64,000 nt of DNA, taken from Pseudomonadota bacterium (lineage in GTDB: Bacteria; Pseudomonadota; Alphaproteobacteria; Rhodobacterales; Rhodobacteraceae). The stretch covers positions 124,001 to 188,000 of the forward strand of contig JAIUPD010000007.1 in the NCBI GenBank assembly GCA_020161615.1, given 5' to 3'. Every line of letters starts with the position of its first letter. Position 1 is the stretch's first letter. The position numbers were made by a program, and so were the translations under genes. Below the pieces are notes generated by a model. That model did not search any database. It was not told the DNA's origin and saw only the letters and a program-made list of their open reading frames with translations. Positions 1 to 64,000 of this stretch are shown here, piece after piece.

Positions 1-37
1 TCGGCATGAACCAGCCGGGGATATCCTTGTAGTCCAT
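1..37 (-). CDS. N-terminus of an unidentified protein (partial)
   Basis: Only the first 12 codons are in the window; the gene runs off the left edge. The start is ATG at 37-35 on the minus strand, preceded by a good ribosome-binding site (AGGAG, 6 nt before ATG). The visible residues are MDYKDIPGWFMP. The IPGWF stretch resembles the start of some Rhodobacterales class I methyltransferases, but twelve residues are too few to name a function. Confidence 0.6.
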   Translation of the reverse strand, partial: MDYKDIPGWFMP

Positions 38-268
38 GCTTCACTCCTGACACCGAGCACTTGCTTCGCAGGCTATGCAAGGCCCGCATTCACCGCAAGC
101 GGGCCGGTCGTCGCCGCGATGGCAACAATCGGCTCAGTGCGTTTCCGCCTCGGGGTCGGATTCCACAGGATCGCCACAGCTTGCCCGGTTTTCGGCCATG
201 CCTCTGTGGTGTAAAAAAGGTTAATGTTTTGCTCCCCAAGGGGGCGCTTTCCGACTGCCGGGGGACCC

Positions 269-1204
269 ATGACCGACGAATCCATCGAGATGTTCGATGC
301 CGGAGAGGCGCAATCGGATGCCGATTGGCTGGTCATCATGGACGAGATCGGCGAGGAAGCAGGCTATTTCGAACCCCTCGGGGGCGGGCATTCGGCCTTT
401 TTCTCGGACCATGGCCCGGTGCTGCTGGTCAGCTTCGAGACGCGGGCGGGCATCCGGGGCGCTGGCGGCGGGCAGATGCCGCTGGGCTATCAGATCGCGG
501 CGCCGCGCGGCTGGTCCTCGCTGACCCTGATCGCGCATGAGGACAGCTGGTTCCGCGACCCCGCCGTCTATGGCTATTTCGACCGGCTGATCGACGACGC
601 CTTTTTCGAGGATTTCGACCGCGTGGTCTTCTATGGCGCGGGGATGGGCGGCTATGCCGCTGCCGCCTTCGCCGTAGCCGCCCCCGGCGCGACCGTCCTG
701 GCGCTGGCGCCGCAGGCCACGCTCGACACCGAACTGGCCGAATGGGACCGCCGCTTCCTGCGGGCGCGCAAGCTCGATTTCAGCAGCCGCTTCGGCTTTG
801 CGCCCGATATGTGCGAAGGCGCCGACAGCGTCTATCTGGTCTATGACCCGATCCAGCAGGTCGATGCGGTGCATGCGGCGATGTTCCGCGGGCCGCATAT
901 CCACCGGCTGCGGGCCCGCCATATCGGCCGCGACCCGCAGGCGGAACTGGCCCGGGTGAATGTCCTGCGCCCGCTGATCGACGCGGCCTGCGCGGGCACC
1001 CTGACCCCGCAGCGCTTCTTCCACCTGTGGCGGGCGCGGCGCAGGAACGCGCATTACCTCGGCCGCCTGATCGGCCGGTTGCAAAGCCAGAACCGGCCGG
1101 CGCTTCTGTTGCGCGCGCTCAAGGCCGCCAACGAGCTGGTGGACCACCCGCAACTGCGTCAGGCCCTGCAACGGGCCGAAAGCGGGGCGCCCCCCGCGCG
1201 CTGA
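269..1204 (+). CDS. Alpha/beta-hydrolase-like protein of unknown function
   Basis: The protein is 311 aa starting at ATG 269; an in-frame start at 224 would add a non-conserved leader. Residues 118-145 read like the strand, nucleophile-elbow and helix of an alpha/beta hydrolase ([13 protein letters not shown]), but the elbow residue is Met-Gly rather than an obvious Ser, so catalysis is doubtful. From memory, relatives in Rhodobacterales are often labelled phosphoadenosine phosphosulfate reductase. I see no PAPS-reductase signature, so I do not adopt that name. The gene ends 38 bp before pyrC on the same strand and may be co-transcribed with it. The 230 bp upstream (38-268) hold no other gene that I can see. 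Confidence 0.7.
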
Positions 1205-1242
1205 GGGTTCACAGCCGCCCGGGCGCGCGCTATGGGGTCGGC

Positions 1243-2280
1243 ATGACCCGCCTCACCCTCACCCGCCCCGACGATTTCCACCTCCACCTGCGCGACGGCG
1301 CCATGCTTCAGGGCATCGCCCCCGAATCGGCGCGCGATTTCGCCCGGGCGATCATCATGCCCAACCTGGTGCCGCCGGTCGTCACCGGGGCCGAGGCCGA
1401 GGCCTATCGCCAGCGGATCGCGGCGGCGCTGCCGGGGGTGGATTTCACCCCGCTGATGACGCTCTACCTGACCGAAGAGACGGATCCCGCCGATCTGGTC
1501 GCCGCGCATCGCGCCGGCATCGTCACCGCCGTCAAGCTCTATCCCGCCGGCGCGACCACCAACTCGGCGTCAGGCGTGCGCGACTTCGCCAAGGTGGCCA
1601 AGGTGTTCGAGGCGATGGCCGAAGCGGGCGTGCCGCTTTGCGTCCATGGCGAGGTGACCGCGGCCGAGATCGACATCTTCGACCGCGAGGCGGTGTTCAT
1701 CGAAACGGTGCTGGACCCGATCCGCCGCGCCCATCCCGGCCTCAAGGTGATCATGGAACACGTGACCACCAAGGATGCGGTCGAGTATGTGCGGGCCAAT
1801 CCGCAGGGGCTGGGCGCCACGATCACCACGCATCACCTGATCCTGAACCGCAATTCGCTGCTGGTCGGCGGCATGCGGCCGCATTACTACTGCCTCCCCG
1901 TCGCCAAGCGCGAGATCCACCGCCAGGCGCTGGTCGAGGCCGCGCTTTCGGGCGATCCCCGCTTTTTCCTGGGCACCGATTCCGCGCCGCACAGCGACGA
2001 CCGCAAGGAATGCGCCTGCTGCGCCGCCGGGTGCTTCACCGCAACCAACACCATGCCGATCCTCGCCCAGATCTTCGAACGCGAAGGCCGGTTGGAGCGG
2101 CTTGAGGGCTTCACCTCGCATTTCGGGGCGGATTTCTACGGGCTGGCGCGAAACACCGGCACGATCACGCTGGAAAAAACCACGGACCCCGTGCGCTTTC
2201 CGAGCAAGATCGAGACCGGCGCCGGGCCCGTCACCGTCTTCGACCCGGGCTTCGACCTGTTCTGGCGCGTGGCCGGCTGA
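1243..2280 (+). CDS. pyrC: Dihydroorotase, class II
   Basis: Cyclises N-carbamoyl-aspartate to dihydroorotate in de novo pyrimidine synthesis, in the cytoplasm. The 345 aa match the length of E. coli-type PyrC (348). The binuclear metal site is visible: H13-L-H15 in FHLHLRDG, the lysine that is carboxylated (K98 in [13 protein letters not shown]), H135 (CVHGEV), H173 (MEHVTT) and D246 (GTDSAPH). ATG 1243 is chosen because the conserved [11 protein letters not shown] block follows directly. It ends 3 bp before the convergent pilin-like gene. Confidence 0.95.
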
Positions 2281-2283
2281 GGC

Positions 2284-2490
2284 CTATTGCGAATAGCCCA
2301 GCACCGGCATCTGCGAGACCTGAAGTTCGCCGAGATTGGTCTGCATCTGGGTGCCGACATCGGAGGTGCCGCTGCTCAGCGTCGTCACCACCATGAGGCC
2401 GAAGCCGGCGGCGATGGCGGTCAGCACGACCCAATCCACAGTTACCGCGCCAAACTCGTCGGCGAGGAACTTGTGAAACAGACTGGGCAT
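2284..2490 (-). CDS. Flp/TadE-type small pilin-like protein
   Basis: A 68-aa protein with a short charged leader, then a hydrophobic helix starting at a type IVb prepilin-like junction (DEFG14 followed by AVTVDWVVLTAIAAG). In Flp pilins the residue five positions after the cleavage site is usually Glu; here it is Asp19. The start is ATG 2490 because GGAGG sits 5 nt upstream; a GTG two codons earlier would overlap that site. No tad/cpa assembly genes are nearby, so this is an orphan pilin or a pilin-like membrane peptide. Convergent with pyrC. Confidence 0.7.
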   Translation of the reverse strand: MPSLFHKFLADEFGAVTVDWVVLTAIAAGFGLMVVTTLSSGTSDVGTQMQTNLGELQVSQMPVLGYSQ

Positions 2491-2586
2491 GACCACCTCC
2501 GATTGAACAACGGTTCTTGTTCTGGGCGCGAATTCTGACGGAATTGTGGTGGCTCTGCCGCCATTCGTGGGAATATCCGGCGCTGG

Positions 2587-4002
2587 TTAACCCGCCAACG
2601 CTGGACGCCGCCCGGCAAAGGGCGTCGCCTGATGCCAGGCCTCGGCCAGTTGCAGAAGACCCAGATCGTCGCCATGCCGCCCGATCAACTGCATCCCCAT
2701 CGGCAGCCCCCCGGGACCGAAGCCCGCCGGAACCGAGACCGCGGGCAGGCCCAGGATTGAGACCGGCAGCACGACCTCCATCCAGCGGTGATAGGTGTCC
2801 ATGGCCCGCCCCGCGATGTCGGTCGGGTATTCCTGCGCCACCGGGAAGGGCCAGACCTGCGCGCTGGGCAGCAGTAGGGCGTCATAGACCTCGAACAGCG
2901 CCGCCGCCTTGGCCCACCATTGCGAGCGGGCGAGGCTCGCGGCCTGCACCGCCTCCAGAGTCAGCGCGCGGCCTGTCTCGATCTCCCAGATCGCGGTGTC
3001 CTTCAACTGGCGCCGCCATTCCGGGTTGCCATAGAGCGGCGCCAGCCGGTTGGCATTGGCGAAGGCGCGCAGGTCCAGCCACGCCTGCCAGAGGCGGGCC
3101 GCGTCGAAGGGGGGATCGAGCACCTCGACCGTGACGCCCAACGTATCGAAATGCGCCAGCGCCGCCTCGCAGGTCGCCAGCACGCCCGCCTCCATCGCAT
3201 AGGCCCCGCCCCAATCGCCCAGCCAGGCGACACGGCGGCCTTTCACCGGCGCCTCGATCCGGGAGAGGAATGGCTCGGCTGGCAGGGTGAAGGGTCGGGC
3301 CGGGTTCGGCCCCGCCTGCACCTCAAGCAGCGCCGCCAGATCGCGGGGGTTGCGCGCCATCGGCCCGTTGGTGGCCAGAGGATGCAGAAAGGTCTCGCCC
3401 TCGGCGGCGTCAGGCACCCGGCCCCAGCTGGGCCGCATGCCATAAACGTTGTTCCAGCCCGCGGGGTTTCGCAGGCTCCCCATCATGTCCGACCCGTCTG
3501 CCACCGCCAGCATCCCGCAGGCCAGCGCCACTGCCGCCCCGCCCGAGGATCCCCCGGCGCTGAGCGCCGGGTCCCAGGCATTGCCGGTCGCGCCATGCAC
3601 AGGGTTGAAAGTGTGGCTGCCCAGGCCGAATTCGGGCGTGTTGGTCTTGCCGATGAACAGCGCGCCTGCCGCCCGCATCCGGGCAACCATCAGATCGTCC
3701 TTGCGCGCCACCTGCCCGGCCATGATCGGCGAGCCCATCGAGGTGGGCAACCCGGCCACGTTCGACAGATCCTTCACCGCCATCGGCAACCCGTGCAGCA
3801 AGCCCTTGCGCGGTGCCTGATCGGCGGCGCGGGCCTCGGCCAGCAGCATCTCTTCGTCGCGAAGGCTGACGATGGCATTGACCGCCCCGTTCCGCCTGTC
3901 GATTCGCGCCAGCGTGGCCCGCATCAACTCCTCGGCCGAGACCTGCCCCGCCTCCAGGGCCGCCGCCTGCTCGCGCGCGCTCAGATCCAGAAGATCGTCC
4001 AT
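2587..4002 (-). CDS. Amidase (amidase-signature family)
   Basis: A 471-aa amidase-signature hydrolase that cleaves a carboxamide to acid and ammonia; the substrate is not evident. The Ser-cisSer-Lys triad is visible: K77 (PMAVKDLSN), the GGSSGG loop at 150-155 (cis-Ser S152/153) and the nucleophile S176 in DMMGSLRNP. Start ATG 4002 follows a GAGGGGG ribosome-binding site; upstream in-frame codons are not conserved-looking. It is transcribed divergently from the CocE-type hydrolase at 4158 across 155 bp, so the two hydrolases could be co-regulated. GatA is unlikely because no gatB or gatC is present. Confidence 0.88.
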   Translation of the reverse strand: MDDLLDLSAREQAAALEAGQVSAEELMRATLARIDRRNGAVNAIVSLRDEEMLLAEARAADQAPRKGLLHGLPMAVKDLSNVAGLPTSMGSPIMAGQVARKDDLMVARMRAAGALFIGKTNTPEFGLGSHTFNPVHGATGNAWDPALSAGGSSGGAAVALACGMLAVADGSDMMGSLRNPAGWNNVYGMRPSWGRVPDAAEGETFLHPLATNGPMARNPRDLAALLEVQAGPNPARPFTLPAEPFLSRIEAPVKGRRVAWLGDWGGAYAMEAGVLATCEAALAHFDTLGVTVEVLDPPFDAARLWQAWLDLRAFANANRLAPLYGNPEWRRQLKDTAIWEIETGRALTLEAVQAASLARSQWWAKAAALFEVYDALLLPSAQVWPFPVAQEYPTDIAGRAMDTYHRWMEVVLPVSILGLPAVSVPAGFGPGGLPMGMQLIGRHGDDLGLLQLAEAWHQATPFAGRRPALAG

Positions 4003-4157
4003 CCTAACCCCCTCGCTTTGCGCCACTTTCCGGCGCGTCGCGCGGCTTGGCAAGGGCGGCCGCGTGCGCCTGTCGCTTTCGTCCGCCACAATGTCGTATT
4101 TGGCTGCGCCATTCTGCGACCTCTGGCATCGCATGACGCAGCGACAAGGAGATCCGC

Positions 4158-6113
4158 GTGGCGCTCATCGACCGGGACGATCTTTTCATCCCCCTGCCCG
4201 ACGGGACCCGCCTCGCCGCGCGGCTCTGGCGGCCCGAGGGCGGGCCGAAACGCCCCGCGATCCTCGAATACATCCCCTATCGCAAACGCGACAACACCCT
4301 GCCAAGGGACGAGACGATCCACCCCTGGATGGCGGCGCAGGGCTATGTCTGCCTGCGGGTCGACATCCGCGGCACGGGCGACAGCGAGGGCATTTTCGAC
4401 GACGAATATTCCGAGCAGGAACAACAGGATGCCTGCGACGTGATCGCCTGGATCGCGGCGCAGGACTGGTGCTCGGGCGCGGTCGGGATGATGGGGAAAA
4501 GCTGGGGCGGCTTCAACTGCCTGCAGACCGCCTTCCGCCGCCCGCCGGCGCTGAAGGCCGTGGCCAGCATCTGCGGCACGGTCGACCGCTTCAACGACGA
4601 CATCCATTTCAAAGGTGGCGCGCTACTGGGCGAGAATTTCGGCTGGGGGGCGCTGATGCTCAGCTATGCGGCCCGCCCGGCCGATCCGCTGCTGCGCCCC
4701 GACTGGCGGCAGGATTTCCGCACCCGCATCGCCACCATGCCCAACCTGGCCGAGCGCTGGACCGGCCACCAGTCGCGCGACGCCTATTGGCGCCACGGCT
4801 CTGTCTGCGAGGATTTCCAGAGACTCGAGGCCGCGGTTCTGTCCTTCGGCGGCTGGAACGACAATTACATGAACGCCCCCGCCGCGCTGGCCGAACACGC
4901 GCCGCTGGGCAAGGCCATCGTCGGCCCCTGGGTTCACCAATATCCCCACACGGCGGTCCCCGCACCGCGCATCGATTTTCTGGGCGTCCTGAAGGATTGG
5001 TGGGATCGCTGGCTGAAGGGGGTGGAGAATGGCGCCGAAGACTGGCCCGCCTATCGCGCCTATGTCCTGACCGAGGCCGCGCCCGATGCCAGCGCCGCTC
5101 ATCGCCCCGGTTATTGGGTGGCGGGTCCTGTCCCGGCCGCGCCCTCGCACCACCTGGCCCTTGGGCCGAATGGCAGACTGGGCGCCGACGGGGCAATTGA
5201 GTGCGAGATCGCCACGCCGCAGACGCTGGGGGCGGCGGCCGGGGAGTTCTTTCCCATGGGTCTCAACGCGGAAATGGCGGCGGATCAGCGATTTGACGAT
5301 GCTTTGTCGCTCTGTTTCGAGGCGGCATTGCCCAAGGGCCTGACGCTGCTGGGTGCGGCCGAGTTGACGGTGACGCTGACCGCCGACCAGCCCTCGGCCT
5401 TCCTCGTCGCCCGGCTCTGCGACGTGGCGCCGGGCGGGACCTCGACCCGCATCGCCCATGGCATCCTGAACCTGCGCCACCGGACCGACCCGCCCACGCC
5501 CCTGACCCCGGGCGAGCCGGTGACGGTGAGCCTGCGGCTCGACCAATGCGCCTATGAGCTGGCGCCCGGGCACCGGTTGCGGCTGGCGCTGTCCAACACC
5601 TATTGGCCCTGGATCTGGCCTTCGCCCCGGCCGGTGACGCTGCGCGTGACCGGTGGCATGCTGGCCCTGCCGGTGGCCGCGGGGCCGCTCAGTCGCTGCG
5701 CCTTCGCGGAACCGCCGCCTGTGGCACCCAGCCGCCTGACCCGCCATAGCCCCGCCGAGGAAAGCCGCCGGCATGAGATCGACCGCATCAGCGGCTCAGA
5801 GCGGATCGTCGTCACCTCGGACAGCGGCCGGACCGAGGATCCCGACCACGGCCTGACCACCCGCGCCACGATGCACGAGACCTGGACCATCCGCCCCGAC
5901 GATCCGCTCAGCGCGGCGTGCGAGGTGGTCTGGACGCAGCACTTCTCACGCGGGGATTGGTCGGTCGAAACCGAGCTTCGCGCCCGCCAGCACAGCACGG
6001 AAAGCGAGATCATCATCGACGCCGCCTTGGTCGCGCGCATCAAGGACGGCCCGGAAACCCCGGAAATCATCCAGAGAAACTTCCCTGCGCGTGTTGCGCG
6101 CCGGGAAATATGA
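4158..6113 (+). CDS. CocE/NonD family hydrolase
   Basis: A 651-aa alpha/beta hydrolase of the X-Pro dipeptidyl-peptidase S15/CocE class (esterase, acylase or peptidase on acylated small molecules). Nucleophile S115 lies in the elbow GMMGKSWGG. The N-terminal domain carries IPYRKRDN and VDIRGTGDSEG, which are typical of CocE, and a jelly-roll C-terminal domain begins near residue 320. The start is GTG 4158 (MALIDRDDL), 6 nt after AAGGAG. A peptide-type ABC importer follows on the same strand after 136 bp, suggesting that the hydrolase processes imported peptides or amides. The substrate cannot be read from sequence. Confidence 0.88.
   Translation: MALIDRDDLFIPLPDGTRLAARLWRPEGGPKRPAILEYIPYRKRDNTLPRDETIHPWMAAQGYVCLRVDIRGTGDSEGIFDDEYSEQEQQDACDVIAWIAAQDWCSGAVGMMGKSWGGFNCLQTAFRRPPALKAVASICGTVDRFNDDIHFKGGALLGENFGWGALMLSYAARPADPLLRPDWRQDFRTRIATMPNLAERWTGHQSRDAYWRHGSVCEDFQRLEAAVLSFGGWNDNYMNAPAALAEHAPLGKAIVGPWVHQYPHTAVPAPRIDFLGVLKDWWDRWLKGVENGAEDWPAYRAYVLTEAAPDASAAHRPGYWVAGPVPAAPSHHLALGPNGRLGADGAIECEIATPQTLGAAAGEFFPMGLNAEMAADQRFDDALSLCFEAALPKGLTLLGAAELTVTLTADQPSAFLVARLCDVAPGGTSTRIAHGILNLRHRTDPPTPLTPGEPVTVSLRLDQCAYELAPGHRLRLALSNTYWPWIWPSPRPVTLRVTGGMLALPVAAGPLSRCAFAEPPPVAPSRLTRHSPAEESRRHEIDRISGSERIVVTSDSGRTEDPDHGLTTRATMHETWTIRPDDPLSAACEVVWTQHFSRGDWSVETELRARQHSTESEIIIDAALVARIKDGPETPEIIQRNFPARVARREI
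6081..6107 (+). other. Stem-loop at the 3' end of the CocE-type gene
   Basis: A 27-nt hairpin: TTCCC pairs with GGGAA, one mismatch, then GCGCG pairs with CGCGC around TGTTG. It covers the last codons and has no following T-run, so it is an RNA stability or processing element, or a weak terminator between the hydrolase and the ABC genes. Confidence 0.45.
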
Positions 6114-6164
6114 CTGTTACAGTTACCGGCAACATAATCGTTGATTGAAACGCTGGTCCGTTGT

Positions 6165-6180
6165 TTGATTGGCCAGTCAA
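6165..6180. promoter_or_regulatory. Near-perfect palindrome, candidate operator of the ABC operon
   Basis: TTGATTGGCCAGTCAA is a 16-bp dyad centred on GGCC with a single mismatched pair. It lies 70 bp before the binding-protein start in otherwise non-coding DNA. Position and symmetry suit a dimeric repressor; the regulator is not identifiable in the window. Confidence 0.45.
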
Positions 6181-6249
6181 CAAAAAGAACGGTGCCCCGG
6201 TGCCGTCCGCACAGAGCTTCCGACGGGAAGCCACTTGAGGGAGAAGACC

Positions 6250-7836
6250 ATGAACGACGAATTCCGCTACCTTCTTGCGCGGGCCGCTCGCGGCAAGCTG
6301 GACCGCCGGGCCTTCCTGGGCCGGGCCGCCGCGCTGGGCGTGGCCTCGACGGCGGCGACGGGCCTGCTGTCTAAGGCCGTGCTGGCGCAGGGTCCGCGCG
6401 CCGGCGGGACTCTGGTCATGGGCATGCAGGGCGGCGAGAGCACCAATTCGCTCGATCCGGCGGTGGCAGCCTCGCAAGTGCCCTTCGCCTATGGCTATTG
6501 CACCGGCGAGACCATCGTGAACATCGGCCCCGATGGCAGCCTGCTGCCGAAGCTGGCCACGGAATGGGAGGCCTCGGCCAATGCCCAGACCTGGCGCTTC
6601 AAGATCCGCTCGGGCGTGCAATTCCACAACGGCCAGACCTTGACCGCTGAGGATGTCGCCCAGACGCTGCGCCGCCATTCGGACGAGAATTCGCAATCCG
6701 GCGCGCTGGGGGTGATGCGCGGCATCTCCTCGATCGCGGTGGACGGCGAGTGGCTGGTGCTGGAGACCGCCACGCCCAACGCCGACCTTCCCTATCTGCT
6801 GGCCGATTACCACCTGCTGATCCAGCCCAACGGCGGCTTCGACGACCCGACCTCGGGCATCATGACCGGCCCCTACAAATGGGCCGAGAACGAACCGGGC
6901 GTGCGCCATGTGCTGGAAAAGTTCGACGGCCATTGGGACAGCAGCATCGGCCATTTCAACAGCATCGAGATCCTGGTGATCAACGACGCGACGGCCCGCA
7001 ACTCGGCCCTGCAATCGGGCCAGGTGCAGCTGATCAACCGGGTCGAGCCGCGTGTCGCGGGCCTGCTGGCCCGGGCGCCGGGCGTGCATGTGGAATCGAC
7101 GGCCGGTCGCGGGCATTACGTGTTCATCATGCATTGCAACACCGCGCCCTTCGACAATGCCGATCTGCGCATGGCGCTGAAACTGGCGATCAACCGCGAG
7201 GATATGGTGGAGCGTATCCTGCGCGGCTATGGCTCGCTCGGCAACGACATGCCGATCAACTCGGCTTATCCGCTGTTCGATGACAGTATCCCGCAGCGCA
7301 GCTACGACCCCGATCAGGCGCGCTTCCATTTCGAGCGTTCGGGCCATTCCGGCCCGGTGGATCTGCGGGTGTCTGACGTGGCCTTCCCGGGGGCGCTGGA
7401 CGCCGCGCAACTCTTCCAGGAAAGCGCCGCCGCCGCCGGGATCGAGCTGAACATCATCCGCGAGCCGGGCGACGGCTATTGGTCCGAGACCTGGAACGTC
7501 CAGCCCTTCTGCGCCAGCTATTGGGGCGGCCGCCCGGTGCAGGACCAGATGTATTCGACGGCCTATCTGTCGAATGCCGACTGGAACGACACGCGCTTCT
7601 TCAACCCGCGCTTCGACGAGCTGGTGATGCAGGCGCGGGGTGAGCTGGACCTTGACAACCGCAAGGCGCTCTACCGCGAGGCCGGGCTGCTGGTCCGCGA
7701 CGAAGGCGGGCTGATCTGCCCGATGTTCAACGACTTCATCGACGCCCATAACGACCAGATCGCCGGCTGGGTCGCCAACCCCGCCGCCGAACTGATGGCG
7801 GGGCAAGCGCCGATCATGATGTGGTCCGCGACGTAA
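6250..7836 (+). CDS. Peptide-type ABC transporter, periplasmic substrate-binding protein
   Basis: A 528-aa family 5 (DppA/OppA-like) solute-binding protein. The N-terminus is a Tat signal: twin arginines 19-20 in DRRAFLGRA, a hydrophobic stretch, and an Ala-rich site near residue 46 (VLA then QG), so it should be exported folded. The mature part has the cluster-5 pattern, including LTAEDVAQTLRRH and LKLAINREDM. Start ATG 6250 follows GGGAGAAG. First gene of an operon with two permeases and a fused ATPase. The ligand could be oligopeptides or another amide-like compound, given the neighbouring hydrolases. Confidence 0.9.
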   Translation: MNDEFRYLLARAARGKLDRRAFLGRAAALGVASTAATGLLSKAVLAQGPRAGGTLVMGMQGGESTNSLDPAVAASQVPFAYGYCTGETIVNIGPDGSLLPKLATEWEASANAQTWRFKIRSGVQFHNGQTLTAEDVAQTLRRHSDENSQSGALGVMRGISSIAVDGEWLVLETATPNADLPYLLADYHLLIQPNGGFDDPTSGIMTGPYKWAENEPGVRHVLEKFDGHWDSSIGHFNSIEILVINDATARNSALQSGQVQLINRVEPRVAGLLARAPGVHVESTAGRGHYVFIMHCNTAPFDNADLRMALKLAINREDMVERILRGYGSLGNDMPINSAYPLFDDSIPQRSYDPDQARFHFERSGHSGPVDLRVSDVAFPGALDAAQLFQESAAAAGIELNIIREPGDGYWSETWNVQPFCASYWGGRPVQDQMYSTAYLSNADWNDTRFFNPRFDELVMQARGELDLDNRKALYREAGLLVRDEGGLICPMFNDFIDAHNDQIAGWVANPAAELMAGQAPIMMWSAT

Positions 7837-7843
7837 GCCGCCG

Positions 7844-8800
7844 ATGCATCCGATCCCGAAACTGGTGATCCAGCGCCTCGCGCTGGGTCTCCTGTTGCTC
7901 TTCGCCGCCTCGGTGATGATCTTCGTCGGCACGATGATCCTTCCCGGCGATGTCGCCCAGGCCGTCCTGGGCCAGAACGCAACGCCCGAGGCGCTGGCCA
8001 ACATGCGCGCCTCTCTGGGCCTGGACCAACCCGCCGTTACTCGATATTTCACCTGGCTTTCCAGTGCCTTGCAGGGCGATCTTGGCACGGCCCTGTCGAA
8101 CGGCCGCGACATTGCCTCGTCGATCGCCGGCAGGCTTCAGAACACGCTCTTCCTGGCCGCCGTCGCTGCCTGCATCTCGGTGCCGCTGGCCATCTTCCTG
8201 GGGCTCCTGGCCGTCCGCTACCGCGACCGCTGGCCCGACAAGCTGATCTCGGCCATCACGCTGACCTCGATCTCGCTGCCCGAATTCCTTCTGGGCTATG
8301 TCATCATGTATCTGTTCTCGGTCCAGTGGGGGCTTTTCCCCTCGGTCTCGAACATCAATGACGGCATGAGTTTCCTGCAGAAGCTGAATGCCGTGGCGCT
8401 GCCGGCCATGGTGCTGACGCTGGTCGTGCTGGCGCATATGATGCGTATGACACGGGCCGCGATCCTGAATGTCATGCAATCTGCCTATATCGAGACGGCC
8501 GAGCTGAAGGGGCTCAGACGCTTCACCCTGATCGCCCGGCACGCCATGCCGAATGCCATCGCGCCCATCGTCAATGTGGTGATGATCAACCTCGCCTATC
8601 TGGTGGTCGGCGTTGTCGTCATCGAAGTGGTCTTCGTCTATCCCGGCATGGGTCAGTACCTGGTCGATCACGTGGCCAAGCGCGACGTGCCGGTGGTGCA
8701 GGCCTGCGGGCTGATCTTCGCCACCATCTATATCGGATTGAACCTGCTGGCCGATCTCATCTCCATCCTGTCCAACCCCAGACTGAGGCATCCGAAATGA
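7844..8800 (+). CDS. Peptide-type ABC transporter permease (DppB-like)
   Basis: A 318-aa inner-membrane permease. It has an N-terminal membrane helix (residues ~9-30), a short periplasmic loop typical of DppB/OppB, and the cytoplasmic EAA-like loop near AELKGLRRFTLIARHAMPNA that docks on the ATPase. Starts 7 nt after the binding-protein stop without a strong ribosome-binding site, which suggests translational coupling, and overlaps the next permease by 4 nt (ATGA). Confidence 0.92.
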   Translation: MHPIPKLVIQRLALGLLLLFAASVMIFVGTMILPGDVAQAVLGQNATPEALANMRASLGLDQPAVTRYFTWLSSALQGDLGTALSNGRDIASSIAGRLQNTLFLAAVAACISVPLAIFLGLLAVRYRDRWPDKLISAITLTSISLPEFLLGYVIMYLFSVQWGLFPSVSNINDGMSFLQKLNAVALPAMVLTLVVLAHMMRMTRAAILNVMQSAYIETAELKGLRRFTLIARHAMPNAIAPIVNVVMINLAYLVVGVVVIEVVFVYPGMGQYLVDHVAKRDVPVVQACGLIFATIYIGLNLLADLISILSNPRLRHPK

Positions 8801-9615
8801 AGGGCATTCCGATTTCCGCCCTTCTGGGGTTGTTCGTCACCGGGCTCTTTTTCCTGGCCGCCATTCTGGCGCCCTGGATCGCGCCCTATGGGCTCGGACA
8901 GATTGTCGGCGACATCTGGGAGCCGTCCTCGTCGCAATTCTGGCTGGGCACCGACAATTTGGGCCGGGACCTGCTGACGCGGATGATCTATGGCGGGCAG
9001 ACGACGATCTTCGTGGCCTCGGCCGCAACCGCCGTCTCGTTCACGCTGGGCTCGGTTCTGGGCTTCACGGCGGCGGTCTATGGCGGGCTCACCGATCAGA
9101 TCATGTCGCGGATCAACGATCTGGTCATGTCGATCCCCACGCTGATCTTCGCGCTGGTGGTCCTGTCGGTGATGCCGGTGACGATCCCGGTGCTGATCCT
9201 GGTCATGGGCCTGCTCGATTCCACCCGCGTCTTCCGCCTGTCGCGGGCGGTGGCGGTCGACATCAACGTCATGGATTTCGTCGAGGCCGCGCGGCTCAGG
9301 GGCGAAGGCCAGCGCTGGGTCATCTTCCGCGAGATCCTGCCCAACGCCCTGTCGCCGCTGGTGGCCGAACTGGGCCTCAGGTTCATTTTCGCCATCCTCT
9401 TCATCTCGACGCTCTCGTTCCTCGGCATCGGCATCCAGCCCCCCGAGACGGACTGGGGCGGGATCGTGAAAGAGAACCGCGAGGGCATCGTCTATGGCAT
9501 CCCCGCGGCGCTGATCCCGGCCGTGGCCATCGTCACGCTGTCCATTTCGGTCAATCTGGTGGCCGACTGGGCGCTGAACCGTACGACCAGCCTGAAAGGG
9601 GGCCGCGGTGGCTGA
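8797..9615 (+). CDS. Peptide-type ABC transporter permease (DppC-like)
   Basis: A 272-aa second permease subunit of the same importer. It shows the DppC hallmark FWLGTDNLGRDLLTRMIYGGQ near residues 48-68 and the EAA loop EAARLRGEGQRWVIFREILPNA, with about six membrane segments. It starts within the stop of the upstream permease (ATGA) and its 3' end overlaps the ATPase start by 8 nt, so all four genes are tightly coupled. Confidence 0.92.
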   Translation: MKGIPISALLGLFVTGLFFLAAILAPWIAPYGLGQIVGDIWEPSSSQFWLGTDNLGRDLLTRMIYGGQTTIFVASAATAVSFTLGSVLGFTAAVYGGLTDQIMSRINDLVMSIPTLIFALVVLSVMPVTIPVLILVMGLLDSTRVFRLSRAVAVDINVMDFVEAARLRGEGQRWVIFREILPNALSPLVAELGLRFIFAILFISTLSFLGIGIQPPETDWGGIVKENREGIVYGIPAALIPAVAIVTLSISVNLVADWALNRTTSLKGGRGG

Positions 9616-11245
9616 TACCCTGCTCGAGATCAAGAACCTGCGCATCGAGGCCACGGTCTATGCCCCCGGCGAGAAGCCGCGCGACGTGGTGATCGTCGAC
9701 GACGTGTCGCTGACGCTGGAACGCGGCAAGGTCATGGGGCTGATCGGCGAATCCGGCGCCGGAAAGTCGACCATCGGCCTGTCGGCCCTGTCCTATGGCC
9801 GGGGCGGCATAAGGCTGTCGGGTGGCAACATCCTGCTGAACGGACGCGAGATCCGGGCGGCCAGCGCCGCCACGCTCAGGGGGTTGCGCGGCAAGGAAGT
9901 CACCTATGTCGCGCAATCCGCTGCCGCCGCCTTCAATCCGGCGAAACGGCTGATGGAGCAGGTGACGGAAGCCACGCTGCACCACGGCCTGATGTCGAAA
10001 GACGAGGCCGAGAAACGCGCGGTGGAGCTTTTCCGCACCCTCTCGCTGCCCGACCCCGAGAATTTCGGCAAACGCTATCCGCACCAGGTCTCGGGTGGGC
10101 AGTTGCAGCGGGCGATGACGGCGATGGCGCTCTGCCCGAAGCCCGATCTGGTGATTTTCGACGAGCCGACCACGGCGCTGGATGTGACCACGCAGATCGA
10201 CGTTCTGGCGGCGATCAAGACCGCGATTGCCGAGACAGGGGTGGCCGCGCTCTATATCACGCATGACCTGGCGGTGGTGGCGCAGGTCTCGGACGAGATC
10301 ATGGTGCTGCGCCACGGCAAAATGGTCGAACACGGCACCGTGCAGCAGATCATCGAGGCCCCGCGCGAGGAATACACGCAGGCGCTGATCTCGGTCCGCT
10401 CCATCGACCATCAGCAGAAACAACCGACGCCGGAACCGCTGCTGAGGGTCGAGGGCGTCTCGGCCCGCTACGGGGCGATGGCCAAGGACGTGCTGTCCGA
10501 TGTTTCAGTTGAGCTGCACCCGGGCCAGACGCTGGCGCTGGTCGGCGAATCCGGGTCGGGCAAATCGACCATGGCGCGGGTGATCACCGGCCTTCTGCCG
10601 CCGCGCAAGGGCACGATCACCTTCGACGGCAGGCCCCTGCCCCCGGCGCTGAAACAACGTTCGCGCGACGAGCTGCGCGAATTGCAGATGATCTATCAGA
10701 TGGCCGATGTGGCGATGAACCCGCGCCAGACGGTCGCAACCATCATCGGCCGGCCGCTGGAGTTCTATTTCGGCCTCCGCGGCCGGAAGCGCGACGAGCG
10801 CGTGCAGGAATTGCTGGATGCCATCGAACTGGGCAAGGGCTTTGCCGACCGCTATCCGGCGGAACTCTCGGGCGGACAGAAGCAGCGGGTCTGCATCGCC
10901 CGGGCGCTGGCCGCCAAGCCCAAGCTGATCATCTGCGACGAGGTGACCTCGGCCCTGGATCCGCTGGTGGCCGACGGCATCCTGAAGCTGCTTCTGGACC
11001 TGCAGTCGCGGGAAGGCGTGGCCTATCTCTTCATCACCCATGACATCGCCACCGTGCGGGCCATCGCCGACAGCATCGCGGTGATGTACCGCGGCCAGGT
11101 GCAGCGCTACGGGCCGAAGGATCAGGTGCTTGCCCCGCCCTTCGACGCCTATACCGACCTGCTGCTGTCTTCGGTGCCGGAGATGGAGCTGGGCTGGCTG
11201 GAAAAGGTGCTGGCGCATCGGCGGATGACCAGCGCGGGCAATTGA
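9608..11245 (+). CDS. Peptide-type ABC transporter, fused double ATPase (DppD-DppF type)
   Basis: A 545-aa protein containing two complete ABC ATPase domains, replacing the usual separate D and F subunits. Domain 1 has Walker A GESGAGKST (47-55) and signature VSGGQLQRA. Domain 2 has Walker A GESGSGKST (~313-321), signature LSGGQKQRV and Walker B LIICDEVTSALD. The second Q-loop region reads QMIYQMADVAMNPR. Start is GTG 9608, inside the end of the permease gene. It energises the importer from the cytoplasmic face. Confidence 0.93.
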   Translation: MADTLLEIKNLRIEATVYAPGEKPRDVVIVDDVSLTLERGKVMGLIGESGAGKSTIGLSALSYGRGGIRLSGGNILLNGREIRAASAATLRGLRGKEVTYVAQSAAAAFNPAKRLMEQVTEATLHHGLMSKDEAEKRAVELFRTLSLPDPENFGKRYPHQVSGGQLQRAMTAMALCPKPDLVIFDEPTTALDVTTQIDVLAAIKTAIAETGVAALYITHDLAVVAQVSDEIMVLRHGKMVEHGTVQQIIEAPREEYTQALISVRSIDHQQKQPTPEPLLRVEGVSARYGAMAKDVLSDVSVELHPGQTLALVGESGSGKSTMARVITGLLPPRKGTITFDGRPLPPALKQRSRDELRELQMIYQMADVAMNPRQTVATIIGRPLEFYFGLRGRKRDERVQELLDAIELGKGFADRYPAELSGGQKQRVCIARALAAKPKLIICDEVTSALDPLVADGILKLLLDLQSREGVAYLFITHDIATVRAIADSIAVMYRGQVQRYGPKDQVLAPPFDAYTDLLLSSVPEMELGWLEKVLAHRRMTSAGN

Positions 11246-11337
11246 CCGGGCGAAATCCCGGGGACCGGGCGGGGATGGCGATTGCGCCCCCTGGCCGGCC
11301 CGTCTAGACAGGGCGCTGTTTCGCCCGAAGGTGTCCT

Positions 11338-11961
11338 ATGTCCGACCAGCCAGACCGCCCGCAACTCTATCTCGTCACGCCCCCCGCCTTCGACCCCGAA
11401 GACTTCGCGCCGCGCCTCGCGCGGGTGCTCGACGGGATCGAGGTGGCCTGCCTGCGCCTGGCGCTGGCCGGCAATGACGAGGACCGGATCGCCCGCGCGG
11501 CCGACGCGCTGCGCGAGGTCTCGCATGCCCGCGACATCCCGCTGGTGATCGAGCGTCACGCGGTTCTGGCCGAGCGGCTGGGGCTGGACGGCGTCCACCT
11601 GCCCGAGGGTGCGCGCGACCTGCGCAAGCTGCGCAAGAGCCTGGGCAATGACGCGATCATCGGCGCGGGCTGCGGCGCCTCGCGCCACGACGGGCTGAAC
11701 GCGGCCGAGGCGGGGGCGGATTACGTCAGCTTCGGCCCGGTCGGCGAGACCGGCCTGGGCACCGGGGTGCGGGCCGAGACCGAGCTTTTCACCTGGTGGT
11801 CCGAGATGATCGAAGTGCCGGTGGTGGCCGAGGGCGCCTTGACCCTGCCCCTGGTCGAAACGCTGGCGCCGATCACCGATTTCTTCGCCTTGGGCGCCGA
11901 GATCTGGGGCGCCGAGGATCCCTTGGCGGCGCTGAGGACGCTGATGGCGCCACTGGGCTGA
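11338..11961 (+). CDS. ThiE/TenI-like protein with eroded thiamine phosphate synthase motifs
   Basis: A 207-aa TIM-barrel protein. The phosphate-binding half of ThiE is recognisable (GCGASRHDGLNAAEAGADYVSFGPV, then a late VVAEGAL strand). However, the ThiE motif QLRxK reads CLRLAL, the NDR motif reads IERH and the downstream TxTK lysine is absent (GLGTG). It may be a TenI-like isomerase, a regulator or a non-catalytic relative; annotation pipelines would call it thiamine phosphate synthase. Preceded by an 92-bp gap after the ABC ATPase, so probably its own transcript. No other thiamine gene is nearby. Confidence 0.7.
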   Translation: MSDQPDRPQLYLVTPPAFDPEDFAPRLARVLDGIEVACLRLALAGNDEDRIARAADALREVSHARDIPLVIERHAVLAERLGLDGVHLPEGARDLRKLRKSLGNDAIIGAGCGASRHDGLNAAEAGADYVSFGPVGETGLGTGVRAETELFTWWSEMIEVPVVAEGALTLPLVETLAPITDFFALGAEIWGAEDPLAALRTLMAPLG

Positions 11962-12003
11962 GGTCTGAGGGGTTTCGCCCTCGATCCCTCGGGCGACCAA
12001 GGC

Positions 12004-12158
12004 GGGGGGCCAGGTCCGGCCGCGCCACGGGCGCGGCGTTCGCGGCGAGAGGCGCGCCACTGGCGCGTTTCCGAGACGCCGCTCACCCCCGGACCCCCCG
12101 CTCAAGGGGTTTTCCACCCCCCTTGAGAAACCCCCGAGGATATTTTCAGAACAAAGAT
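12004..12158 (+). repeat. Dispersed structured intergenic element, copy A
   Basis: 12004-12098 is nearly identical to 38357-38452 (about 95 bp, one indel and one substitution seen). It contains two internal inverted repeats, GCCGCGCC/GGCGCGGC and CGCGCCA/TGGCGCG. It is followed by a 9-bp stem, CTCAAGGGG (12101-12109) with CCCCTTGAG (12119-12127), and a tail GAGGATATTTT...CAAAGATG. It sits downstream of the ThiE-like gene and against the stop of the convergent permease gene, so a role in termination or mRNA 3' ends is plausible. Confidence 0.75.
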
Positions 12159-12166
12159 GTGCGCGG

Positions 12167-12940
12167 TCAGTGGCCGAGGCCGCGGGTGTAGCGCTTTTCG
12201 AGGGCGCGGAAGCCAAGCGCGAGCAGCCCCGCGATCGCCATATAGACCAGCGCCAGCAGGATCAGCGGTTCATACACGATGAACGTGTCCTGACGCACGC
12301 GGCTGGCCACGGCGTAGATCTCGATCACCGTGATGGTCGCCACGAGCGGCGTGGCCTTGAGCTGCAGCACTGTCTCCCCCCCAAGCGTCGGCAAGGCCCG
12401 GGCGAGCGCCTGCGGCAGCCAGATGCGACGGAAGACGGCGAGGGGCGAGAAACCATAGGCGCGCGCGGCCTCGAGCTGACCGGGCGGCACCGCGCGGAAG
12501 GCACCGCGCATCACCTCGCCCTCATAGCCCGCATAGCTGAGGGACAGCGCGGTCAGTGCATAGGGCCAGGCCTGGCGCAGGAGGGGCCAGAGATCGGATT
12601 GCCGGATCCAGGGATATTGCGGGAAGAGAGAGCCGATCCCGTAATAGATCAGCCAGATCTGCAGCAACAGCGGCGTCCCCCGGATCAGCGTGCAGAACCA
12701 GCGCGCGGGCGCGGCCAGCCAGCGCGGACCAGCGGCCTGGGCAAGCCCCAGCGGCACCGCCAGCGCAAAGCCGATGCCGACCGAGAGCACAAGCAGCCAG
12801 AGCGTTCGCCAGAGCCCCTCGAGCCCCAGCTGCCAGTAGCGCGGGATCCAGTCCCAGCGCAGCGCCCAGCCGGCCCAGAGGGCCAGCGCCACGGCCAGCG
12901 CGATCAGCGCCAGCCGGTGCGGTTTCAGCCAGGCCGTCAC
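12167..12940 (-). CDS. Polar amino-acid ABC transporter permease (HisM/ArtM-like)
   Basis: A 257-aa inner-membrane permease with an N-terminal helix (~10-27) and four to five further helices. The EAA loop is ARAYGFSPLAVFRRIWLPQALARALP. GTG start at 12940 overlaps the stop of the upstream permease (GTGA). Third gene of a minus-strand binding protein-permease-permease operon. Given the divergent AruH/AruI/DDAH-like genes, arginine or a related guanidino amino acid is the likely substrate. No ATPase gene follows. Confidence 0.9.
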   Translation of the reverse strand: MTAWLKPHRLALIALAVALALWAGWALRWDWIPRYWQLGLEGLWRTLWLLVLSVGIGFALAVPLGLAQAAGPRWLAAPARWFCTLIRGTPLLLQIWLIYYGIGSLFPQYPWIRQSDLWPLLRQAWPYALTALSLSYAGYEGEVMRGAFRAVPPGQLEAARAYGFSPLAVFRRIWLPQALARALPTLGGETVLQLKATPLVATITVIEIYAVASRVRQDTFIVYEPLILLALVYMAIAGLLALGFRALEKRYTRGLGH

Positions 12941-13680
12941 GGCTGGACCTGACCGCGGCGGAACTGGGTCTCCAGCCAGCCGAAGAAGCGGCCCGAGACC
13001 AGCGTCATCAGAAGGTACAGCGCCCCCGCCGCCAGGAAGAACGTGAAATAGGCCCGGGTCGAGCCCGCCGCCTGCCGCGTCTCCAGCGTGAGTTCGCTGA
13101 AGCCCACCACCGCCAGAAGCGCTGTGTCCTTGGTCGCGATGAGCCAGAGGTTCGACAGCCCCGGCAGCGCCAGCGGCAGCATCGCCGGGAAGGTCACCCG
13201 CCGGAAGGTCTGCCCCCGGCTCATGCCATAGGCGCGCGCGGCCTCCAACTGGCCGCGGGGCACGGCCTGGATGGCGCCGCGCAGCACCTCGGTCGCATAA
13301 GCGCCCTGCACCACGCCCAAGACGCCGATCCCGGCGACGACGCCCGAAATCTCGACCGGGCGCTGGCCGACGAGGGCCAGCACCTGGTTCAACAGATCGG
13401 TGCCCGCGTAATACAGAAGCAGGATCAGGATCAGTTCGGGCACCGCCCGCACCACGGTCGTATAGACCGCCAGCAGGTCGCGCGTCACGGGTCCGCCGCC
13501 CAGCTTGCCGAGGGCGCCGAAGATTCCGATCACCGCGCCGAGGCCAAAGGCCCCCAGCGCGATGATCAGCGAATTCAGCGCGCCGCGCAGCAGGCCGCCG
13601 CCCCAGCCGGGCGGCTGGGGCGAGAGCAGGGCAAGCGTGGCCTCAAGCCCCGGCCAGAAAGCATGAAGCCCGTCGAGCAC
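12937..13680 (-). CDS. Polar amino-acid ABC transporter permease (HisQ/ArtQ-like)
   Basis: A 247-aa permease pairing with the one encoded just downstream. The EAA loop ARAYGMSRGQTFRRVTFPAMLPLALPG and the early segment GALNSLIIALGAFGLGAVIG are typical of the His/Art/Glu family. GTG start at 13680, 3 nt after the binding-protein stop. Together the two permeases form the heteromeric membrane channel. Confidence 0.9.
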   Translation of the reverse strand: MLDGLHAFWPGLEATLALLSPQPPGWGGGLLRGALNSLIIALGAFGLGAVIGIFGALGKLGGGPVTRDLLAVYTTVVRAVPELILILLLYYAGTDLLNQVLALVGQRPVEISGVVAGIGVLGVVQGAYATEVLRGAIQAVPRGQLEAARAYGMSRGQTFRRVTFPAMLPLALPGLSNLWLIATKDTALLAVVGFSELTLETRQAAGSTRAYFTFFLAAGALYLLMTLVSGRFFGWLETQFRRGQVQP

Positions 13681-13683
13681 CCG

Positions 13684-14448
13684 TTATTGGCCGTAGATCG
13701 AGGTGGTGAAGTAGCGCGCCGTGATCTCGTCATAGGTGCCGTCGGCCAGGATCGCGTCGATCCCGCCGTTGATCGCCGCCAGCGTCTCGGCATCGCCCTT
13801 GCGCACGCCGGCGCCGATGCCGCTGCCCAGGATCGCCTGATCCATCGGCACGGCTCCGAGATTCTCGCAGCAGGCCCCGGCCTCGGATTCGAGGAAGGGA
13901 TCCATGGCCAGACTGTCGGCCAGCGTGGCGTCGATCCTTCCTGCGGCGAGGTCCTGGTTGGCCTCGTCCTGGGTCTGGTAGGTACGGATCTCGGTCTCGC
14001 CCTCGAAATATTGCTGGGCGTAATCCTGGAAGACGGTCGAAACCTGAACACCCAGCACGCGCCCGGCCAGCCCCTCGGCCGTGGCCGCGATGCCCATGTC
14101 GCGCTGCGCCACCACCACCACGGGGGTGTTGTAATAGGGCTGGGAAAAGTCGATGGTCTGCGCGCGTTCCTCGGTGATGGTCATCGAGGCCATGATCACG
14201 TCGATCCGTCCCGAGGTCAGCGCCGGGATGATCCCGTCCCAGGCCGTCGGCGTGATCGCGCAATCGAGCGACGAGGCGGCGCAGATCGCGTTGATGATGT
14301 CGATCTCCCAGCCGACCCAATTGCCGGCGGCATCGGGCGCGGCGAAGGGCGGATAGGGTTCGGCGGCGATGCCGATCCGCAGGGGATCGGCGGCGGCGAC
14401 CCCGGCCATCAGGGCCAGGGCGGATGCGGTCAGAACGAGGGTCTTCAT
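13684..14448 (-). CDS. Amino-acid ABC transporter, periplasmic binding protein
   Basis: A 254-aa family 3 (ArtJ/HisJ-like) solute-binding protein with a Sec signal peptide (residues ~1-20, MKTLVLTASALALMAG) and mature start near ADPLRIG. Visible features are EPYPPFAAPD, GWEIDIINAIC, AWDGIIPALTSGRIDVIMASMTITEER (the hinge region that contacts the amino group) and DFSQPYY. Start ATG 14448 follows AGGAG. First gene of the importer operon; its promoter region faces the DDAH-like gene and holds the 14515-14546 palindrome. Confidence 0.92.
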   Translation of the reverse strand: MKTLVLTASALALMAGVAAADPLRIGIAAEPYPPFAAPDAAGNWVGWEIDIINAICAASSLDCAITPTAWDGIIPALTSGRIDVIMASMTITEERAQTIDFSQPYYNTPVVVVAQRDMGIAATAEGLAGRVLGVQVSTVFQDYAQQYFEGETEIRTYQTQDEANQDLAAGRIDATLADSLAMDPFLESEAGACCENLGAVPMDQAILGSGIGAGVRKGDAETLAAINGGIDAILADGTYDEITARYFTTSIYGQ

Positions 14449-14514
14449 CTCTCTCTCCTGTTGATATGGCGCCGTTGGTCGCGCCTCTTGTTTGTCCTTG
14501 TAGAAGGCCAAGCC

Positions 14515-14546
14515 CTGAGTAATTATGCAAGCGTATAATTACTTAG
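14515..14546. promoter_or_regulatory. 32-bp palindrome between divergent transport and catabolic promoters
   Basis: AGTAATTAT and ATAATTACT face each other across an 8-nt spacer (14518-14543, perfect), and two further flanking pairs extend it to 14515-14546 with one mismatch. It embeds a TATAAT hexamer at 14534-14539 on the plus strand and CATAAT (14527-14522) on the minus strand, so a bound dimer would cover both -10 elements. The TetR-family gene at 15424 is the obvious candidate regulator. Confidence 0.7.
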
Positions 14547-14557
14547 CGAGAGTCCCC

Positions 14558-15427
14558 ATGTCTTTCGGTGCCGAAGACCGCACGAAACCTCTGGCCCGCG
14601 TGATCATGCGCGCGCCCGGACCGGCGATGGCCGCGGCGGATCCGGCGCTCTGGCATTACGGCCCCGGGTTTGATGCTGCAAGGGCCGAAGTCCAGCACGC
14701 CGCCCTGGCTGCCATCGTCGCCGCTTCGGGCGCGGAAATCCACTGGATTCCGGCGGCGGATGACGCACTCTCCGATGCGGTCTTCGTGCAGGACCCGTCG
14801 TTCGTGACCCGTGCGGGGGCGGTGGTGCTGAACATGGGCAAGCCGCTGCGGCAAGCCGAACCTGCGCTGCATGTGGCGGCCTATGCGGCGCTGGGCGTTC
14901 CGGTGATCGGTCGCCTGACCGGCGAGGCCACGGTCGAATCAGGCGATTGCCTGTGGATCGACCCCCAGACACTGGCCATCGGCCGGGGGGTGCGCAGCAA
15001 TCAGGCCGGAATCGACGCCGTGGCGGCGATCCTGGCGCCGCACGGGATCGGCGTTCTGGCCTATGATCTGCCCTATTGGACCGGGCCCGAGGCCTGCCTG
15101 CACCTGATGTCGCTGATCTCGCCGCTCGGGCCCAAGATGGCGCTGATCCACGCGCCGCTGCTGCCCTATGCGCTTTGGGCCGACTTGCGGGCGCGCGGGT
15201 GGACCCTGCTGACCGCGCCCGAGGATGAGTTCCACGATTCCAACGGCTTGTCGCTGAATGTTCTGATGCTGAAACCCCAGGATCTGGTGATGGTCGACGG
15301 CTTCCCCAAGACCCGCGCGCTGATGGAGGGCGCGGGCTGCCGGGTGCAGGTCTTCGAGGGCGACGCGCTCTGCATCGCCTGCGAGGGCGGACCGACCTGC
15401 CTGACCCGGCCGGTTCTGCGGGCATGA
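14558..15427 (+). CDS. DDAH-like amidinohydrolase (guanidino-modifying fold)
   Basis: A 289-aa member of the pentein/amidinotransferase superfamily. The C-terminal GGPTCLTRP carries the catalytic Cys (C281), and an upstream GPEACLHLMS block has the conserved His. By family it hydrolyses Nw,Nw-dimethylarginine or a similar guanidino compound to citrulline plus an amine; the exact substrate is inferred. I prefer ATG 14558: the in-frame ATG 14525 lies inside the palindrome and upstream of the likely transcription start. Overlaps the TetR gene by 4 nt (ATGA), which makes an operon with the regulator, transaminase and decarboxylase. Confidence 0.82.
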   Translation: MSFGAEDRTKPLARVIMRAPGPAMAAADPALWHYGPGFDAARAEVQHAALAAIVAASGAEIHWIPAADDALSDAVFVQDPSFVTRAGAVVLNMGKPLRQAEPALHVAAYAALGVPVIGRLTGEATVESGDCLWIDPQTLAIGRGVRSNQAGIDAVAAILAPHGIGVLAYDLPYWTGPEACLHLMSLISPLGPKMALIHAPLLPYALWADLRARGWTLLTAPEDEFHDSNGLSLNVLMLKPQDLVMVDGFPKTRALMEGAGCRVQVFEGDALCIACEGGPTCLTRPVLRA

Positions 15428-16050
15428 ACCAACGCCGTCCGTTCCAGCGGGCGGGCGAGGAGGCCCGCCGCACCGCCTTGATCGAGGCGACGCTCGACCT
15501 GATCGCCGAGGGCGGGCCGCAGGCGGCGACGGTGCGGGCCATCGCCCTAAGGGCGGGCGTGACGCCGGGGCTCATCCGGCATTACTTCGCGACCAAGGAG
15601 GATCTGGTCGCCGCCGCGCATGAGACGCTGATGACCGGCCTGACCGAGGCCAGCGCCGCGCGGCTGGACGATCTGCCGGACGATCCCCTGGCGCGGCTGG
15701 CGGGTTTCGTGGCCAATGCCGTCTCGCCGCCGGTGACGGATCCGCGCGCCGTGGCGCTCTGGGCGGCCTCGATGCAGCTGGTGCCGCGCGATGCCGCCAT
15801 GCGCAAGGTGCACGAGGCGACCTATCTTGGCTTCCGGGACCGGCTGCAGGGAATGATCGCCGATGCGCTGACCGCGGCCGGGCGGCGGGACGAGGATACG
15901 CGGGCGCTGGCCATCGCCGGTAACGCGCTGCTGGACGGGCTCTGGATCGAGGCGGGGGCACTTCCCGACCATTTCCAGGCGAATGAACTGAAATCCATTG
16001 CGATCAAAGCCTTCTCTCGGCTTCTTGATCTGAAACTTCCCGAGGTCTGA
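15424..16050 (+). CDS. TetR-family transcriptional regulator (BetI-like)
   Basis: A 208-aa regulator with a TetR N-terminal helix-turn-helix: RRTALIEATLDLIAEGGPQAATVRAIALRAGVTPGLIRHYFATKEDLV (~15-62). The C-terminal ligand domain resembles BetI. It is translationally coupled to the DDAH-like gene and followed by the transaminase after 1 nt, so it probably autoregulates the operon through the 14515-14546 palindrome. The ligand is probably arginine or a breakdown product; this is inference from position. Confidence 0.88.
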   Translation: MNQRRPFQRAGEEARRTALIEATLDLIAEGGPQAATVRAIALRAGVTPGLIRHYFATKEDLVAAAHETLMTGLTEASAARLDDLPDDPLARLAGFVANAVSPPVTDPRAVALWAASMQLVPRDAAMRKVHEATYLGFRDRLQGMIADALTAAGRRDEDTRALAIAGNALLDGLWIEAGALPDHFQANELKSIAIKAFSRLLDLKLPEV

Positions 16051-16051
16051 G

Positions 16052-17230
16052 ATGAAATACGCCCGCGTCACGGAACAGCTTGCCGGTCTCGGCTCGGACA
16101 AATGGATCCTGAACGCCGCCGCCAAGCGCCGCCAGGCCGAGGGGCATCGGGTGATCAACCTGACCATCGGCGAGCCCGATGTGCCGACGCCCGACAGCCT
16201 GATCGAGACCGCCTGCACCGCCATGCGCGCGGGGCGCACCGGCTATTCCAACGGAAGGGGTGAAGCTGTCCTTCTGGACGCCTTGTCAAGGCGTTACACG
16301 ACGCGGCTTAACCGGCCTTTCGGGCATGACCGCTTCCTCTGCCTGCCCGGCACCCAGACCTCGCTCTATCTGGTGTTCAGCACGATCTGCGAGCCGGGTT
16401 GCGAGGTGATCCTGGGCGATCCGATGTATGCCACCTATGAGGGGATCGTGCGCGCCTCGGGTGCGGTGCCGGTGCCGGTCCGGTTGAAGCCGGAACAGAA
16501 CTTCCGCCTGCAAGCGGCTGATGTTGCTGCGGCAATCACGCCCGCGACCCGCGCCATCTTCCTGAACACCCCCCACAATCCCACGGGCGCCATCCTGCAA
16601 CCGGCCGAGTTGCGCGCGCTGGGCGAGCTGGCGCGCGCGCATGACCTCTGGATCGTTTCGGATGAGGTTTACGGCGATCTGGCCCATGACGGGCGGCCCT
16701 TCACCTCGGCCCTGGCCGATCCCGAATTCGAGGACCGCACGATCGTCACGGCGTCCATTTCGAAAAGCCATGCCGCGCCCGGCTTCCGCTCGGGCTGGGC
16801 CGTGGGGCCGGCCGAGTTCACCCACCGCGCGCTGCCGCTGTCCGAAACCATGCTCTTCGGCTCGCAGCCCTTCATCGCCGACATGACCGCCGAGGCCATC
16901 GCCAGCCCGCCGACCCTGGCGCAGGGCATGGCGGCCCGGATGGCGCGGCGGGCGCAGATCCTGTTCGACAGGCTTGACGGCGTGGCGGGGCTGCGGGTCC
17001 ACCGGCCCGAGGCCGGGATGTTCGCCCTGATCGACATCAGCGCGCTCTCCGACGACTCGCTGGCCTTCGCGCTGGAGCTCTTGGAGGCGACCGATGTGGC
17101 GATGATGCCAGGCGCCTCGTTCGGGGCGGCGCTGGAGGGCTGGCTGCGCGTCGCGCTCAATGCCTCGGACGCCGACACCGAGGAGGCTTGCGCCCGCATC
17201 GCTGCCTATGCGATGCAGAAGGCAGCATGA
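16052..17230 (+). CDS. aruH: Arginine:pyruvate transaminase-like aminotransferase
   Basis: A 392-aa fold-type I PLP aminotransferase. PLP-binding K238 lies in SISKSHAAPGFRSGW. Several stretches closely recall Pseudomonas AruH: DPMYATYEGI, LNTPHNPTGA, ISDEVYGDLAHDG-like and MLFGSQPFI. AruH converts arginine and pyruvate to 2-ketoarginine and alanine, the first step of the arginine transaminase pathway. The next gene encodes an AruI-like decarboxylase for that product and overlaps by 4 nt, which is the strongest support. A generic aspartate/aromatic aminotransferase remains possible. Confidence 0.8.
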   Translation: MKYARVTEQLAGLGSDKWILNAAAKRRQAEGHRVINLTIGEPDVPTPDSLIETACTAMRAGRTGYSNGRGEAVLLDALSRRYTTRLNRPFGHDRFLCLPGTQTSLYLVFSTICEPGCEVILGDPMYATYEGIVRASGAVPVPVRLKPEQNFRLQAADVAAAITPATRAIFLNTPHNPTGAILQPAELRALGELARAHDLWIVSDEVYGDLAHDGRPFTSALADPEFEDRTIVTASISKSHAAPGFRSGWAVGPAEFTHRALPLSETMLFGSQPFIADMTAEAIASPPTLAQGMAARMARRAQILFDRLDGVAGLRVHRPEAGMFALIDISALSDDSLAFALELLEATDVAMMPGASFGAALEGWLRVALNASDADTEEACARIAAYAMQKAA

Positions 17231-18780
17231 GCAATGTTGCACAAACCCTTGTCGACTGGCTGAAAATCGAGGGCGTCACGGTGATCTTCGGGATCCCGGG
17301 CGTCCATACGATCGAATTGTACCGCGCGCTGGCGGGTTCCGGCATCCGCCACATCACGCCGCGGCACGAGGCCTCGGCCGGGTTCATGGCTGATGGTTAT
17401 GCCCGGGTTTCGGGTCACTTCGGCGTGGCGCTGGTGATCACCGGGCCGGGCGTCACCAACATGATGACGCCGATGGCGCAGGCCCGCGCCGATTCCATCC
17501 CGATCCTGGTGATCTCGGGCGTCAACCGGCGCGACACGCTGGGCAAGGGGCTGGGCTATCTGCACGAATTGCCCGACCAGCGCGCGGTGACAAAGGTGCT
17601 GGGCCCGGCGCTGCATCTGGAGGATCCGCAGGCGCTGCCCGGGCTCCTGGCCCATGCGGGCCGCGCGCTGACCACCGGGCGGCGCGGCCCGGTGCATGTG
17701 GAGATCCCGCTCGACCTGATGGCGGCCAAGGCTCCGCCCGCCGCGGCGCTGGCCACCCCGGTTGCCACCCTGCCCGATCCGGCCAAGGCCCGCGCGCGGT
17801 TGCGGCTGTCGAAGCGGCCGGTGATCCTGGCAGGCGGCGGCTGCCGTTATGCCGGGGCCGAGCTTCAGGCCTTCGCCGAGGCGCTGAACGCGCCGGTGAT
17901 CCTGACCACCAACGCCCGCGGGCTGATGCATGGGCATCCTCTGGCCATCCCCGCCTCGCCCAGCCTGCAACCCGTACGCGACCTGATCCGCGACTCCGAC
18001 CAGTTGATCGTCGCGGGCTCGGAACTGGGGCCGACCGATTGCGACATGTACGGCACCGGCACCTTCCCCGAACTCTCGGGCATGATCCGCATCGACATCG
18101 ACGGCGCGCAGCTGGCCCGCCATTTCGCCGCGCTGACGCTGCAGGCCGATGTGGCGGCGATGCTGCCAAAACTGCATCCGGTGGCCCCCGCCGCCGACGG
18201 CCCTGAGCGCGCGGCGGCCACGCGGCAAGCTGCCTTCGCCGCGCTCACGCCTGAGTATCAGGATGAAGTGCGGCTGCTGCAGCGGCTGCGCGATGCCGTG
18301 CCGAATGCGCTGTTTGTCGGCGATTCGACGCAGATCGCCTATGCCGGAAACCTCTATTACAGCCATGACCGCGCGGGCGGCTGGTTCAACGCCGCCACCG
18401 GCTATGGGGCGTTGGGCTACGCGATCGGGGCCTCGGTCGGGGCAGCGCTGGCCGATCCCGGGGCGCGGGTCGTCTGCCTCGCGGGCGACGGCGGGCTGAT
18501 GTTCCACCCGGGCGATCTGCGCACCGCGCGGGACGAGAATCTGGACGTGACCTTCGTCGTCTTCAACAACGAGGGCTATGGCGAGATCGCGCGCGCCATG
18601 AAGGACGCAGGCGCCGAGGTGATCGGCTGCACGCCCTCGGCCCCCGACATGCGGGCGCTGGCCGAGGCGATGGGCCTGCCCTATGCCCGCGCTACCGACA
18701 GCGATCTGCCGATCATCGTGGCCAGTGGACAAGGCCCCCGTCTGGTCGAGGTCCGGCGCAGAAACGTGCGCGATTTCTAA
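17227..18780 (+). CDS. aruI: ThDP-dependent 2-ketoarginine (5-guanidino-2-oxopentanoate) decarboxylase
   Basis: A 517-aa ThDP enzyme of the acetolactate synthase/pyruvate decarboxylase fold. The Pyr domain has RHEASAGFMADGYAR (activating Glu ~50). The PP domain has the ThDP/Mg motif beginning AGDGGLMF and ending FNNEGYG about 28 residues later. It overlaps the transaminase by 4 nt. AruI decarboxylates 2-ketoarginine to 4-guanidinobutanal. Length and Pyr-domain wording fit AruI better than acetolactate synthase, and no small subunit is present. Last gene of the operon; downstream dehydrogenase and guanidinobutyrase genes are not here. Confidence 0.82.
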   Translation: MSNVAQTLVDWLKIEGVTVIFGIPGVHTIELYRALAGSGIRHITPRHEASAGFMADGYARVSGHFGVALVITGPGVTNMMTPMAQARADSIPILVISGVNRRDTLGKGLGYLHELPDQRAVTKVLGPALHLEDPQALPGLLAHAGRALTTGRRGPVHVEIPLDLMAAKAPPAAALATPVATLPDPAKARARLRLSKRPVILAGGGCRYAGAELQAFAEALNAPVILTTNARGLMHGHPLAIPASPSLQPVRDLIRDSDQLIVAGSELGPTDCDMYGTGTFPELSGMIRIDIDGAQLARHFAALTLQADVAAMLPKLHPVAPAADGPERAAATRQAAFAALTPEYQDEVRLLQRLRDAVPNALFVGDSTQIAYAGNLYYSHDRAGGWFNAATGYGALGYAIGASVGAALADPGARVVCLAGDGGLMFHPGDLRTARDENLDVTFVVFNNEGYGEIARAMKDAGAEVIGCTPSAPDMRALAEAMGLPYARATDSDLPIIVASGQGPRLVEVRRRNVRDF

Positions 18781-18837
18781 GGCTTGGCGGCTGTCGCAAT
18801 TGTCAGTCCTTTGAATGTCTGACACCGTGAAAAGCCA

Positions 18838-18865
18838 AAGCCCCGCGCCTTTAGGCACGGGGCTT
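18838..18865 (-). terminator. Rho-independent terminator of clpX
   Basis: AAGCCCCG and CGGGGCTT (with inner GCC/GGC) enclose TTTA. On the minus strand the stem is followed by TTTGGCTTTT, so it mainly ends the clpP-clpX transcript. It also lies 58 bp beyond the stop of the convergent decarboxylase gene and may act both ways. Confidence 0.75.
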
Positions 18866-18888
18866 GGCTCATTCAGGCGGCCGGGTGA

Positions 18889-20169
18889 TCAGCCTGCCGA
18901 ACCCGCGCTTTGCGGTTGCTTGCTGTCGGTATAGATCAGCAGCGGCCGCGCGCCCGAGGTCACGGATTCATCGTTGACCACCACCTCTTCGACATTCTCC
19001 ATGCCCGGCAACTCGAACATCGTGTCGAGGAGGATGTCCTCCATGATCGAGCGCAGGCCCCGCGCGCCGGTCTTGCGCTGGATCGCCCGCTTGGCGATGG
19101 AGCGCAGCGCGTCGTCGGTGAAGGTGAGGTCGGTGCCCTCGATCTCGAACAGGCGCTGGTATTGCTTGACCAGGGCGTTCTTCGGCTCGGTCAGGATGGT
19201 CACCAGCGCCGCCTCGTCGAGGTCGGTCAGCGTGGCGATCACCGGCAGACGGCCGACGAATTCCGGGATCAGGCCGAATTTCAGCAGATCCTCGGGCTCG
19301 AGCTGGGTCAGCGCCTCGCCCACGGTGCGCTTCGATTCGTCCTTCACATCCGCGCCGAACCCGATCGCCGTGCCCTTGTTGCGCATGGCGATGATCTTTT
19401 CGAGCCCGGCGAAGGCGCCGCCGCAGATGAACAGGATGTTCGTCGTGTCCACCTGCAGGAATTCCTGCTGCGGATGCTTGCGCCCACCCTGCGGCGGAAC
19501 GCTTGCAACCGTGCCTTCCATCAGCTTCAGAAGCGCCTGCTGCACCCCCTCGCCCGAGACGTCGCGGGTGATCGAGGGATTGTCCGACTTGCGGGTGATC
19601 TTATCGACCTCGTCGATATAGACGATGCCGCGCTGCGCCCGCTCGACGTTGTATTCCGACGCTTGCAGCAGCTTGAGGATGATGTTTTCCACATCCTCGC
19701 CCACGTAGCCCGCTTCGGTCAGTGTGGTGGCATCGGCCATGGTGAAGGGCACATCCAGGATGCGCGCCAGCGTCTGCGCCAGCAGCGTCTTGCCGCAGCC
19801 GGTGGGGCCGATCAGCAGGATGTTCGACTTCGACAATTCGATTTCGCCTGCCTTGCCGGATTTGCCGGAAAAGCCCAGGCGCTTGTAATGGTTGTGCACC
19901 GCGACCGAGAGGACCCGCTTGGCGCGTTCCTGACCGATCACGTAATCGTCCAGCACCTTGCAGATGTCGCGCGGCGTGGGCACGCCGTCGGTCGATTTGA
20001 AGCCGGTGCCCTTGGTCTCCTCACGGATGATATCCATGCAGAGTTCGACGCATTCATCGCAGATGAAGACCGTGGGGCCGGCGATGAGCTTGCGCACCTC
20101 ATGCTGGCTTTTGCCGCAAAAGGAGCAATACAGCGTGTTCTTGCTGTCGCTACCGGAGGAATGAGCCAT
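18889..20169 (-). CDS. clpX: ATP-dependent Clp protease, ATPase subunit ClpX
   Basis: A 426-aa AAA+ unfoldase that feeds proteins to ClpP. The N-terminal zinc domain has C15-x2-C18 and C37-x2-C40 (CSFCGKS, FICDEC). Walker A GPTGCGKT is at 121-128, Walker B is VYIDEVDKI, and sensor 2 lies in [14 protein letters not shown]. Length is normal (E. coli 424). Start ATG 20169 gives MAHSSGSDS, immediately before the zinc finger. It lies 114 bp downstream of clpP on the same strand with a hairpin between. Confidence 0.97.
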
Positions 20170-20237
20170 TCGACACCTCGTGCTCGTCGTGGTTCCTGGC
20201 CTTCTGACGGGCCCTTGGGTCAAAACTAGGCCAGCCA

Positions 20238-20274
20238 GCGGGCAGGGACAATGCCAAATCGCATTCCTGCCCGC
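20238..20274 (-). other. Intergenic hairpin between clpP and clpX
   Basis: GCGGGCAGG pairs with CCTGCCCGC, and an inner AATGC/GCATT pair encloses a 6-nt loop with a 3-nt bulge. It lies just after the clpP stop on the clpP-clpX transcript. No U-run follows directly, so it could be a processing or stability element, or a partial terminator that sets the clpP:clpX ratio. Confidence 0.55.
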
Positions 20275-20283
20275 GGCCGTGGA

Positions 20284-20910
20284 TCACTTCGCCTCGGCCG
20301 GGGTATCCCGGTTGACGAGGATTTCGTCGATCAGACCCCAAGCTTTCGCCTCTTCCGGGGTCATGAAATTGTCCCGCTCCAGCGCATCCTCGACCTTGCG
20401 GTAGGTGTTGCCGGTGTGGCGTACATAGATCTCGTTCAGGCGCTTTTTCAGCCGTTCGGTGTTGCGGGCGTGGATCATGATGTCCGTCGCCTGCCCCTGG
20501 AAGCCGCCCGAGGGCTGGTGCACCATGACCGAGCTGTTCGGCAGCGAGAAGCGCATGCCCTTCTCCCCGGCCGTCAGCAGCAGCGACCCCATCGAGGCCG
20601 CCTGCCCGATCACCAGCGTCGAGACCTTCGGCTTGATGTATTGCATCGTGTCATAGATCGACAGCCCCGAGGTCACCACGCCACCCGGCGAGTTGATGTA
20701 CATCGAGATCTCTTTCGAGGGGTTCTCGGCCTCCAGATGCAGCAACTGCGCCACGATCAGCGTGGCCATCCCGTCATGCACCGGACCGTTGACGAAGATC
20801 ACCCGTTCCTTGAGGAGCCGCGAGAAGATGTCATAGGCACGCTCGCCCCGGCTGGTCTGTTCGACCACCATGGGAACGAGGTTCATGTAGGTTTCAATCG
20901 GATCGCGCAT
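20284..20910 (-). CDS. clpP: ATP-dependent Clp protease, proteolytic subunit ClpP
   Basis: A 208-aa serine protease that forms the Clp degradation chamber. The triad is S106 ([11 protein letters not shown]), H131 ([10 protein letters not shown]) and D180 (ALERDNFM), each shifted eight residues from E. coli numbering. Start ATG 20910 ([10 protein letters not shown]); longer upstream reading is antisense to soeA and is rejected. First gene of clpP-clpX; its promoter region (20911-21051) is shared with divergent soeA. Confidence 0.97.
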
Positions 20911-21051
20911 CGCTCGGGCCTCGCTCTGACGGGTATCTGCCACGGTAGGGGTCAATTCTTGCCCAAGACTTAGCCTTCCGATCCGACCCCCGCAAGGGCA
21001 GCACCCCCGGCTTTTTCGGGCCCCCTCTCCGGCGGCCCCGGGGCGCTTGCC

Positions 21052-23910
21052 ATGGACAAAGCGGGCATCATCCTGTTCGATCGGCCCAAGGCCCCCGCAA
21101 GCGAGGTACTGATGCAGCGCCAGCCCCGGCTCGACCTGTCGCCCCCCGTCTCGGACGAGATGCGCCAGACCACCTGCTACATGTGCGCCTGCCGCTGCGG
21201 GATCAACGTGCATCTGAAGGGGGGCGAGGTCGCCTATATCGAGGGCAACCGCGATCATCCGGTGAACAAGGGCGTGCTCTGCGCCAAGGGCTCGGCCGGG
21301 ATCATGCAGCATCTCTCGCCCGCGCGGCTCAGGAAGCCGCTCAGGCGCGTGGGCCCGCGCGGCTCGGGCCAGTTTCGGGAAATCGAGTGGGAGGAGGCGC
21401 TGTCGCTCGCCACCTCCTGGATGCAGCCCCTGCGCGACACGGCGCCCGAGAAACTCGCCTTCTTCACCGGCCGCGACCAGTCGCAAAGCCTGACCGGCTG
21501 GTGGGCACAGAGTTTCGGCACGCCGAATTACGCGGCGCATGGCGGGTTCTGCTCGGTGAACATGGCCGCCGCCGGGATCTACACCATGGGCGGCGCCTTT
21601 TGGGAATTCGGCCAACCGGATTGGGAGCGTACGAGGCTTTTCATGCTGTTCGGCGTGGCCGAGGATCACGATTCGAACCCGATCAAGATGGGCATCGGCA
21701 AGCTGAAAGCCCGGGGCGGGCGGATGATCGCCGTGAACCCGATCCGCACCGGCTATAACGCCGTGGCCGACGACTGGCTGGCGATCACGCCGGGGACCGA
21801 CGGCCTGCTGATCCTCGCCCTGATCCACGAACTCTTCCGGCTGGGCAAGATCGACCTCGACTATCTCATCGCCTACACCAACGCCCCCTTCCTGGTGCAG
21901 GGCACGGGCGACGAGGCGGGTCTTTTCCTGCGCGACGCCAAGGGCACGCCACAGGTGCTGGACCGCCGGACCGGCGCGCCCGCCCCCTGGGACGCCCCCG
22001 GCGTGCAGCCCGATCCCGCCGCCGACTGGCAGGGCCACAAGACCGTGTTGCGGCTGATGGCCGAGCGCTACCTCGCGCCCGAGCATGCGCCCGAGGCCGT
22101 GGCCGAGCGCTGCGGCATCCCGGCCGCGCGCATCCGCGCCGTGGCCGCCGAACTCGCCCGCGTCGCCTTCGAGGAAGAGATCACCCTCAACCAGCCCTGG
22201 ACCGATTTCCGCGGCCAGCGGCACGCGGTGATGAAGGGCCGCCCGGTCAGCGTCCACGCCATGCGCGGAATTTCGGCCCATTCCAACGGCTTCCAGACCT
22301 GCCGCGCGCTGCACGTTTTGCAGATCCTGCTGGGTTCGATCGAGGTGCCGGGCGGCTACCGCTTCAAACCGCCCTACCCCAAACCGGTCGAGGCCCATCC
22401 CCGCCCCCATGCCGCTGTCACGCCGGGCCAGCCGCTCGACGGCCCGCATCTGGGCTATCCGCTGGGCCCCGAACATCTGCTTCTGAACGAGGACGGCAGC
22501 GCCAAACGCATCGACAGGGCCTTCACCTGGGAGAACCCCCTCTCGGCCCACGGGCTGATGCATATGCTGATCTCGAACGCCCATGCCGGCGATCCCTACC
22601 GCATCGACACGCTGTTCCTTTACATGGCCAACATGGCCTGGAACTCGTCGATGAATACGTCCGAGGCGATGCGGATGCTGACCGACACCGACGCATCGGG
22701 CGCCTATGTCATCCCGCATATCATCTACGCCGACAGCTATTCCTCCGAGATGGTCGCCTTCGCCGATCTGGTCCTGCCCGACACGACCTATCTGGAGCGC
22801 CACGATTGCATCTCGCTCCTCGACCGCCCGATCGGCGAGCCCGACAGCATGAACGACGCAATCCGCTGGCCGGTGGTCGAACCCGACCGGGATGTGCGCG
22901 GCTTCCAGTCGGTGCTGCTGGACCTCGGCGCCCGCCTGCGCCTGCCCGGCATGGTGAAGGAAGACGGCACGCCCAAGTACCGCGATTACGCCGATTACAT
23001 GGTGAACCACGAACGCCGCCCCGGCATCGGCCCGCTGGCCGGCTGGCGCGGCGACGGCACCGGCTCGGGCCGCGGCGCGCCGAACCCCGACCAACTGGAC
23101 CGCTATATCGCGAATGGCGGCTTCTACTCGGACCACATCCCCCAGAACGCCCGTTTCTTCAAACCCTGGAATGCCGCCTATCAGGATTGGGCCGTGGCGC
23201 GCGGCCTTTACGACAAGCCCGCGCCATATCTCTTCGCCCTTTACAGCGAGCCGCTGGCCCGCTTCCGGCGCGCGGCCTCGGGGCTCGGCCCCCATCAGCC
23301 GCCCGACCACCTCCGCCCGCAGCTGAAACAGGCGATGGACCCGCTCCCCCTGTGGTATCCGCCCTTGGGCGACAGTCTGAGCGACCCCGCCGAGTATCCC
23401 CTCCACGCCCTGACCCAGCGCCCGGCGGCGATGTATCATTCCTGGGGCTCGCAGAACCCCTGGCTGCGGCAGATCCACGGCATGAACCCGCTCTACGTGC
23501 CGAAGACAATCTGGGAGGCGCATGGCTTTCAGGAGGGCGACTGGGCCTATCTCATCTCACCCCAGGGCCGCATCCGCATCCCCGTCGCCCGCATGGACGC
23601 GCTGAACGAACACACCGTCTGGACCTGGAACGCCATCGGCAAGCGCCGCGGCGCCTGGGCGCTGGACGAAAAAGCCCCCGAGGCCGAAAAAGGGTTCCTC
23701 CTCAACCACCTGATCCCCGAACTTCTGCCCGACCCCGACCCCGACGGTCGCCGCCGCCCGAACGCCGACCCGGTCACCGGCCAGGCCGCCTGGTTCGACC
23801 TGCGCGTCCGCTTGGAAAAAGCCCCGCCCGGCGCCCCCTCCGAACCCGCGCACGACGCCCAGCATTCGCCGGTTCCCCGGGCCCCCGCGACCCTCGCAAG
23901 GCACAGCTGA
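21052..23910 (+). CDS. soeA: Sulfite dehydrogenase SoeABC, molybdopterin catalytic subunit
   Basis: A 952-aa DMSO-reductase-family molybdoenzyme that oxidises sulfite to sulfate in the cytoplasm and passes electrons to quinone through SoeB and SoeC. Cys residues 42, 45, 49 and 77 ([16 protein letters not shown]) bind the N-terminal [4Fe-4S]. There is no Tat signal, which matches cytoplasmic SoeA rather than periplasmic formate or DMSO enzymes. The block [14 protein letters not shown] is SoeA-like, and the DmsB- and DmsC-type genes that follow complete the complex. ATG 21052 has a weak ribosome-binding site; ATG 21112 is an alternative. Confidence 0.88.
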
Positions 23911-23920
23911 CATGCCCCAC

Positions 23921-23940
23921 CATCTTGCCCCAAATACTCA
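23921..23940 (-). repeat. Short dispersed tail motif, copy D
   Basis: Read on the minus strand, GAGTATTTGGGGCAAGATG matches the tail found in elements A, B and C (GAGGATATTT or GTATTT followed by CAAAGATG-like bases). It fills most of the 63-bp soeA-soeB gap. Confidence 0.5.
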
Positions 23941-23973
23941 GACCCGGCCCGCCACCGGGCGCGAGGCTCGCCC

Positions 23974-24723
23974 ATGACCGCCCTGCCGCCCCCCTCCGAC
24001 ACGAAACTCGGCCTGGTCATCGACCTCGACACCTGCGTCGGCTGTCATGCCTGCGTCATCGCCTGCAAGGGCTGGAACACCGAGAATTACGGCGCCCCCC
24101 TGTCGGACACCGACCCCTATGGCGCCGAGCCCGAAGGCACCTTCCTCAACCGCGTCCACAGCTACGAGGTCACGCCCGAATCCGGCACCCCCCTCACCGT
24201 GCATTTCCCGAAATCCTGCCTGCATTGCGAGGATGCGCCCTGCGTGCCGGTCTGCCCGACCGGTGCCAGCTACAAGCGGGCCGAGGACGGGATCGTGCTG
24301 GTCAACGAGGATGCCTGCATCGGCTGCGGCCTCTGCGCCTGGGCCTGTCCCTATGGCGCGCGCGAACTCGACGCGCTGGCGGGCGTCATGAAGAAATGCA
24401 CGCTCTGCGTCGACCGCATCTATAACGAGGCGCTGCCCGAGCGCGACCGCGAGCCTGCCTGCGTGCGCACCTGCCCGGCGGGCGCGCGCCATTTCGGCGA
24501 TCTGGGCGATGCGGAAAGCGCGGTGTCGCGGCTGGTGGAGGAGCGGGGCGGGATCGACCTGATGCCTGATCTCGGTGCGGGGCCGGTGAACAAATACCTG
24601 CCCCCCCGTCCCCGAGACCGGCTGCAGGAGGCCCCGCCCGATCTCGCCGCGCTCTGCGAGCCGGGGACCGAGGGGCTCGGCGGCTTCCTCGGCTGGATCG
24701 ACCGCGCGCTGTCGAGGCTCTGA
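23974..24723 (+). CDS. soeB: Sulfite dehydrogenase SoeABC, iron-sulfur subunit
   Basis: A 249-aa DmsB/NrfC-like electron-transfer subunit. Four Cys clusters for four [4Fe-4S] centres are visible: C21-x2-C-x2-C-x3-C (DTCVGCHACVIACKGW), CLHCEDAPCVPVCPTG, DACIGCGLCAWACPYG, and KKCTLCVDR paired with CVRTCPAG. No signal peptide, so it sits on the cytoplasmic face with SoeA. Its stop shares one base with the soeC start (TGATG). Confidence 0.9.
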   Translation: MTALPPPSDTKLGLVIDLDTCVGCHACVIACKGWNTENYGAPLSDTDPYGAEPEGTFLNRVHSYEVTPESGTPLTVHFPKSCLHCEDAPCVPVCPTGASYKRAEDGIVLVNEDACIGCGLCAWACPYGARELDALAGVMKKCTLCVDRIYNEALPERDREPACVRTCPAGARHFGDLGDAESAVSRLVEERGGIDLMPDLGAGPVNKYLPPRPRDRLQEAPPDLAALCEPGTEGLGGFLGWIDRALSRL

Positions 24724-25595
24724 TGCATCCCGCGCCCTCGATCATCGCCTTTACCACGCTCTCCGGTCTTGGCCTGGGCCTGCTGACCTATCTCGGCTTC
24801 GGCGCCGTCACGCCCCGGGGCTGGGCTGCGTTTCTCTGGTTCGGCCTTGGCTACGGGCTGGTGCTGACCGGGCTCGCAGCCTCGGCCCTGCATCTGGGCC
24901 GCCCCGAGCGGGCGCTGCGGGCCTTCACGCAATGGCGCACCAGCTGGCTTTCGCGTGAAGCGGTGCTGGCGGCGCTGGCCCTTCTGGCGATGGCGCCCCA
25001 TGCCGCGGGGCTGGTCTTCTGGGACCGGGCCATGCCGCTGGCAGGGATGGCGGGCAGCGCGCTCTGCCTTGCCACGATCCTGGCCACGGCGATGATCTAT
25101 GCGCAACTCCGCACCGTGCCGCGCTGGCGTCACTGGACAACGCCCGCGGTGTTCCTGACCGCCGCGCTCGCTGGCGGGGCGATCCTGACCGCCCGGGTCG
25201 ATCTGGCCGAATTGACGCTGCCCTGGCTCGCCCTGGTGCTGGCGCTGCACTGGATCCTCGGCGACCGGCAATTCGCCCGCGCCGGCCACAGCCCCGAGAG
25301 CGCGACCGGCCTCGGCCCCCTCGGCCGGGTCCGCCAGCTGGAGCCGCCGCACACCGGCCCGAATTATCTGCTGCGCGAGATGGTCTATGTTGTCGGCCGC
25401 CGTCACCGGATGAAACTGCGCGTCATCGCCCTGCTGCTGGCCTGCCTGATCCCGGCGCTGCTCCTCGGCCTCTGGCCCGGCTGGCCCGCGGTGATCCTGG
25501 CCGCGCTCTGTCATCTCGGCGGGATGCTGAGTGCGCGCTGGCTGTTCTTCGCCGAGGCCGAACATGTGCTGGGCCTCTATTACGGGCGCCGCTGA
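24723..25595 (+). CDS. soeC: Sulfite dehydrogenase SoeABC, membrane anchor
   Basis: A 290-aa DmsC/NrfD-type integral membrane subunit with about eight hydrophobic segments (first at ~8-30, last at ~240-285). It anchors SoeAB and hands electrons to the quinone pool. Gene order and one-base overlap with soeB support assignment to SoeABC. A GC-rich stem lies 27 bp after the stop. Confidence 0.88.
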   Translation: MHPAPSIIAFTTLSGLGLGLLTYLGFGAVTPRGWAAFLWFGLGYGLVLTGLAASALHLGRPERALRAFTQWRTSWLSREAVLAALALLAMAPHAAGLVFWDRAMPLAGMAGSALCLATILATAMIYAQLRTVPRWRHWTTPAVFLTAALAGGAILTARVDLAELTLPWLALVLALHWILGDRQFARAGHSPESATGLGPLGRVRQLEPPHTGPNYLLREMVYVVGRRHRMKLRVIALLLACLIPALLLGLWPGWPAVILAALCHLGGMLSARWLFFAEAEHVLGLYYGRR

Positions 25596-25621
25596 GGTCT
25601 TGCGCCCCGCGTGCCGAAGAA

Positions 25622-25643
25622 AGGGGGGCCGTCTGCCCCCCCT
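25622..25643 (+). terminator. GC stem after soeABC
   Basis: AGGGGGGC and GCCCCCCT pair around CGTCT, 27 bp beyond the soeC stop. No T-run follows, so it is a weak or factor-assisted terminator at most. Confidence 0.45.
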
Positions 25644-25696
25644 CTGCCCTGCGGTCTGATCTGGCCCTTCGCTTACGCTCCGGGCGTTCGGGCCTG

Positions 25697-25765
25697 ACGA
25701 CGCGCCACTGGCGCCTCGTCCGCGCGGCCCTCCCCCCCCCGAGGATATTTGAGGCCCAAAGAAGG
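25697..25765 (+). repeat. Dispersed intergenic element, partial copy B
   Basis: Contains the second inverted repeat of the long element (CGCGCCACTGGCGC inside a GACGA/TCGTC stem) and the tail GAGGATATTTGAGGCCCAAAGAAG, but lacks the first half found in copies A and C. It lies in the gap between soeC and the convergent holin gene, again at the 3' ends of two genes. Confidence 0.6.
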
Positions 25766-25769
25766 GGCC

Positions 25770-26279
25770 TTATTGGCCGCGGCGGCCTTCTTCCAGCCAG
25801 GCCTCCAGCGCCGGGTTGCGGGCGGCGGCGGGCGCGGCCTCGGGCAGCGGCGCGGCAACGGGGTCCGGCGGGCGCTGGGCGCGGCGGTAATGCGTTTCGC
25901 GCGCGCCGAAATAGAAGGCCACCACCGCGCCCAGCAGCCACCACAGGGGTTCGGGCACCGTGGCGAGCCCCTGCATGCGCAACGAAAAGCCCGCGGGATC
26001 GACCATCGCATAGCCGAAGAGCGCGGGCGTGGCCAAGGCCAGCAGCGGCCGGGGCAGCCGGTTCAAGCCATTGACGAAACTGTCGAACCAACCCTGGCGG
26101 GCCAACTGGAACTCTGCCGCATAGGCCTGCTGCGCCGCAGTAAAGGCGTCGTGCGAGAGTTCCATCTGCCGCGTGGCATTGGGGCGGAAGACCTCGGCCA
26201 GGTCGGTGCCGACCCGGCCGATCTCGGCCGCGCCACCGCGCAGGAACAACGCGCGGGCCAGTGTCGCGATCAGACCCAT
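25770..26279 (-). CDS. GTA-type three-transmembrane holin
   Basis: A 169-aa membrane protein resembling the holin_3TMs family used for gene transfer agent release. N-terminal amphipathic part (GLIATLARALFLRGGAAEIGRVGTDLAEVFRPNATRQ in the first ~40 residues), hydrophobic segments around 78-95 and 108-125, and a Pro/Ala-rich C-terminal tail. It overlaps the endolysin gene by 10 nt, giving a two-gene lysis cassette. It would permeabilise the inner membrane so the endolysin reaches the wall. No GTA structural gene is in the window; in Rhodobacter capsulatus the lysis genes are also unlinked. Confidence 0.82.
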   Translation of the reverse strand: MGLIATLARALFLRGGAAEIGRVGTDLAEVFRPNATRQMELSHDAFTAAQQAYAAEFQLARQGWFDSFVNGLNRLPRPLLALATPALFGYAMVDPAGFSLRMQGLATVPEPLWWLLGAVVAFYFGARETHYRRAQRPPDPVAAPLPEAAPAAARNPALEAWLEEGRRGQ

Positions 26280-26881
26280 GCGGCGGTCCTTTCCCGGTGT
26301 TCAGCCTCGGTCAGGTGATAGCGCGGGGCGATGAATTCCTCGGCCCGCAGGATCCAGCCGCCTTTTCCGCCATCTCGCCGCCGCGCATATTTGCGCGAGG
26401 CCGGGCGGCGGTCGGCCAAAGCGTAGTAATAGCTGCGCCGCGCGATCCCGTAGGCATCGGCAAGGTGATCGGGCGCGGCGCCAAAGGCGGCCTGCGCGGC
26501 GCGGATCGTCTGCGGCCCGATCACGCCGTCCACCGTCAGGTCATGGCCCATCTCGCCCAGCAGCCGTTGCAGGATCCGCACCGCATTGCCGCCCGCATTC
26601 ACATACATGTCGAAGACGGAGGGCTGCAGCACCTCGGGCAGCGCGGCGATGCCGGGGTGGCGGTAATAATGTTCGAGGAAGATCGCAACCGCCTGCTCGC
26701 GGCTCAGCGCCCGGACATCGGCCTCGCTGACCTGCCCGTCGCCGGTCAGGTCCAGCCCCAGCCGCCGCATCGTGCCGATGGTCACGCCGAAATTGGTGGC
26801 CCCGCCCGGGTCGTCCGGGTCGTTCACGAAGCCGCCCTCACGGGCGACGATCTCTTCGGCAATGCTTTGCACGTCGCGCAT
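26270..26881 (-). CDS. GTA-type endolysin (holin-associated N-acetylmuramidase)
   Basis: A 203-aa GH108-type muramidase with a C-terminal peptidoglycan-binding domain. Catalytic Glu is E15 in AREGGFVNDPDDPGGATN, the family hallmark. Residues 44-55 (DLTGDGQVSEAD) form an EF-hand-like calcium loop inside the catalytic domain. DLTVDGVIGPQTIRAAQA (~110-128) begins the binding domain. No signal peptide, so export depends on the holin encoded next. Start ATG 26881 follows GGGAGG. It cleaves the peptidoglycan glycan strand to lyse GTA-producing cells; that role is inferred from known Rhodobacterales pairs. Confidence 0.85.
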   Translation of the reverse strand: MRDVQSIAEEIVAREGGFVNDPDDPGGATNFGVTIGTMRRLGLDLTGDGQVSEADVRALSREQAVAIFLEHYYRHPGIAALPEVLQPSVFDMYVNAGGNAVRILQRLLGEMGHDLTVDGVIGPQTIRAAQAAFGAAPDHLADAYGIARRSYYYALADRRPASRKYARRRDGGKGGWILRAEEFIAPRYHLTEAEHRERTAAWV

Positions 26882-26958
26882 CGCGCCCTCCCATGCTGGA
26901 AAGCGGGCAGGATCGCGGGACAGGGTTCAGATCCGATGGAGGTGGCGCGCGTTGCGGC

Positions 26959-27459
26959 TCAGCTTCCCTGGGGCGCGTAGCTTTCGCCGTGGTATTCGCA
27001 TTCGGGGCGGTTCGCCGCGGCATTGGGCGAGCCCTGGACACCGACTGCATCGGCCACTTCGCGCGGCATATAGGTCTCGTCATGCTTGGCGAGGATCTCG
27101 GTGGCGACAAACACGCCGTCCACCAGGCGGCCGGTCGCCACTGTCCCCTCGTTCTCGCCGAAAAGGTCGGGCAGGATGCCGCGGTAGCTGACCGGCACGC
27201 TGGCGCAGAAATCGGTCACGTTGAAGGTGATCGATTCGCCCTGCCCGCGGCTGAGCGAGCCGACCTCCACCATGCCGCCCAGGCGGAAGACCTCATTCGC
27301 ACCGGGGGGGTCGGCCAGAACCTGGCTGGGCGACCGGAAGAAGTTGATCCCGTCACGCATCGCATAGCCAATCAGCGCGGTGCTCAGCGTCAGGGCCACC
27401 GCGGCCACGGCAATGATCTGCACGCGGCGGGTCTTTTTAAGGCTCTTCATGCCGGCCAT
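26959..27459 (-). CDS. ccmE: Cytochrome c maturation heme chaperone CcmE
   Basis: A 166-aa periplasmic heme chaperone that takes heme from CcmC and passes it to CcmF for attachment to apocytochromes c. One N-terminal membrane anchor (~13-33) and a beta-barrel OB domain. Heme-binding H126 and Y130 are in KHDETYMP. Start ATG 27459 has GGAGG 6 nt upstream; ATG 27450 is the alternative. The remaining ccm genes are not in this window. Confidence 0.95.
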   Translation of the reverse strand: MAGMKSLKKTRRVQIIAVAAVALTLSTALIGYAMRDGINFFRSPSQVLADPPGANEVFRLGGMVEVGSLSRGQGESITFNVTDFCASVPVSYRGILPDLFGENEGTVATGRLVDGVFVATEILAKHDETYMPREVADAVGVQGSPNAAANRPECEYHGESYAPQGS

Positions 27460-27531
27460 GGCAATCCTCCGGGGTTTCGCTGCCTCAGATAGGAAGGCGG
27501 GCGATGGCTGGCAACGGGACCGGTTGCCGCA

Positions 27532-28344
27532 TCAGGCGGCGCGGAACGGGATCCGGCGGCGCAGGAACTGGGTCGCCTTGTGGCCAACGGCGACGGGGTC
27601 GCCGGTGGTCAGGAACAGCGTCTCGGTGCCGGCGCCGATCAGGTCGGGATGGCGTTCGAGGTAATGCTCAAGGCTTGCCGCGACCAGTTCGGGCTGGGAA
27701 TAGACCTGCACGCCGGGGCCCAGGGCGGCGCGGAAGGCGTCCTCCATCAGCGGATAATGCGTGCAGCCCAGCACCGCGGCCTCGGGCTTCGGCATCCGGC
27801 GGTGCAAGGCCTCGACGTGGCTATGCACCAGCGCCTCGGCCAGGATCATGTCGCCCTGTTCGATGGCGTCGACCACCCCGCCGCAGGGCTGGGCCTCGAC
27901 ATCGACGCCGATGGCGCGGAAGGCCAGTTCGCGCTGGAAGGCGCGGCTGGCGACCGTGGCGGGGGTGGCAAAGAGCGCGACATGCTTGACCGCCACCTCA
28001 CGCGGCGGGGAATTGTCGCCCCATTGCCGTTCGGTCAGCGCCTCGATCAGCGGCACGAACACGCCAAGCACGCGCTTGCCCGGCGGGATCCAGCTTTCCT
28101 GCATCCGCTTCAGCGCGGCGGCCGAGGCGGTGTTGCAGGCCAGGATCACCAGATCGCAGCCCTCGTCAAACAGACGCTGCACACCCTGCGTGGTCAGGCG
28201 GTAGATATCCTCGGCGTCGCGCGTGCCATAGGGCGTGTTGGCGTTGTCGCCGAAATAGACGAAAGGCACCTGCGGCAGGCGTCGCACCAGCGCATCCAGA
28301 ACCGTGAGCCCGCCCAGCCCGGAATCGAACACGCCTACTGCCAT
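27532..28344 (-). CDS. murI: Glutamate racemase
   Basis: Makes D-glutamate for peptidoglycan. 270 aa, typical length. The two catalytic cysteines are C70 (ILACNTASA) and C194 (LGCTHYPL); D7-S8 (GVFDSGLGG) and [10 protein letters not shown] are also conserved. The start is 8 bp beyond the stop of the upstream acyltransferase gene, so the two are probably co-transcribed. Confidence 0.95.
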
Positions 28345-28352
28345 CTCTGCCT

Positions 28353-29276
28353 CTATCGCCGATATTGCTCCTCGAATTCAAAGCCCAGGCGGGCCCAGTC
28401 CGAGGGGTTCGGCGACAAGTCATACGTGCTGCGGCGGAGGAAATCCATCACCTGATTGGCCCCCTGTCCGGCACTCGCGAGCTTGTGCGGCAGGATCGGA
28501 TCGCCCACCGCCAGCCGCACCGGGCTATCGGTCCGGGCGGCAAATTCGCGGATCAGCAGCGCCATGCGCAGCGTCGGATGCAGGTGGCTGGCCAGCTGGA
28601 AGAGGCGGGAATTGGCGCCCTCGAACCAGAGCGGCACGACCGTGGCGCCCGAGCGCGCGATCATCTTGGCGGTGAAGCCGCGCCACTGCGGGTCACGGGG
28701 CGGCGCAAAGGGGGTGGCGCCGGTCGCCACGGTGCCGCCCGGGAAGATGCCGATGGCACCGCCCGATTGCAGATAGCGGATCGCTTCGGCCCTGGTGGCG
28801 ATGTTGCGGCCCTGGGCGCTGCGGCTGCCGGAAAAATCGATGGGCAGGATCGCGCGGCGCACATCCTCGGCCCCAAGGAAGGCGTTATGCGCGACGATGC
28901 GAAAATCCCCGCCCCGCACGGCACTCAGGATATGGCCCAGCACCAGCCCGTCGAGGATGCCGAACGGATGGTTCGACACGACAACCAGCGGCCCGCGCGC
29001 CGGGATCGTACCCAGCGAGCCGCGGATCACGTCGAGGCGCAGGCCGAAGCGCTCCATCATCACCCGCCAGAAATCGCGCCCCTGCGCCACCTCGGCCTCA
29101 TATCCCTCGGCCCGCCGCATGAGCGCAAGGCGTCCGGTCGCGTTCTCGACGCTGCGGATCAGGGCCTGGCCAGCGCGGGTCCTGGCCGACATCGCATAGG
29201 TGATGTCGCGCGCCACCCCGCGGGACAGCGGGCGGCGGCGGTGGCGGACGGGCGTGTCGAGAATGGCGAGGGACAT
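28353..29276 (-). CDS. Lysophospholipid acyltransferase (PlsC-like)
   Basis: A 307-aa membrane-associated acyltransferase. The catalytic HX4D motif is H103-D109 in [10 protein letters not shown], and the acyl-acceptor block IFPGGT is at 178-182. It transfers an acyl chain to a lysolipid; the [10 protein letters not shown] variant also occurs in OlsA-like ornithine-lipid enzymes, but no olsB is adjacent. Start ATG 29276 is chosen over an upstream TTG; a perfect 10-bp hairpin ends 4 nt before this ATG and may hide the ribosome-binding region. Confidence 0.83.
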
Positions 29277-29280
29277 GGCG

Positions 29281-29307
29281 GACTCGGGCAAAGGATATGC
29301 CCGAGTC
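29281..29307 (-). promoter_or_regulatory. Perfect 10-bp hairpin directly before the acyltransferase start
   Basis: GACTCGGGCA and TGCCCGAGTC pair perfectly around a 7-nt loop. On the minus strand it lies after the stop of the oxidoreductase gene (31 bp) and ends 4 nt before the acyltransferase ATG, with no U-run. It would sequester the translation initiation region or mark an mRNA processing site. Confidence 0.6.
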
Positions 29308-29338
29308 CTAGCGCCTGCTGGTGACAGAATGGCGACGG

Positions 29339-32300
29339 TTATTCCGCCGCCATCCGCGTGGGTGTGCCGCCCTGGGCGATGGCAGCCAGGATTTCCTCAC
29401 GCCGCTTCGCCGCCTTGGCCTCGTTCGCCTCCTTGACCGGGCCATAGCCGCGGATCGACAGCGGCAGCATGGCCAGTTCCAGGATCAGATCGCGGGTCGC
29501 CGGGCCCAGCTTCGGCAGAACCGCCTTCATGTCGCCTTCGAACTGCTTGATCAGGCTGCGTTCCATCTTCCGCTCGGCGGAATAGCCGAAGGGGTCGAAG
29601 GGCGTGCCGCGCAGGCCCTTCATCTTGGCCAGGATCTTGAAGCCCGTCATCATCCAGGGGCCGAACTCACGCTTCTTGGGCCGGCCCGAGGGATCCTTGC
29701 CGCCGATCACCGGCGGGGCGAGGTGGAATTTCATCACGAAATCGCCCTCGAAGGTCTCGCGCAGCCTGACCTCGGTCGACAGATGCAGCCGCGCGACCTC
29801 GTATTCGTCCTTGTAGGCCAGAAGCTTGTGATAGCCCTTGGCCACCGCCTCGCGCAGCGTCTTGTCCTCGACGCTGTCGACCAGCTTGCGGAAGCGCCTG
29901 GCCAGCCGCTTGCCCTGATATTCGACCAGACGGGCCTCGCGGAACGCGACGGGATCGACCGGCAAGCTGTTGATATCGCTGGGGGTGATGACCTTGGCCG
30001 CGTCCTGCGGATAGAGCACGGCCCAACGCCCGATCTCGAAAGCGCGCTGATTGCCCTCGACCGAGGCCTTGTTCAGCACGATGGCCTCGCGGATCGAGTC
30101 CAGGCTCAGCGGCACCAGTCCCATCTGCCAGGCGCCGCCCAGCACCATCATGTTGGAATAGATCGAATCCCCGAGCGCCACGCGGGCCAGTTCCGAAGCG
30201 TCGAACATCGACAGCCGATCCCGAAGCCGCGCTTGAAGAGCAACCTCCAGATTATTGATCGGCAACCGGAATTCGGTATCACGGGTAAAGGCGCCGGTGA
30301 TGATCTCATGGCTGTTGACCACCGCGCCGGTGCGGCCCGTGGTCATGAGGCCGATGGTCTTCGCCCCCGCCGTCACCACCAGATCGCCGCCGATCACCGC
30401 ATCCGCCTCGCCCACGGCGACGCGGACCGCACTGATATCCTCGGGCCTGTTGGCCAGCCGCAAGTGGATATGCACCGCGCCGCCCTTCTGCGCGAGGCCC
30501 GCCATCTCCATCATGCCGGCGCCCTTGCCGTCGATCTGCGCCGCCTGCGCCAACACCGCGCCGACCGTCACCACGCCGGTGCCACCGACGCCGGTGATGA
30601 TCAGGTTATGCGTGCCATTGATCGCGGGCAGGACCGGATCCGGCAGGTCCGGCAGATCCAGCGCGCGGGTGGCGGCCTTCTTCACCTTGGCGCCCTCGAC
30701 CGTGACAAAAGACGGGCAGAAGCCCTTGAGACAGCTGTAATCCTTGTTGCAGGACGATTGGTCGATGGCCCGCTTGCGACCCAGCTCCGTCTCGACCGGG
30801 ACGATGGAGACGCAGTTCGACTGCACGCCGCAATCGCCGCAGCCCTCGCAGACCTCGGTGTTGATGAAGACCCGGCGGTCGGGATCGGGGAAGGTGCCAC
30901 GCTTGCGGCGGCGGCGCTTCTCGGCGGCGCAGGTCTGGACGTAGATGATGGCGGAGACGCCCCTGGTCTCGGCCATTTTCTCCTGCACATTCATCAGGTT
31001 GGCGCGCTCGACCTTCTCGATGCCCGCCGGGAATTGCGACAGGTCGAGCTCTTCCTTCTCGTCATAGACCACGACCACCGGCTTCACGCCCATCGCCGTG
31101 ATCTCACGCGCGATCTGATAGGCGGTGAGCCCGCCCTCGTTCCTCTGCCCGCCGGTCATGGCGACGGCATCGTTGAAGAGGATCTTGTAGGTGATGGTCG
31201 TGCCGGCGGCCAGGGCCGCGCGGATCGCCTGCACACCCGAATGGTTATAGGTCCCGTCGCCCAGGTTCTGGAACACATGGCCGCGGTGCGAGAAGAGGCT
31301 TTCACCAATCCAGTTCGCGCCCTCGCCGCCCATATGGGTGAAGCCCAGCGTCTCGCGGTCCATCCACTGCACCATGTAATGGCAGCCGATCCCCGCATAG
31401 GCGCGGCTGCCGTCGGGCAGCTTGGTCGAGGAATTATGCGGGCAGCCGGAACAGAACCAGGGCGTTCGCTGGGCAATGTCGGTCGCGTTATCGGCACGGC
31501 GGGCTTCGGCCAACCTCTCAAGACCGGCGCGCAACCCCTCGGTTTCGCAGCCTTCTTCCAGGAAGATACCGCCCAGTTTCTCGGCGATCATCACCGGGTC
31601 GAGGGCATAGCGGGTCGGGAACAATTCGTCCGAATGCATCCCGCCGGCGCCGCCCTTGTACCAGCCATAGACGCGGCGGCCGCGGCGGTCGTCGAAGATT
31701 GCCTCCTTGATCTGCACCTCGATCAGCTTGCGCTTCTCCTCGACGCAGATGATGAGGTCGAGGTCATCGGCCCATTCGTGGAACGAGGTCATGTCCAAGG
31801 GCCAGGTCTGCCCGACCTTGTAGGTGGTGATGCCCAGCCGCTCGCAGGTCGCCTCGTCCAGCCCCAGCAGCCCCATGGCATGCACCAGGTCCAGCCAGTT
31901 CTTGCCCGCCGCGACCAGCCCGATCCGGGCGCCCGGCTTGCCCCAGACGCGCCTATCCATGCGGTTCGCGCGGCTGAAGGCCTCGGCCGCGAAGCGCTTG
32001 TAGTCGATCATCCGCGCTTCCTGCGCGACCGGTGTGTCCTGCAGGCGGATGTTCAGCCCGCCCGGGGGCATCTGGAAATCGGGGCGCACGAAGGACATTC
32101 GATGCGGGTTGCCATCGACCACGGCCGTGGCCTCGACCGTATCCTTCATCGTCTTGAGGCCCACCCAAAGCCCGGAAAAGCGGCTCAGTTCAAAGGCGTA
32201 GTGGCCGTAATCAAGGATCTCCTGCACCCCGGCGGGCGAGACGATCGGCATATAGGCATCGACCATCGCCCAGTCCGATTGATGCAGCACGGTCGAGCTT

Positions 32301-32752
32301 TCGCCGGTATGGTCGTCGCCCATCGCCATGATGACGCCGCCATGCGCCGAGGTGCCCGCCATGTTGCCATGCTTCATCGGGTCGCCCGACCGGTCGACCC
32401 CGGGCCCCTTGCCGTACCAGAGCGCGAAAACGCCGTCGTATTTGCCCTCGCCCCGCAGTTCCGCCTGTTGGGAGCCCCAGATGGCGGTCGCGGCCAGATC
32501 CTCGTTCAGCCCCTCCTGAAAGGTGACCTGCGCGGCATCGAGGAAGGGTCTGGCGCGGATCATTTGCTGGTCGACCGCGCCCAAGGGCGAGCCGCGGTAG
32601 CCCGTCACATAGCCCGCCGTGTTCAGCCCCGCCGCCCGGTCCCGCGCCCGCTGCGCCAGCATCAGGCGCACCAGCGCCTGCGTGCCGTTCAGCAGAACCG
32701 GGGATTTATCCAGGTCGAAACGGTCGTTCAGAGACACCGTCTGCTTACCCAT
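29339..32752 (-). CDS. Indolepyruvate ferredoxin oxidoreductase, fused subunits
   Basis: A 1137-aa fusion of the IorA- and IorB-type parts of 2-oxoacid:ferredoxin oxidoreductase, which oxidatively decarboxylates aryl- or branched-chain pyruvates to acyl-CoA. The N-terminal Pyr-like domain has YVTGYRGSPLGAVDQQ, the middle carries the ThDP domain (MGGEGANW), and then come ferredoxin-like cysteines CEGCGDCGVQSNC and SCNKDYSCLKGFCPSF (~640-695). The C-terminal gamma domain has TGVGGTGVVTVG. Start ATG 32752 follows GGGAGG. Divergent LysR gene upstream with a dyad between. Confidence 0.9.
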   Translation of the reverse strand: MGKQTVSLNDRFDLDKSPVLLNGTQALVRLMLAQRARDRAAGLNTAGYVTGYRGSPLGAVDQQMIRARPFLDAAQVTFQEGLNEDLAATAIWGSQQAELRGEGKYDGVFALWYGKGPGVDRSGDPMKHGNMAGTSAHGGVIMAMGDDHTGESSTVLHQSDWAMVDAYMPIVSPAGVQEILDYGHYAFELSRFSGLWVGLKTMKDTVEATAVVDGNPHRMSFVRPDFQMPPGGLNIRLQDTPVAQEARMIDYKRFAAEAFSRANRMDRRVWGKPGARIGLVAAGKNWLDLVHAMGLLGLDEATCERLGITTYKVGQTWPLDMTSFHEWADDLDLIICVEEKRKLIEVQIKEAIFDDRRGRRVYGWYKGGAGGMHSDELFPTRYALDPVMIAEKLGGIFLEEGCETEGLRAGLERLAEARRADNATDIAQRTPWFCSGCPHNSSTKLPDGSRAYAGIGCHYMVQWMDRETLGFTHMGGEGANWIGESLFSHRGHVFQNLGDGTYNHSGVQAIRAALAAGTTITYKILFNDAVAMTGGQRNEGGLTAYQIAREITAMGVKPVVVVYDEKEELDLSQFPAGIEKVERANLMNVQEKMAETRGVSAIIYVQTCAAEKRRRRKRGTFPDPDRRVFINTEVCEGCGDCGVQSNCVSIVPVETELGRKRAIDQSSCNKDYSCLKGFCPSFVTVEGAKVKKAATRALDLPDLPDPVLPAINGTHNLIITGVGGTGVVTVGAVLAQAAQIDGKGAGMMEMAGLAQKGGAVHIHLRLANRPEDISAVRVAVGEADAVIGGDLVVTAGAKTIGLMTTGRTGAVVNSHEIITGAFTRDTEFRLPINNLEVALQARLRDRLSMFDASELARVALGDSIYSNMMVLGGAWQMGLVPLSLDSIREAIVLNKASVEGNQRAFEIGRWAVLYPQDAAKVITPSDINSLPVDPVAFREARLVEYQGKRLARRFRKLVDSVEDKTLREAVAKGYHKLLAYKDEYEVARLHLSTEVRLRETFEGDFVMKFHLAPPVIGGKDPSGRPKKREFGPWMMTGFKILAKMKGLRGTPFDPFGYSAERKMERSLIKQFEGDMKAVLPKLGPATRDLILELAMLPLSIRGYGPVKEANEAKAAKRREEILAAIAQGGTPTRMAAE

Positions 32753-32801
32753 CGTGCACCTCCCATGCCGATCGCCACTCCGGTGGCGTTAGCGGCAGTA
32801 T

Positions 32802-32820
32802 AGGTCAAAAATGCTGACCT
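32802..32820. promoter_or_regulatory. LysR-type dyad between the oxidoreductase and its regulator
   Basis: AGGTCA and TGACCT face each other across 7 nt. The core fits the LysR pattern T-N11-A (TCA...TGA). It lies 49 bp before the oxidoreductase start and about 98 bp before the LysR start. Confidence 0.6.
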
Positions 32821-32917
32821 TAAAACCCGTTTCCACGGATTCTTGTCTTTTCGGGTACACAAGGTTGCCATAGAAACGTTTGGCAAAGAAACAGCGCCGG
32901 GTAATGACCGATATTTT

Positions 32918-33826
32918 ATGATGGACTGGGACAAGCTCCGAATCTTTCACGCGGTGGCCGATGCCGGCAGCCTGACCCATGCCGGTGACACGCTGGGGCT
33001 GAGCCAATCGGCCGTCAGCCGCCAGATCCGCGGGCTTGAGGAAAGCCTCAGCACGATCCTGTTTCACCGCCACGCGCGGGGGCTGATTCTGACCGAGCAG
33101 GGGGAATTGCTGTTCGACGCGACGCGGGCCATGACCAAGCGGCTCGAGACCGCCGCCGCCCGGATCCGCGACAGCGAGGAAGAGGTCTATGGCGAGCTGC
33201 GCGTCACCACCACGACCGCCTTCGGCACCCTCTGGCTGGCCCCGCGCCTGCCGACGCTTTATGCCAAATACCCGGAATTGAAGATCGACCTCATGCTGGA
33301 AGAGCGGGTGCTCGACCTGCCGATGCGCGAGGCCGATGTGGCGATAAGGATGAAGGAGCCGAGCCAGGCCGATCTGATCAGGAAGCGCCTGATGGGGGTC
33401 AGGATGCGGCTTTACGCCTCGACCGAATACCTGCGCCAGAACGGCACGCCGACCTCGCTGATCGAGATGAAGGATCACCGCCTGGTCTGTCAGAGCGCCA
33501 ATGCCCATCAAGTGGCGGCCGGCGGCGCGCTGGTGCGCGAGCTGATGACGCAGCAGATCCGCTCGACCTTCACGGTCAACAACTACTTCGGCGTGTTGCA
33601 GGCGGTGATCAATCATCTCGGCGTGGGGGTCCTGCCCGACTACCTGACCGAAGATTTCCCGCAACTGGTGCGGGTGCTGCCCGATGTCGAAAGCGCCGAG
33701 GTTCCGGTGTTTCTGGCCTACCCGGAAGAATTGCGTCATTCCAAGCGGGTATCGGCTTTTCGGGATTTCGTGCTGGAGGGCGTGATCGCTTATCGCCGCC
33801 AGCGGACCATGCCCGGCAGCGAGTAA
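32918..33826 (+). CDS. LysR-family transcriptional regulator
   Basis: A 302-aa regulator with a winged helix-turn-helix at ~5-65 (KLRIFHAVADAGSLTHAGDTLGLSQSAVSRQIRGLEESL) and a C-terminal substrate-binding-like effector domain from ~95. Two adjacent ATGs (32918, 32921) are possible starts and neither has a clear ribosome-binding site. It is divergent from the indolepyruvate oxidoreductase gene, the probable target, with a LysR-type dyad between them. Confidence 0.88.
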   Translation: MMDWDKLRIFHAVADAGSLTHAGDTLGLSQSAVSRQIRGLEESLSTILFHRHARGLILTEQGELLFDATRAMTKRLETAAARIRDSEEEVYGELRVTTTTAFGTLWLAPRLPTLYAKYPELKIDLMLEERVLDLPMREADVAIRMKEPSQADLIRKRLMGVRMRLYASTEYLRQNGTPTSLIEMKDHRLVCQSANAHQVAAGGALVRELMTQQIRSTFTVNNYFGVLQAVINHLGVGVLPDYLTEDFPQLVRVLPDVESAEVPVFLAYPEELRHSKRVSAFRDFVLEGVIAYRRQRTMPGSE

Positions 33827-33908
33827 CTCGCCGGTCGGTTGTGTTGACGCTGGGTGAGGCATGCATGCAACGCATCGCGGCTATGATGCATGCGCAGCGA
33901 CGAAATTG

Positions 33909-33937
33909 TTGAACGCATGCAGCGATTCGACTATCTG
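33909..33937 (+). promoter_or_regulatory. Candidate promoter of a small RNA
   Basis: TTGAAC (33909-33914), 17 bp, TATCTG (33932-33937). The -35 is good, the -10 only fair. A GCATGC copy directly follows the -35. Transcription would begin near 33944, just before two stem-loops and a terminator. Confidence 0.45.
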
Positions 33938-35244
33938 GGTTCGTGAGATACAGGAGTTCCTTCTGTATCTTTACCTCCCTGTTGGACTTGGGCCGAGCTT
34001 TGCTCGGCCTTCTTTTTTGGGTCGGCCTTTCCCTGCAGCGCCGCCAGCCGAGTCCCGAGGAAGGCCCGTTCCGCCGCATTGCCCGACCGGGCGATGGCCG
34101 CGGCATAGGCTTCCGCCGCCGCCTCGCCCTGCCCCGCCCGCGCCCTGAGATCGGCAAGCGCCGCGTGGAACGGTTGATAGCTATGCAAATCCGCGCCCAG
34201 CCCCTCGACCAGGGCCAGCGCCGCCGCCGCCTCGCCGGTCTCGGCAAGCGCCACCGCGCGATTGAGGCGCACGACCGGCGTCGGCTCGAAGCGCAGGAGG
34301 CTGTCGTACAGCAAGAAGATCTGGCGGCGGTCGATCACGGGCGCGGTGTTGAGCGCGGCAATCGCCGCCTTGATCTGGAACGGCCCCGGGGCACGGCAGG
34401 CAAGCGCCCGGTCGATCAGCGCCTCGCCCTCGGCGATCTGCGTCTGGTCCCAGAGGTTCCGGTCCTGCCGGTCGAGCGGCACAAGCTCGCCGTCCGGCCC
34501 CAGCCGCGCCGCGCGCCGCGCATCGGTGATCAGCATCAGCGCCAGCAGGCCCAGCACTTCCGGCTCGTCCGGGCGCAGCTGATCGAGCATCCGCGCCAGG
34601 TAGATCGCCTCGGCCGAGTGATCGACGCGCAGGGGCGCCGCGCCTGCCGTGACTGCGTAACCTTCGTTGAAGATGAGATAGAGCACCGCCAGCACCGAGC
34701 CCAGCCGCGCCGCCCAATCGCCGGGCCCGGGCACGGCAAAGGGGATCCCGGCCGCGCGGATCTTGGCCTTGGCGCGGCTCAGGCGCTGGCCCATGGCGGG
34801 CTCGGTATCAAGGAAGGCGCGGGCGATCTCGGCCGTGGTCAGCCCGCCCAGCGTGCGCAGGGTCAGCGCGACGCGGGTCTTGGCCTCAAGCGCCGGGTGG
34901 CAGCAGGCGAAGATGAGCCGCAGCCTTTCGTCGGGGATCTCGGGCGCGGGCTCGTCGCGCGCCGCCGCATCGGCCTCGGCCAGCAGCTGTAGATCAGGGG
35001 CGCGCGCGGCCAGACGCGCGGCGCGGCGCCAGCGGTCGATCACCTTGCGCCGGGCGGCGGTCAGCAGCCAGGCGCCGGGGCGGTCGGGTAGCCCGGAGCG
35101 TTGCCAATGCACCAGCGCCGATTCCATCGCCTCGCTCAGCGCCTCTTCCGCCAGGTCAAGGTCGCGCAGCTCGGCCACCAGCGCCGACAGGATGCGGCCC
35201 CGTTCGTGACGATGCAGGGCATCGAGGATCGGGGCCGCCTCCAT
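33931..35244 (-). CDS. ECF42-group RNA polymerase sigma factor
   Basis: A 437-aa sigma factor with region 2 (~8-75, ALSEAMESALVHWQRSGLP...WLLTAARRKVIDRWRR), region 4 (~110-165, LTLRTLGGLTTAEIARAFLDTEPAMGQRLSRAK) and a long C-terminal TPR-like extension (~170-400). That extension defines the ECF42 group, which has no anti-sigma factor and is linked to DGPF proteins. Both preceding genes encode DGPF proteins, and the start is 1 nt from the stop of the nearer one. The last ~30 residues are Lys/Gln-rich and overlap a plus-strand terminator, so the tail may be poorly conserved. Confidence 0.9.
   Translation of the reverse strand: MEAAPILDALHRHERGRILSALVAELRDLDLAEEALSEAMESALVHWQRSGLPDRPGAWLLTAARRKVIDRWRRAARLAARAPDLQLLAEADAAARDEPAPEIPDERLRLIFACCHPALEAKTRVALTLRTLGGLTTAEIARAFLDTEPAMGQRLSRAKAKIRAAGIPFAVPGPGDWAARLGSVLAVLYLIFNEGYAVTAGAAPLRVDHSAEAIYLARMLDQLRPDEPEVLGLLALMLITDARRAARLGPDGELVPLDRQDRNLWDQTQIAEGEALIDRALACRAPGPFQIKAAIAALNTAPVIDRRQIFLLYDSLLRFEPTPVVRLNRAVALAETGEAAAALALVEGLGADLHSYQPFHAALADLRARAGQGEAAAEAYAAAIARSGNAAERAFLGTRLAALQGKADPKKKAEQSSAQVQQGGKDTEGTPVSHEPR
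33944..34018 (+). ncRNA. Candidate ~75-nt small RNA antisense to the ECF42 gene
   Basis: Directly after a plausible promoter lies a first stem, AGATACAG/CTGTATCT (33946-33970). A single-stranded linker rich in ACCTCCC (anti-Shine-Dalgarno-like) follows, then a classic terminator stem with a U-run (33991-34018). The RNA would be fully antisense to the last ~85 nt of the sigma gene. It could instead be the end of a long 3' UTR of the LysR gene. No known RNA family is recognised. Confidence 0.45.
33991..34018 (+). terminator. Rho-independent terminator, plus strand
   Basis: GGCCGAGC and GCTCGGCC pair around TTT, followed by TTCTTTTTT. It reads only on the plus strand, yet lies inside the 3' coding end of the minus-strand sigma factor gene. 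Confidence 0.85.
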
Positions 35245-35245
35245 C

Positions 35246-35608
35246 TCAGGCGCCCAGCAGCGCCGCCGCGTCCATCACCGGCCGCACCTCGATCGTGCCG
35301 TAATCGGCCGTCGGGATCATCGCGGCATAGTGCAGCGCGGTGTCGAGGTCCGGCAGGTCGATCAGATAGAAACCGCCGAGCTGTTCCTTCGTCTCGGCGA
35401 AGGGGCCGTCCATCGTCTCGACCTTGCCTGCCCGCCTGCGCAGCGCGGTCGCCGTCTCGACCCCTTGCAAGGGTTCGCCCGACCAGTCGATGCCGTCGGC
35501 CGCCAGCCGCTCGTTGAAAGCGCCATAGCCCGCCATCATCGCGCCATAGGCGGCGGGATCCTGCGGGGCGGCCTCGGCCGCGCTGTAGATCAGAAGCAGG
35601 TATTTCAT
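35246..35608 (-). CDS. YCII/DGPF-domain protein, ECF42-associated
   Basis: A 120-aa single-domain YCII protein. The DGPF motif is in ETMDGPFAETKEQLGG (~64-79). Biochemical role of this family is unknown; YCII relatives are small, often His/Asp-dependent enzymes. It lies between a second DGPF gene (11 nt upstream) and the ECF42 sigma gene (1 nt downstream), so all three form one operon. Members of this set are typical ECF42 targets. Confidence 0.9.
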   Translation of the reverse strand: MKYLLLIYSAAEAAPQDPAAYGAMMAGYGAFNERLAADGIDWSGEPLQGVETATALRRRAGKVETMDGPFAETKEQLGGFYLIDLPDLDTALHYAAMIPTADYGTIEVRPVMDAAALLGA

Positions 35609-35619
35609 GGCATCCCCCC

Positions 35620-35970
35620 TCAGGCTGTCCGCGGTGCGAAGACCATCAGCGGCCGGACTTCAACCGCCCCGATCCGCGCGCCGGGGATCTGTGCCGCCCA
35701 GTGCAGCGCCTCGTCGAGATCGGCGCAATCGAGGAGGTAATAGCCGCCCAATTGCTCCTTGGTCTCGGCGAAGGGGCCGTCCATCGTCTGGGCCTCGCCG
35801 CCACGCATCCGCACCACCGTGGCGGTCGAGGGCGCCTGCAGGGCGTCGCCGCCCGCCAACACGCCGGCGGCCGCCGCTCGCCGGTTGAAATCGAAATAGG
35901 CCTCGTTCATCGTGCCGCCCGATTGCGGGGCCTCGGCCGGATCGTAATAGATAAGGGCGATATACTTCAT
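35620..35970 (-). CDS. YCII/DGPF-domain protein, second copy
   Basis: A 116-aa paralogue of the next gene; the motif TMDGPFAETKEQLGGYYLLD is shared almost exactly, while the flanks differ. Start ATG 35970 has AGGAG 6 nt upstream; an ATG two codons earlier would abut the ribosome-binding site. First gene of the DGPF-DGPF-ECF42 operon, so the operon promoter should lie in 35977-36190, facing divergent purL. Confidence 0.9.
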   Translation of the reverse strand: MKYIALIYYDPAEAPQSGGTMNEAYFDFNRRAAAAGVLAGGDALQAPSTATVVRMRGGEAQTMDGPFAETKEQLGGYYLLDCADLDEALHWAAQIPGARIGAVEVRPLMVFAPRTA

Positions 35971-36193
35971 GGTCATCTCCTGAACCGCTGTGAGTGTCGC
36001 CGCCCCGGGCCGAACCGGCAAGTCCTGGCCCTGCCCGCCAGCAGCTGACGCCGGAACGACGCCCGGGCGGCGCCGATTTCGACATTCCCTGCCGCCCGGG
36101 CGCGAAAATTTTTCGCACCGCCCGCGCGCGGCCTTTCCCTTGGCCCCCCGGCGTTCTAAAGACGCCGCAACCGCGAAAGCCCCGGGGGATAGG

Positions 36194-38353
36194 ATGCAGG
36201 AACCTGAGATCACCGCCGACCTGATCGCCGCGCATGGTCTGAAGCCGGACGAATACCAGCGCATCCTGGAGATCATCGGCCGCGAGCCGACCTTTACCGA
36301 ACTCGGGATCTTCTCGGCGATGTGGAACGAGCATTGCTCGTACAAATCCTCGAAGCGCTGGCTGCGCACCCTGCCGACCACCGGGCCGCAGGTCATCTGC
36401 GGGCCGGGCGAGAACGCGGGGGTCGTGGATATCGGCGATGGTCAGGCGCTGATCTTCAAGATGGAGAGCCACAACCACCCGTCCTATATCGAGCCCCATC
36501 AAGGCGCGGCGACCGGCGTGGGCGGCATCCTGCGCGACGTGTTCACCATGGGCGCGCGCCCCATCGCGGCGATGAACGCGCTGAGCTTCGGCCTGCCGTC
36601 CCATCCCAAGACCGCCCATATCGTCAAGGGCGTGGTCGAGGGCATCGGCAGCTACGGCAATTGCTTCGGCGTGCCGAACGTGGGCGGCGAAGTGCGCTTC
36701 CACGCCAGCTATAACGGCAACTGCCTGGTCAACGCCTTCGCGGCGGGCCTCGCGGATGCCGACAAGATCTTCTACTCGGCCGCCTCGGGCGTCGGCATGC
36801 CGGTGGTCTATCTGGGCGCCAAGACCGGGCGCGATGGCGTCGGCGGCGCGACGATGGCCTCGGCCGAATTCGACGACACGATCGAGGAAAAGCGCCCCAC
36901 CGTTCAGGTCGGCGACCCCTTCACCGAGAAGCGCCTGCTGGAAGCCTGCCTCGAGCTGATGCAGACCGGCGCCGTGATCTCGATCCAGGACATGGGCGCC
37001 GCGGGTCTGACCTGCTCGGCGGTCGAGATGGGCGACAAGGGTGGCCTCGGGATCAAGCTGATCCTCGATCAGGTGCCGCAGCGGGAAACCGCGATGACGG
37101 CCTATGAGATGATGCTCTCGGAGAGCCAGGAGCGGATGCTCATGGTGCTGCACCCCGAGAAAGAGGCCGAGGCCCGCGCCGTCTTCGTCAAATGGGACCT
37201 CGATTTCGCCATCGTCGGCGAGACGATCCCCGAGGACCGCTTCCTGATCCTGCACGGCAACGAGGTGAAAGCCGACCTGCCGCTGTCGAAACTCTCCTCC
37301 GAGGCGCCGGAATACGACCGGCCCTGGGTGCCGACGCCCGCCGCCGAACCGATGGCTCCGGTGGCGCAGATCGACCCGATCGACGGGCTGAAGGCGCTGA
37401 TTGCCAGCCCGAACTACGCCCACAAGGCTTGGGTCTGGGAGCAATACGACCACATGGTCATGGCCGATACGGTGCGCGCGCCGGGTCTGGGCGCGGGCGT
37501 GGTGCGGGTGCATGGCACGGGCAAGGCGGTGGCCTTCACCTCGGACGTGACGCCGCGCTACGTCAAGGCGAACCCCGTCGAGGGCGGCAAGCAGGCGGTG
37601 GCGGAAGCCTACCGCAACCTGACCGCAGTCGGCGCGAAGCCGCTCGCCACCACCGACAACCTCAATTTCGGCAATCCCGAAAAGCCCGAGATCATGGGTC
37701 AGTTCGTCGGCGCCATCCAGGGCATCGGCGAGGCCTGCGCAGCCCTCGACATGCCCATCGTCTCGGGCAACGTGTCGCTTTACAACGAGACCGACGGCAA
37801 GGGCATCCTGCCGACCCCGACCATCGGCGCCGTGGGCCTGCTGGAGACGCTGGACGATTTGATCGCCGGTCAGCCCTCGGCCGGGGATTTCGCGCTGGTG
37901 ATCGGCGCGACCGCCGGCCATCTGGGGCAATCGGCGATTCTGGCCGAGGTCTTCAACCGCGAGGACGGCGACGCGCCGGCGGTGGATCTGGCGGCGGAAC
38001 GCGCGAATGGCGAGTTCCTGCGCGCGAACCGGACGCTCATCAAGGCGGCGACCGACCTCTCGGACGGTGGGCTCGCGCTCGCAGCCTTCGAGATGGCCGA
38101 GGGCGCGGGGCTCGGCGTCACGCTCGACCAAGGCGAGACCGGGTTCCTCTTCGGCGAAGACCAGGCGCGCTATCTCGTGGCCTGCGGCTTCGACCAGGCC
38201 GAGGCGCTGATGGTCGCGGCCCGGGCTGCGGGCGTGCCGGTGGCGACGGTCGGCAAGTTCGGCGGCGAGAACGTGAGCTTCGGCGGTGCCTCGGCGCCGC
38301 TGGCCGAACTGTCGGCGCTCTATCGCGGCGCCTTCGCGGCGGCGATCGGGTAA
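36194..38353 (+). CDS. purL: Phosphoribosylformylglycinamidine synthase subunit PurL
   Basis: Converts FGAR and glutamine-derived ammonia to FGAM with ATP in purine synthesis. The 719 aa match the small-type PurL that works with separate PurS and PurQ. Visible motifs are [12 protein letters not shown] (43-54), ESHNHPS (91-97, Mg/ATP site), [14 protein letters not shown] and a later [11 protein letters not shown]. Start ATG 36194 follows a GGATAGG ribosome-binding site. It ends against dispersed element copy C. Confidence 0.96.
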
Positions 38354-38356
38354 GCC

Positions 38357-38515
38357 GGGGGGCCAAGGTCCGGCCGCGCCACGGGCGCGGCATTCGCGGC
38401 GAGAGGCGCGCCACTGGCGCGTTTCCGAGACGCCGCTCACCCCCGGACCCCCTCGCCAAAAGGGGGCACGCCCCCCTTTGGAAACCCCGTGCGTATTTCC
38501 GGCAGAATGAAGGCG
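38357..38515 (+). repeat. Dispersed structured intergenic element, copy C
   Basis: 38357-38452 repeats 12004-12098 almost exactly. The following stem is different in sequence but equal in position: CCAAAAGGGGG (from 38456) with CCCCCCTTTGG, against CTCAAGGGG/CCCCTTGAG in copy A. The tail reads GTGCGTATTT...CAGAATGAAGG. It begins 4 bp after the purL stop. Confidence 0.75.
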
Positions 38516-38555
38516 CGGGGTTGCGCCCCGGCCTCGGGCTTGGCACATCGGGGCC

Positions 38556-39071
38556 ATGCCTCCCCTTCCCCTCCTCAAGGCCGATTGTTCCGCCTGCGCC
38601 GCGCTCTGCTGCATGGCGTTACCCTTCGACAAGGGCGAGGCTTTCGCGCGGGACAAGCCCGCGCTGCACCCCTGCCCCAACCTCGTTGGTCACGGCTGCA
38701 CGATCCACGACCGGCTGGAGCCCGCGGGCTATCGCGGCTGCGTCCTCTACGATTGCCTCGGCGCCGGGCAGCGGGTGGTGCAGGAGGTTTTCGCCGGTGC
38801 CGACTGGCAGGCGGACGCAACGCTGCGCGCGCCGATGGCCGAGGCGCTGGGCATCCTCCGGCGCATCCATGCCGCGCTGGAGCTGCTGGTCACCGCCGAA
38901 TCGCTGACCCTGCCCGAGGCGCTGGCCCAAGAACGCCAGGCCCTGATCGCGATCTTTCACCCCGAGGCGCGCTGGTCGCCCGAAAGCCTGCGCGGCTTTG
39001 CCGTCTCGGGCGCCGACGCGCGGCTGCGGGGCTTTCTGGCCGCGCTCAGACCGCATGTCGCACCGCCCTGA
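38556..39071 (+). CDS. Cysteine-cluster protein of unknown function (YkgJ-like)
   Basis: A 171-aa protein with a CxxCxxxCC cluster at the N-terminus (C11-SA-C-AAL-CC) and further cysteines in HPCPNLVGHGCTIHD and GCVLYDC. This spacing is like YkgJ/UPF0153-type proteins, thought to bind metal or an Fe-S centre. The C-terminal half is helical with no motif I recognise. It stands alone between element C and bolA. Its role is unknown. Confidence 0.7.
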   Translation: MPPLPLLKADCSACAALCCMALPFDKGEAFARDKPALHPCPNLVGHGCTIHDRLEPAGYRGCVLYDCLGAGQRVVQEVFAGADWQADATLRAPMAEALGILRRIHAALELLVTAESLTLPEALAQERQALIAIFHPEARWSPESLRGFAVSGADARLRGFLAALRPHVAPP

Positions 39072-39126
39072 CCCTTGCGCCGGGGGGGCGCGGGTTTTAC
39101 ATCTTGAGCAACGCAAGGAGACCCGC

Positions 39127-39369
39127 ATGGCCATCTCGGCAACCGAACTCGAAACCCTGCTGCGCGAGTCCTTCCCGGCCGCGAAGATCACCATCACCGA
39201 CCTCGCCGGGGACGGCAATCACTACGCGGCCGAGGTGATCGACGCGAGCTTCAAGGGGAAGAACCGGGTGCAGCAGCAGCGCGATGTCTACGCGGCGCTG
39301 AAAGGCAAGATGGACGGCGCGCAGGGCGAATTGCACGCGCTGGCGCTGACCACGAAGGCCCCGGAATGA
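39127..39369 (+). CDS. BolA-family protein
   Basis: An 80-aa protein with a class II KH-like BolA fold. The conserved loop reads AGDGNHYAAEVIDASFKGKNRVQQQRDVYAALK, with the invariant His in HYAAEV and the helix-turn motif around RVQQQR. BolA proteins pair with CGFS monothiol glutaredoxins through a shared [2Fe-2S] cluster; such a glutaredoxin gene lies 185 bp downstream. Start ATG 39127 follows AAGGAG. Confidence 0.93.
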   Translation: MAISATELETLLRESFPAAKITITDLAGDGNHYAAEVIDASFKGKNRVQQQRDVYAALKGKMDGAQGELHALALTTKAPE

Positions 39370-39512
39370 AGGGCCTGCTGGCTGCGCTGGGCGCCCTCAT
39401 CGGCGCCGTTGTCGCCCCGGCGCCTGCGCCGGTTCCGATCCCGGTGCGCACGGGCGGGGTTGACCCGCGGCGCGCGCCGCACCAGATCCCCCGCAACCGC
39501 GACTTCCATTGA
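39366..39512 (+). CDS. Small hydrophobic protein between bolA and grxD
   Basis: A 48-aa ORF whose ATG overlaps the bolA stop (ATGA). It starts with an uncleaved-looking hydrophobic segment (MKGLLAALGALIGAVVAP), a Pro/Ala hinge, and a basic tail ending RNRDFH. Position and overlap suggest it is translated with bolA. I do not recognise a family; translation rests on position alone. Confidence 0.5.
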   Translation: MKGLLAALGALIGAVVAPAPAPVPIPVRTGGVDPRRAPHQIPRNRDFH

Positions 39513-39554
39513 CCCATTCCCGCCCCGACCGGGCGCGTGACAAGGACCCAGATC

Positions 39555-39917
39555 ATGAGCGACGTGAAGACCTCCATCGACCAGCTGGTCAAAGCCAATG
39601 ACGTGGTGCTGTTCATGAAGGGCACCAAGACCATGCCGCAATGCGGGTTCTCCAGCCGCGTTGCCGGGGTCCTGAACTTCATGGGGGTCGAGTATCAGGA
39701 CGTGAACGTGCTGGCCGATGCCGATATCCGCCAGGGTATCAAGGATTACTCGGACTGGCCGACCATCCCCCAGCTCTATGTGAAGGGCGAATTCGTCGGC
39801 GGCTGCGACATCGTGACCGAGATGACCCTCTCGGGCGAGCTGGACCAACTGTTCGAGGCCAAGGGCGTGGCCTTCGACAAGGACGCCGCCGACAAGATCC
39901 GCGAAGCCAACGCCTGA
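39555..39917 (+). CDS. grxD: Monothiol glutaredoxin, Grx4 family
   Basis: A 120-aa CGFS glutaredoxin (CGFS at 30-33, preceded by KGTKTMPQ). It carries the glutathione contacts WPTIPQLYVKGEFVGGCD. It binds a [2Fe-2S] cluster with glutathione and hands clusters to targets, often with BolA, which is encoded just upstream. Start ATG 39555 has AAGGA upstream. Confidence 0.95.
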   Translation: MSDVKTSIDQLVKANDVVLFMKGTKTMPQCGFSSRVAGVLNFMGVEYQDVNVLADADIRQGIKDYSDWPTIPQLYVKGEFVGGCDIVTEMTLSGELDQLFEAKGVAFDKDAADKIREANA

Positions 39918-40100
39918 GGGCTTTTCGCCGCAAGATCGGGGGCCGGTGCCGGATGCACCGGCCCTTTGTCATGGGGCGCGCACCCGGTTTCGCCGCCCCC
40001 CACCGCTTTTTCTGCCAAACCTGGCGATTTTCCTGCCGCCACGGATGAACCCTTTGCCGCCCGGCGCGACTTATGCGCAAGAAAGCAACGGGTTTCCCTC

Positions 40101-40757
40101 ATGTCGGTCCTCCTCTTCGCCCAGATCATCGCGCTTGCGCTCGTCTCGCTTCTGGCTGTGGCCTTGCTGCGCCGGTTGCGCGGCACCCAGGCCCGCCGCG
40201 CCGCGGCCTTCGAGGAATTCGCCGAGGGGCGCGGGCTGACGCTCTACCGGTTCCCGGGCACCGAGACGCTCTATCGCCTGACCGACGCGACCGGCACGCT
40301 GATCACGGTCGAGGCCGCGCCCCGCGCCACCCGCAACGGCACGAAGACGCCCGGGACGGTCAACCTGACGCTGCCCGCGCCCCGCCTGTCGCATGGCTTC
40401 GTGGCGCTGGTCGTCCCCGGCGCGGACCGGCCCGGAACGCGGCTCGACCAGGCCCTGCGCGGGATTGCGAGCGGGAGCGAGACGCCCGAGATCCTGCATC
40501 TGGGCGATGCGCTGGCCTTCCTGTCCGAGGTTCCCGCGGAGGAAAGCCCCGACCTCGCGGCCCTGCAGCAGGCGCTGCGCGACCCCGCCTTGCGGCCCGA
40601 TCCCGGCGGCCGGGCGATGATCGCCCTGAATGGCGAAGGATTGCACCTGCGTCTGGGCAGGACGATAAAGGATCCCGGCGCGCTGGCGCCGATCCTCGAC
40701 ACTCTGCGCAGGCTGCAGCACCGGCTCGACGCCGGACCGCGACGGCAGGCGGCCTGA
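40101..40757 (+). CDS. Membrane-anchored protein of unknown function, paralogue 1
   Basis: A 218-aa protein: one N-terminal membrane helix (~4-23) followed by an Arg-rich stop-transfer and a soluble alpha/beta domain. It shares layout with the next gene: helix, basic stretch, (E)xxAxxRGxxxxxxP, a middle segment beginning RLDQALRGIASG or similar, and a C-terminal RLRLGR-like strand (HLRLGRTIKD). No known domain recognised. 26 bp separate the two genes, so they form an operon. The cytoplasmic or periplasmic side is not certain. Confidence 0.7.
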   Translation: MSVLLFAQIIALALVSLLAVALLRRLRGTQARRAAAFEEFAEGRGLTLYRFPGTETLYRLTDATGTLITVEAAPRATRNGTKTPGTVNLTLPAPRLSHGFVALVVPGADRPGTRLDQALRGIASGSETPEILHLGDALAFLSEVPAEESPDLAALQQALRDPALRPDPGGRAMIALNGEGLHLRLGRTIKDPGALAPILDTLRRLQHRLDAGPRRQAA

Positions 40758-40783
40758 TCCCCTCAATCCCGACGGAAGGTCCC

Positions 40784-41491
40784 ATGAGTTCAGAGATTTT
40801 CGCCATTCTCGGCGTGGCGGTGCTGGTCGGCGGCGCGGCGGCGCTGATCATCTCGGCCCACCGCACGGAAAAACGGCGCCGAGCCGAGTATGTGGCGCTG
40901 GCCGAACGGCGCGGCTGGGCGCATGAGTTCCAGCCCTCGCGCGGCGGCCAGCCGAGCGCGGTGCATTTCACCGATCCCGCCAGTGGCGCAAGCCTGGTCG
41001 TCACCCGCAAGATTACCCGAAAATCCGGCTCGGGCTCGACCACCAAGGGCGGCTCCACCGTCGCCAGCTTGCGCGAGCCGAGGTTGCAGGGCGGGCTGGC
41101 GGTCTATACCCCGCCCCTCGATCCCAAGCTGGCGCAGGCGGCCAGCAGCATGCTGGGTGTCTTCGACAATTCCGTCGCGCGCTTCTTCATCGGCCGCATG
41201 CTGGGCGAGGAATTTGGCGATCACCTCGGCCAGTTGACCGAACAGCCGGTCCCCGCGGGCCTGCCACTGTCGATCCTGGCAACCGTCGATCCCGGGCCCT
41301 TCATCAACGCCGCGCCGATTGCCAGGGCGCTGGCGGCGAGCGGCGATGAAAAGGCGATGGTGATGGTCGGCACGCAGGGCACGCGGCTGCGGCTGGGACG
41401 GGCCATGAACGAGGCGGCGGATATCGAGCGCCTGTTCGATACCGCGCTCACGCTGCAGAGCGAGCTTGGCGCCGCGGCCCCGCCGCCCTGA
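40784..41491 (+). CDS. Membrane-anchored protein of unknown function, paralogue 2
   Basis: A 235-aa protein with an N-terminal helix (~5-24) and KRRR stop-transfer, then a soluble domain; the C-terminus TRLRLGRAMNEAADIERLFDTALTLQ parallels HLRLGRTIKDPGALAPILDTLRRLQ of the upstream gene. A central KSGSGSTTKGGST loop is peculiar to this copy. Start ATG 40784 has GGAAGG upstream. It ends 4 bp from the convergent zapA. Function unknown. Confidence 0.7.
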   Translation: MSSEIFAILGVAVLVGGAAALIISAHRTEKRRRAEYVALAERRGWAHEFQPSRGGQPSAVHFTDPASGASLVVTRKITRKSGSGSTTKGGSTVASLREPRLQGGLAVYTPPLDPKLAQAASSMLGVFDNSVARFFIGRMLGEEFGDHLGQLTEQPVPAGLPLSILATVDPGPFINAAPIARALAASGDEKAMVMVGTQGTRLRLGRAMNEAADIERLFDTALTLQSELGAAAPPP

Positions 41492-41495
41492 GTTC

Positions 41496-41867
41496 TCAGC
41501 GGCTTTCGAACTGATCGGCCAAGGTTTCCGCCCGCTCGGCCAGCGCGTTCATCCGTTCCAGCGTGCCGGGCGGCAGACCGGCCGCCCCGCTGGGCGGCGC
41601 TGCGCGCAGGCGGTCGATCTCGGCCTGCATTTCGCCCAGTTGCTGCTCCAGCTGGCGCACGCGATCCTCGGCGCCCGCCGTCTTGTCGGCCAGCATCAGC
41701 CCCGCCATCAGCAGCATGCGCGATTCCGGCAGGCGGCCGATCTGCCCGATCAGGGCCGTGGCCTCGACATCCAGCATGGCGGCGGCGGCGCGCAGATATT
41801 GCTCCTCGCCCGGCTGATAGGCCACCTCGAAGGACTTGCCGCCAATGGTGATCGTCTCGTTGGGCAT
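41496..41867 (-). CDS. zapA: Cell division protein ZapA
   Basis: A 123-aa FtsZ-bundling protein: N-terminal beta domain (ETITIGGKSFEVAYQPGEEQYLRAAAAMLD, ~4-33) and a C-terminal coiled coil (RVRQLEQQLGEMQAEIDRL). It stabilises the Z-ring. Start ATG 41867 follows GGAGGGG. It is the second gene after a coiled-coil protein on the minus strand, an arrangement also known in Caulobacter (ZapA-ZauP). Confidence 0.9.
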   Translation of the reverse strand: MPNETITIGGKSFEVAYQPGEEQYLRAAAAMLDVEATALIGQIGRLPESRMLLMAGLMLADKTAGAEDRVRQLEQQLGEMQAEIDRLRAAPPSGAAGLPPGTLERMNALAERAETLADQFESR

Positions 41868-41880
41868 AAGCCCCTCCCTG

Positions 41881-42411
41881 TCAGCGCGACTCGGCCGCAA
41901 TCAGCGGCTTCAACTCGGCGAGGATTTCTTCCATCTCGGCCATCTCGGCGCGGCGCTCGGCCTGAAGCGCCTCCAGCTCGGCCGAGATCGACTTGTTGAT
42001 CAGCGTGGCGTCGGGGAACCCCTCGATCTGCGCCTCACGCAAAGCGCCATTCGACTCGATCAGCTTGGCATTGGCTTTTTTCAGCCGCAGCATCTCCAGC
42101 GACTGCAGGTCCAGCTGCTCGGTCAGCCGCGCGAGGCGGCGTTCCAGTTGGCCAATCGTCGTTTCCTGCCGCTGCTTGACCTGATGCACGCGTTCGGACA
42201 ACTGGGCATTGGCGGCGCGCTCCTTCTCCAGCGCGTCGCGCAGGCTGGCGATGGTGGCGGCCTGTTCGGGGTCGGGCCCATGCTCGCGCTGCCCGCCCAG
42301 CCCGAAGAGCGGCGCCTTGGCCGCGGCCCGCGCCGGTCCCTTGTCCAGCTGCCGCGCAATCCGGTCGAGAGCCGACGACAGCCGACGTTCGACGGGGGCC
42401 AGATCGCTCAT
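41881..42411 (-). CDS. Coiled-coil protein upstream of zapA (ZauP-like candidate)
   Basis: A 176-aa acidic protein, almost wholly helical, with heptad-like repeats from ~50 to 125 (SLRDALEKERAANAQLSERVHQVKQRQ...LERRLARLTEQLDLQSLEMLRLKKANAKLIESN) and a second coil at ~145-170. Start ATG 42411 has AGGAG 6 nt upstream. The stop lies 13 bp before zapA. In Caulobacter, ZauP is a coiled-coil partner encoded with ZapA that focuses the Z-ring; this gene is the positional equivalent. Sequence identity to ZauP could not be checked. Confidence 0.75.
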   Translation of the reverse strand: MSDLAPVERRLSSALDRIARQLDKGPARAAAKAPLFGLGGQREHGPDPEQAATIASLRDALEKERAANAQLSERVHQVKQRQETTIGQLERRLARLTEQLDLQSLEMLRLKKANAKLIESNGALREAQIEGFPDATLINKSISAELEALQAERRAEMAEMEEILAELKPLIAAESR

Positions 42412-42607
42412 ACGCTTCTCCTCGATAGTGCCCGGAATCGGGGACGCGAATCACGCGCCCGGCCGCCGCGGGTCGTTTTGCCCCCAGAATAGGGGGAAAA
42501 TCCCGCCATTCCAACCGATCCCCGCCGCAGCCCCCGGCCAGCGCGCTTGATCTCGGTCCCAAGCCTGCTATGAGGCGCGCTAACACCCCGTCGAAAGGAC
42601 CGCTGCC

Positions 42608-44620
42608 TTGGATTACGCCTCGCTTCGTACCCAGCACCCCGACCATTGGCGCCTGGCCACCGCCATCCGCGTTCTCGCCATGGATGCGGTCGCCGCCGCC
42701 AAGTCCGGGCATTCCGGCATGCCGATGGGGATGGCCGATGTCGCGACCGTGCTGTTCCGCAATCACCTGAAATTCGACGCCTCGGCCCCGGATTGGGCCG
42801 ACCGCGACCGCTTCATCCTGTCGGCCGGCCACGGCTCGATGCTGATCTACGCGCTGCTGCACCTGACCGGCTATGCCGACATGACGCTGGCCCAGATCAA
42901 GAACTTCCGCCAATGGGGCGCCATCACCGCCGGCCACCCGGAATACGGCCATGCCAAGGGGGTCGAGACGACGACCGGCCCGCTGGGTCAAGGTCTGGCC
43001 AATTCGGTCGGCTTCGCCATGGCCGAAGAGCATCTACGCGCCCGCTGGGGGGCCAAGGTCCAGAACCATTACACCTATGTCATCGCCGGCGACGGCTGCC
43101 TGATGGAAGGCGTGAGCCAGGAGGCCATCGGCCTCGCCGGGCGTCACAAGCTGTCGAAGCTGATCGTCCTTTGGGACGACAACGGGATCACCATCGACGG
43201 CAAGGTCTCGCTCTCGGACGTGACCGACCAGAAGGCGCGCTTCGCGGCCTCGGGCTGGGATGTGTTCGAGTGTGACGGGCATGATCCCGTGGCCATCGAC
43301 CGGGCGATTACTGCCGCCAAGGCCTCGGCCCGCCCGGCGCTCGTGGCCTGCAAGACGCATATCGCTGTCGGTTCCTCGGCGCAGGATACCTCCAAGGGCC
43401 ATGGCGCGCTGACCGATGCCAAGCTGATCGCCGACACTCGCGCCGTCTATGGCTGGGAACATGGCGCCTTCGAGATCCCCGCCGATATCAAGGCCGAATG
43501 GGAAGCCATCGGCAGCCGTGGCGCCACGGAGCGCGCCGATTGGGAGGCCCGCATCGCCGCGCTGGTCCCGGCCAAGCGCGCCGAGTTCGAGCGGATCTTT
43601 GCCCGCGGCCTGCCCAAGCGCCTGGGTGCCGCGATCCGCGCGGTGAAGAAAGCCGCGCTTGAGGCGCCGAAAGCCATGGCCTCGCGCTCGGCCTCGGAAA
43701 TCGTGCTGAAGGCCGTGAACCCGATCGTCACCGACACGATGGGCGGCTCGGCCGACCTCACTGGCTCGAACAACACCAAGACCGAGGATCTGGGCGCCTT
43801 CGACGTGGAAAGCCGCAAGGGCCGCTACGTCTATTGGGGTATCCGCGAGCATGGCATGGCCGCGGCGATGAACGGCATGGCGCTGCATGGCGGCGTGCGG
43901 CCCTATTCCGGCACCTTCATGGCCTTCACCGATTACGCCCGCCCGGCCATGCGCCTCTCGGCGCTGATGGGCCTGCCGGTGGTCTATGTCATGACCCATG
44001 ATTCCATCGGTCTGGGCGAGGACGGCCCGACGCACCAGCCGGTCGAGCATCTGGCGATCAGCCGCGCCACGCCCAACACGCTGGTGTTCCGCCCGGCCGA
44101 TCTGGTGGAAACCGCCGAGGCTTGGGAAGTGGCGCTGGAACAGACGGCGACGCCCTCGGTGATCTCCCTCTCGCGCCAGAACCTCGCACCCGCGCGCAGC
44201 CAGAACACGGCGAAGAACCTGGTGGCCCAGGGCGGCTATGTCCTGGCCGAGGCCGAGGGCAAGCGCCAGGCGATCCTGATCGCCACCGGCTCCGAGGTCG
44301 AGATCGCGCTGAAAGCCCGCGACTTGCTGCAGGCCGAAGGGATCGGCGCGCGGGTCGTGTCGATGCCCTGCATGGAACTCTTCGCCCAACAGGACGAAGC
44401 CTATCGCAAACGCGTCCTGCCCGCGGGTCCGGTGCGCGTCGGCATCGAGGCGGGCGTGCGCGCCGCCGGTTGGGACCGCTGGCTGCTGGGCGAGCGGGCG
44501 CGGAAATCCGATTTCGTCGGCATGACCTCGTTCGGCGCCTCGGCCCCGGCCGAGCGGCTCTACCAGGAATTCGGCATCACCGCCGAAGCGACCGTGGCCA
44601 AGGTCAAGGCGCTGCTCTGA
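42608..44620 (+). CDS. tkt: Transketolase
   Basis: A 670-aa ThDP enzyme moving two-carbon ketol units in the pentose phosphate or Calvin cycle. Visible motifs are [26 protein letters not shown], the ThDP/Mg motif [13 protein letters not shown]...LWDDNGI, and [20 protein letters not shown]. The start is TTG 42608 (AAAGGA upstream): the first in-frame ATG (42680) would remove conserved N-terminal residues. A strong GC hairpin lies after the stop. Confidence 0.95.
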
Positions 44621-44626
44621 ACCCTT

Positions 44627-44658
44627 CGGCCCGCCCGGCAGCGGCGCCGGGCGGGCCG
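44627..44658 (+). terminator. 13-bp GC hairpin after tkt
   Basis: CGGCCCGCCCGGC and its complement GCCGGGCGGGCCG enclose AGCGGC. It starts 6 bp after the tkt stop. No T-run follows, so termination may be intrinsic-weak, or the stem protects the mRNA end. Confidence 0.6.
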
Positions 44659-44685
44659 CCAGCAGATCCCGGAAAAAGGAGCTTC

Positions 44686-44700
44686 ATGCGCAGAAGGTGA
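44686..44700 (+). CDS. Four-codon leader ORF (M-R-R-R)
   Basis: AAGGAG, 4 nt, then ATG CGC AGA AGG TGA. The ribosome-binding site is near ideal and two of the three Arg codons are AGA and AGG, rare in this GC-rich DNA. The stop overlaps another ATG (TGATG). It lies in the 5' region of the acetyltransferase gene. It could be a regulatory leader or chance; only the sequence layout supports it. Confidence 0.35.
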   Translation: MRRR

Positions 44701-44779
44701 TGGATCGGCCGCAGGGCCACGTTCCCCCGGCGTCCCCCTGGGAATGCCGTCTCTTTTGCCATGTTTCTTGGGATATCCC

Positions 44780-45235
44780 ATGCTGCAAACCTCCTACACG
44801 ATCCGGGCGCATGACCCGGCTTCCGATCCCACCTGCCTTTCGGCCCTGTGGTATGCCGCCTCGCTGCAGGCGCACGCCTTCCTCGGACAGGACAAGCTCC
44901 TCGAACACAAGCGCCTGATCGAGACGCGCTACCTGCCGATGGCCGAAACCTGGGTCGCCGAGGCGCCGGATGGCGGGCCCCTGGGCTTCATCAGCCTGCT
45001 GGACGGCTATGTCGGGGGACTTTTCGTGGCGCCCGCGGCACAGGGTCGTGGCATCGGGCGGGCGCTGCTGGACCAGGCCCGCGCCCGCTGCGGCGCGCTG
45101 GACCTGGAAGTCTATGTCGAGAATCCGCGCGCGCTGCGGCTCTATCTCGCCTATGGCTTCCGGGAAATCTCGCGCCGCGCGGTTGATGACGAGGGGCTTC
45201 CCCACGCCAATATCCACCTGCGGCTCGGCGCCTGA
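44780..45235 (+). CDS. GNAT N-acetyltransferase (YjaB-like)
   Basis: A 151-aa Gcn5-related acetyltransferase. Acetyl-CoA pyrophosphate loop AAQGRGIGRALL at ~86-97; C-terminal YVENPRALRLYLAYGFREISRR is typical. The overall layout, with LPMAETWVAE early and VDDEGLPHANIHLRLGA at the end, resembles E. coli YjaB. Start ATG 44780 is chosen; ATG 44744 would add PSLLPCFLGYP without support. Acceptor unknown. Preceded by the M-R-R-R leader ORF. Confidence 0.82.
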   Translation: MLQTSYTIRAHDPASDPTCLSALWYAASLQAHAFLGQDKLLEHKRLIETRYLPMAETWVAEAPDGGPLGFISLLDGYVGGLFVAPAAQGRGIGRALLDQARARCGALDLEVYVENPRALRLYLAYGFREISRRAVDDEGLPHANIHLRLGA

Positions 45236-45282
45236 CCGGCGGGCGGTGTAGGATGGGCAATATTGCCCATCCTGCCAAACCC

Positions 45283-46518
45283 TCAGACCCAGGCACCCTT
45301 GCGCATGACCGGCACCCGCTCGCCCGACTGGCTCAGCCCGTCGATGTCGATCTTGTCCGAACCGATCATCCAGTCGATATGGATGGCACTGCTGTTGCCG
45401 CCGCGACGCGCAACCTCGTCATTGTCCATGCTCTCGCCGCCCTGGAAACAGGTCGAATAGCATTGCCCCAACGCGATATGGCTCGCGGCGTTTTCGTCGA
45501 AGAGCGTGTTGTAGAACAGCATCCCCGATTGCGAGATGGGCGAGGCATGGGGCACCAGCGCCACCTCGCCCAGCCGCCGCGCGCCCTCATCGGTATCCAG
45601 CACCTTCTGCAAGACGCCCTCGCCCTTCGCCGCATGCGCCTCGACGATCCGCCCCTCCTCGAACCGCACGCGGATCTCCTCGATCAGCGTGCCCTGATGC
45701 GAAAGGGGCTTGGTGGCCGAGACATGGCCCGACACCCGCAGCCGGTGCGGCGTGGTGAAGACCTCCTCGGTCGGGATGTTCGGATTACAGAGGATCCCGC
45801 CCAGCGTCTCGGTCGCGCCGGCGATCCATTTGTGCCCGTCTGCCAGGCCCACCGTCAGGTCGGTGCCCGGCCCCGTGTAATGCAGCGCCGCAAAATTCTG
45901 CCCGTCGAGCCAAGCGGCGCGGCGGCCGAGTTCCTCGTTATGCGCCTCCCACCGGGCCACGGCATCGTCGTCATCGACGCGCGAGGCGGCGAAGATCGCC
46001 TCGGCCAGTTTGCGCTGCGCGTCGTGTTCCGACAGATCGGGCGAGACCAGCCGGGCCCAGGCGGCATCCGGCCAGGCGACGATGGTCCAGTTCGTCGCAA
46101 ACCGCGTGATCCGGTCGCGGGCACTGGAATAGGCCATCGACATCGCCCGGTTGGCGCGGCCCACCTTGTCCGGGTCCTCGCCCGACAGCAGCATCGGGTC
46201 GCCCCCGGCGATCGCCAGCCGCGCCGCGCCCTTGTCATAGGCCGCCGCCATCCCGTCATAGAGCCAGCCCGCCGCCGCGTCGAAAGCCTCGTCCCGCGCG
46301 TGGTGGTAGCGCGCCAGCGTCACCCCGTCGTCCGACAGGATCGGCGTCACCAGCCCCGCGCCCGCCTTGTAGGCATGCTCGGCGATCCGCCGCACCAGCG
46401 GCAGGGCCGAGACCGGCGCAGTCAGCACAAGATCCTGACCGGGTTGCAGGTTCAGCCCCACCTTGACGGCGACCTGCGCCAGCCGGTCCAGTTTGACGGG
46501 ATCTATCGGGTCTTGCAT
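45283..46518 (-). CDS. Aminopeptidase, M29 family
   Basis: A 411-aa metallo-aminopeptidase (AmpS/thermophilic aminopeptidase group) that removes N-terminal residues from peptides in the cytoplasm. Metal ligands fall in TEEVFTTPH (~250), LVPHASPIS, and the C-terminal NNSAIHIDWMIGS-like block (GGNSSAIHIDWMIGSDKIDIDG). Length matches the family (~410). Start ATG 46518 has AAGGAA upstream. It is divergent from the HAD gene at 46624. Confidence 0.92.
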   Translation of the reverse strand: MQDPIDPVKLDRLAQVAVKVGLNLQPGQDLVLTAPVSALPLVRRIAEHAYKAGAGLVTPILSDDGVTLARYHHARDEAFDAAAGWLYDGMAAAYDKGAARLAIAGGDPMLLSGEDPDKVGRANRAMSMAYSSARDRITRFATNWTIVAWPDAAWARLVSPDLSEHDAQRKLAEAIFAASRVDDDDAVARWEAHNEELGRRAAWLDGQNFAALHYTGPGTDLTVGLADGHKWIAGATETLGGILCNPNIPTEEVFTTPHRLRVSGHVSATKPLSHQGTLIEEIRVRFEEGRIVEAHAAKGEGVLQKVLDTDEGARRLGEVALVPHASPISQSGMLFYNTLFDENAASHIALGQCYSTCFQGGESMDNDEVARRGGNSSAIHIDWMIGSDKIDIDGLSQSGERVPVMRKGAWV

Positions 46519-46623
46519 CGCGTTTCCTTCGGATACGGGGCGTTGCCCCCTTGCGCCCGGAAGGATAAACCCCCCCTGCCTGCCGTCAACGCCCCCAGAT
46601 TTCAAACCCTCCCGGAGGACCCC

Positions 46624-47505
46624 GTGACCCGGATCATCGCCTCGCTCGCCGAGATTTCCGCCCCCTATGACGTGCTCTATTGCGACCTCTGGGGGTGCTT
46701 GCACAATGGCAAGGCGCTGTTTCCGCAGGCGGTTTCCGCGCTGCAGGCCTTCCGCAAAAAGGGCGGCGCGGTGGTCCTGCTGACCAATGCCCCTCGCACG
46801 AAACACGCGGTGAAGCGCAGGCTCGACCAGATGGGTCTGCCGGAAGACGCCTATGACGCCATCGCGGCCTCGGGCGACGCGACGCAGGTGGCGATGCTGC
46901 AGGGCGCGGCCGGGCGGAAGCTCTGGCACCTCGGCCCGGGCAAGGACGAGGATCTGTTCACCCTGATCCCCGACTGGCTCAAGGACCAGCCGCCCATCGA
47001 ACGCGTGAGCCTCGAGGACGCCGAGGGCATCATCTGCACCGGCCCCTTCGACGAGTTCACCGAGGTGCCCGAGGATTACCGCGGCCGGTTCCTCAGCGCC
47101 AAGGTGCGGGGGCTGAAGATGCTCTGCGCCAACCCCGATCTGGTCGTCGATTTCGGCGATACCCGAATTTACTGCGCCGGGGCCTTGGCCGAACTCTACG
47201 CCGAGATGGGCGGTGAGGTCCTGCAATTCGGCAAGCCCTATCCGCCGGTCTATGACACGGCCCGCAGCGCCCTGGCCGAAAAGGGCATCAGCGTCGACAA
47301 CGACGCGGTGCTGGCCATCGGCGACGGGTTCCGCACTGACATCAAGGGCGCCCAGGCCGAGGGGATCGACGCGCTCTTCATCACCGGCGGACTGGAAGCC
47401 GCGCGGTTCGGCACCGATGTCGAGGCACCCGATGCCACCCTGCTGGACGCCTGGCTGGCCGAAAACGACCTGTCGCCCCGCTACAGCATGGGGCGGTTGC
47501 GCTGA
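46624..47505 (+). CDS. HAD-IIA family hydrolase (TIGR01459 type)
   Basis: A 293-aa haloacid-dehalogenase-like phosphatase. Motif I is D21-LWGCLHNG, where the second Asp of the usual DxD is Trp, a feature of this subfamily; motif II TNAPR; motif IV AIGDGFRTDIKGAQAEG. Substrate unknown; relatives act on small phosphorylated sugars or nucleotides. Start is GTG 46624, 5 nt after GGAGG. Confidence 0.87.
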   Translation: MTRIIASLAEISAPYDVLYCDLWGCLHNGKALFPQAVSALQAFRKKGGAVVLLTNAPRTKHAVKRRLDQMGLPEDAYDAIAASGDATQVAMLQGAAGRKLWHLGPGKDEDLFTLIPDWLKDQPPIERVSLEDAEGIICTGPFDEFTEVPEDYRGRFLSAKVRGLKMLCANPDLVVDFGDTRIYCAGALAELYAEMGGEVLQFGKPYPPVYDTARSALAEKGISVDNDAVLAIGDGFRTDIKGAQAEGIDALFITGGLEAARFGTDVEAPDATLLDAWLAENDLSPRYSMGRLR

Positions 47506-47572
47506 CCCCTTGCTGTGACCCGGCCGGGCATTACCTCGTGCCCCAATCACCTGCCACAAGAACGGAAGTCCC

Positions 47573-48139
47573 ATGACCCTGACCCTCGCCATCATCACCG
47601 GCTCCACCCGTCCCGGCCGCAAGGGCCCCGCCGTCGCCCAATGGGTGGCCGAGGTCGCCCGGGGCCAGAGCGGCCTTTCGGTGACCGAGATCGACCTCGC
47701 CGATATGGAGCTGCCGCTTCTGGACGAGCCCAAGCATCCGGCGATGAAGGATTACCAGCACGAGCACACCAAGCGCTGGAGCAAGGCGATCGACGCCGCC
47801 GATGCCTTCGTCTTCGTGACGCCGGAATACGATTTCTTTGCCCCGGCCGCGCTGGTCAACGCCATCCAGTGCCTGAGCCAGGAATGGAAATACAAGGCCG
47901 CGGGCGTGGTCTCCTATGGCGGGATCTCGGGCGGCCTGCGCTCGGCGCAGGTGCTGCGGGGCCTGCTGGGCAACGTCGGCGTGATGGCCGTCCAGCAATC
48001 CGTGCCGCTGCCGATGTTCGCCAACCACATCGACGACAAGGGCGTCTTCACCGGCAACGAGAAGATGGTCGAGGGGCTGACCCTGATGCTGGACGAGACC
48101 GCCAAATGGGCCAAGGCCCTGAAGACGATCCGCGCCTGA
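47573..48139 (+). CDS. NAD(P)H-dependent FMN reductase
   Basis: A 188-aa flavodoxin-like reductase. FMN phosphate loop GSTRPGRKG (10-18), the flavin-contact block TPEYDFFAPAALVNAI (~82-97), and the late SYGGISGGLRSAQVLRGLL (~115-133). It reduces FMN or quinone-like compounds. Start ATG 47573 with GGAAG upstream. It ends 8 bp before the convergent MFS gene. Confidence 0.88.
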   Translation: MTLTLAIITGSTRPGRKGPAVAQWVAEVARGQSGLSVTEIDLADMELPLLDEPKHPAMKDYQHEHTKRWSKAIDAADAFVFVTPEYDFFAPAALVNAIQCLSQEWKYKAAGVVSYGGISGGLRSAQVLRGLLGNVGVMAVQQSVPLPMFANHIDDKGVFTGNEKMVEGLTLMLDETAKWAKALKTIRA

Positions 48140-48147
48140 CCCTCGAC

Positions 48148-49344
48148 CTAGGGGGCCGGTGCGGCGGGCTGGCGGCCCAGCATCAGCCCCCCCAGCGCGG
48201 TCAGCGCGCAGAAGAAGAGCATCGGCGCCAGCGCCCAGACCCAATCGCCGCCGCCCATCGCGACGGCGGCCGCCACCAGCGGTGCGCCGATGAACTGCCC
48301 CAGCGCCGAACCCTGCATCAGCATGCCGTTCCCGGCGCTGACATGGCGGATCGAGGGCGCGAAGCGCGGCACGCTGGTAAACAGCGCCGGCGGCACCAGA
48401 CCGCCCCAGAAGGAAAACACCAGACACAGCGCCAGCCGGACGCCCACCGGCGGCCCCGGCAGGAAGATCCCCAGCGTGCAGAGGGCCATGATCCCGGTGC
48501 CGGTCAGGATCATTGGCCCCGGCCGGAATCCGCGCCGCACCAGCGCCCCCCCGAACAGGCAGCCGGGCACGTTGATCAACACCACCAGCGCCGTCATCAG
48601 CGCGGCGAAGGCCAGTTCGGCGCCAACGCTTTCGGTCAGGAAGGTCGGAAGCCAGGCCATCAGCGTAACCCACTGGAAGGCATAGGCGAAGAAGACCAGC
48701 GCCACCAATTGCAGCCCGCGCACGCCCATCGCCTCGCGCGCCAGGGTGAGAAACGGCGCCTGAGACGGCGGCGGCAGGTCGAGGCGCCGCATCTGCCTCA
48801 GCGCCGCCCAGGCGACCACCGGCACCAGGGCGGCGATGATCCACCACAGCCCGCGCCAGCCGACAGCATGCAGCGCCACAGGCGCCAGAAGCATGGTCAG
48901 CGCCATGCCGGTCGGGTGATAGATGCTCCAGATCCCCAGGACCATGCCCTGATCGCGCGGTGACGAAGCGGCGACCATCGCATAGGGCAAGGCCACCGTG
49001 ACGGCGACAAAGCCCACCCCCTCGACCAGCCGGCTGGCCATCAGGACGGCGATATCGGGCGCCAGGGCGCCAAGCGCCGAGCCGGCCATGATCGAGGCGA
49101 AGCCCAGCCCCACCATGCGGGCGCGCCCGATCCGCTCGGCCAGCCCGCCGACCAGCACGGCGATGCTCATGCCCAGCACGTTGAACAGCGACAGAACGAA
49201 GCCCCCCGCCACCAGGCCGAAGCCCAGTTCCTCGCGGATCAGGGGTAACGCGGGCGGCAGCTTGCCAACCTGGGCCGAGGCCATGGCCCCGGCCAGCGTG
49301 ATGAGGGCAACGGCGGCCCAGGCGGTCCTCTGTCGGCGATGCAT
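48148..49344 (-). CDS. Major facilitator superfamily transporter
   Basis: A 398-aa transporter with about 12 membrane helices in two halves. The cytoplasmic loop between helices 2 and 3 carries the MFS signature region GLAERIGRARMVGLG (~63-77). The substrate is unknown; the family includes drug and metabolite exporters and importers. Start ATG 49344 has GGGAGAG upstream. The long upstream gap (49345-49581) contains a copy of the tail motif and divergent MaoC promoter DNA. Confidence 0.88.
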   Translation of the reverse strand: MHRRQRTAWAAVALITLAGAMASAQVGKLPPALPLIREELGFGLVAGGFVLSLFNVLGMSIAVLVGGLAERIGRARMVGLGFASIMAGSALGALAPDIAVLMASRLVEGVGFVAVTVALPYAMVAASSPRDQGMVLGIWSIYHPTGMALTMLLAPVALHAVGWRGLWWIIAALVPVVAWAALRQMRRLDLPPPSQAPFLTLAREAMGVRGLQLVALVFFAYAFQWVTLMAWLPTFLTESVGAELAFAALMTALVVLINVPGCLFGGALVRRGFRPGPMILTGTGIMALCTLGIFLPGPPVGVRLALCLVFSFWGGLVPPALFTSVPRFAPSIRHVSAGNGMLMQGSALGQFIGAPLVAAAVAMGGGDWVWALAPMLFFCALTALGGLMLGRQPAAPAP

Positions 49345-49403
49345 CGATCTCTCCCTTGGCGCCTTGGCTAGCCGCTCGGCGGGGAAATTTCTACACAGGT
49401 TTA

Positions 49404-49426
49404 TTGTTTCTTTGGAAAATATCGCC
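49404..49426 (-). repeat. Short dispersed tail motif, copy E
   Basis: On the minus strand GGCGATATTTTCCAAAGAAAC resembles the copy A tail (GAGGATATTTT...CAAAGATG). It sits 60 bp upstream of the MFS gene rather than at a 3' end, so it may be a promoter-linked or chance match. Confidence 0.3.
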
Positions 49427-49581
49427 GGGCGGCGAAATCGGGCACGTAATTAAGTTGCGACTTTTCGGCAATGACCGAACATTAATTACCCAGGCGTCTT
49501 GCCGCACCTGCCCAAACCCGCTATGTTGCATTGCAGCGAAACCATGAGATTCCCATGGGAACCCAGCCCGGAAAAAGCGCC

Positions 49582-50040
49582 ATGCTCGATATCCGCCCGA
49601 ACGACAACCTGCCCCGCGGCACGATCTGCATCGAGGATCTCGAGGTCGGTCTCATGCGCCACCTGCGCAAGGAAATCACCGACCGCGATATCGAGATGTT
49701 CGCCGAGGTCTCGACCGACCGCAACCCGGTGCATCTGGACGACGAGTATGCCCGTGACACGATCTTCGAGGGGCGCATCGCCCATGGCATGCTGACCGCG
49801 GGCCTGATCAGCGCCGTGATCGGCGAGCAATTGCCGGGCCATGGCACGATCTATCTGGGCCAGAGCCTGAAGTTCCTGGCCCCGGTGCGCCCCGGCGACG
49901 TCGTCACGGCCGAGGTTTCGGTGCGCGAGATCGATTACGCCAAGCGCCGCGTCACCCTTGATTGTCGGTGCCTTGTGGGCAATACCACCGTCCTGAAGGG
50001 CGAAGCGCTGGTTCTGGCGCCCAGCCGCAAGTTCGACTGA
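49582..50040 (+). CDS. MaoC-like (R)-specific enoyl-CoA hydratase
   Basis: A 152-aa hot-dog-fold hydratase that hydrates trans-2-enoyl-CoA to (R)-3-hydroxyacyl-CoA, a PhaJ-type link from beta-oxidation to polyhydroxyalkanoate. Catalytic D46 and H51 are in FAEVSTDRNPVHLDDEYA, followed by FEGRIAHGML. ATG 49582 (MLDIRPN) is chosen; ATGs at 49534 and 49555 are possible but give a poorly conserved leader. No pha genes are adjacent, so the pathway is inferred. Confidence 0.85.
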   Translation: MLDIRPNDNLPRGTICIEDLEVGLMRHLRKEITDRDIEMFAEVSTDRNPVHLDDEYARDTIFEGRIAHGMLTAGLISAVIGEQLPGHGTIYLGQSLKFLAPVRPGDVVTAEVSVREIDYAKRRVTLDCRCLVGNTTVLKGEALVLAPSRKFD

Positions 50041-50076
50041 CGTGTCGCGCCCGGCGCGACCGGGCCGCGGGGCAGA

Positions 50077-51003
50077 ATGCAGCTGATCACCACCTGGACC
50101 GACATCGACCCGGCGCTGAAGGGCGCCTCGGTGGCGATGGGCAATTTCGACGGGGTTCACCGGGGCCATCAGGCGGTGATCGACGCGGCGCGGCGCCCCG
50201 ACGTGCCGCTCGGCGTCATCACCTTCGAGCCGCATCCGAGGCAGGTCTTTGCCCCCGATTCCCCGCCCTTCCGGCTGATGAATGCCGAGGCCCGGCAGAA
50301 CCGGCTGGCCAAGCTGGGCGTCGCGCGGCTCTACGAACTGCCCTTCACCCGCGATCTCGCCGCGCTCACGCCCGAGGATTTCGCGCGCGAGGTTCTGGCC
50401 GAGGGGCTGGGCATCACCCATGTCGTCGTCGGCGCCGATTTCCAGTTCGGCAAGGGCCGCGCGGGCACCGCCGAGGTCCTGCAGGATCTGGGCCGCCGCT
50501 TCGGTTTCGATGTGACCATCCAGCCGCTGGTGGGCGGCGAGGAGGGGGCGATCTCCTCGACCGCGATCCGCACGGCGCTGGCCGAAGGCCGGGTGCAGGA
50601 CGCGGCCGACATGCTGGGCCATTACCACCGCATCGACGGCGAGGTCCTGCACGGCGAGAAGCGCGGCCGCGCGCTGGGTTATCCCACGGCCAATATGGCG
50701 GTCGAGGGGCTGCATCTGCCCCGCCTCGGCGTCTATGCCGTCAAGGTCGAGGTTCTGGGCGGACCCTTCCGCGGATTCTATGACGGGGTGGCCAGCCTGG
50801 GCGTGCGGCCGATGTTCGGCGAGAACAAGCCGAATTTCGAGGTCCATGTCTTCGATTTTTCGGGCGACCTCTATGGGCAGCATCTGTCGGTCGCGCTGGT
50901 CGAATACCTGCGGCCCGAGGCGAAGTTCGACGGGCTTCAGACGCTGATCGACCAGATGGACGCCGACAGCGACCGCGCGCGGGCGATCCTCGCCCGGGGT
51001 TGA
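50077..51003 (+). CDS. ribF: Bifunctional riboflavin kinase / FAD synthetase
   Basis: A 308-aa enzyme making FMN from riboflavin and then FAD. N-terminal nucleotidyltransferase domain with GNFDGVHRGH (22-31) and EGAISSTAIR (~162-171). C-terminal kinase domain with GRALGYPTANM (~197-207), GVYAV and the late FEVHVFDFSGDLYG. The start lies 36 bp after the MaoC stop, so the two genes may be co-transcribed. Confidence 0.96.
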   Translation: MQLITTWTDIDPALKGASVAMGNFDGVHRGHQAVIDAARRPDVPLGVITFEPHPRQVFAPDSPPFRLMNAEARQNRLAKLGVARLYELPFTRDLAALTPEDFAREVLAEGLGITHVVVGADFQFGKGRAGTAEVLQDLGRRFGFDVTIQPLVGGEEGAISSTAIRTALAEGRVQDAADMLGHYHRIDGEVLHGEKRGRALGYPTANMAVEGLHLPRLGVYAVKVEVLGGPFRGFYDGVASLGVRPMFGENKPNFEVHVFDFSGDLYGQHLSVALVEYLRPEAKFDGLQTLIDQMDADSDRARAILARG

Positions 51004-51053
51004 CAGAACGGCGGCAGGCGAGAACACTTGTGGAACATCCGCAAGGGAAAACC

Positions 51054-51635
51054 ATGTCCAACGCCCTCGTCATCCGCCCGCTGACCCCCGAATACCGGGA
51101 CGACTTCCTGACCGTCATGGGGCCAAACGGCGCCTGCTATGGCTGCTGGTGCACCTATTTCCGCCTGCCGCCCAAGGCCCGCGCGGCGATGACGGGCGAT
51201 GAGAAGCGCGACCTGATGCTGGGCAAGATCGAGGCCGGGCCGCCGCCCGGGCTGCTGCTTTATCTCGAGGGCGAGCCGCAGGGCTGGATGCAGATCGGTC
51301 CCCGCGCCGATGTACCGGAATGGAACAATCCCCGCCGCTCCTCCACCCCTCTGCCCGATGCGCCGGCCGACGACCCCGCCGTCTGGGCCATCACCTGCTT
51401 CTTCCTGCGTCCGAAAGCGCGGGGCCGCGGTCTCAGCCATGCGATGGTCGAGGCCGGGATCGAGCACGCCCGCGCCCAGGGCGCAAGGGTGCTGGAAGCC
51501 AGCCCCATGGATCACGCCAAGCAGTCGAAATCCGTGGGCCTCTTCGTTGGCTCGACCTCGGTCTTCGAGAAGGCGGGGTTCCAGACCGTCGCCCGGCAAA
51601 AACCGAACCGCCCGCTGATGCGGCTGCACCTCTGA
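51054..51635 (+). CDS. GNAT N-acetyltransferase
   Basis: A 193-aa Gcn5-related acetyltransferase. The CoA loop is KARGRGLSHAMVEAGIEHA (~122-140); an unusual Cys-rich stretch GACYGCWCTYF (~25-35) precedes the fold. Start ATG 51054 has AAGGG upstream. The acceptor substrate is unknown. It lies between ribF and the UPF0260 gene on the same strand with short gaps. Confidence 0.82.
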   Translation: MSNALVIRPLTPEYRDDFLTVMGPNGACYGCWCTYFRLPPKARAAMTGDEKRDLMLGKIEAGPPPGLLLYLEGEPQGWMQIGPRADVPEWNNPRRSSTPLPDAPADDPAVWAITCFFLRPKARGRGLSHAMVEAGIEHARAQGARVLEASPMDHAKQSKSVGLFVGSTSVFEKAGFQTVARQKPNRPLMRLHL

Positions 51636-51674
51636 CCCCCTTTCCTTTCGCGCGTGAAACGCTAGGGTCGCGCC

Positions 51675-52136
51675 ATGGCCAAGACCCCCTCTCTCAGGCC
51701 GCGTTTCTGGGAACGCGTGCCGCTGAACAAGATGACCCCTGCGGAATGGGAGGCGCTTTGCGACGGCTGCGGCAAATGCTGCCTGAACAAGCTGGAGGAT
51801 GCCGATACCGGCGAAGTCTGGTTCACGCGCATCGCCTGCCGCCTCTTTGACGACGCGACCTGCCGCTGCGCCAATTACGAGATCCGCAAGAGCATCGTGC
51901 CGGAATGCGTGGTGCTGACCCCCGACACGCTGGCCGACATCTCCTATTGGATGCCGAAATCCTGCGCCTATCGCCGCCTGAACGAGGGGCGCGGGCTGGC
52001 CGATTGGCACCCGCTGGTCTCGGGCAGTGCCGCAACGGTGCATGAGGGCGGGCATTCCGTGCAGGGCCAGACGCTGGGCGAGTTCGAGATCCCCGAGGAA
52101 GACTGGGAAGACTACATCATCGACGAGGAAATCTGA
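51675..52136 (+). CDS. YcgN/UPF0260 cysteine-cluster protein
   Basis: A 153-aa protein of the UPF0260 family. Cys pattern CDGCGKCCLNKLED (~29-42) then IACRLFDDATCRCANYEIR (~53-71) and a late SCAYR, consistent with a bound metal or Fe-S centre; biochemical role unknown. Its stop shares one base with the start of the threonine aldolase gene (TGATG). Confidence 0.92.
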   Translation: MAKTPSLRPRFWERVPLNKMTPAEWEALCDGCGKCCLNKLEDADTGEVWFTRIACRLFDDATCRCANYEIRKSIVPECVVLTPDTLADISYWMPKSCAYRRLNEGRGLADWHPLVSGSAATVHEGGHSVQGQTLGEFEIPEEDWEDYIIDEEI

Positions 52137-53197
52137 TGTTTTTCGCCTCTGACAACACTTCGGGGATTCCCGCCCCGGTCCTCGCCGCGCTGACCGCCGC
52201 CAGCGACGGCTATGCGCTGGGTTACGGCGCTGACCCGCTGATGGACCAGGTGCGCGCCAAGATCCGCGCCATTTTCGAGGCGCCCGAGGCCGCGGTCTAT
52301 CTGGTCGCCACCGGCACCGCCGCCAATTCGCTGGCCATCGCCACCTATGTGCAACCCTGGAGCCAGATCTTCTGCCATCGCCACGCCCATATCGAGGAAG
52401 ACGAGTGCAACGCACCCGAATTCTTCGCGGGTGGCGCCAAGCTCACACTGCTGGAAGGCGCCGACGCCAAGATCGACGCTGAGGCCTTCGCTCAGGTGCT
52501 GGCCGCGATGCCCAGCGGCGTGCATCACCCTCAACCGGGCCTTCTGTCGCTGACCAACCTGACCGAGCGCGGCGCACGCTATTCGGCGGCCGAGATCGCC
52601 CGACTGGCGGGCATGGCCAAGGCCAAGGGGCTGGCGGTGCATCTGGACGGCGCACGTTTTACCAATGCGCTGGTGGCCGAGGGCTGCACCCCGGCCGAGA
52701 TGACCTGGAAGGCCGGTGTCGATGTCCTGTCCTTCGGGGGGACCAAGAACGGGCTGATGGGGGTGGAGGCGGTGATCTTTTTCGACCCCGCCACGGCCTG
52801 GGAATTCGAACTCAGGCGCAAGCGCGGCGGGCACCTCTTCTCCAAGCACCGCTATCTCAGCGCGCAGATGGACGCCTATCTGACCGACGACCTGTGGCTC
52901 GATCTGGCTGGCAAGGCCAATGCCGCAGCCGAACGGCTGGAACAGGGTCTGATCGCGGCGGGCGTGCGGCTGGTGCATCCGCGGGGCGGCAACATCCTTT
53001 TCGCCGAGTTCTCGCTCTCGGCGCATGCGGCGCTCAGGGCCGCGGGCGCGGTCTATTACGACTGGCCCGCCCCGCCGCCCGAAGGCGCGGGCCCGGCGCA
53101 TCCGCAGCAATGCCGGCTGGTGACCTCCTGGTCCACGACCGATGCGCAGATCGACCAGTTCCTGACGGTGCTGAAATCGGCGCTTCAGGCCAGATAG
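52136..53197 (+). CDS. Low-specificity L-threonine aldolase-like PLP enzyme
   Basis: A 353-aa fold-type I PLP lyase of the beta-eliminating family that splits threonine or related beta-hydroxy amino acids to glycine and an aldehyde. PLP-binding K204 lies in LSFGGTKNGLMG; HLDGARFTNA holds the cofactor Asp. ATG 52136 overlaps the UPF0260 stop. Its last 13 bp overlap the convergent DUF1294 gene. Confidence 0.9.
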   Translation: MFFASDNTSGIPAPVLAALTAASDGYALGYGADPLMDQVRAKIRAIFEAPEAAVYLVATGTAANSLAIATYVQPWSQIFCHRHAHIEEDECNAPEFFAGGAKLTLLEGADAKIDAEAFAQVLAAMPSGVHHPQPGLLSLTNLTERGARYSAAEIARLAGMAKAKGLAVHLDGARFTNALVAEGCTPAEMTWKAGVDVLSFGGTKNGLMGVEAVIFFDPATAWEFELRRKRGGHLFSKHRYLSAQMDAYLTDDLWLDLAGKANAAAERLEQGLIAAGVRLVHPRGGNILFAEFSLSAHAALRAAGAVYYDWPAPPPEGAGPAHPQQCRLVTSWSTTDAQIDQFLTVLKSALQAR

Positions 53198-53469
53198 GCG
53201 ATGGCGAAAGCCGCCGCCAGCGCCACGATCTGCACGGCGATGATACCGTTCAGCTGTTGGCGAAAGGGCTCCTTGCGGATCTTGTGGCGCAGCGCCATCT
53301 GCGCCACCTTCGCCCCGATCGAGCCCCCCAGAAATGCCAGCGCCAGCAGCCGGTCCTCGGGCACACGGCGCCGTCCCGCGACGGCCGCCGCCTTGTCGCG
53401 GGCGAACGCGACATAGGCCGTGATGTTCAGCACGAACAGATAGAGAAAGGCCAGTGTCAGAAACACCAC
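53185..53469 (-). CDS. DUF1294 membrane protein
   Basis: A 94-aa protein with two membrane segments (~3-22 and ~76-92) around a basic loop: FARDKAAAVAGRRRVPEDRLLALAFLGGSIGAKVAQMALRHKIRKEPF, the DUF1294 hallmark. Role unknown. Start GTG 53469 (or GTG 53466); no ATG is available in frame near the conserved N-terminus. Tail overlap with threonine aldolase. Confidence 0.85.
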   Translation of the reverse strand: MVFLTLAFLYLFVLNITAYVAFARDKAAAVAGRRRVPEDRLLALAFLGGSIGAKVAQMALRHKIRKEPFRQQLNGIIAVQIVALAAAFAIAYLA

Positions 53470-53567
53470 ATGCCCCGGTGGTTGACTCGTGGCGCCCTCT
53501 TAGGTTCTGGCGCCGGGCAATGCAATGCCACTCACGGGACTGTTTGGCGGGAAGCAGGGGCCGCGAC

Positions 53568-53579
53568 GTTAACGCAAAC
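53568..53579. promoter_or_regulatory. LacI-type operator, gap1 distal site
   Basis: GTTAACGCAAAC, close to the palindrome GTTAGCGCTAAC. Its centre is 30 bp from that of the inverted second site, roughly three helical turns, so two dimers could bind the same face. Confidence 0.55.
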
Positions 53580-53597
53580 AAGGGCGAGAATCCCCCG

Positions 53598-53609
53598 GTT
53601 TGCGCTAAC
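53598..53609. promoter_or_regulatory. LacI-type operator, gap1 proximal site
   Basis: GTTTGCGCTAAC, which is the exact reverse complement of the site in front of the second GAPDH gene. It lies about 130 bp before the gap1 start, upstream of any plausible promoter (TATACC near 53659). Confidence 0.6.
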
Positions 53610-53741
53610 GCCTTGCGAAATATCGCTTTTCGCCCTTTCTCTGCCATCTTCAAATCGGTATACCCTGCGCATGCTTCGGCCCGGCCGGCGGCGCCCTCCC
53701 CCTCGCCCCGACGCCCATCCGACCCCTGACGGAGACACACC

Positions 53742-54743
53742 ATGACCATCACCATCGGTATCAACGGTTTCGGTCGCATCGGCCGCTGCACGCTGGCCCA
53801 TATCGCCGAAAGCGCCCGCAACGATGTCGAGGTCGTTGCCATCAACGCCACCGGCCCGATCGAGACCAACGCGCATCTGCTGAAATACGATTCGGTCCAT
53901 GGCCGCTTTCCCGGCACCGTCCGGGTCGAAGGCAACCAGCTGGACCTGGGCCGCGGGCCGATCCGGGTGATGTCGACCTACAACCCCGAGGAGCTGGACT
54001 GGCAGGGCGTGGACGTGGTGCTGGAATGCACCGGCAAGTTCAACGACCGCGCCAAGGCCGCGGTTCACCTGGGCCGGGGCGCCAAGCGTGTGCTGGTCTC
54101 GGCCCCCGCCAAGAACGCCGACAAGACCATCGTCTACGGCGTGAACCACCGCGCGCTGACCGCCGAGCATCTGGTCGTCTCGAACGGCTCCTGCACCACC
54201 AACTGCCTGGCGCCGCTGGCCAAGGTGCTGAACGACGCCATCGGCATCGAATCGGGCATCATGACCACGATCCACAGCTATACCGGCGACCAGCCGACGC
54301 TGGACCGGCGCCACAAGGACCTCTACCGCGCCCGCGCCGCCGCCATGGCGATGATCCCCACCTCGACCGGCGCGGCGAAAGCGCTGGGCGAAGTGCTGCC
54401 GGAACTGGCCGGGCGCCTCGACGGCACCGCGATCCGCGTGCCGACGCCGAACGTCTCGGCCGTGGACCTGACCTTTGTCGCCGGCAAGGATGTGACCGTC
54501 GCCGACGTGAACGAGATCATGCGCGAGGCCGCTGCCGGTGCCATGGGTCATGTCCTGGCCTATGACCCCGAACCCAAGGTCTCGATCGATTTCAACCACA
54601 CCACGCATTCCTCGATCTTCGCGCCCGACCAGACCAAGGTCGTCGGCAAGCGCACGGTGCGGGTGCTGGCCTGGTATGACAACGAATGGGGCTTCTCGTG
54701 CCGGATGGCCGATGTGGCCGGCGCCATGGGCCGCCTGATCTGA
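53742..54743 (+). CDS. gap: Glyceraldehyde-3-phosphate dehydrogenase, type I (first copy)
   Basis: A 333-aa NAD(P)-dependent enzyme interconverting glyceraldehyde 3-phosphate and 1,3-bisphosphoglycerate. Rossmann start GINGFGRIGR; catalytic C151 in SNGSCTTNC with the partner His later in HSYTGDQPTLD. Start ATG 53742. Two operator-like sites lie ~130-175 bp upstream and a terminator follows, so it is monocistronic. A gluconeogenic or Calvin-cycle role is possible; cofactor preference is not read from sequence. Confidence 0.95.
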   Translation: MTITIGINGFGRIGRCTLAHIAESARNDVEVVAINATGPIETNAHLLKYDSVHGRFPGTVRVEGNQLDLGRGPIRVMSTYNPEELDWQGVDVVLECTGKFNDRAKAAVHLGRGAKRVLVSAPAKNADKTIVYGVNHRALTAEHLVVSNGSCTTNCLAPLAKVLNDAIGIESGIMTTIHSYTGDQPTLDRRHKDLYRARAAAMAMIPTSTGAAKALGEVLPELAGRLDGTAIRVPTPNVSAVDLTFVAGKDVTVADVNEIMREAAAGAMGHVLAYDPEPKVSIDFNHTTHSSIFAPDQTKVVGKRTVRVLAWYDNEWGFSCRMADVAGAMGRLI

Positions 54744-54777
54744 ACCGACAGACATTCGGGTTCGTTCCGAGTGACCA

Positions 54778-54803
54778 GGCCCGTCTCAGGACGGGCCTTT
54801 TTT
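54778..54803 (+). terminator. Rho-independent terminator after the first gap gene
   Basis: GGCCCGTC and GACGGGCC pair around TCAG, followed by TTTTTT. It separates the two GAPDH transcripts. Confidence 0.9.
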
Positions 54804-54860
54804 CGTCGCCGTTCCTGACGCGCCTCGGCCCCCAGCTCCGGGGCCCCGCCCCCGCAGCGG

Positions 54861-54896
54861 TTGACTTTTCCGGCGATTTGTGTTGTTAGCGCAAAC
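54861..54896 (+). promoter_or_regulatory. Promoter and overlapping LacI-type operator of the second gap gene
   Basis: TTGACT at 54861-54866 is a good -35; the -10 near 54884 is weak. GTTAGCGCAAAC at 54885-54896 overlaps the -10 and start region. Binding here should block transcription, in contrast to the far-upstream pair at the first gene. Confidence 0.6.
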
Positions 54897-54937
54897 AATG
54901 CGCCCCGACCGCAGCCTCCCCGGGGCCCGGAGCTTTC

Positions 54938-55942
54938 ATGACCACCACACTTGCCATCAACGGGTTCGGCCGCATCGGCCGCCTTGTCCTGCGCGCGCTG
55001 ATGGACCAGAAGCGCACGGACCTGCAGGTCGTCGCCATCAACGACCTCGGCCCCGTGGAGACCAACGCGCATCTGATGCGCTTCGATTCCGTGCACGGCC
55101 GCTATGACGGCGAGGTCACGACCGGCGCCGACTGGATGGATGTGGGCGCAGGCCAGATCCAGGTCACCGCCATCCGCAACCCGGCCGAACTGCCCTGGCA
55201 ACACATCGACGTGGTGCTGGAATGCACCGGCATCTTCACTGACGCCGAAAAAGCCCGGGTCCATCTGGAAAACGGCGCGACGCGGGTGCTGGTCTCGGCC
55301 CCCTCGGAAGGCGCCGATGCCACCATTGTCTATGGCGTCAACCACAAGGTCCTGCGGCCCGAGCACAAGATCATCTCCAACGCCTCCTGCACCACCAATT
55401 GCCTGAGCCCGGTGGCCAAGGTGCTGAACGACGCCATCGGCATCACCAAGGGCTTCATGACCACGATTCACAGCTACACCGGCGACCAGCCGACGCTGGA
55501 CACGCTGCACAAGGACCTTTACCGCGCCCGGGCCGCCGCGCTGAGCATGATCCCCACCTCGACCGGCGCGGCCAAGGCGGTGGGGCTGGTACTGCCCGAA
55601 CTCGACGGCAGGCTCGACGGCGTGGCGATCCGCGTGCCCACGCCCAATGTCTCGGCCGTGGATCTGGTGATCGAGGCCAGCCGCGCGACCAGCAAGGACG
55701 AGGTGAATGCGGCCCTCTCGGCCGCTGCCGCCGAGGGGCCGCTCAAGGGCATCCTGGGGGTCACAGCGCTGCCCAATGTCTCGGTCGATTTCAACCATGA
55801 CCGGCGCTCGTCCATCGCGGCGCTCGACCAGACCAAGGTCATGGACGGAACCATGGTCCGCGTGCTGGCCTGGTACGACAACGAATGGGGCTTTTCCAAC
55901 CGAATGCTCGATACGGCGGCAGAGATCGGCAAACTCGGCTAA
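54938..55942 (+). CDS. gap: Glyceraldehyde-3-phosphate dehydrogenase, type I (second copy)
   Basis: A 334-aa paralogue of the first copy, with the same C151 (SNASCTTNC), ETNAHLMRFDS and HSYTGDQPTLD blocks but divergent elsewhere, so the pair is an old duplication. Start ATG 54938. It has its own promoter with an overlapping operator, and its own terminator. Two type I GAPDHs usually split glycolytic and gluconeogenic or Calvin roles; which copy does which is inferred only from operator placement. Confidence 0.95.
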   Translation: MTTTLAINGFGRIGRLVLRALMDQKRTDLQVVAINDLGPVETNAHLMRFDSVHGRYDGEVTTGADWMDVGAGQIQVTAIRNPAELPWQHIDVVLECTGIFTDAEKARVHLENGATRVLVSAPSEGADATIVYGVNHKVLRPEHKIISNASCTTNCLSPVAKVLNDAIGITKGFMTTIHSYTGDQPTLDTLHKDLYRARAAALSMIPTSTGAAKAVGLVLPELDGRLDGVAIRVPTPNVSAVDLVIEASRATSKDEVNAALSAAAAEGPLKGILGVTALPNVSVDFNHDRRSSIAALDQTKVMDGTMVRVLAWYDNEWGFSNRMLDTAAEIGKLG

Positions 55943-55978
55943 TCGGCGAATTGTTTCACTGCATTTCCGAAAGTTGAG

Positions 55979-56012
55979 CCCGCGGCCCTGTGCGACCGCG
56001 GGTTTTCCTTTT
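55979..56012 (+). terminator. Rho-independent terminator after the second gap gene
   Basis: CCCGCGG and CCGCGGG pair around a 10-nt loop, followed by TTTTCCTTTT. Confidence 0.8.
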
Positions 56013-56023
56013 ATCTTAAGAAC

Positions 56024-58528
56024 ATGGACATTGTTGCAATCGTTGCCGTAACCGCCGGGCTCTTCGCCGTGATCGGGCTTTCCGAGCCCCTGGCGGAGCG
56101 TTTGCGACTGCCCGCGACCGTGATCCTCGCGCTGCTCGGCATCGCCATCGGCGCTGCCTCGGCCTGGCTCATCGCCTCGCGTGAGACCGAGATGCTGACC
56201 GCGGCGGCGACGCTGATCCAGAACCTGCCGATCCGGTCGAACTTCTTCCTCTATGTCTTCCTGCCGACGCTGATCTTCCAGGTCTCGCTGACCATCGACC
56301 TGAGGCGGATGCTGGACGATTGGGTGCCGATCCTGCTGCTGGCGGTGGTGGCGGTCGTGGTTTCGACCATGGCCGTGGGTTGGGCGCTGTATCCCGTGGC
56401 GGATCTGCCGCTGATGGCCTGCCTGATGATCGGCGCCATCGTCTCGACCACCGATCCGTCGGCCGTGGTCGGCATCTTCCGCGCCACGCCCGCGCCCCTG
56501 CGGCTGGCCCGGATCGTCGAAGGCGAGAGCCTGCTGAACGATGCCGCCGCCATCGCGCTTTTCTCGCTGTTCTTCGCCTTCGTGGCCTTCGGCATCCCCA
56601 ACCCGCAATTGTCGGACGTGGTGGTCCAATTTCCCTGGCTGATGATCGGCGGCAGCCTGATCGGCTGGTTCGCCGGGCGTCTGGCGGTCGAGGCGCTGGC
56701 CCGGCTGGACCAGCACCCGCTGGGGCAGGTCTCGCTCTCGGTCGCCCTGCCCTATCTGACCTATATCCTGGCCGAGGTCGGGCTCGGCGCCTCGGGCGTG
56801 GTGGCGGTCGTGGCGGCGGGGCTCGCGCTCAATTTCCACGCCCCGGGCAAGATCTCGCCCGAGAACAAGGCCAAGCTCAACGACACCTGGGACTTGTTGG
56901 GCTATTGGGCCGGGGCGCTGATCTTCGTGCTGGCCGCCATCCTGATCCCCCGGCTGCTGGCCGATGTCCGGCCCTGGGACCTGTTCCTGGTGGGCGTCAC
57001 CGTGGTGGCGGCGCTGGCGGCGCGGGCGCTGATCCTCTTCGGGCTGATGCCGCTGCTGACCAGGCTGAAAGTCTCGCCCAAGGTCGAGCGGCGGCAACGC
57101 GCGGCGATCCTCTGGGGGGGATTGCGCGGGGCGGTCACGTTGGCGCTGGCCCTGGTCGTGACCGAGAGTTTCCGCATCCCCGTCGATATCAAGCGGCAGG
57201 TCGGCATCGTCGCCACGGGCTTTACCCTGTTCACGCTGATCGTGCAGGGCACCTCGCTGAGGTGGGTCATCCACCGGCTGGGCCTCGACCGGCTCTCGCC
57301 CCTCGATTCGGCGCTGGCCGCGCAGGTCGTGGCCGTGGCGCTGCAGACGGTGCGCGAGACGGTCTCGGACACCGCCCGCGATTTCGGCCTGGCGCGCGAG
57401 ACGGTGCGCGACGAGGCCAAGCGCTTTGCCGAACGGGTGGACGAAGCCGTCAGCGCCGCCGACGAGGGCGCCGAAATCCCTGACCGCGACCGTATTACCC
57501 TGGGCCTTGTGGCGCTGGCCGGACGTGAACGCGACCTGATCCTCGAGGCCTTTCGCGACGGCATGCTGCCCGCCCGCCTTGCCACGCAGATGGTCGCGGA
57601 TGCCGACCGCCTGATCGAAGGCACGCGCAGCGGCGGCCGGTTGGCCTATCTCAGCACGGCGCGCAAGGCCCACCGCTCGAACCTGCGCCATCGCGCGGCG
57701 GTCTTCCTGCACAACCGGCTGCGGCTCTCCGCGCCGCTGGGCCGCCAGACCGCCGACCGTTTCGAATATCTGGTGGCGCTGGCACCCATCCTGCGCGATC
57801 TGCACAGCTTCATCGACACCCGCATCCGGCGCATTCACGGCAAGCGGGTGGGCGACCTGCTGCACGACCTGCTGGAACGCCGGACCGAAGAGGCCGACCG
57901 CGCCCTCGACGGGTTGCGGCTGCAATTCCCCGGCTATGCCGAGGAGTTGGAGCGACGGCTGATCCGCCAGATCGCCCTGTCGCAGGAAGAACGCGAATAC
58001 GCGGCGCTGGTCGATGACGGGCTGATCGGGCCGGAACTGCGCCATGCGCTGACCGTCGGCATCGCCCGCCGCCGGAGCGAACTGGCGCGGCGGCCCGAGC
58101 TGGACCTCGCCATCCAGCGCATGGCGCTGGTCGCGGCCTTCCCGCTTTTCGCCGACATGCCGGTCGACCGCCGCAAACTGCTGATGCGCGAGATGCGGAC
58201 GGTCTATGTCGCCCCGGGCACGGTGCTGTTGAAAAAGGACGAGGCGCCTCGGCAGGTCTGGTTCATCGCCTCAGGCGCGGTCGAACAGGTGCGGGGTCCG
58301 CAGATCCTGCGGCTGGGCCCGGGCGAGATGTTCGGCCATCTCGCCCTGCTCAAGCGCAATTTCCGCCGCGGCCAGACCACGGCCATCGCCCATTGCACGC
58401 TGCTCACGCTGGACGAGGCACGCTTCCTGCAGGTGCTGAAATCGGACGAGACGCTGCGAAAGGCAGTGATGGCCAGCGCCGAGAAGCGCGGCATGCCGCT
58501 CGACCCCGGGGCGCTTGCGGCGCTTTAG
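56024..58528 (+). CDS. Cation:proton antiporter with C-terminal cyclic-nucleotide-binding domain
   Basis: An 834-aa CPA1/NhaP-type antiporter. About 12 membrane helices fill residues 1-420, with IVSTTDPSAVVGIFR and EGESLLNDAAAIALF carrying the ion-site acidic residues, and GGLRGAVTLALAL. A long helical cytoplasmic region follows (~430-700), then a CRP-like domain (~705-825: FADMPVDRRKLLMREM, FGHLALLKRNFRRGQTT). It would exchange Na+ or K+ for H+ under control of the sensory tail. Ribosome-binding site is weak. Tail overlaps coaD by 4 bp. Confidence 0.9.
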   Translation: MDIVAIVAVTAGLFAVIGLSEPLAERLRLPATVILALLGIAIGAASAWLIASRETEMLTAAATLIQNLPIRSNFFLYVFLPTLIFQVSLTIDLRRMLDDWVPILLLAVVAVVVSTMAVGWALYPVADLPLMACLMIGAIVSTTDPSAVVGIFRATPAPLRLARIVEGESLLNDAAAIALFSLFFAFVAFGIPNPQLSDVVVQFPWLMIGGSLIGWFAGRLAVEALARLDQHPLGQVSLSVALPYLTYILAEVGLGASGVVAVVAAGLALNFHAPGKISPENKAKLNDTWDLLGYWAGALIFVLAAILIPRLLADVRPWDLFLVGVTVVAALAARALILFGLMPLLTRLKVSPKVERRQRAAILWGGLRGAVTLALALVVTESFRIPVDIKRQVGIVATGFTLFTLIVQGTSLRWVIHRLGLDRLSPLDSALAAQVVAVALQTVRETVSDTARDFGLARETVRDEAKRFAERVDEAVSAADEGAEIPDRDRITLGLVALAGRERDLILEAFRDGMLPARLATQMVADADRLIEGTRSGGRLAYLSTARKAHRSNLRHRAAVFLHNRLRLSAPLGRQTADRFEYLVALAPILRDLHSFIDTRIRRIHGKRVGDLLHDLLERRTEEADRALDGLRLQFPGYAEELERRLIRQIALSQEEREYAALVDDGLIGPELRHALTVGIARRRSELARRPELDLAIQRMALVAAFPLFADMPVDRRKLLMREMRTVYVAPGTVLLKKDEAPRQVWFIASGAVEQVRGPQILRLGPGEMFGHLALLKRNFRRGQTTAIAHCTLLTLDEARFLQVLKSDETLRKAVMASAEKRGMPLDPGALAAL

Positions 58529-59031
58529 CGTTCCAGCGCCGGGCCGAAGCGGCCGCGCAACGCGGTATTGACCGGCGCCGGCACGAATTTGGTGACATCC
58601 CCGCCCAGCCGGGCGATTTCCTTCACCAGTTTCGAGGCGATGGCCTGCCGGCGCGCATCGGCCATCAGGAACACCGTCTCGATCTTGTCGTCGAGCGCGC
58701 GGTTCATGCCGACCATCTGGAATTCATACTCGAAATCCGCCACCGCGCGCAGGCCGCGGATGATGACCCCGGCATTCACGTCGCGTGCGCAATCGATCAG
58801 CAGGTTCTCGAACGGATGCACCACGATCTCGACCCCGGTGCGCTCGCTCAGCGCCGCCGTCTCGCCCTCGACCATCGCCACGCGCTCGTCGAGCGAGAAC
58901 AGCGGCCCCTTGTCGCGGTTGATCGCCACGCCGATCACCAGCCGGTCGACCAGCGCGCAGGCGCGGTTGATGATGTCCATATGCCCCAGCGTCAGCGGAT
59001 CGAAGGTGCCTGGATAAAGCCCGATGCGCAT
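58525..59031 (-). CDS. coaD: Pantetheine-phosphate adenylyltransferase
   Basis: A 168-aa nucleotidyltransferase making dephospho-CoA from 4'-phosphopantetheine and ATP. GTFDPLTLGH (8-17) is the HxGH-type active-site motif; IIRGLRAVADFEYEFQM and the SKLVKEIARLGGDV helix are conserved. Start ATG 59031 with AAGGGGG upstream. Convergent with the antiporter, 4-bp overlap of stop codons. Confidence 0.96.
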   Translation of the reverse strand: MRIGLYPGTFDPLTLGHMDIINRACALVDRLVIGVAINRDKGPLFSLDERVAMVEGETAALSERTGVEIVVHPFENLLIDCARDVNAGVIIRGLRAVADFEYEFQMVGMNRALDDKIETVFLMADARRQAIASKLVKEIARLGGDVTKFVPAPVNTALRGRFGPALER

Positions 59032-59221
59032 CGCGTCCCCCTTGCGGATGTCATTGCGCGGCAACGCAACAATATTGCGTGAAAAGATGCAAGGGCGCAG
59101 CGGCGGGAAAGTGTTGCGGCGCAGCATGGCGCGGCCCTAGGATCCGGGTGCATTGAACCCGCTATCCCGCTCGCACGACCCAGTATTTTGTGCCCTTGCC
59201 CTTGAGATCAAGGATTTCCGC

Positions 59222-60229
59222 ATGACCCGTCATGACCGAGTGCAGACGATCGGCCTGTCGCTGCTGATCGTCGGTTTCGCCGCCGCCAACACGCTGTTCG
59301 ACATTGCCGCCCAGGCCGAGGGTCCATGGCGCATGCTGGGCCTTTCCGGGGTGCTGCTGGTCGGGCTCGTGGGCATGTGGCGCCTGCGCGCGCCCGCTGC
59401 CGCCTCGGGCATCCTGCTCGCCTCGGCCCTCGTGGGCGTGGCAATCCTCTATTTCCGCATCGACCGGCTGGCGTTCGAACTGCTGGCCGGACAACTGATC
59501 TGGCCGCTGGGGCTGTGGATGGTGACCTGGGCCCTCGTGCGGCTGGTGATGCCCCGCATCGAACCCGGCCGGCCCTGGGCGCCGCTCTTGCTGGGCGGGC
59601 TGCTCTTTGTCATGCACCTGGGCGTGGCGCTGAAGGTCTTCACCCCGGCCAACGAGTTCTTCCAGCTGCACCGCGTCGAACCCGTGCGCGATCTGGAAAC
59701 GCTGGTGGCGATGAACCGCAACCGGCGCGAAGGACACCCGGTGGTCGCGCTGATCGAGGGCCGGATCGGTTCGGAACTGGCGGACGACCTGTTCATCCGC
59801 GAGTTCAACTGCCGCGAGCGGGGCCGCTGGCTGGGCTATACGCGGTCGGTGCGGGGAAATTCCCGGCTCTATATCGAGCTTGCCGATGGCCAGCGCCTGC
59901 GCTCGACCGGCGCGGCGTACAATTACCGCGCGCTGGACTGGCCGCAAACCGGCGATGGCATCGATTGCGGGCTGCGCAACGGTGATCCGGTCATCGTCTG
60001 GGCCGAGATCAGCGCCGGCGTCGAAGGCCCCGTCGAGGACCGCGAAACCCGCATCATGGCTTATGGCGATCTGGAAGCGTTCCGCGCGGGCTATGCCGCC
60101 CACGCCGAATTCGCGGCGCGCATGGTGGGTGGCGTGGCCTTCCTGCTGGCGCTCACCGGGCTGGTGCCGCTGATCGCCGGGATCCGCACCTGGCTCCGGT
60201 TGCGGCGGCGGGGCGCCCCCGCCGCCTGA
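59222..60229 (+). CDS. Multi-pass membrane protein of unknown function
   Basis: A 335-aa protein. About five membrane helices lie in the first ~135 residues, a soluble domain follows (~145-285: VVALIEGRIGSELADDLFIREFNCRERGRW...), and a last helix lies near 292-312. The soluble part is faintly like a GIDE/MUL1-type domain, but I cannot establish that. Start ATG 59222 has AAGGA 7 nt upstream; an upstream in-frame ATG adds a weak leader. No functional context. Confidence 0.75.
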   Translation: MTRHDRVQTIGLSLLIVGFAAANTLFDIAAQAEGPWRMLGLSGVLLVGLVGMWRLRAPAAASGILLASALVGVAILYFRIDRLAFELLAGQLIWPLGLWMVTWALVRLVMPRIEPGRPWAPLLLGGLLFVMHLGVALKVFTPANEFFQLHRVEPVRDLETLVAMNRNRREGHPVVALIEGRIGSELADDLFIREFNCRERGRWLGYTRSVRGNSRLYIELADGQRLRSTGAAYNYRALDWPQTGDGIDCGLRNGDPVIVWAEISAGVEGPVEDRETRIMAYGDLEAFRAGYAAHAEFAARMVGGVAFLLALTGLVPLIAGIRTWLRLRRRGAPAA

Positions 60230-60233
60230 GGGC

Positions 60234-60665
60234 TCAATTGCCCATGATCATTCCGGTCAGCGCGTCCCTCTCCATCTGCAGTTCCGAAAGGCGCGCGGCC
60301 ACCACATCGCCGATCGAGATGAAGCCGACCATCACGTTGTCTTCCATCACCGGCATGTGGCGAAAGCGGCGGGTGGTCATCGTCTCCAGCACGGAATCGG
60401 TGGTGTCGCCCGGCGCGCAGCCATAGATCGCGCGGGTCATCACCGAGTCCACCTTCTGATCCAGGCAGGCCGGACCAGCGCGGCCCAGTTCGCGCACGAT
60501 GTCGCGCTCGGAAATGATGCCCTTGACCTTCTTGCCGTCGCTCGAGACCACCACCGCCCCGATCCGGCGGGTGGACAGAAGCTCGACCACCTCGCGCAGG
60601 GTCGCACCGGGGGTGATGGTGATGACGCCGCTGTCCTTCGATTTCAGGATTTGACTGACGAGCAT
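60234..60665 (-). CDS. CBS-domain-pair protein
   Basis: A 143-aa protein consisting of two CBS domains: first ~10-65 (ATLREVVELLSTRRIGAVVVSSDGKKVKGIISERDIVREL) and second ~75-130 (TTDSVLETMTTRRFRHMPVMEDNVMVGFISIGDVV). CBS pairs bind adenosyl ligands as energy sensors. Start ATG 60665 follows GGGAGAGG; the upstream in-frame ATG at 60740 lacks support. Ends 5 bp from the convergent membrane-protein gene. Confidence 0.92.
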   Translation of the reverse strand: MLVSQILKSKDSGVITITPGATLREVVELLSTRRIGAVVVSSDGKKVKGIISERDIVRELGRAGPACLDQKVDSVMTRAIYGCAPGDTTDSVLETMTTRRFRHMPVMEDNVMVGFISIGDVVAARLSELQMERDALTGMIMGN

Positions 60666-60864
60666 GGGGCCTCTCCCGTTGCCTTCTATGTCCTTGAAAT
60701 CGGACACTTGGGACTGGAGTCTGTCAAGGGTTGATTTCAATTGAAAAGGCTTTCACGGGCGGGGGCCCGCCCATCGGCCCCGAAGATGGGCGGCCGCCGA
60801 TGGCCTTGATCTTCGCCCGGGCGCGTGAAACCGTGCCCCCACTGCCCCCGCCACGAGGATCCCG

Positions 60865-61500
60865 ATGCGCGCCCTTCCTGCCCTGCCCCTTGCCCTGGCG
60901 CTTGCGTTCCCGCTCGCGGCCGCGGGCCAAAGTCCGGTCCAGGCGCGCCTGCCGGTCTATGGCCAGGTGGTGAGCTTCCCCCTCACCCTGGCCGCCGCCC
61001 CGGTCTTTCAGGTCGAAACGCCCGAGGGTTTCTTTCTGATGGAATGGGTGCCCGAGGGCGAAAGCGCCGAGGAATGGACGCAGATGCAGACCCTGACCGG
61101 CCATCAAGGCGTGGGTCAGGGCCTCGATGCCGCGGGCGCCACCCGCGTGGGCGAGTCGATCGCGGTGCATTTCCTCAACGGCTATCGCGGCGCCTGCCAG
61201 GGCGAGGTCGCGGCCCTGCCCCTGCCCCTGACGCTGGATCAGGGAAGCCGCGCCAGTTTCGCGGCCTATCTGGGTTGCCCGCAGGTCGCCGGCACCGATC
61301 ATTCCGAAGAGATGGTCATCCTGGTCATGGTCGGCGCCGAGGACAGCTATACCCTGCAATGGGCCGAACGCGGCCCGGCGCGGGAGGCCTTCGATGCCGA
61401 AGCCTTCGGCCGCTGGCGGCCCCGGATCGAGAGCCTGTCGCAAGCCCGGCTTTGCACTCCTGCGCCCGGCGAGGACGAACCCTACCCTTCCTGCGACTGA
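60865..61500 (+). CDS. Secreted protein of unknown function
   Basis: A 211-aa protein with a Sec signal peptide (~1-20, MRALPALPLALALAFPLAAA, cleavage before GQ). Mature part is mostly beta, with Cys pairs (GACQGE, YLGCPQ, LCTP, SCD) that could form disulfides in the periplasm. I do not recognise a family. Its last 19 bp overlap the convergent LysR gene. Confidence 0.75.
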   Translation: MRALPALPLALALAFPLAAAGQSPVQARLPVYGQVVSFPLTLAAAPVFQVETPEGFFLMEWVPEGESAEEWTQMQTLTGHQGVGQGLDAAGATRVGESIAVHFLNGYRGACQGEVAALPLPLTLDQGSRASFAAYLGCPQVAGTDHSEEMVILVMVGAEDSYTLQWAERGPAREAFDAEAFGRWRPRIESLSQARLCTPAPGEDEPYPSCD

Positions 61501-62384
61501 GCCTCGAGCCGCGCCACCTCGGTCTTGAGACCCGCCACGAGAACCTCGGCGAAGCGCTCGATGCGCGGCACGCGGCGGTCGTCGGCGTGGCGGATCAGGT
61601 GGAAGGCGCGGGTGAGGCCGAAGTCCCGGGTCAGCACCCGCCGCACGCCCGGCGCCGCCGGCAGCGCGAAATCATGGACCACGCCGACCCCCGCCCCCTG
61701 CCGGATCAGGTTCAGCTGGACCGAGACGGAATTCGACGCGACCGGCGGCTGTTCGACCCCCAGATCCGCCAGGTAGTCCAACTCGCGGTCGAAAATCATG
61801 TCGGGGATATAGCCGATGACCCGATGCGCGGACAGATCGGCCAGCGAGCCCAGCGGCGGCGCGCTGCCCAGATAGGCGTCGGACGCCGCCAGCGACAGCC
61901 GGTAATCGGTGATCTTGGTGGCGATGACCCGCCCCTGTTCGGGCTTTGACACCGCGATCACCATATCCGCCTCGCGCCGGGTCAGGCTGAACACGCGGGG
62001 CAGCGCCACGATCTGCACCTCCAACCCCGGGTTCGCGGCCACGATCCGCGCCACCACCTGAGGCAGCAGATAATTCGCCGCCCCGTCCGGCGCGCCGATC
62101 CGCACCTGCCCGCTGATCCCCTCGGCCGGGCCCGCCAGCGCCTCGGCCGCGCGTGCCATCTGCGCCTCGATCGCCTCGGCCGGGGCGACCAGCCGCGCGC
62201 CCTCGTCGGTCAGCACATAGCCCTGCGGCGAGCGGGTGAAGAGCCGCGCACCCATCGCCTCCTCCAGCCGCGCCACGCGGCGGCCCACCGTTGCCGCGTC
62301 GAGTTTCAGCACGCGGCCCGCCCGCGACAGGCTTTCGCCCCGGGCCACCGCCAGAAATACCTTCAGATCGTCCCAATCGGCCAT
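61482..62384 (-). CDS. LysR-family regulator divergent from mmsA
   Basis: A 300-aa LysR regulator: helix-turn-helix ~4-64 (DLKVFLAVARGESLSRAGRVLKLDAATVGRRVARLEEAM), effector domain from ~92. Start ATG 62384; an upstream in-frame ATG exists but would place the operator-like dyad inside the gene. It is divergent from mmsA with 97 bp between, the classic layout for LysR control of a catabolic gene. Confidence 0.88.
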   Translation of the reverse strand: MADWDDLKVFLAVARGESLSRAGRVLKLDAATVGRRVARLEEAMGARLFTRSPQGYVLTDEGARLVAPAEAIEAQMARAAEALAGPAEGISGQVRIGAPDGAANYLLPQVVARIVAANPGLEVQIVALPRVFSLTRREADMVIAVSKPEQGRVIATKITDYRLSLAASDAYLGSAPPLGSLADLSAHRVIGYIPDMIFDRELDYLADLGVEQPPVASNSVSVQLNLIRQGAGVGVVHDFALPAAPGVRRVLTRDFGLTRAFHLIRHADDRRVPRIERFAEVLVAGLKTEVARLEAQSQEG

Positions 62385-62390
62385 GATACC

Positions 62391-62406
62391 TTTGCAATCC
62401 TGCAAA
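62391..62406. promoter_or_regulatory. LysR-type dyad between the regulator and mmsA
   Basis: TTTGCA and TGCAAA pair across ATCC, a perfect inverted repeat 6 bp upstream of the LysR ATG and ~75 bp before mmsA. The position suits both autorepression and activation of mmsA. A second TCTGCAAG/TCTGCG pair follows at ~62442-62460. Confidence 0.6.
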
Positions 62407-62481
62407 ACGCCTTTTGAGGAACTGCCTCTGTTCAGGTCATTTCTGCAAGAGTAATCTGCGCCGAACTGACAGGAGGATCCC

Positions 62482-63981
62482 ATGAAGGAAATCGGCCACT
62501 GGATCGACGGCAAGCTCGTCGCCGGCACATCGGGGCGTTTCGCCAATGTCTACAACCCCGCCACGGGCGAGGTTCAGGCCAAGGTCGCGCTCGCCTCGAC
62601 CGAGGAGCTGAACGCCGCCATCGCCTCGGCCGCCAAGGCCCAGATCGCCTGGGGCGCCACCAACCCGCAGCGCCGCGCGCGGGTGATGATGGCGCTGGTC
62701 GGCCTCTTGAACCGCGACATGGACAAGCTGGCCGAGGCGCTGTCTTCCGAACATGGCAAGACGTTCCCCGATGCCAAGGGCGACATCCAGCGCGGGCTGG
62801 AAGTGATCGAATTCTGCATCGGCGCGCCGCAGATGCTGAAGGGCGAGTTCACCGACTCGGCCGGTCCGGGCATCGACATGTATTCCATGCGCCAGCCGCT
62901 GGGCGTGGTCGCGGGCATCACGCCCTTCAACTTCCCCGCCATGATCCCGCTGTGGAAAATGGGGCCGGCGCTGGCCTCGGGCAACGCGATGATCCTGAAG
63001 CCCTCCGAACGTGACCCCTCGGTGCCGCTGATGCTCGCCGCGCTCTGCAAGGAAGCGGGCCTGCCCGACGGCGTGCTGCAGGTCGTGAACGGCGACAAGG
63101 AGGCCGTGGACGGCATCCTCAACTCGCCGGTCGTGCAGGCGGTGGGCTTCGTCGGCTCCACCCCCATCGCGCAATACATCTACGAACGCGCGGCGGCGAC
63201 CGGCAAGCGGGCGCAGTGCTTCGGCGGCGCCAAGAACCACATGATCATCATGCCCGACGCGGATATGGACCAGGCGGCGGACGCGCTGGTCGGCGCGGGC
63301 TTCGGCGCGGCGGGCGAACGCTGCATGGCGATCTCGGTCGCCGTCCCGGTGGGCGAAGGCACGGCGGAAGCGCTGCGCGAACGTCTGGTGCCGAAGATCG
63401 AGAAGCTGAAAGTCGGCCCCTGGACCGCGGGCGATGACGTGGACTTCGGCCCGGTCGTCACCGCCGCCGCCAAGGCCAATATCCTGCGGCTGGTGGAAAC
63501 CGGCGTGCAGCAGGGCGCGGAACTAGTGGTCGACGGGCGCGACTTCAAGCTGCAGGGCTACGAGGACGGCTTCTTCGTCGGCGCCCATCTCTTCGACCAC
63601 GTGACGCCCGACATGGACATCTACAAGACCGAGATCTTCGGCCCGGTCCTGTCCATGGTTCGCGCCCAGGATTACGAGGAGGCGATCAACCTCGCCATCA
63701 GCCATGAATACGGCAACGGCACGGCGATCTTCACCCGCGACGGCGACACCGCCCGCGACTTCGCCAACCGGATCAACATCGGCATGGTCGGCATCAACGT
63801 GCCGATCCCGGTGCCGCTGGCCTATCACACCTTTGGCGGCTGGAAGAAATCGGGCTTCGGCGATCTGAACCAGCACGGGCCGGACGGCTTCCGCTTCTAC
63901 ACGCGGACCAAAACCATCACGGCGCGCTGGCCCTCGGGCATCAAGGAAGGCGCGGCCTTGAACTTCAAGGCGATGGACTGA
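62482..63981 (+). CDS. mmsA: Methylmalonate-semialdehyde dehydrogenase, CoA-acylating
   Basis: A 499-aa aldehyde dehydrogenase converting methylmalonate semialdehyde to propionyl-CoA (valine, thymine and inositol breakdown). Catalytic C281 is in GAAGERCMAIS; the motif PFNFPAMIPLWKMGPALASGNAMILKPSE and GFVGSTPIAQYIYERA are diagnostic. Start ATG 62482 follows AGGAGG. Divergent LysR regulator upstream. Only 19 bp follow its stop. Confidence 0.95.
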   Translation: MKEIGHWIDGKLVAGTSGRFANVYNPATGEVQAKVALASTEELNAAIASAAKAQIAWGATNPQRRARVMMALVGLLNRDMDKLAEALSSEHGKTFPDAKGDIQRGLEVIEFCIGAPQMLKGEFTDSAGPGIDMYSMRQPLGVVAGITPFNFPAMIPLWKMGPALASGNAMILKPSERDPSVPLMLAALCKEAGLPDGVLQVVNGDKEAVDGILNSPVVQAVGFVGSTPIAQYIYERAAATGKRAQCFGGAKNHMIIMPDADMDQAADALVGAGFGAAGERCMAISVAVPVGEGTAEALRERLVPKIEKLKVGPWTAGDDVDFGPVVTAAAKANILRLVETGVQQGAELVVDGRDFKLQGYEDGFFVGAHLFDHVTPDMDIYKTEIFGPVLSMVRAQDYEEAINLAISHEYGNGTAIFTRDGDTARDFANRINIGMVGINVPIPVPLAYHTFGGWKKSGFGDLNQHGPDGFRFYTRTKTITARWPSGIKEGAALNFKAMD

Positions 63982-64000
63982 ACGGTTGGGGGCCCTGCGG

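Follow-up and report, generated by a model that had tools for sequence, protein, structure and literature searches.

A divergent locus at positions 12167..18780 of a 64,000-nucleotide stretch of Rhodobacteraceae DNA (the window) raises the question of which amino acids are handled when an importer faces a DDAH-family hydrolase, a TetR regulator, and relatives of the AruH/AruI enzyme pair. A sequence-only reading had described this gene set and order as an arginine/methylarginine uptake and transaminase-pathway locus. Re-reading confirmed the gene set and order, and the locus is genuine and intact. In the minus-strand arm, the two permease genes overlap by 4 bases and are followed by a 3-base gap to the binding protein gene. 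In the plus-strand operon, the DDAH and TetR genes overlap by 4 bases, a 1-base gap separates TetR from the AruH-like gene, and the AruH-like and AruI-like genes again overlap by 4 bases. The order DDAH-TetR-AruH-AruI behind a divergent importer, whose recurrence in other Rhodobacterales had been put forward for checking, was found in 23 of the best 80 loci and in 15 of the 40 loci of a second, rhizobial set; the two sets share one locus, recorded as both L384 and L037. The arrangement spans Rhodobacterales and Rhizobiales and is carried by many alphaproteobacteria of soil and sea. Of the best 80 loci, 79 have the binding protein, 75 AruI, 62 TetR, and 23 AruH. Chance clustering of the genes was ruled out by this recurrence. 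We consider it fairly probable (roughly 0.6) that the locus is a TetR-controlled module for the uptake and degradation of arginine-type alpha-amino acids, with the DDAH acting on N-substituted arginines.

The minus-strand arm encodes a HisM/ArtM-like ABC permease of the polar amino-acid type (12167..12940; Pfam BPD_transp_1; NCBIfam HisM 155 bits, cut-off 306), a HisQ/ArtQ-like ABC permease (12937..13680; NCBIfam HisQ 173 bits, cut-off 319), and a Lys/Arg/Orn-type periplasmic binding protein (13684..14448; TIGR01096 222 bits, cut-off 256). All three proteins score under these cut-offs. Among the best 80 loci, 79 contain an ortholog of each permease, and the top PDB matches of the binding protein are LAO-binding proteins. 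Its Tyr, Trp, Ser, Arg, and Asp are kept at the aligned ligand positions in 127/127 rows, and the position of LAO Asp11 is Ala, Pro, or Ser; we take the ligand roles of these positions to be those of LAO-type proteins. In a full polar amino-acid ABC importer locus, an ATPase is encoded along with the binding protein and both permeases. The permeases and binding protein of the importer claimed earlier were upheld, but a complete importer within the locus was rejected, as inspection of its ORFs and profiles revealed no ATPase gene beside them. An ATPase gene is present in 67 of the best 80 loci. Its absence is common to 13 Rhodobacterales loci (L023-L035); the Pararhodobacter locus L036 has one. 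The binding protein and permeases would import the amino acid together with an ATPase encoded at another place in the genome. At L259:7124-7885, a HisP-like ATPase shares 60% identity with the cluster ATPase of L158, but it has its own permease-like ORFs, named by eye, downstream.

The divergent promoter region contains an inverted repeat at 14515..14546 (12-base arms, 8-base spacer, 92% complementary), inside which lies the core TTATGCAAGCGTATAA (14523-14538). The site conserved in the divergent gap, TTATnCAAGyGTATAA, did not occur in any of 100 shuffled versions of the window. Among the best 80 loci it was found in 62/62 loci with TetR versus 2/18 without, in the rhizobial set in 30/35 with TetR and 0/5 without, and in 9/9 DDAH2 loci (see below) with a strong TetR match. 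The TetR regulator itself (15424..16050, plus strand) was recognized by a domain match, with a BetI-type C-terminal domain, and by this co-occurrence. The dyad is probably the TetR operator, and the regulator would act as a repressor on this single site, releasing both arms when its ligand is present.

The own genome, scanned with up to two mismatches, contains one exact site, one 1-mismatch site (G000:C11:47973), and one 2-mismatch site. Across ten genomes, the pattern occurred at 25 places versus 23 for the reversed control, so that two-mismatch sites are at background. The 1-mismatch C11 site sits between genes for an ArgE-like deacylase and OppD, and near-copies are found at the corresponding position in P. 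aggregans (L283) and in genome G098 (L290). Of the 30 ArgE loci examined, 28 had no C11-type site upstream of the gene (36/46 genomes had an ArgE match); at least 6 of the ArgE loci without it have a related -10-like string. A wider TetR regulon was not established.

The first plus-strand gene (14558..15427) encodes a DDAH-family (pentein) hydrolase, here called DDAH1, assigned by its catalytic residues and predicted fold. Its start at 14558 is the most likely one because the upstream ATG at 14525 falls within the operator-like dyad. The catalytic set of DDAHs, Cys-His-Glu together with Asp60 and Asp66 (PaDDAH numbering), is present as Cys281, His182, Glu127, Asp73, and Asp79. Across homologs, Asp73, Asp79, Arg98, Glu127, Arg146, and His182 are found in 102/102 rows and Cys281 in 100/102. 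Conservation thus covers the catalytic and alpha-carboxylate-contact positions of PaDDAH, whose roles are in part assumed by us. Two PaDDAH positions are not kept: Glu65 is Gln78 in the window (Gln in 14, His in 86, and Ala in 2 of 102 rows) and Lys164 is Met184 (Met in 100, Gly in 2). The label "DDAH-like" suits the catalytic residues and the pentein fold of the predicted structure, but DDAH1 stays under the cut-off in each of the three DDAH models that it matched, the best being the dimethylargininase equivalog NF045660 (77.5 bits versus 340). In other genomes, the same cluster is occupied by a second, canonical DDAH type (DDAH2, 27% identical), which retains Glu65 and Lys164 in 55/55 rows (41 distinct genes). 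At L203, L218, and L219 the importer is paired with DDAH2, without AruH/AruI, and 11 of the 30 rhizobial importer loci examined have no DDAH.

The operon continues with a class I/II PLP aminotransferase (16052..17230, plus strand; domain match, homolog ranking, and tree) and a ThDP-dependent 2-oxoacid decarboxylase (17227..18780, plus strand), whose start was placed at 17227 (the earliest possible being 17188) because of the ATGA overlap. The decarboxylase passed the cut-off of NF005712 (5-guanidino-2-oxopentanoate decarboxylase; 600 versus 500 bits), and, in a search of 249 genomes, Pseudomonas-type AruH proteins (38-39%) ranked next behind the transaminase's relatives from clusters of its own kind; both results bear out the AruH-like and AruI-like identities. 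The pair shares its two reaction types with the P. aeruginosa arginine transaminase pathway. In contrast, membership in the Pseudomonas AruH/AruI groups did not hold, as both enzymes form separate clades; the identity of the window proteins to that pair is 38% (AruH) and 40% (AruI). The AruI-like clade (37 rows, support 100/100) excludes L145 and L147, which we take to be Pseudomonas aruHI stand-ins from their resemblance to the PAO1 neighbourhood, with long-branched outgroups; the AruH-like clade (27 rows, support 100/99) excludes L228, in a tree of 48 of 57 rows after near-identical rows were dropped. No DDAH, TetR, or importer match was found in 13.6 kb around the stand-in pair. A GntC or enduracididine-type cyclase was rejected: the window aminotransferase gave 242 bits with the GntC cyclodehydratase model NF041364 (cut-off 415), which is likewise the top-scoring model for Pseudomonas-type AruH (309 bits). 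In Mesorhizobium, an Ldh_2 dehydrogenase and an SDR stand in place of AruH. The proposal of an arginine/methylarginine transaminase-pathway locus is thus backed by the AruI cut-off, the AruH matches, and the gene order, and weakened by the separate clades, the DDAH cut-offs, and the lacking ATPase.

A close relative of the core is probably present in the nitrogen-fixing bacterium Sinorhizobium meliloti, where AspC uses pyruvate as acceptor for the transamination of arginine, agmatine, ornithine, and putrescine, and the 2-oxo acid decarboxylase IlvB1 is reported to be sevenfold more active with 5-amino- than with 5-guanidino-2-oxopentanoate (PMC7268258). The arginine:pyruvate activity of AspC and a place of both enzymes in arginine use in symbiosis come from the same report. 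By published tags, SMc02255 is cydA, SMc02257-02258-02260 a transporter, SMc02259 a Lys/Arg/Orn-binding protein, and SMc02262 and SMc02263 AspC and IlvB1; the gene kinds are those of the window, in an order inferred from the tags that matches the rhizobial locus L364. The proteins of L364 are 53% (AruH), 52% (AruI), 45% (TetR), and 55% (binding protein) identical to those of the window; unlike the window, L364 lacks a DDAH and has an ATPase and an M20 amidohydrolase. Going by these tags, the assayed AspC/IlvB1 pair appears to belong to a version of the cluster that lacks DDAH.

Could DDAH1 instead function as an arginine deiminase, with imported arginine passing through citrulline and 5-ureido-2-oxopentanoate to 4-ureidobutanal and no methylarginine involved? 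Arginine is much more abundant in nature than its methylated forms, arginine deiminases rank as high as DDAHs in structure alignment of the DDAH1 model, and a protein from a Rhizobium plasmid that shares 63% identity with the DDAH1 of L044 is annotated "arginine deiminase family protein". However, only the Asp166 position of the deiminase aspartate pair is present (Asp79); the Asp280 position, placed by His-x-Asp spacing and PDB titles, is Met184 (Met in 100/102 rows), and DDAHs likewise lack this second guanidinium aspartate (His278-x-Asp280). The arcA model TIGR01078 gave 41.8 bits (cut-off 489), and replacement of DDAH1 by DDAH2 in the same cluster also argues against a deiminase. A plain deiminase identity was rejected on the Asp280 position, and deiminase function is retained as an unlikely explanation. 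It also seems improbable that the DDAH1 pocket is altered for a non-methyl substituent, the substrate being homoarginine, canavanine, N-hydroxyarginine, N-acylated arginine, or another guanidino or N-substituted amino acid. The departures at Glu65 and Lys164 would fit such a change, as would the many carriers among Mesorhizobium, which are legume symbionts, and the M20 amidohydrolases in 26 of the 40 rhizobial loci examined, consistent with N-acyl precursors; the canonical DDAH2 in the same cluster and the kept alpha-carboxylate contacts speak against it, and inspection of the neighbours recognized no canavanine- or homoarginine-specific gene adjoining the cluster.

A variant of the preferred reading differs only in flow: one importer and regulator could serve two parallel routes, DDAH acting on NMMA/ADMA and AruH/AruI on arginine, ornithine, and possibly SDMA/ADMA directly, with citrulline used elsewhere. 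To our knowledge, the mammalian DDAH and AGXT2 to which this is likened have no linked decarboxylase or importer. They hydrolyze and transaminate with pyruvate the same compound class, dimethylarginine; human AGT2 (AGXT2) uses ADMA and is a class II aminotransferase, the window enzyme belonging to Pfam class I/II (PMC9309667). AruH and DDAH come and go separately around the importer, and S. meliloti AspC/IlvB1 work with no DDAH gene in the inferred cluster. In contrast, the window DDAH, TetR, AruH, and AruI genes overlap or abut, which fits consecutive steps, and the literature examined yielded no assay of the AruH-type family on methylarginines in the portions consulted. We regard parallel routes as conceivable, if doubtful.

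In the preferred module, the substrate of DDAH would be an N-substituted arginine, with a methylarginine the most likely candidate, and its hydrolysis via a cysteine-linked intermediate would yield citrulline and an amine. With pyruvate as acceptor, the AruH-like enzyme would transaminate arginine, citrulline, or ornithine. Decarboxylation of the resulting 2-oxo acid by the AruI-like enzyme would give a C4 aldehyde, which may enter a GABA route through enzymes encoded elsewhere. A more specific version is put forward only tentatively: a methylarginine pathway unlike known ones, in which two distantly related DDAH types are interchangeable behind one TetR operator in Rhodobacterales and Rhizobiales, and imported methylarginine is turned into citrulline, which the transaminase and decarboxylase convert via 5-ureido-2-oxopentanoate to 4-ureidobutanal; alternatively, these two enzymes would act on ADMA/SDMA themselves, like mammalian AGXT2. 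P. aeruginosa DdaH (PA1195), as described in the consulted parts of PMC8657755, PMC8694187, and PMC8151288, likewise represents regulated bacterial methylarginine use through a DDAH, but under the sigma54 activator DdaR (PA1196) instead of a TetR regulator.

The sequence-only reading knew of no description of the system in this form. For the core this does not wholly apply, since S. meliloti AspC/IlvB1 fits the DDAH-less form; for the cluster with DDAH, no description appeared among the listed matches in CC-licensed PMC papers (in one case the 12 listed of 1,618). There PMC7268258 matched the core enzymes, in its consulted parts without describing a transporter-enzyme unit with DDAH, and little was found on methylarginine use by environmental bacteria. 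A conserved module of import and degradation genes under TetR control would offer a defined set of genes, with its operator, and a test system for studying this use, and would account for the amino-acid transporter that adjoins, by its tags, the symbiosis-important aspC of S. meliloti. Methylarginines are set free as organisms degrade methylated proteins. The swapping of two DDAH types in one regulated framework also makes the substrate assignment directly testable.

All seven genes of the sequence-only reading, which had proposed a locus for arginine and methylarginine uptake and transamination, were found intact in the window. The minus strand carries two ABC permease genes (12167-12940 and 12937-13680) and the gene for a Lys/Arg/Orn-type binding protein (13684-14448). 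The plus strand encodes a DDAH-family hydrolase (DDAH1, 14558-15427), a TetR regulator whose C-terminal domain is of the BetI type (15424-16050), a class I/II aminotransferase (AruH-like, 16052-17230), and a ThDP enzyme (AruI-like, 17227-18780). Genes either share four bases or lie one to three bases apart, and the locus is flanked by a ThiE-like and a ClpX-like gene (the latter named by eye). The proposed importer held for both permeases and the binding protein, but there is no ATPase gene within the locus. We infer that an ATPase is shared in trans; in the own genome, the gene closest to a related cluster's ATPase (60% identical) heads permease-like and glutamine-synthetase-like ORFs (identified by eye). 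The same genome also encodes an apparent arginase-ornithine cyclodeaminase pair, so plain arginine use would be independent of the window locus.

Searching genome contigs with the DDAH alignment and two peptide patterns yielded 134 relatives. In the best 80 of these 134 loci, some of whose contigs break off within the cluster, the binding protein and each permease were present in 79, AruI in 75, the ATPase in 67, TetR in 62, and AruH in 23. The ATPase-less loci were exactly 13 (L023-L035), every one from Rhodobacterales. An Ldh_2-family dehydrogenase was found in 50 of the 80 loci, none of which had AruH, and an SDR in 43; in L089 (3293-4297 and 11174-11962) and other Mesorhizobium loci, both occur where AruH is absent. 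The strong DDAH1 form in the window's order was rare, with 4 of the order's 292 genomes (own, G098, G187, and G237), two further genomes at 32% DDAH1 identity, and 3/385 genomes across the thinly sampled class. A BKACE gene was present on either side of the cluster in 16/80 loci, with its dehydrogenase alongside where read; we take this pair to be of the carnitine-operon type. Such carnitine-degradation-like operons (BKACE, dehydrogenase, and usually AraC) adjoin the cluster in L028, L035, L036, and L040, on either side and in several genera. Plasmid pAtAB2-73d of Rhizobium sp. AB2/73 (L267), typed as conjugative, carries an importer-ATPase-DDAH-TetR-aminotransferase cluster with no AruI annotated adjacent. 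Distant DDAH-like genes adjoin M20 peptidases and an amino-acid ABC transporter on a Kozakia plasmid (L269), and a nitrilase-family hydrolase and an aminotransferase on a plasmid of the archaeon Haladaptatus (L270).

The structure model of the window DDAH1 (mean pLDDT 90) was equally close to DDAH and arginine deiminase by Z (29.9 and 30.9), and the top Foldseek entries were DDAH 3rhy and 1h70. Compared with Pseudomonas aeruginosa DDAH (PaDDAH), Asp60, Asp66, Arg85, Glu114, Arg132, and His162 were kept in 102/102 rows (L384 duplicates L037) and Cys249 in 100/102, whereas Glu65 was replaced by Gln, His, or Ala, and Lys164 by Met in 100/102. The roles of these residues are taken partly from PDB titles and otherwise assumed. 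Because this Met stands where arginine deiminase carries Asp, the sequence favors a substituted arginine over arginine as the DDAH1 substrate. The two Cys-less rows, L366 (5007-7216) and L374 (5995-8263), are DDAH1 paralogs with Gly for both the catalytic Cys and Met184, each paired with AruH, with importer and TetR unmatched.

A second type, DDAH2 (27% identical to DDAH1), was found in the same cluster during a phylum-wide AruI-family survey, in which 42/398 genomes were above the cut-off and 11 of the 40 loci read adjoined an importer. In a tree, support was 100/100 for the group of 13 DDAH2 rows and 96/96 for that of 17 DDAH1 rows. DDAH2 scored 216 bits against the DDAH model (cut-off 450), and all nine compared PaDDAH positions were kept in 55/55 rows (41 distinct genes), except that four rows have Asp for Glu114. 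It occurred in 68/292 genomes of the order and in 0/4 DDAH1 genomes, an absence not significant alone, with carriers at 23%. AruI, AruH, or the importer ATPase lay within 1.5 kb in 26 of the best 30 DDAH2 loci, and 20 wider contexts included full clusters, importer with DDAH2 alone, and stand-alone genes.

The binding protein keeps Tyr14, Ser70, Arg77, and Asp161 of the LAO-binding protein in 127/127 rows and has Trp for Phe52 in all of them. At Asp11, the rows have Ala, Pro, or Ser, followed two positions later by a Glu that never varies (117/117 rows). Given the ligand roles that we assume for the aligned residues, the pocket is thus altered at the side-chain end and conserved at the alpha-amino-acid end.

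The AruI assignment passed the curated family cut-off, but 35 importer-linked rows with L155 and L156 formed one clade (100/100) that excludes Pseudomonas AruI. The cluster AruHs formed a 27-row clade (100/99; the cluster label assumes the context of its member L227) that excludes Pseudomonas AruH. The Pseudomonas aruHI pair is represented by L145 and L147, identified as such by neighboring genes; the outermost rows of both trees are long-branched, so the deep order is unsure. The own genome also encodes an AruI paralog (L263, G000:C6:262640-268813; 372 bits to NF005712) that has a second ArgE-like gene no more than 5 kb away and adjoins a dipeptide-type transporter (by eye).

The divergent gap holds a 12-base inverted repeat (14515-14546), the probable operator of the TetR. 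Inverted repeats alone are weak evidence, since 54/500 gap shuffles held a nine-base repeat. The core TTATnCAAGyGTATAA (≤2 mismatches) occurred once in the window and in none of 100 shuffles. Within 160 bases upstream of DDAH in the 80 loci, it was present in 62/62 with TetR and 2/18 without (54/62 and 2/18 at one mismatch; p = 6e-15, which overstates independence as rows are related species). The two exceptions are L034, whose contig stops just past DDAH, and L036, which has the site and no adjacent TetR. Among 23 DDAH2 contexts, the core was found in 9/9 with a strong TetR match and 0/14 others, including L218 and L219 with weak matches. In 40 rhizobial contexts (one mismatch, whole stretch), the counts were 30/35 with TetR and 0/5 without; the core-less TetR contexts were L389 and L357, L383, L388, and L394, the latter four with permease/binding protein unmatched. 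Because the site overlaps a -10-like string, TATAAT, part of it may be promoter. A near-copy of the core lies between genes for an ArgE-like deacylase and OppD in three Pararhodobacter genomes (L283, L290, and L286, G000:C11:47973-47988). In six Hoeflea-type loci, homologs of both genes (68-70% and 72-74% identical in L040) lie next to the DDAH cluster, with the core absent.

Cluster-type AruH was found in 80/297 genomes of the rhizobial family holding G481. The importer was present in 30 of the 40 rhizobial contexts read, 17 with DDAH1, 2 with DDAH2, and 11 with neither. An M20 amidohydrolase was present in 26/40 and repeatedly lies close to the cluster (L364:11332-12549, L389:11193-12395, and L218:6793-8013; TIGR01891, DoeB2-like below cut-off), which suggests N-acyl amino-acid precursors. 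The DDAH-less order of L364 continues into M20 and then a cydA-like gene (by eye). Published work on Sinorhizobium meliloti names SMc02255 as cydA (PMC9387825), SMc02257-02258-02260 as a transporter (PMC3596328), SMc02259 as a Lys/Arg/Orn-binding protein (PMC4941405), and SMc02262 and SMc02263 as AspC and IlvB1 (PMC7268258). These tags agree with the L364 order, from which we infer that the AspC/IlvB1 locus is a DDAH-less form of the cluster. AspC is reported to transfer amino groups from arginine, agmatine, ornithine, and putrescine to pyruvate, and IlvB1 to decarboxylate 5-amino-2-oxopentanoate with sevenfold more activity than the guanidino acid; the decarboxylase assay mix also included citrulline (PMC7268258).

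What stays constant in the cluster is the importer, usually together with AruI and TetR and frequently with AruH; DDAH is interchangeable. DDAH and AruH/AruI would act either in series or in parallel. The cluster is best explained as a module that handles arginine-type amino acids and whose range DDAH would extend to N-substituted arginines.
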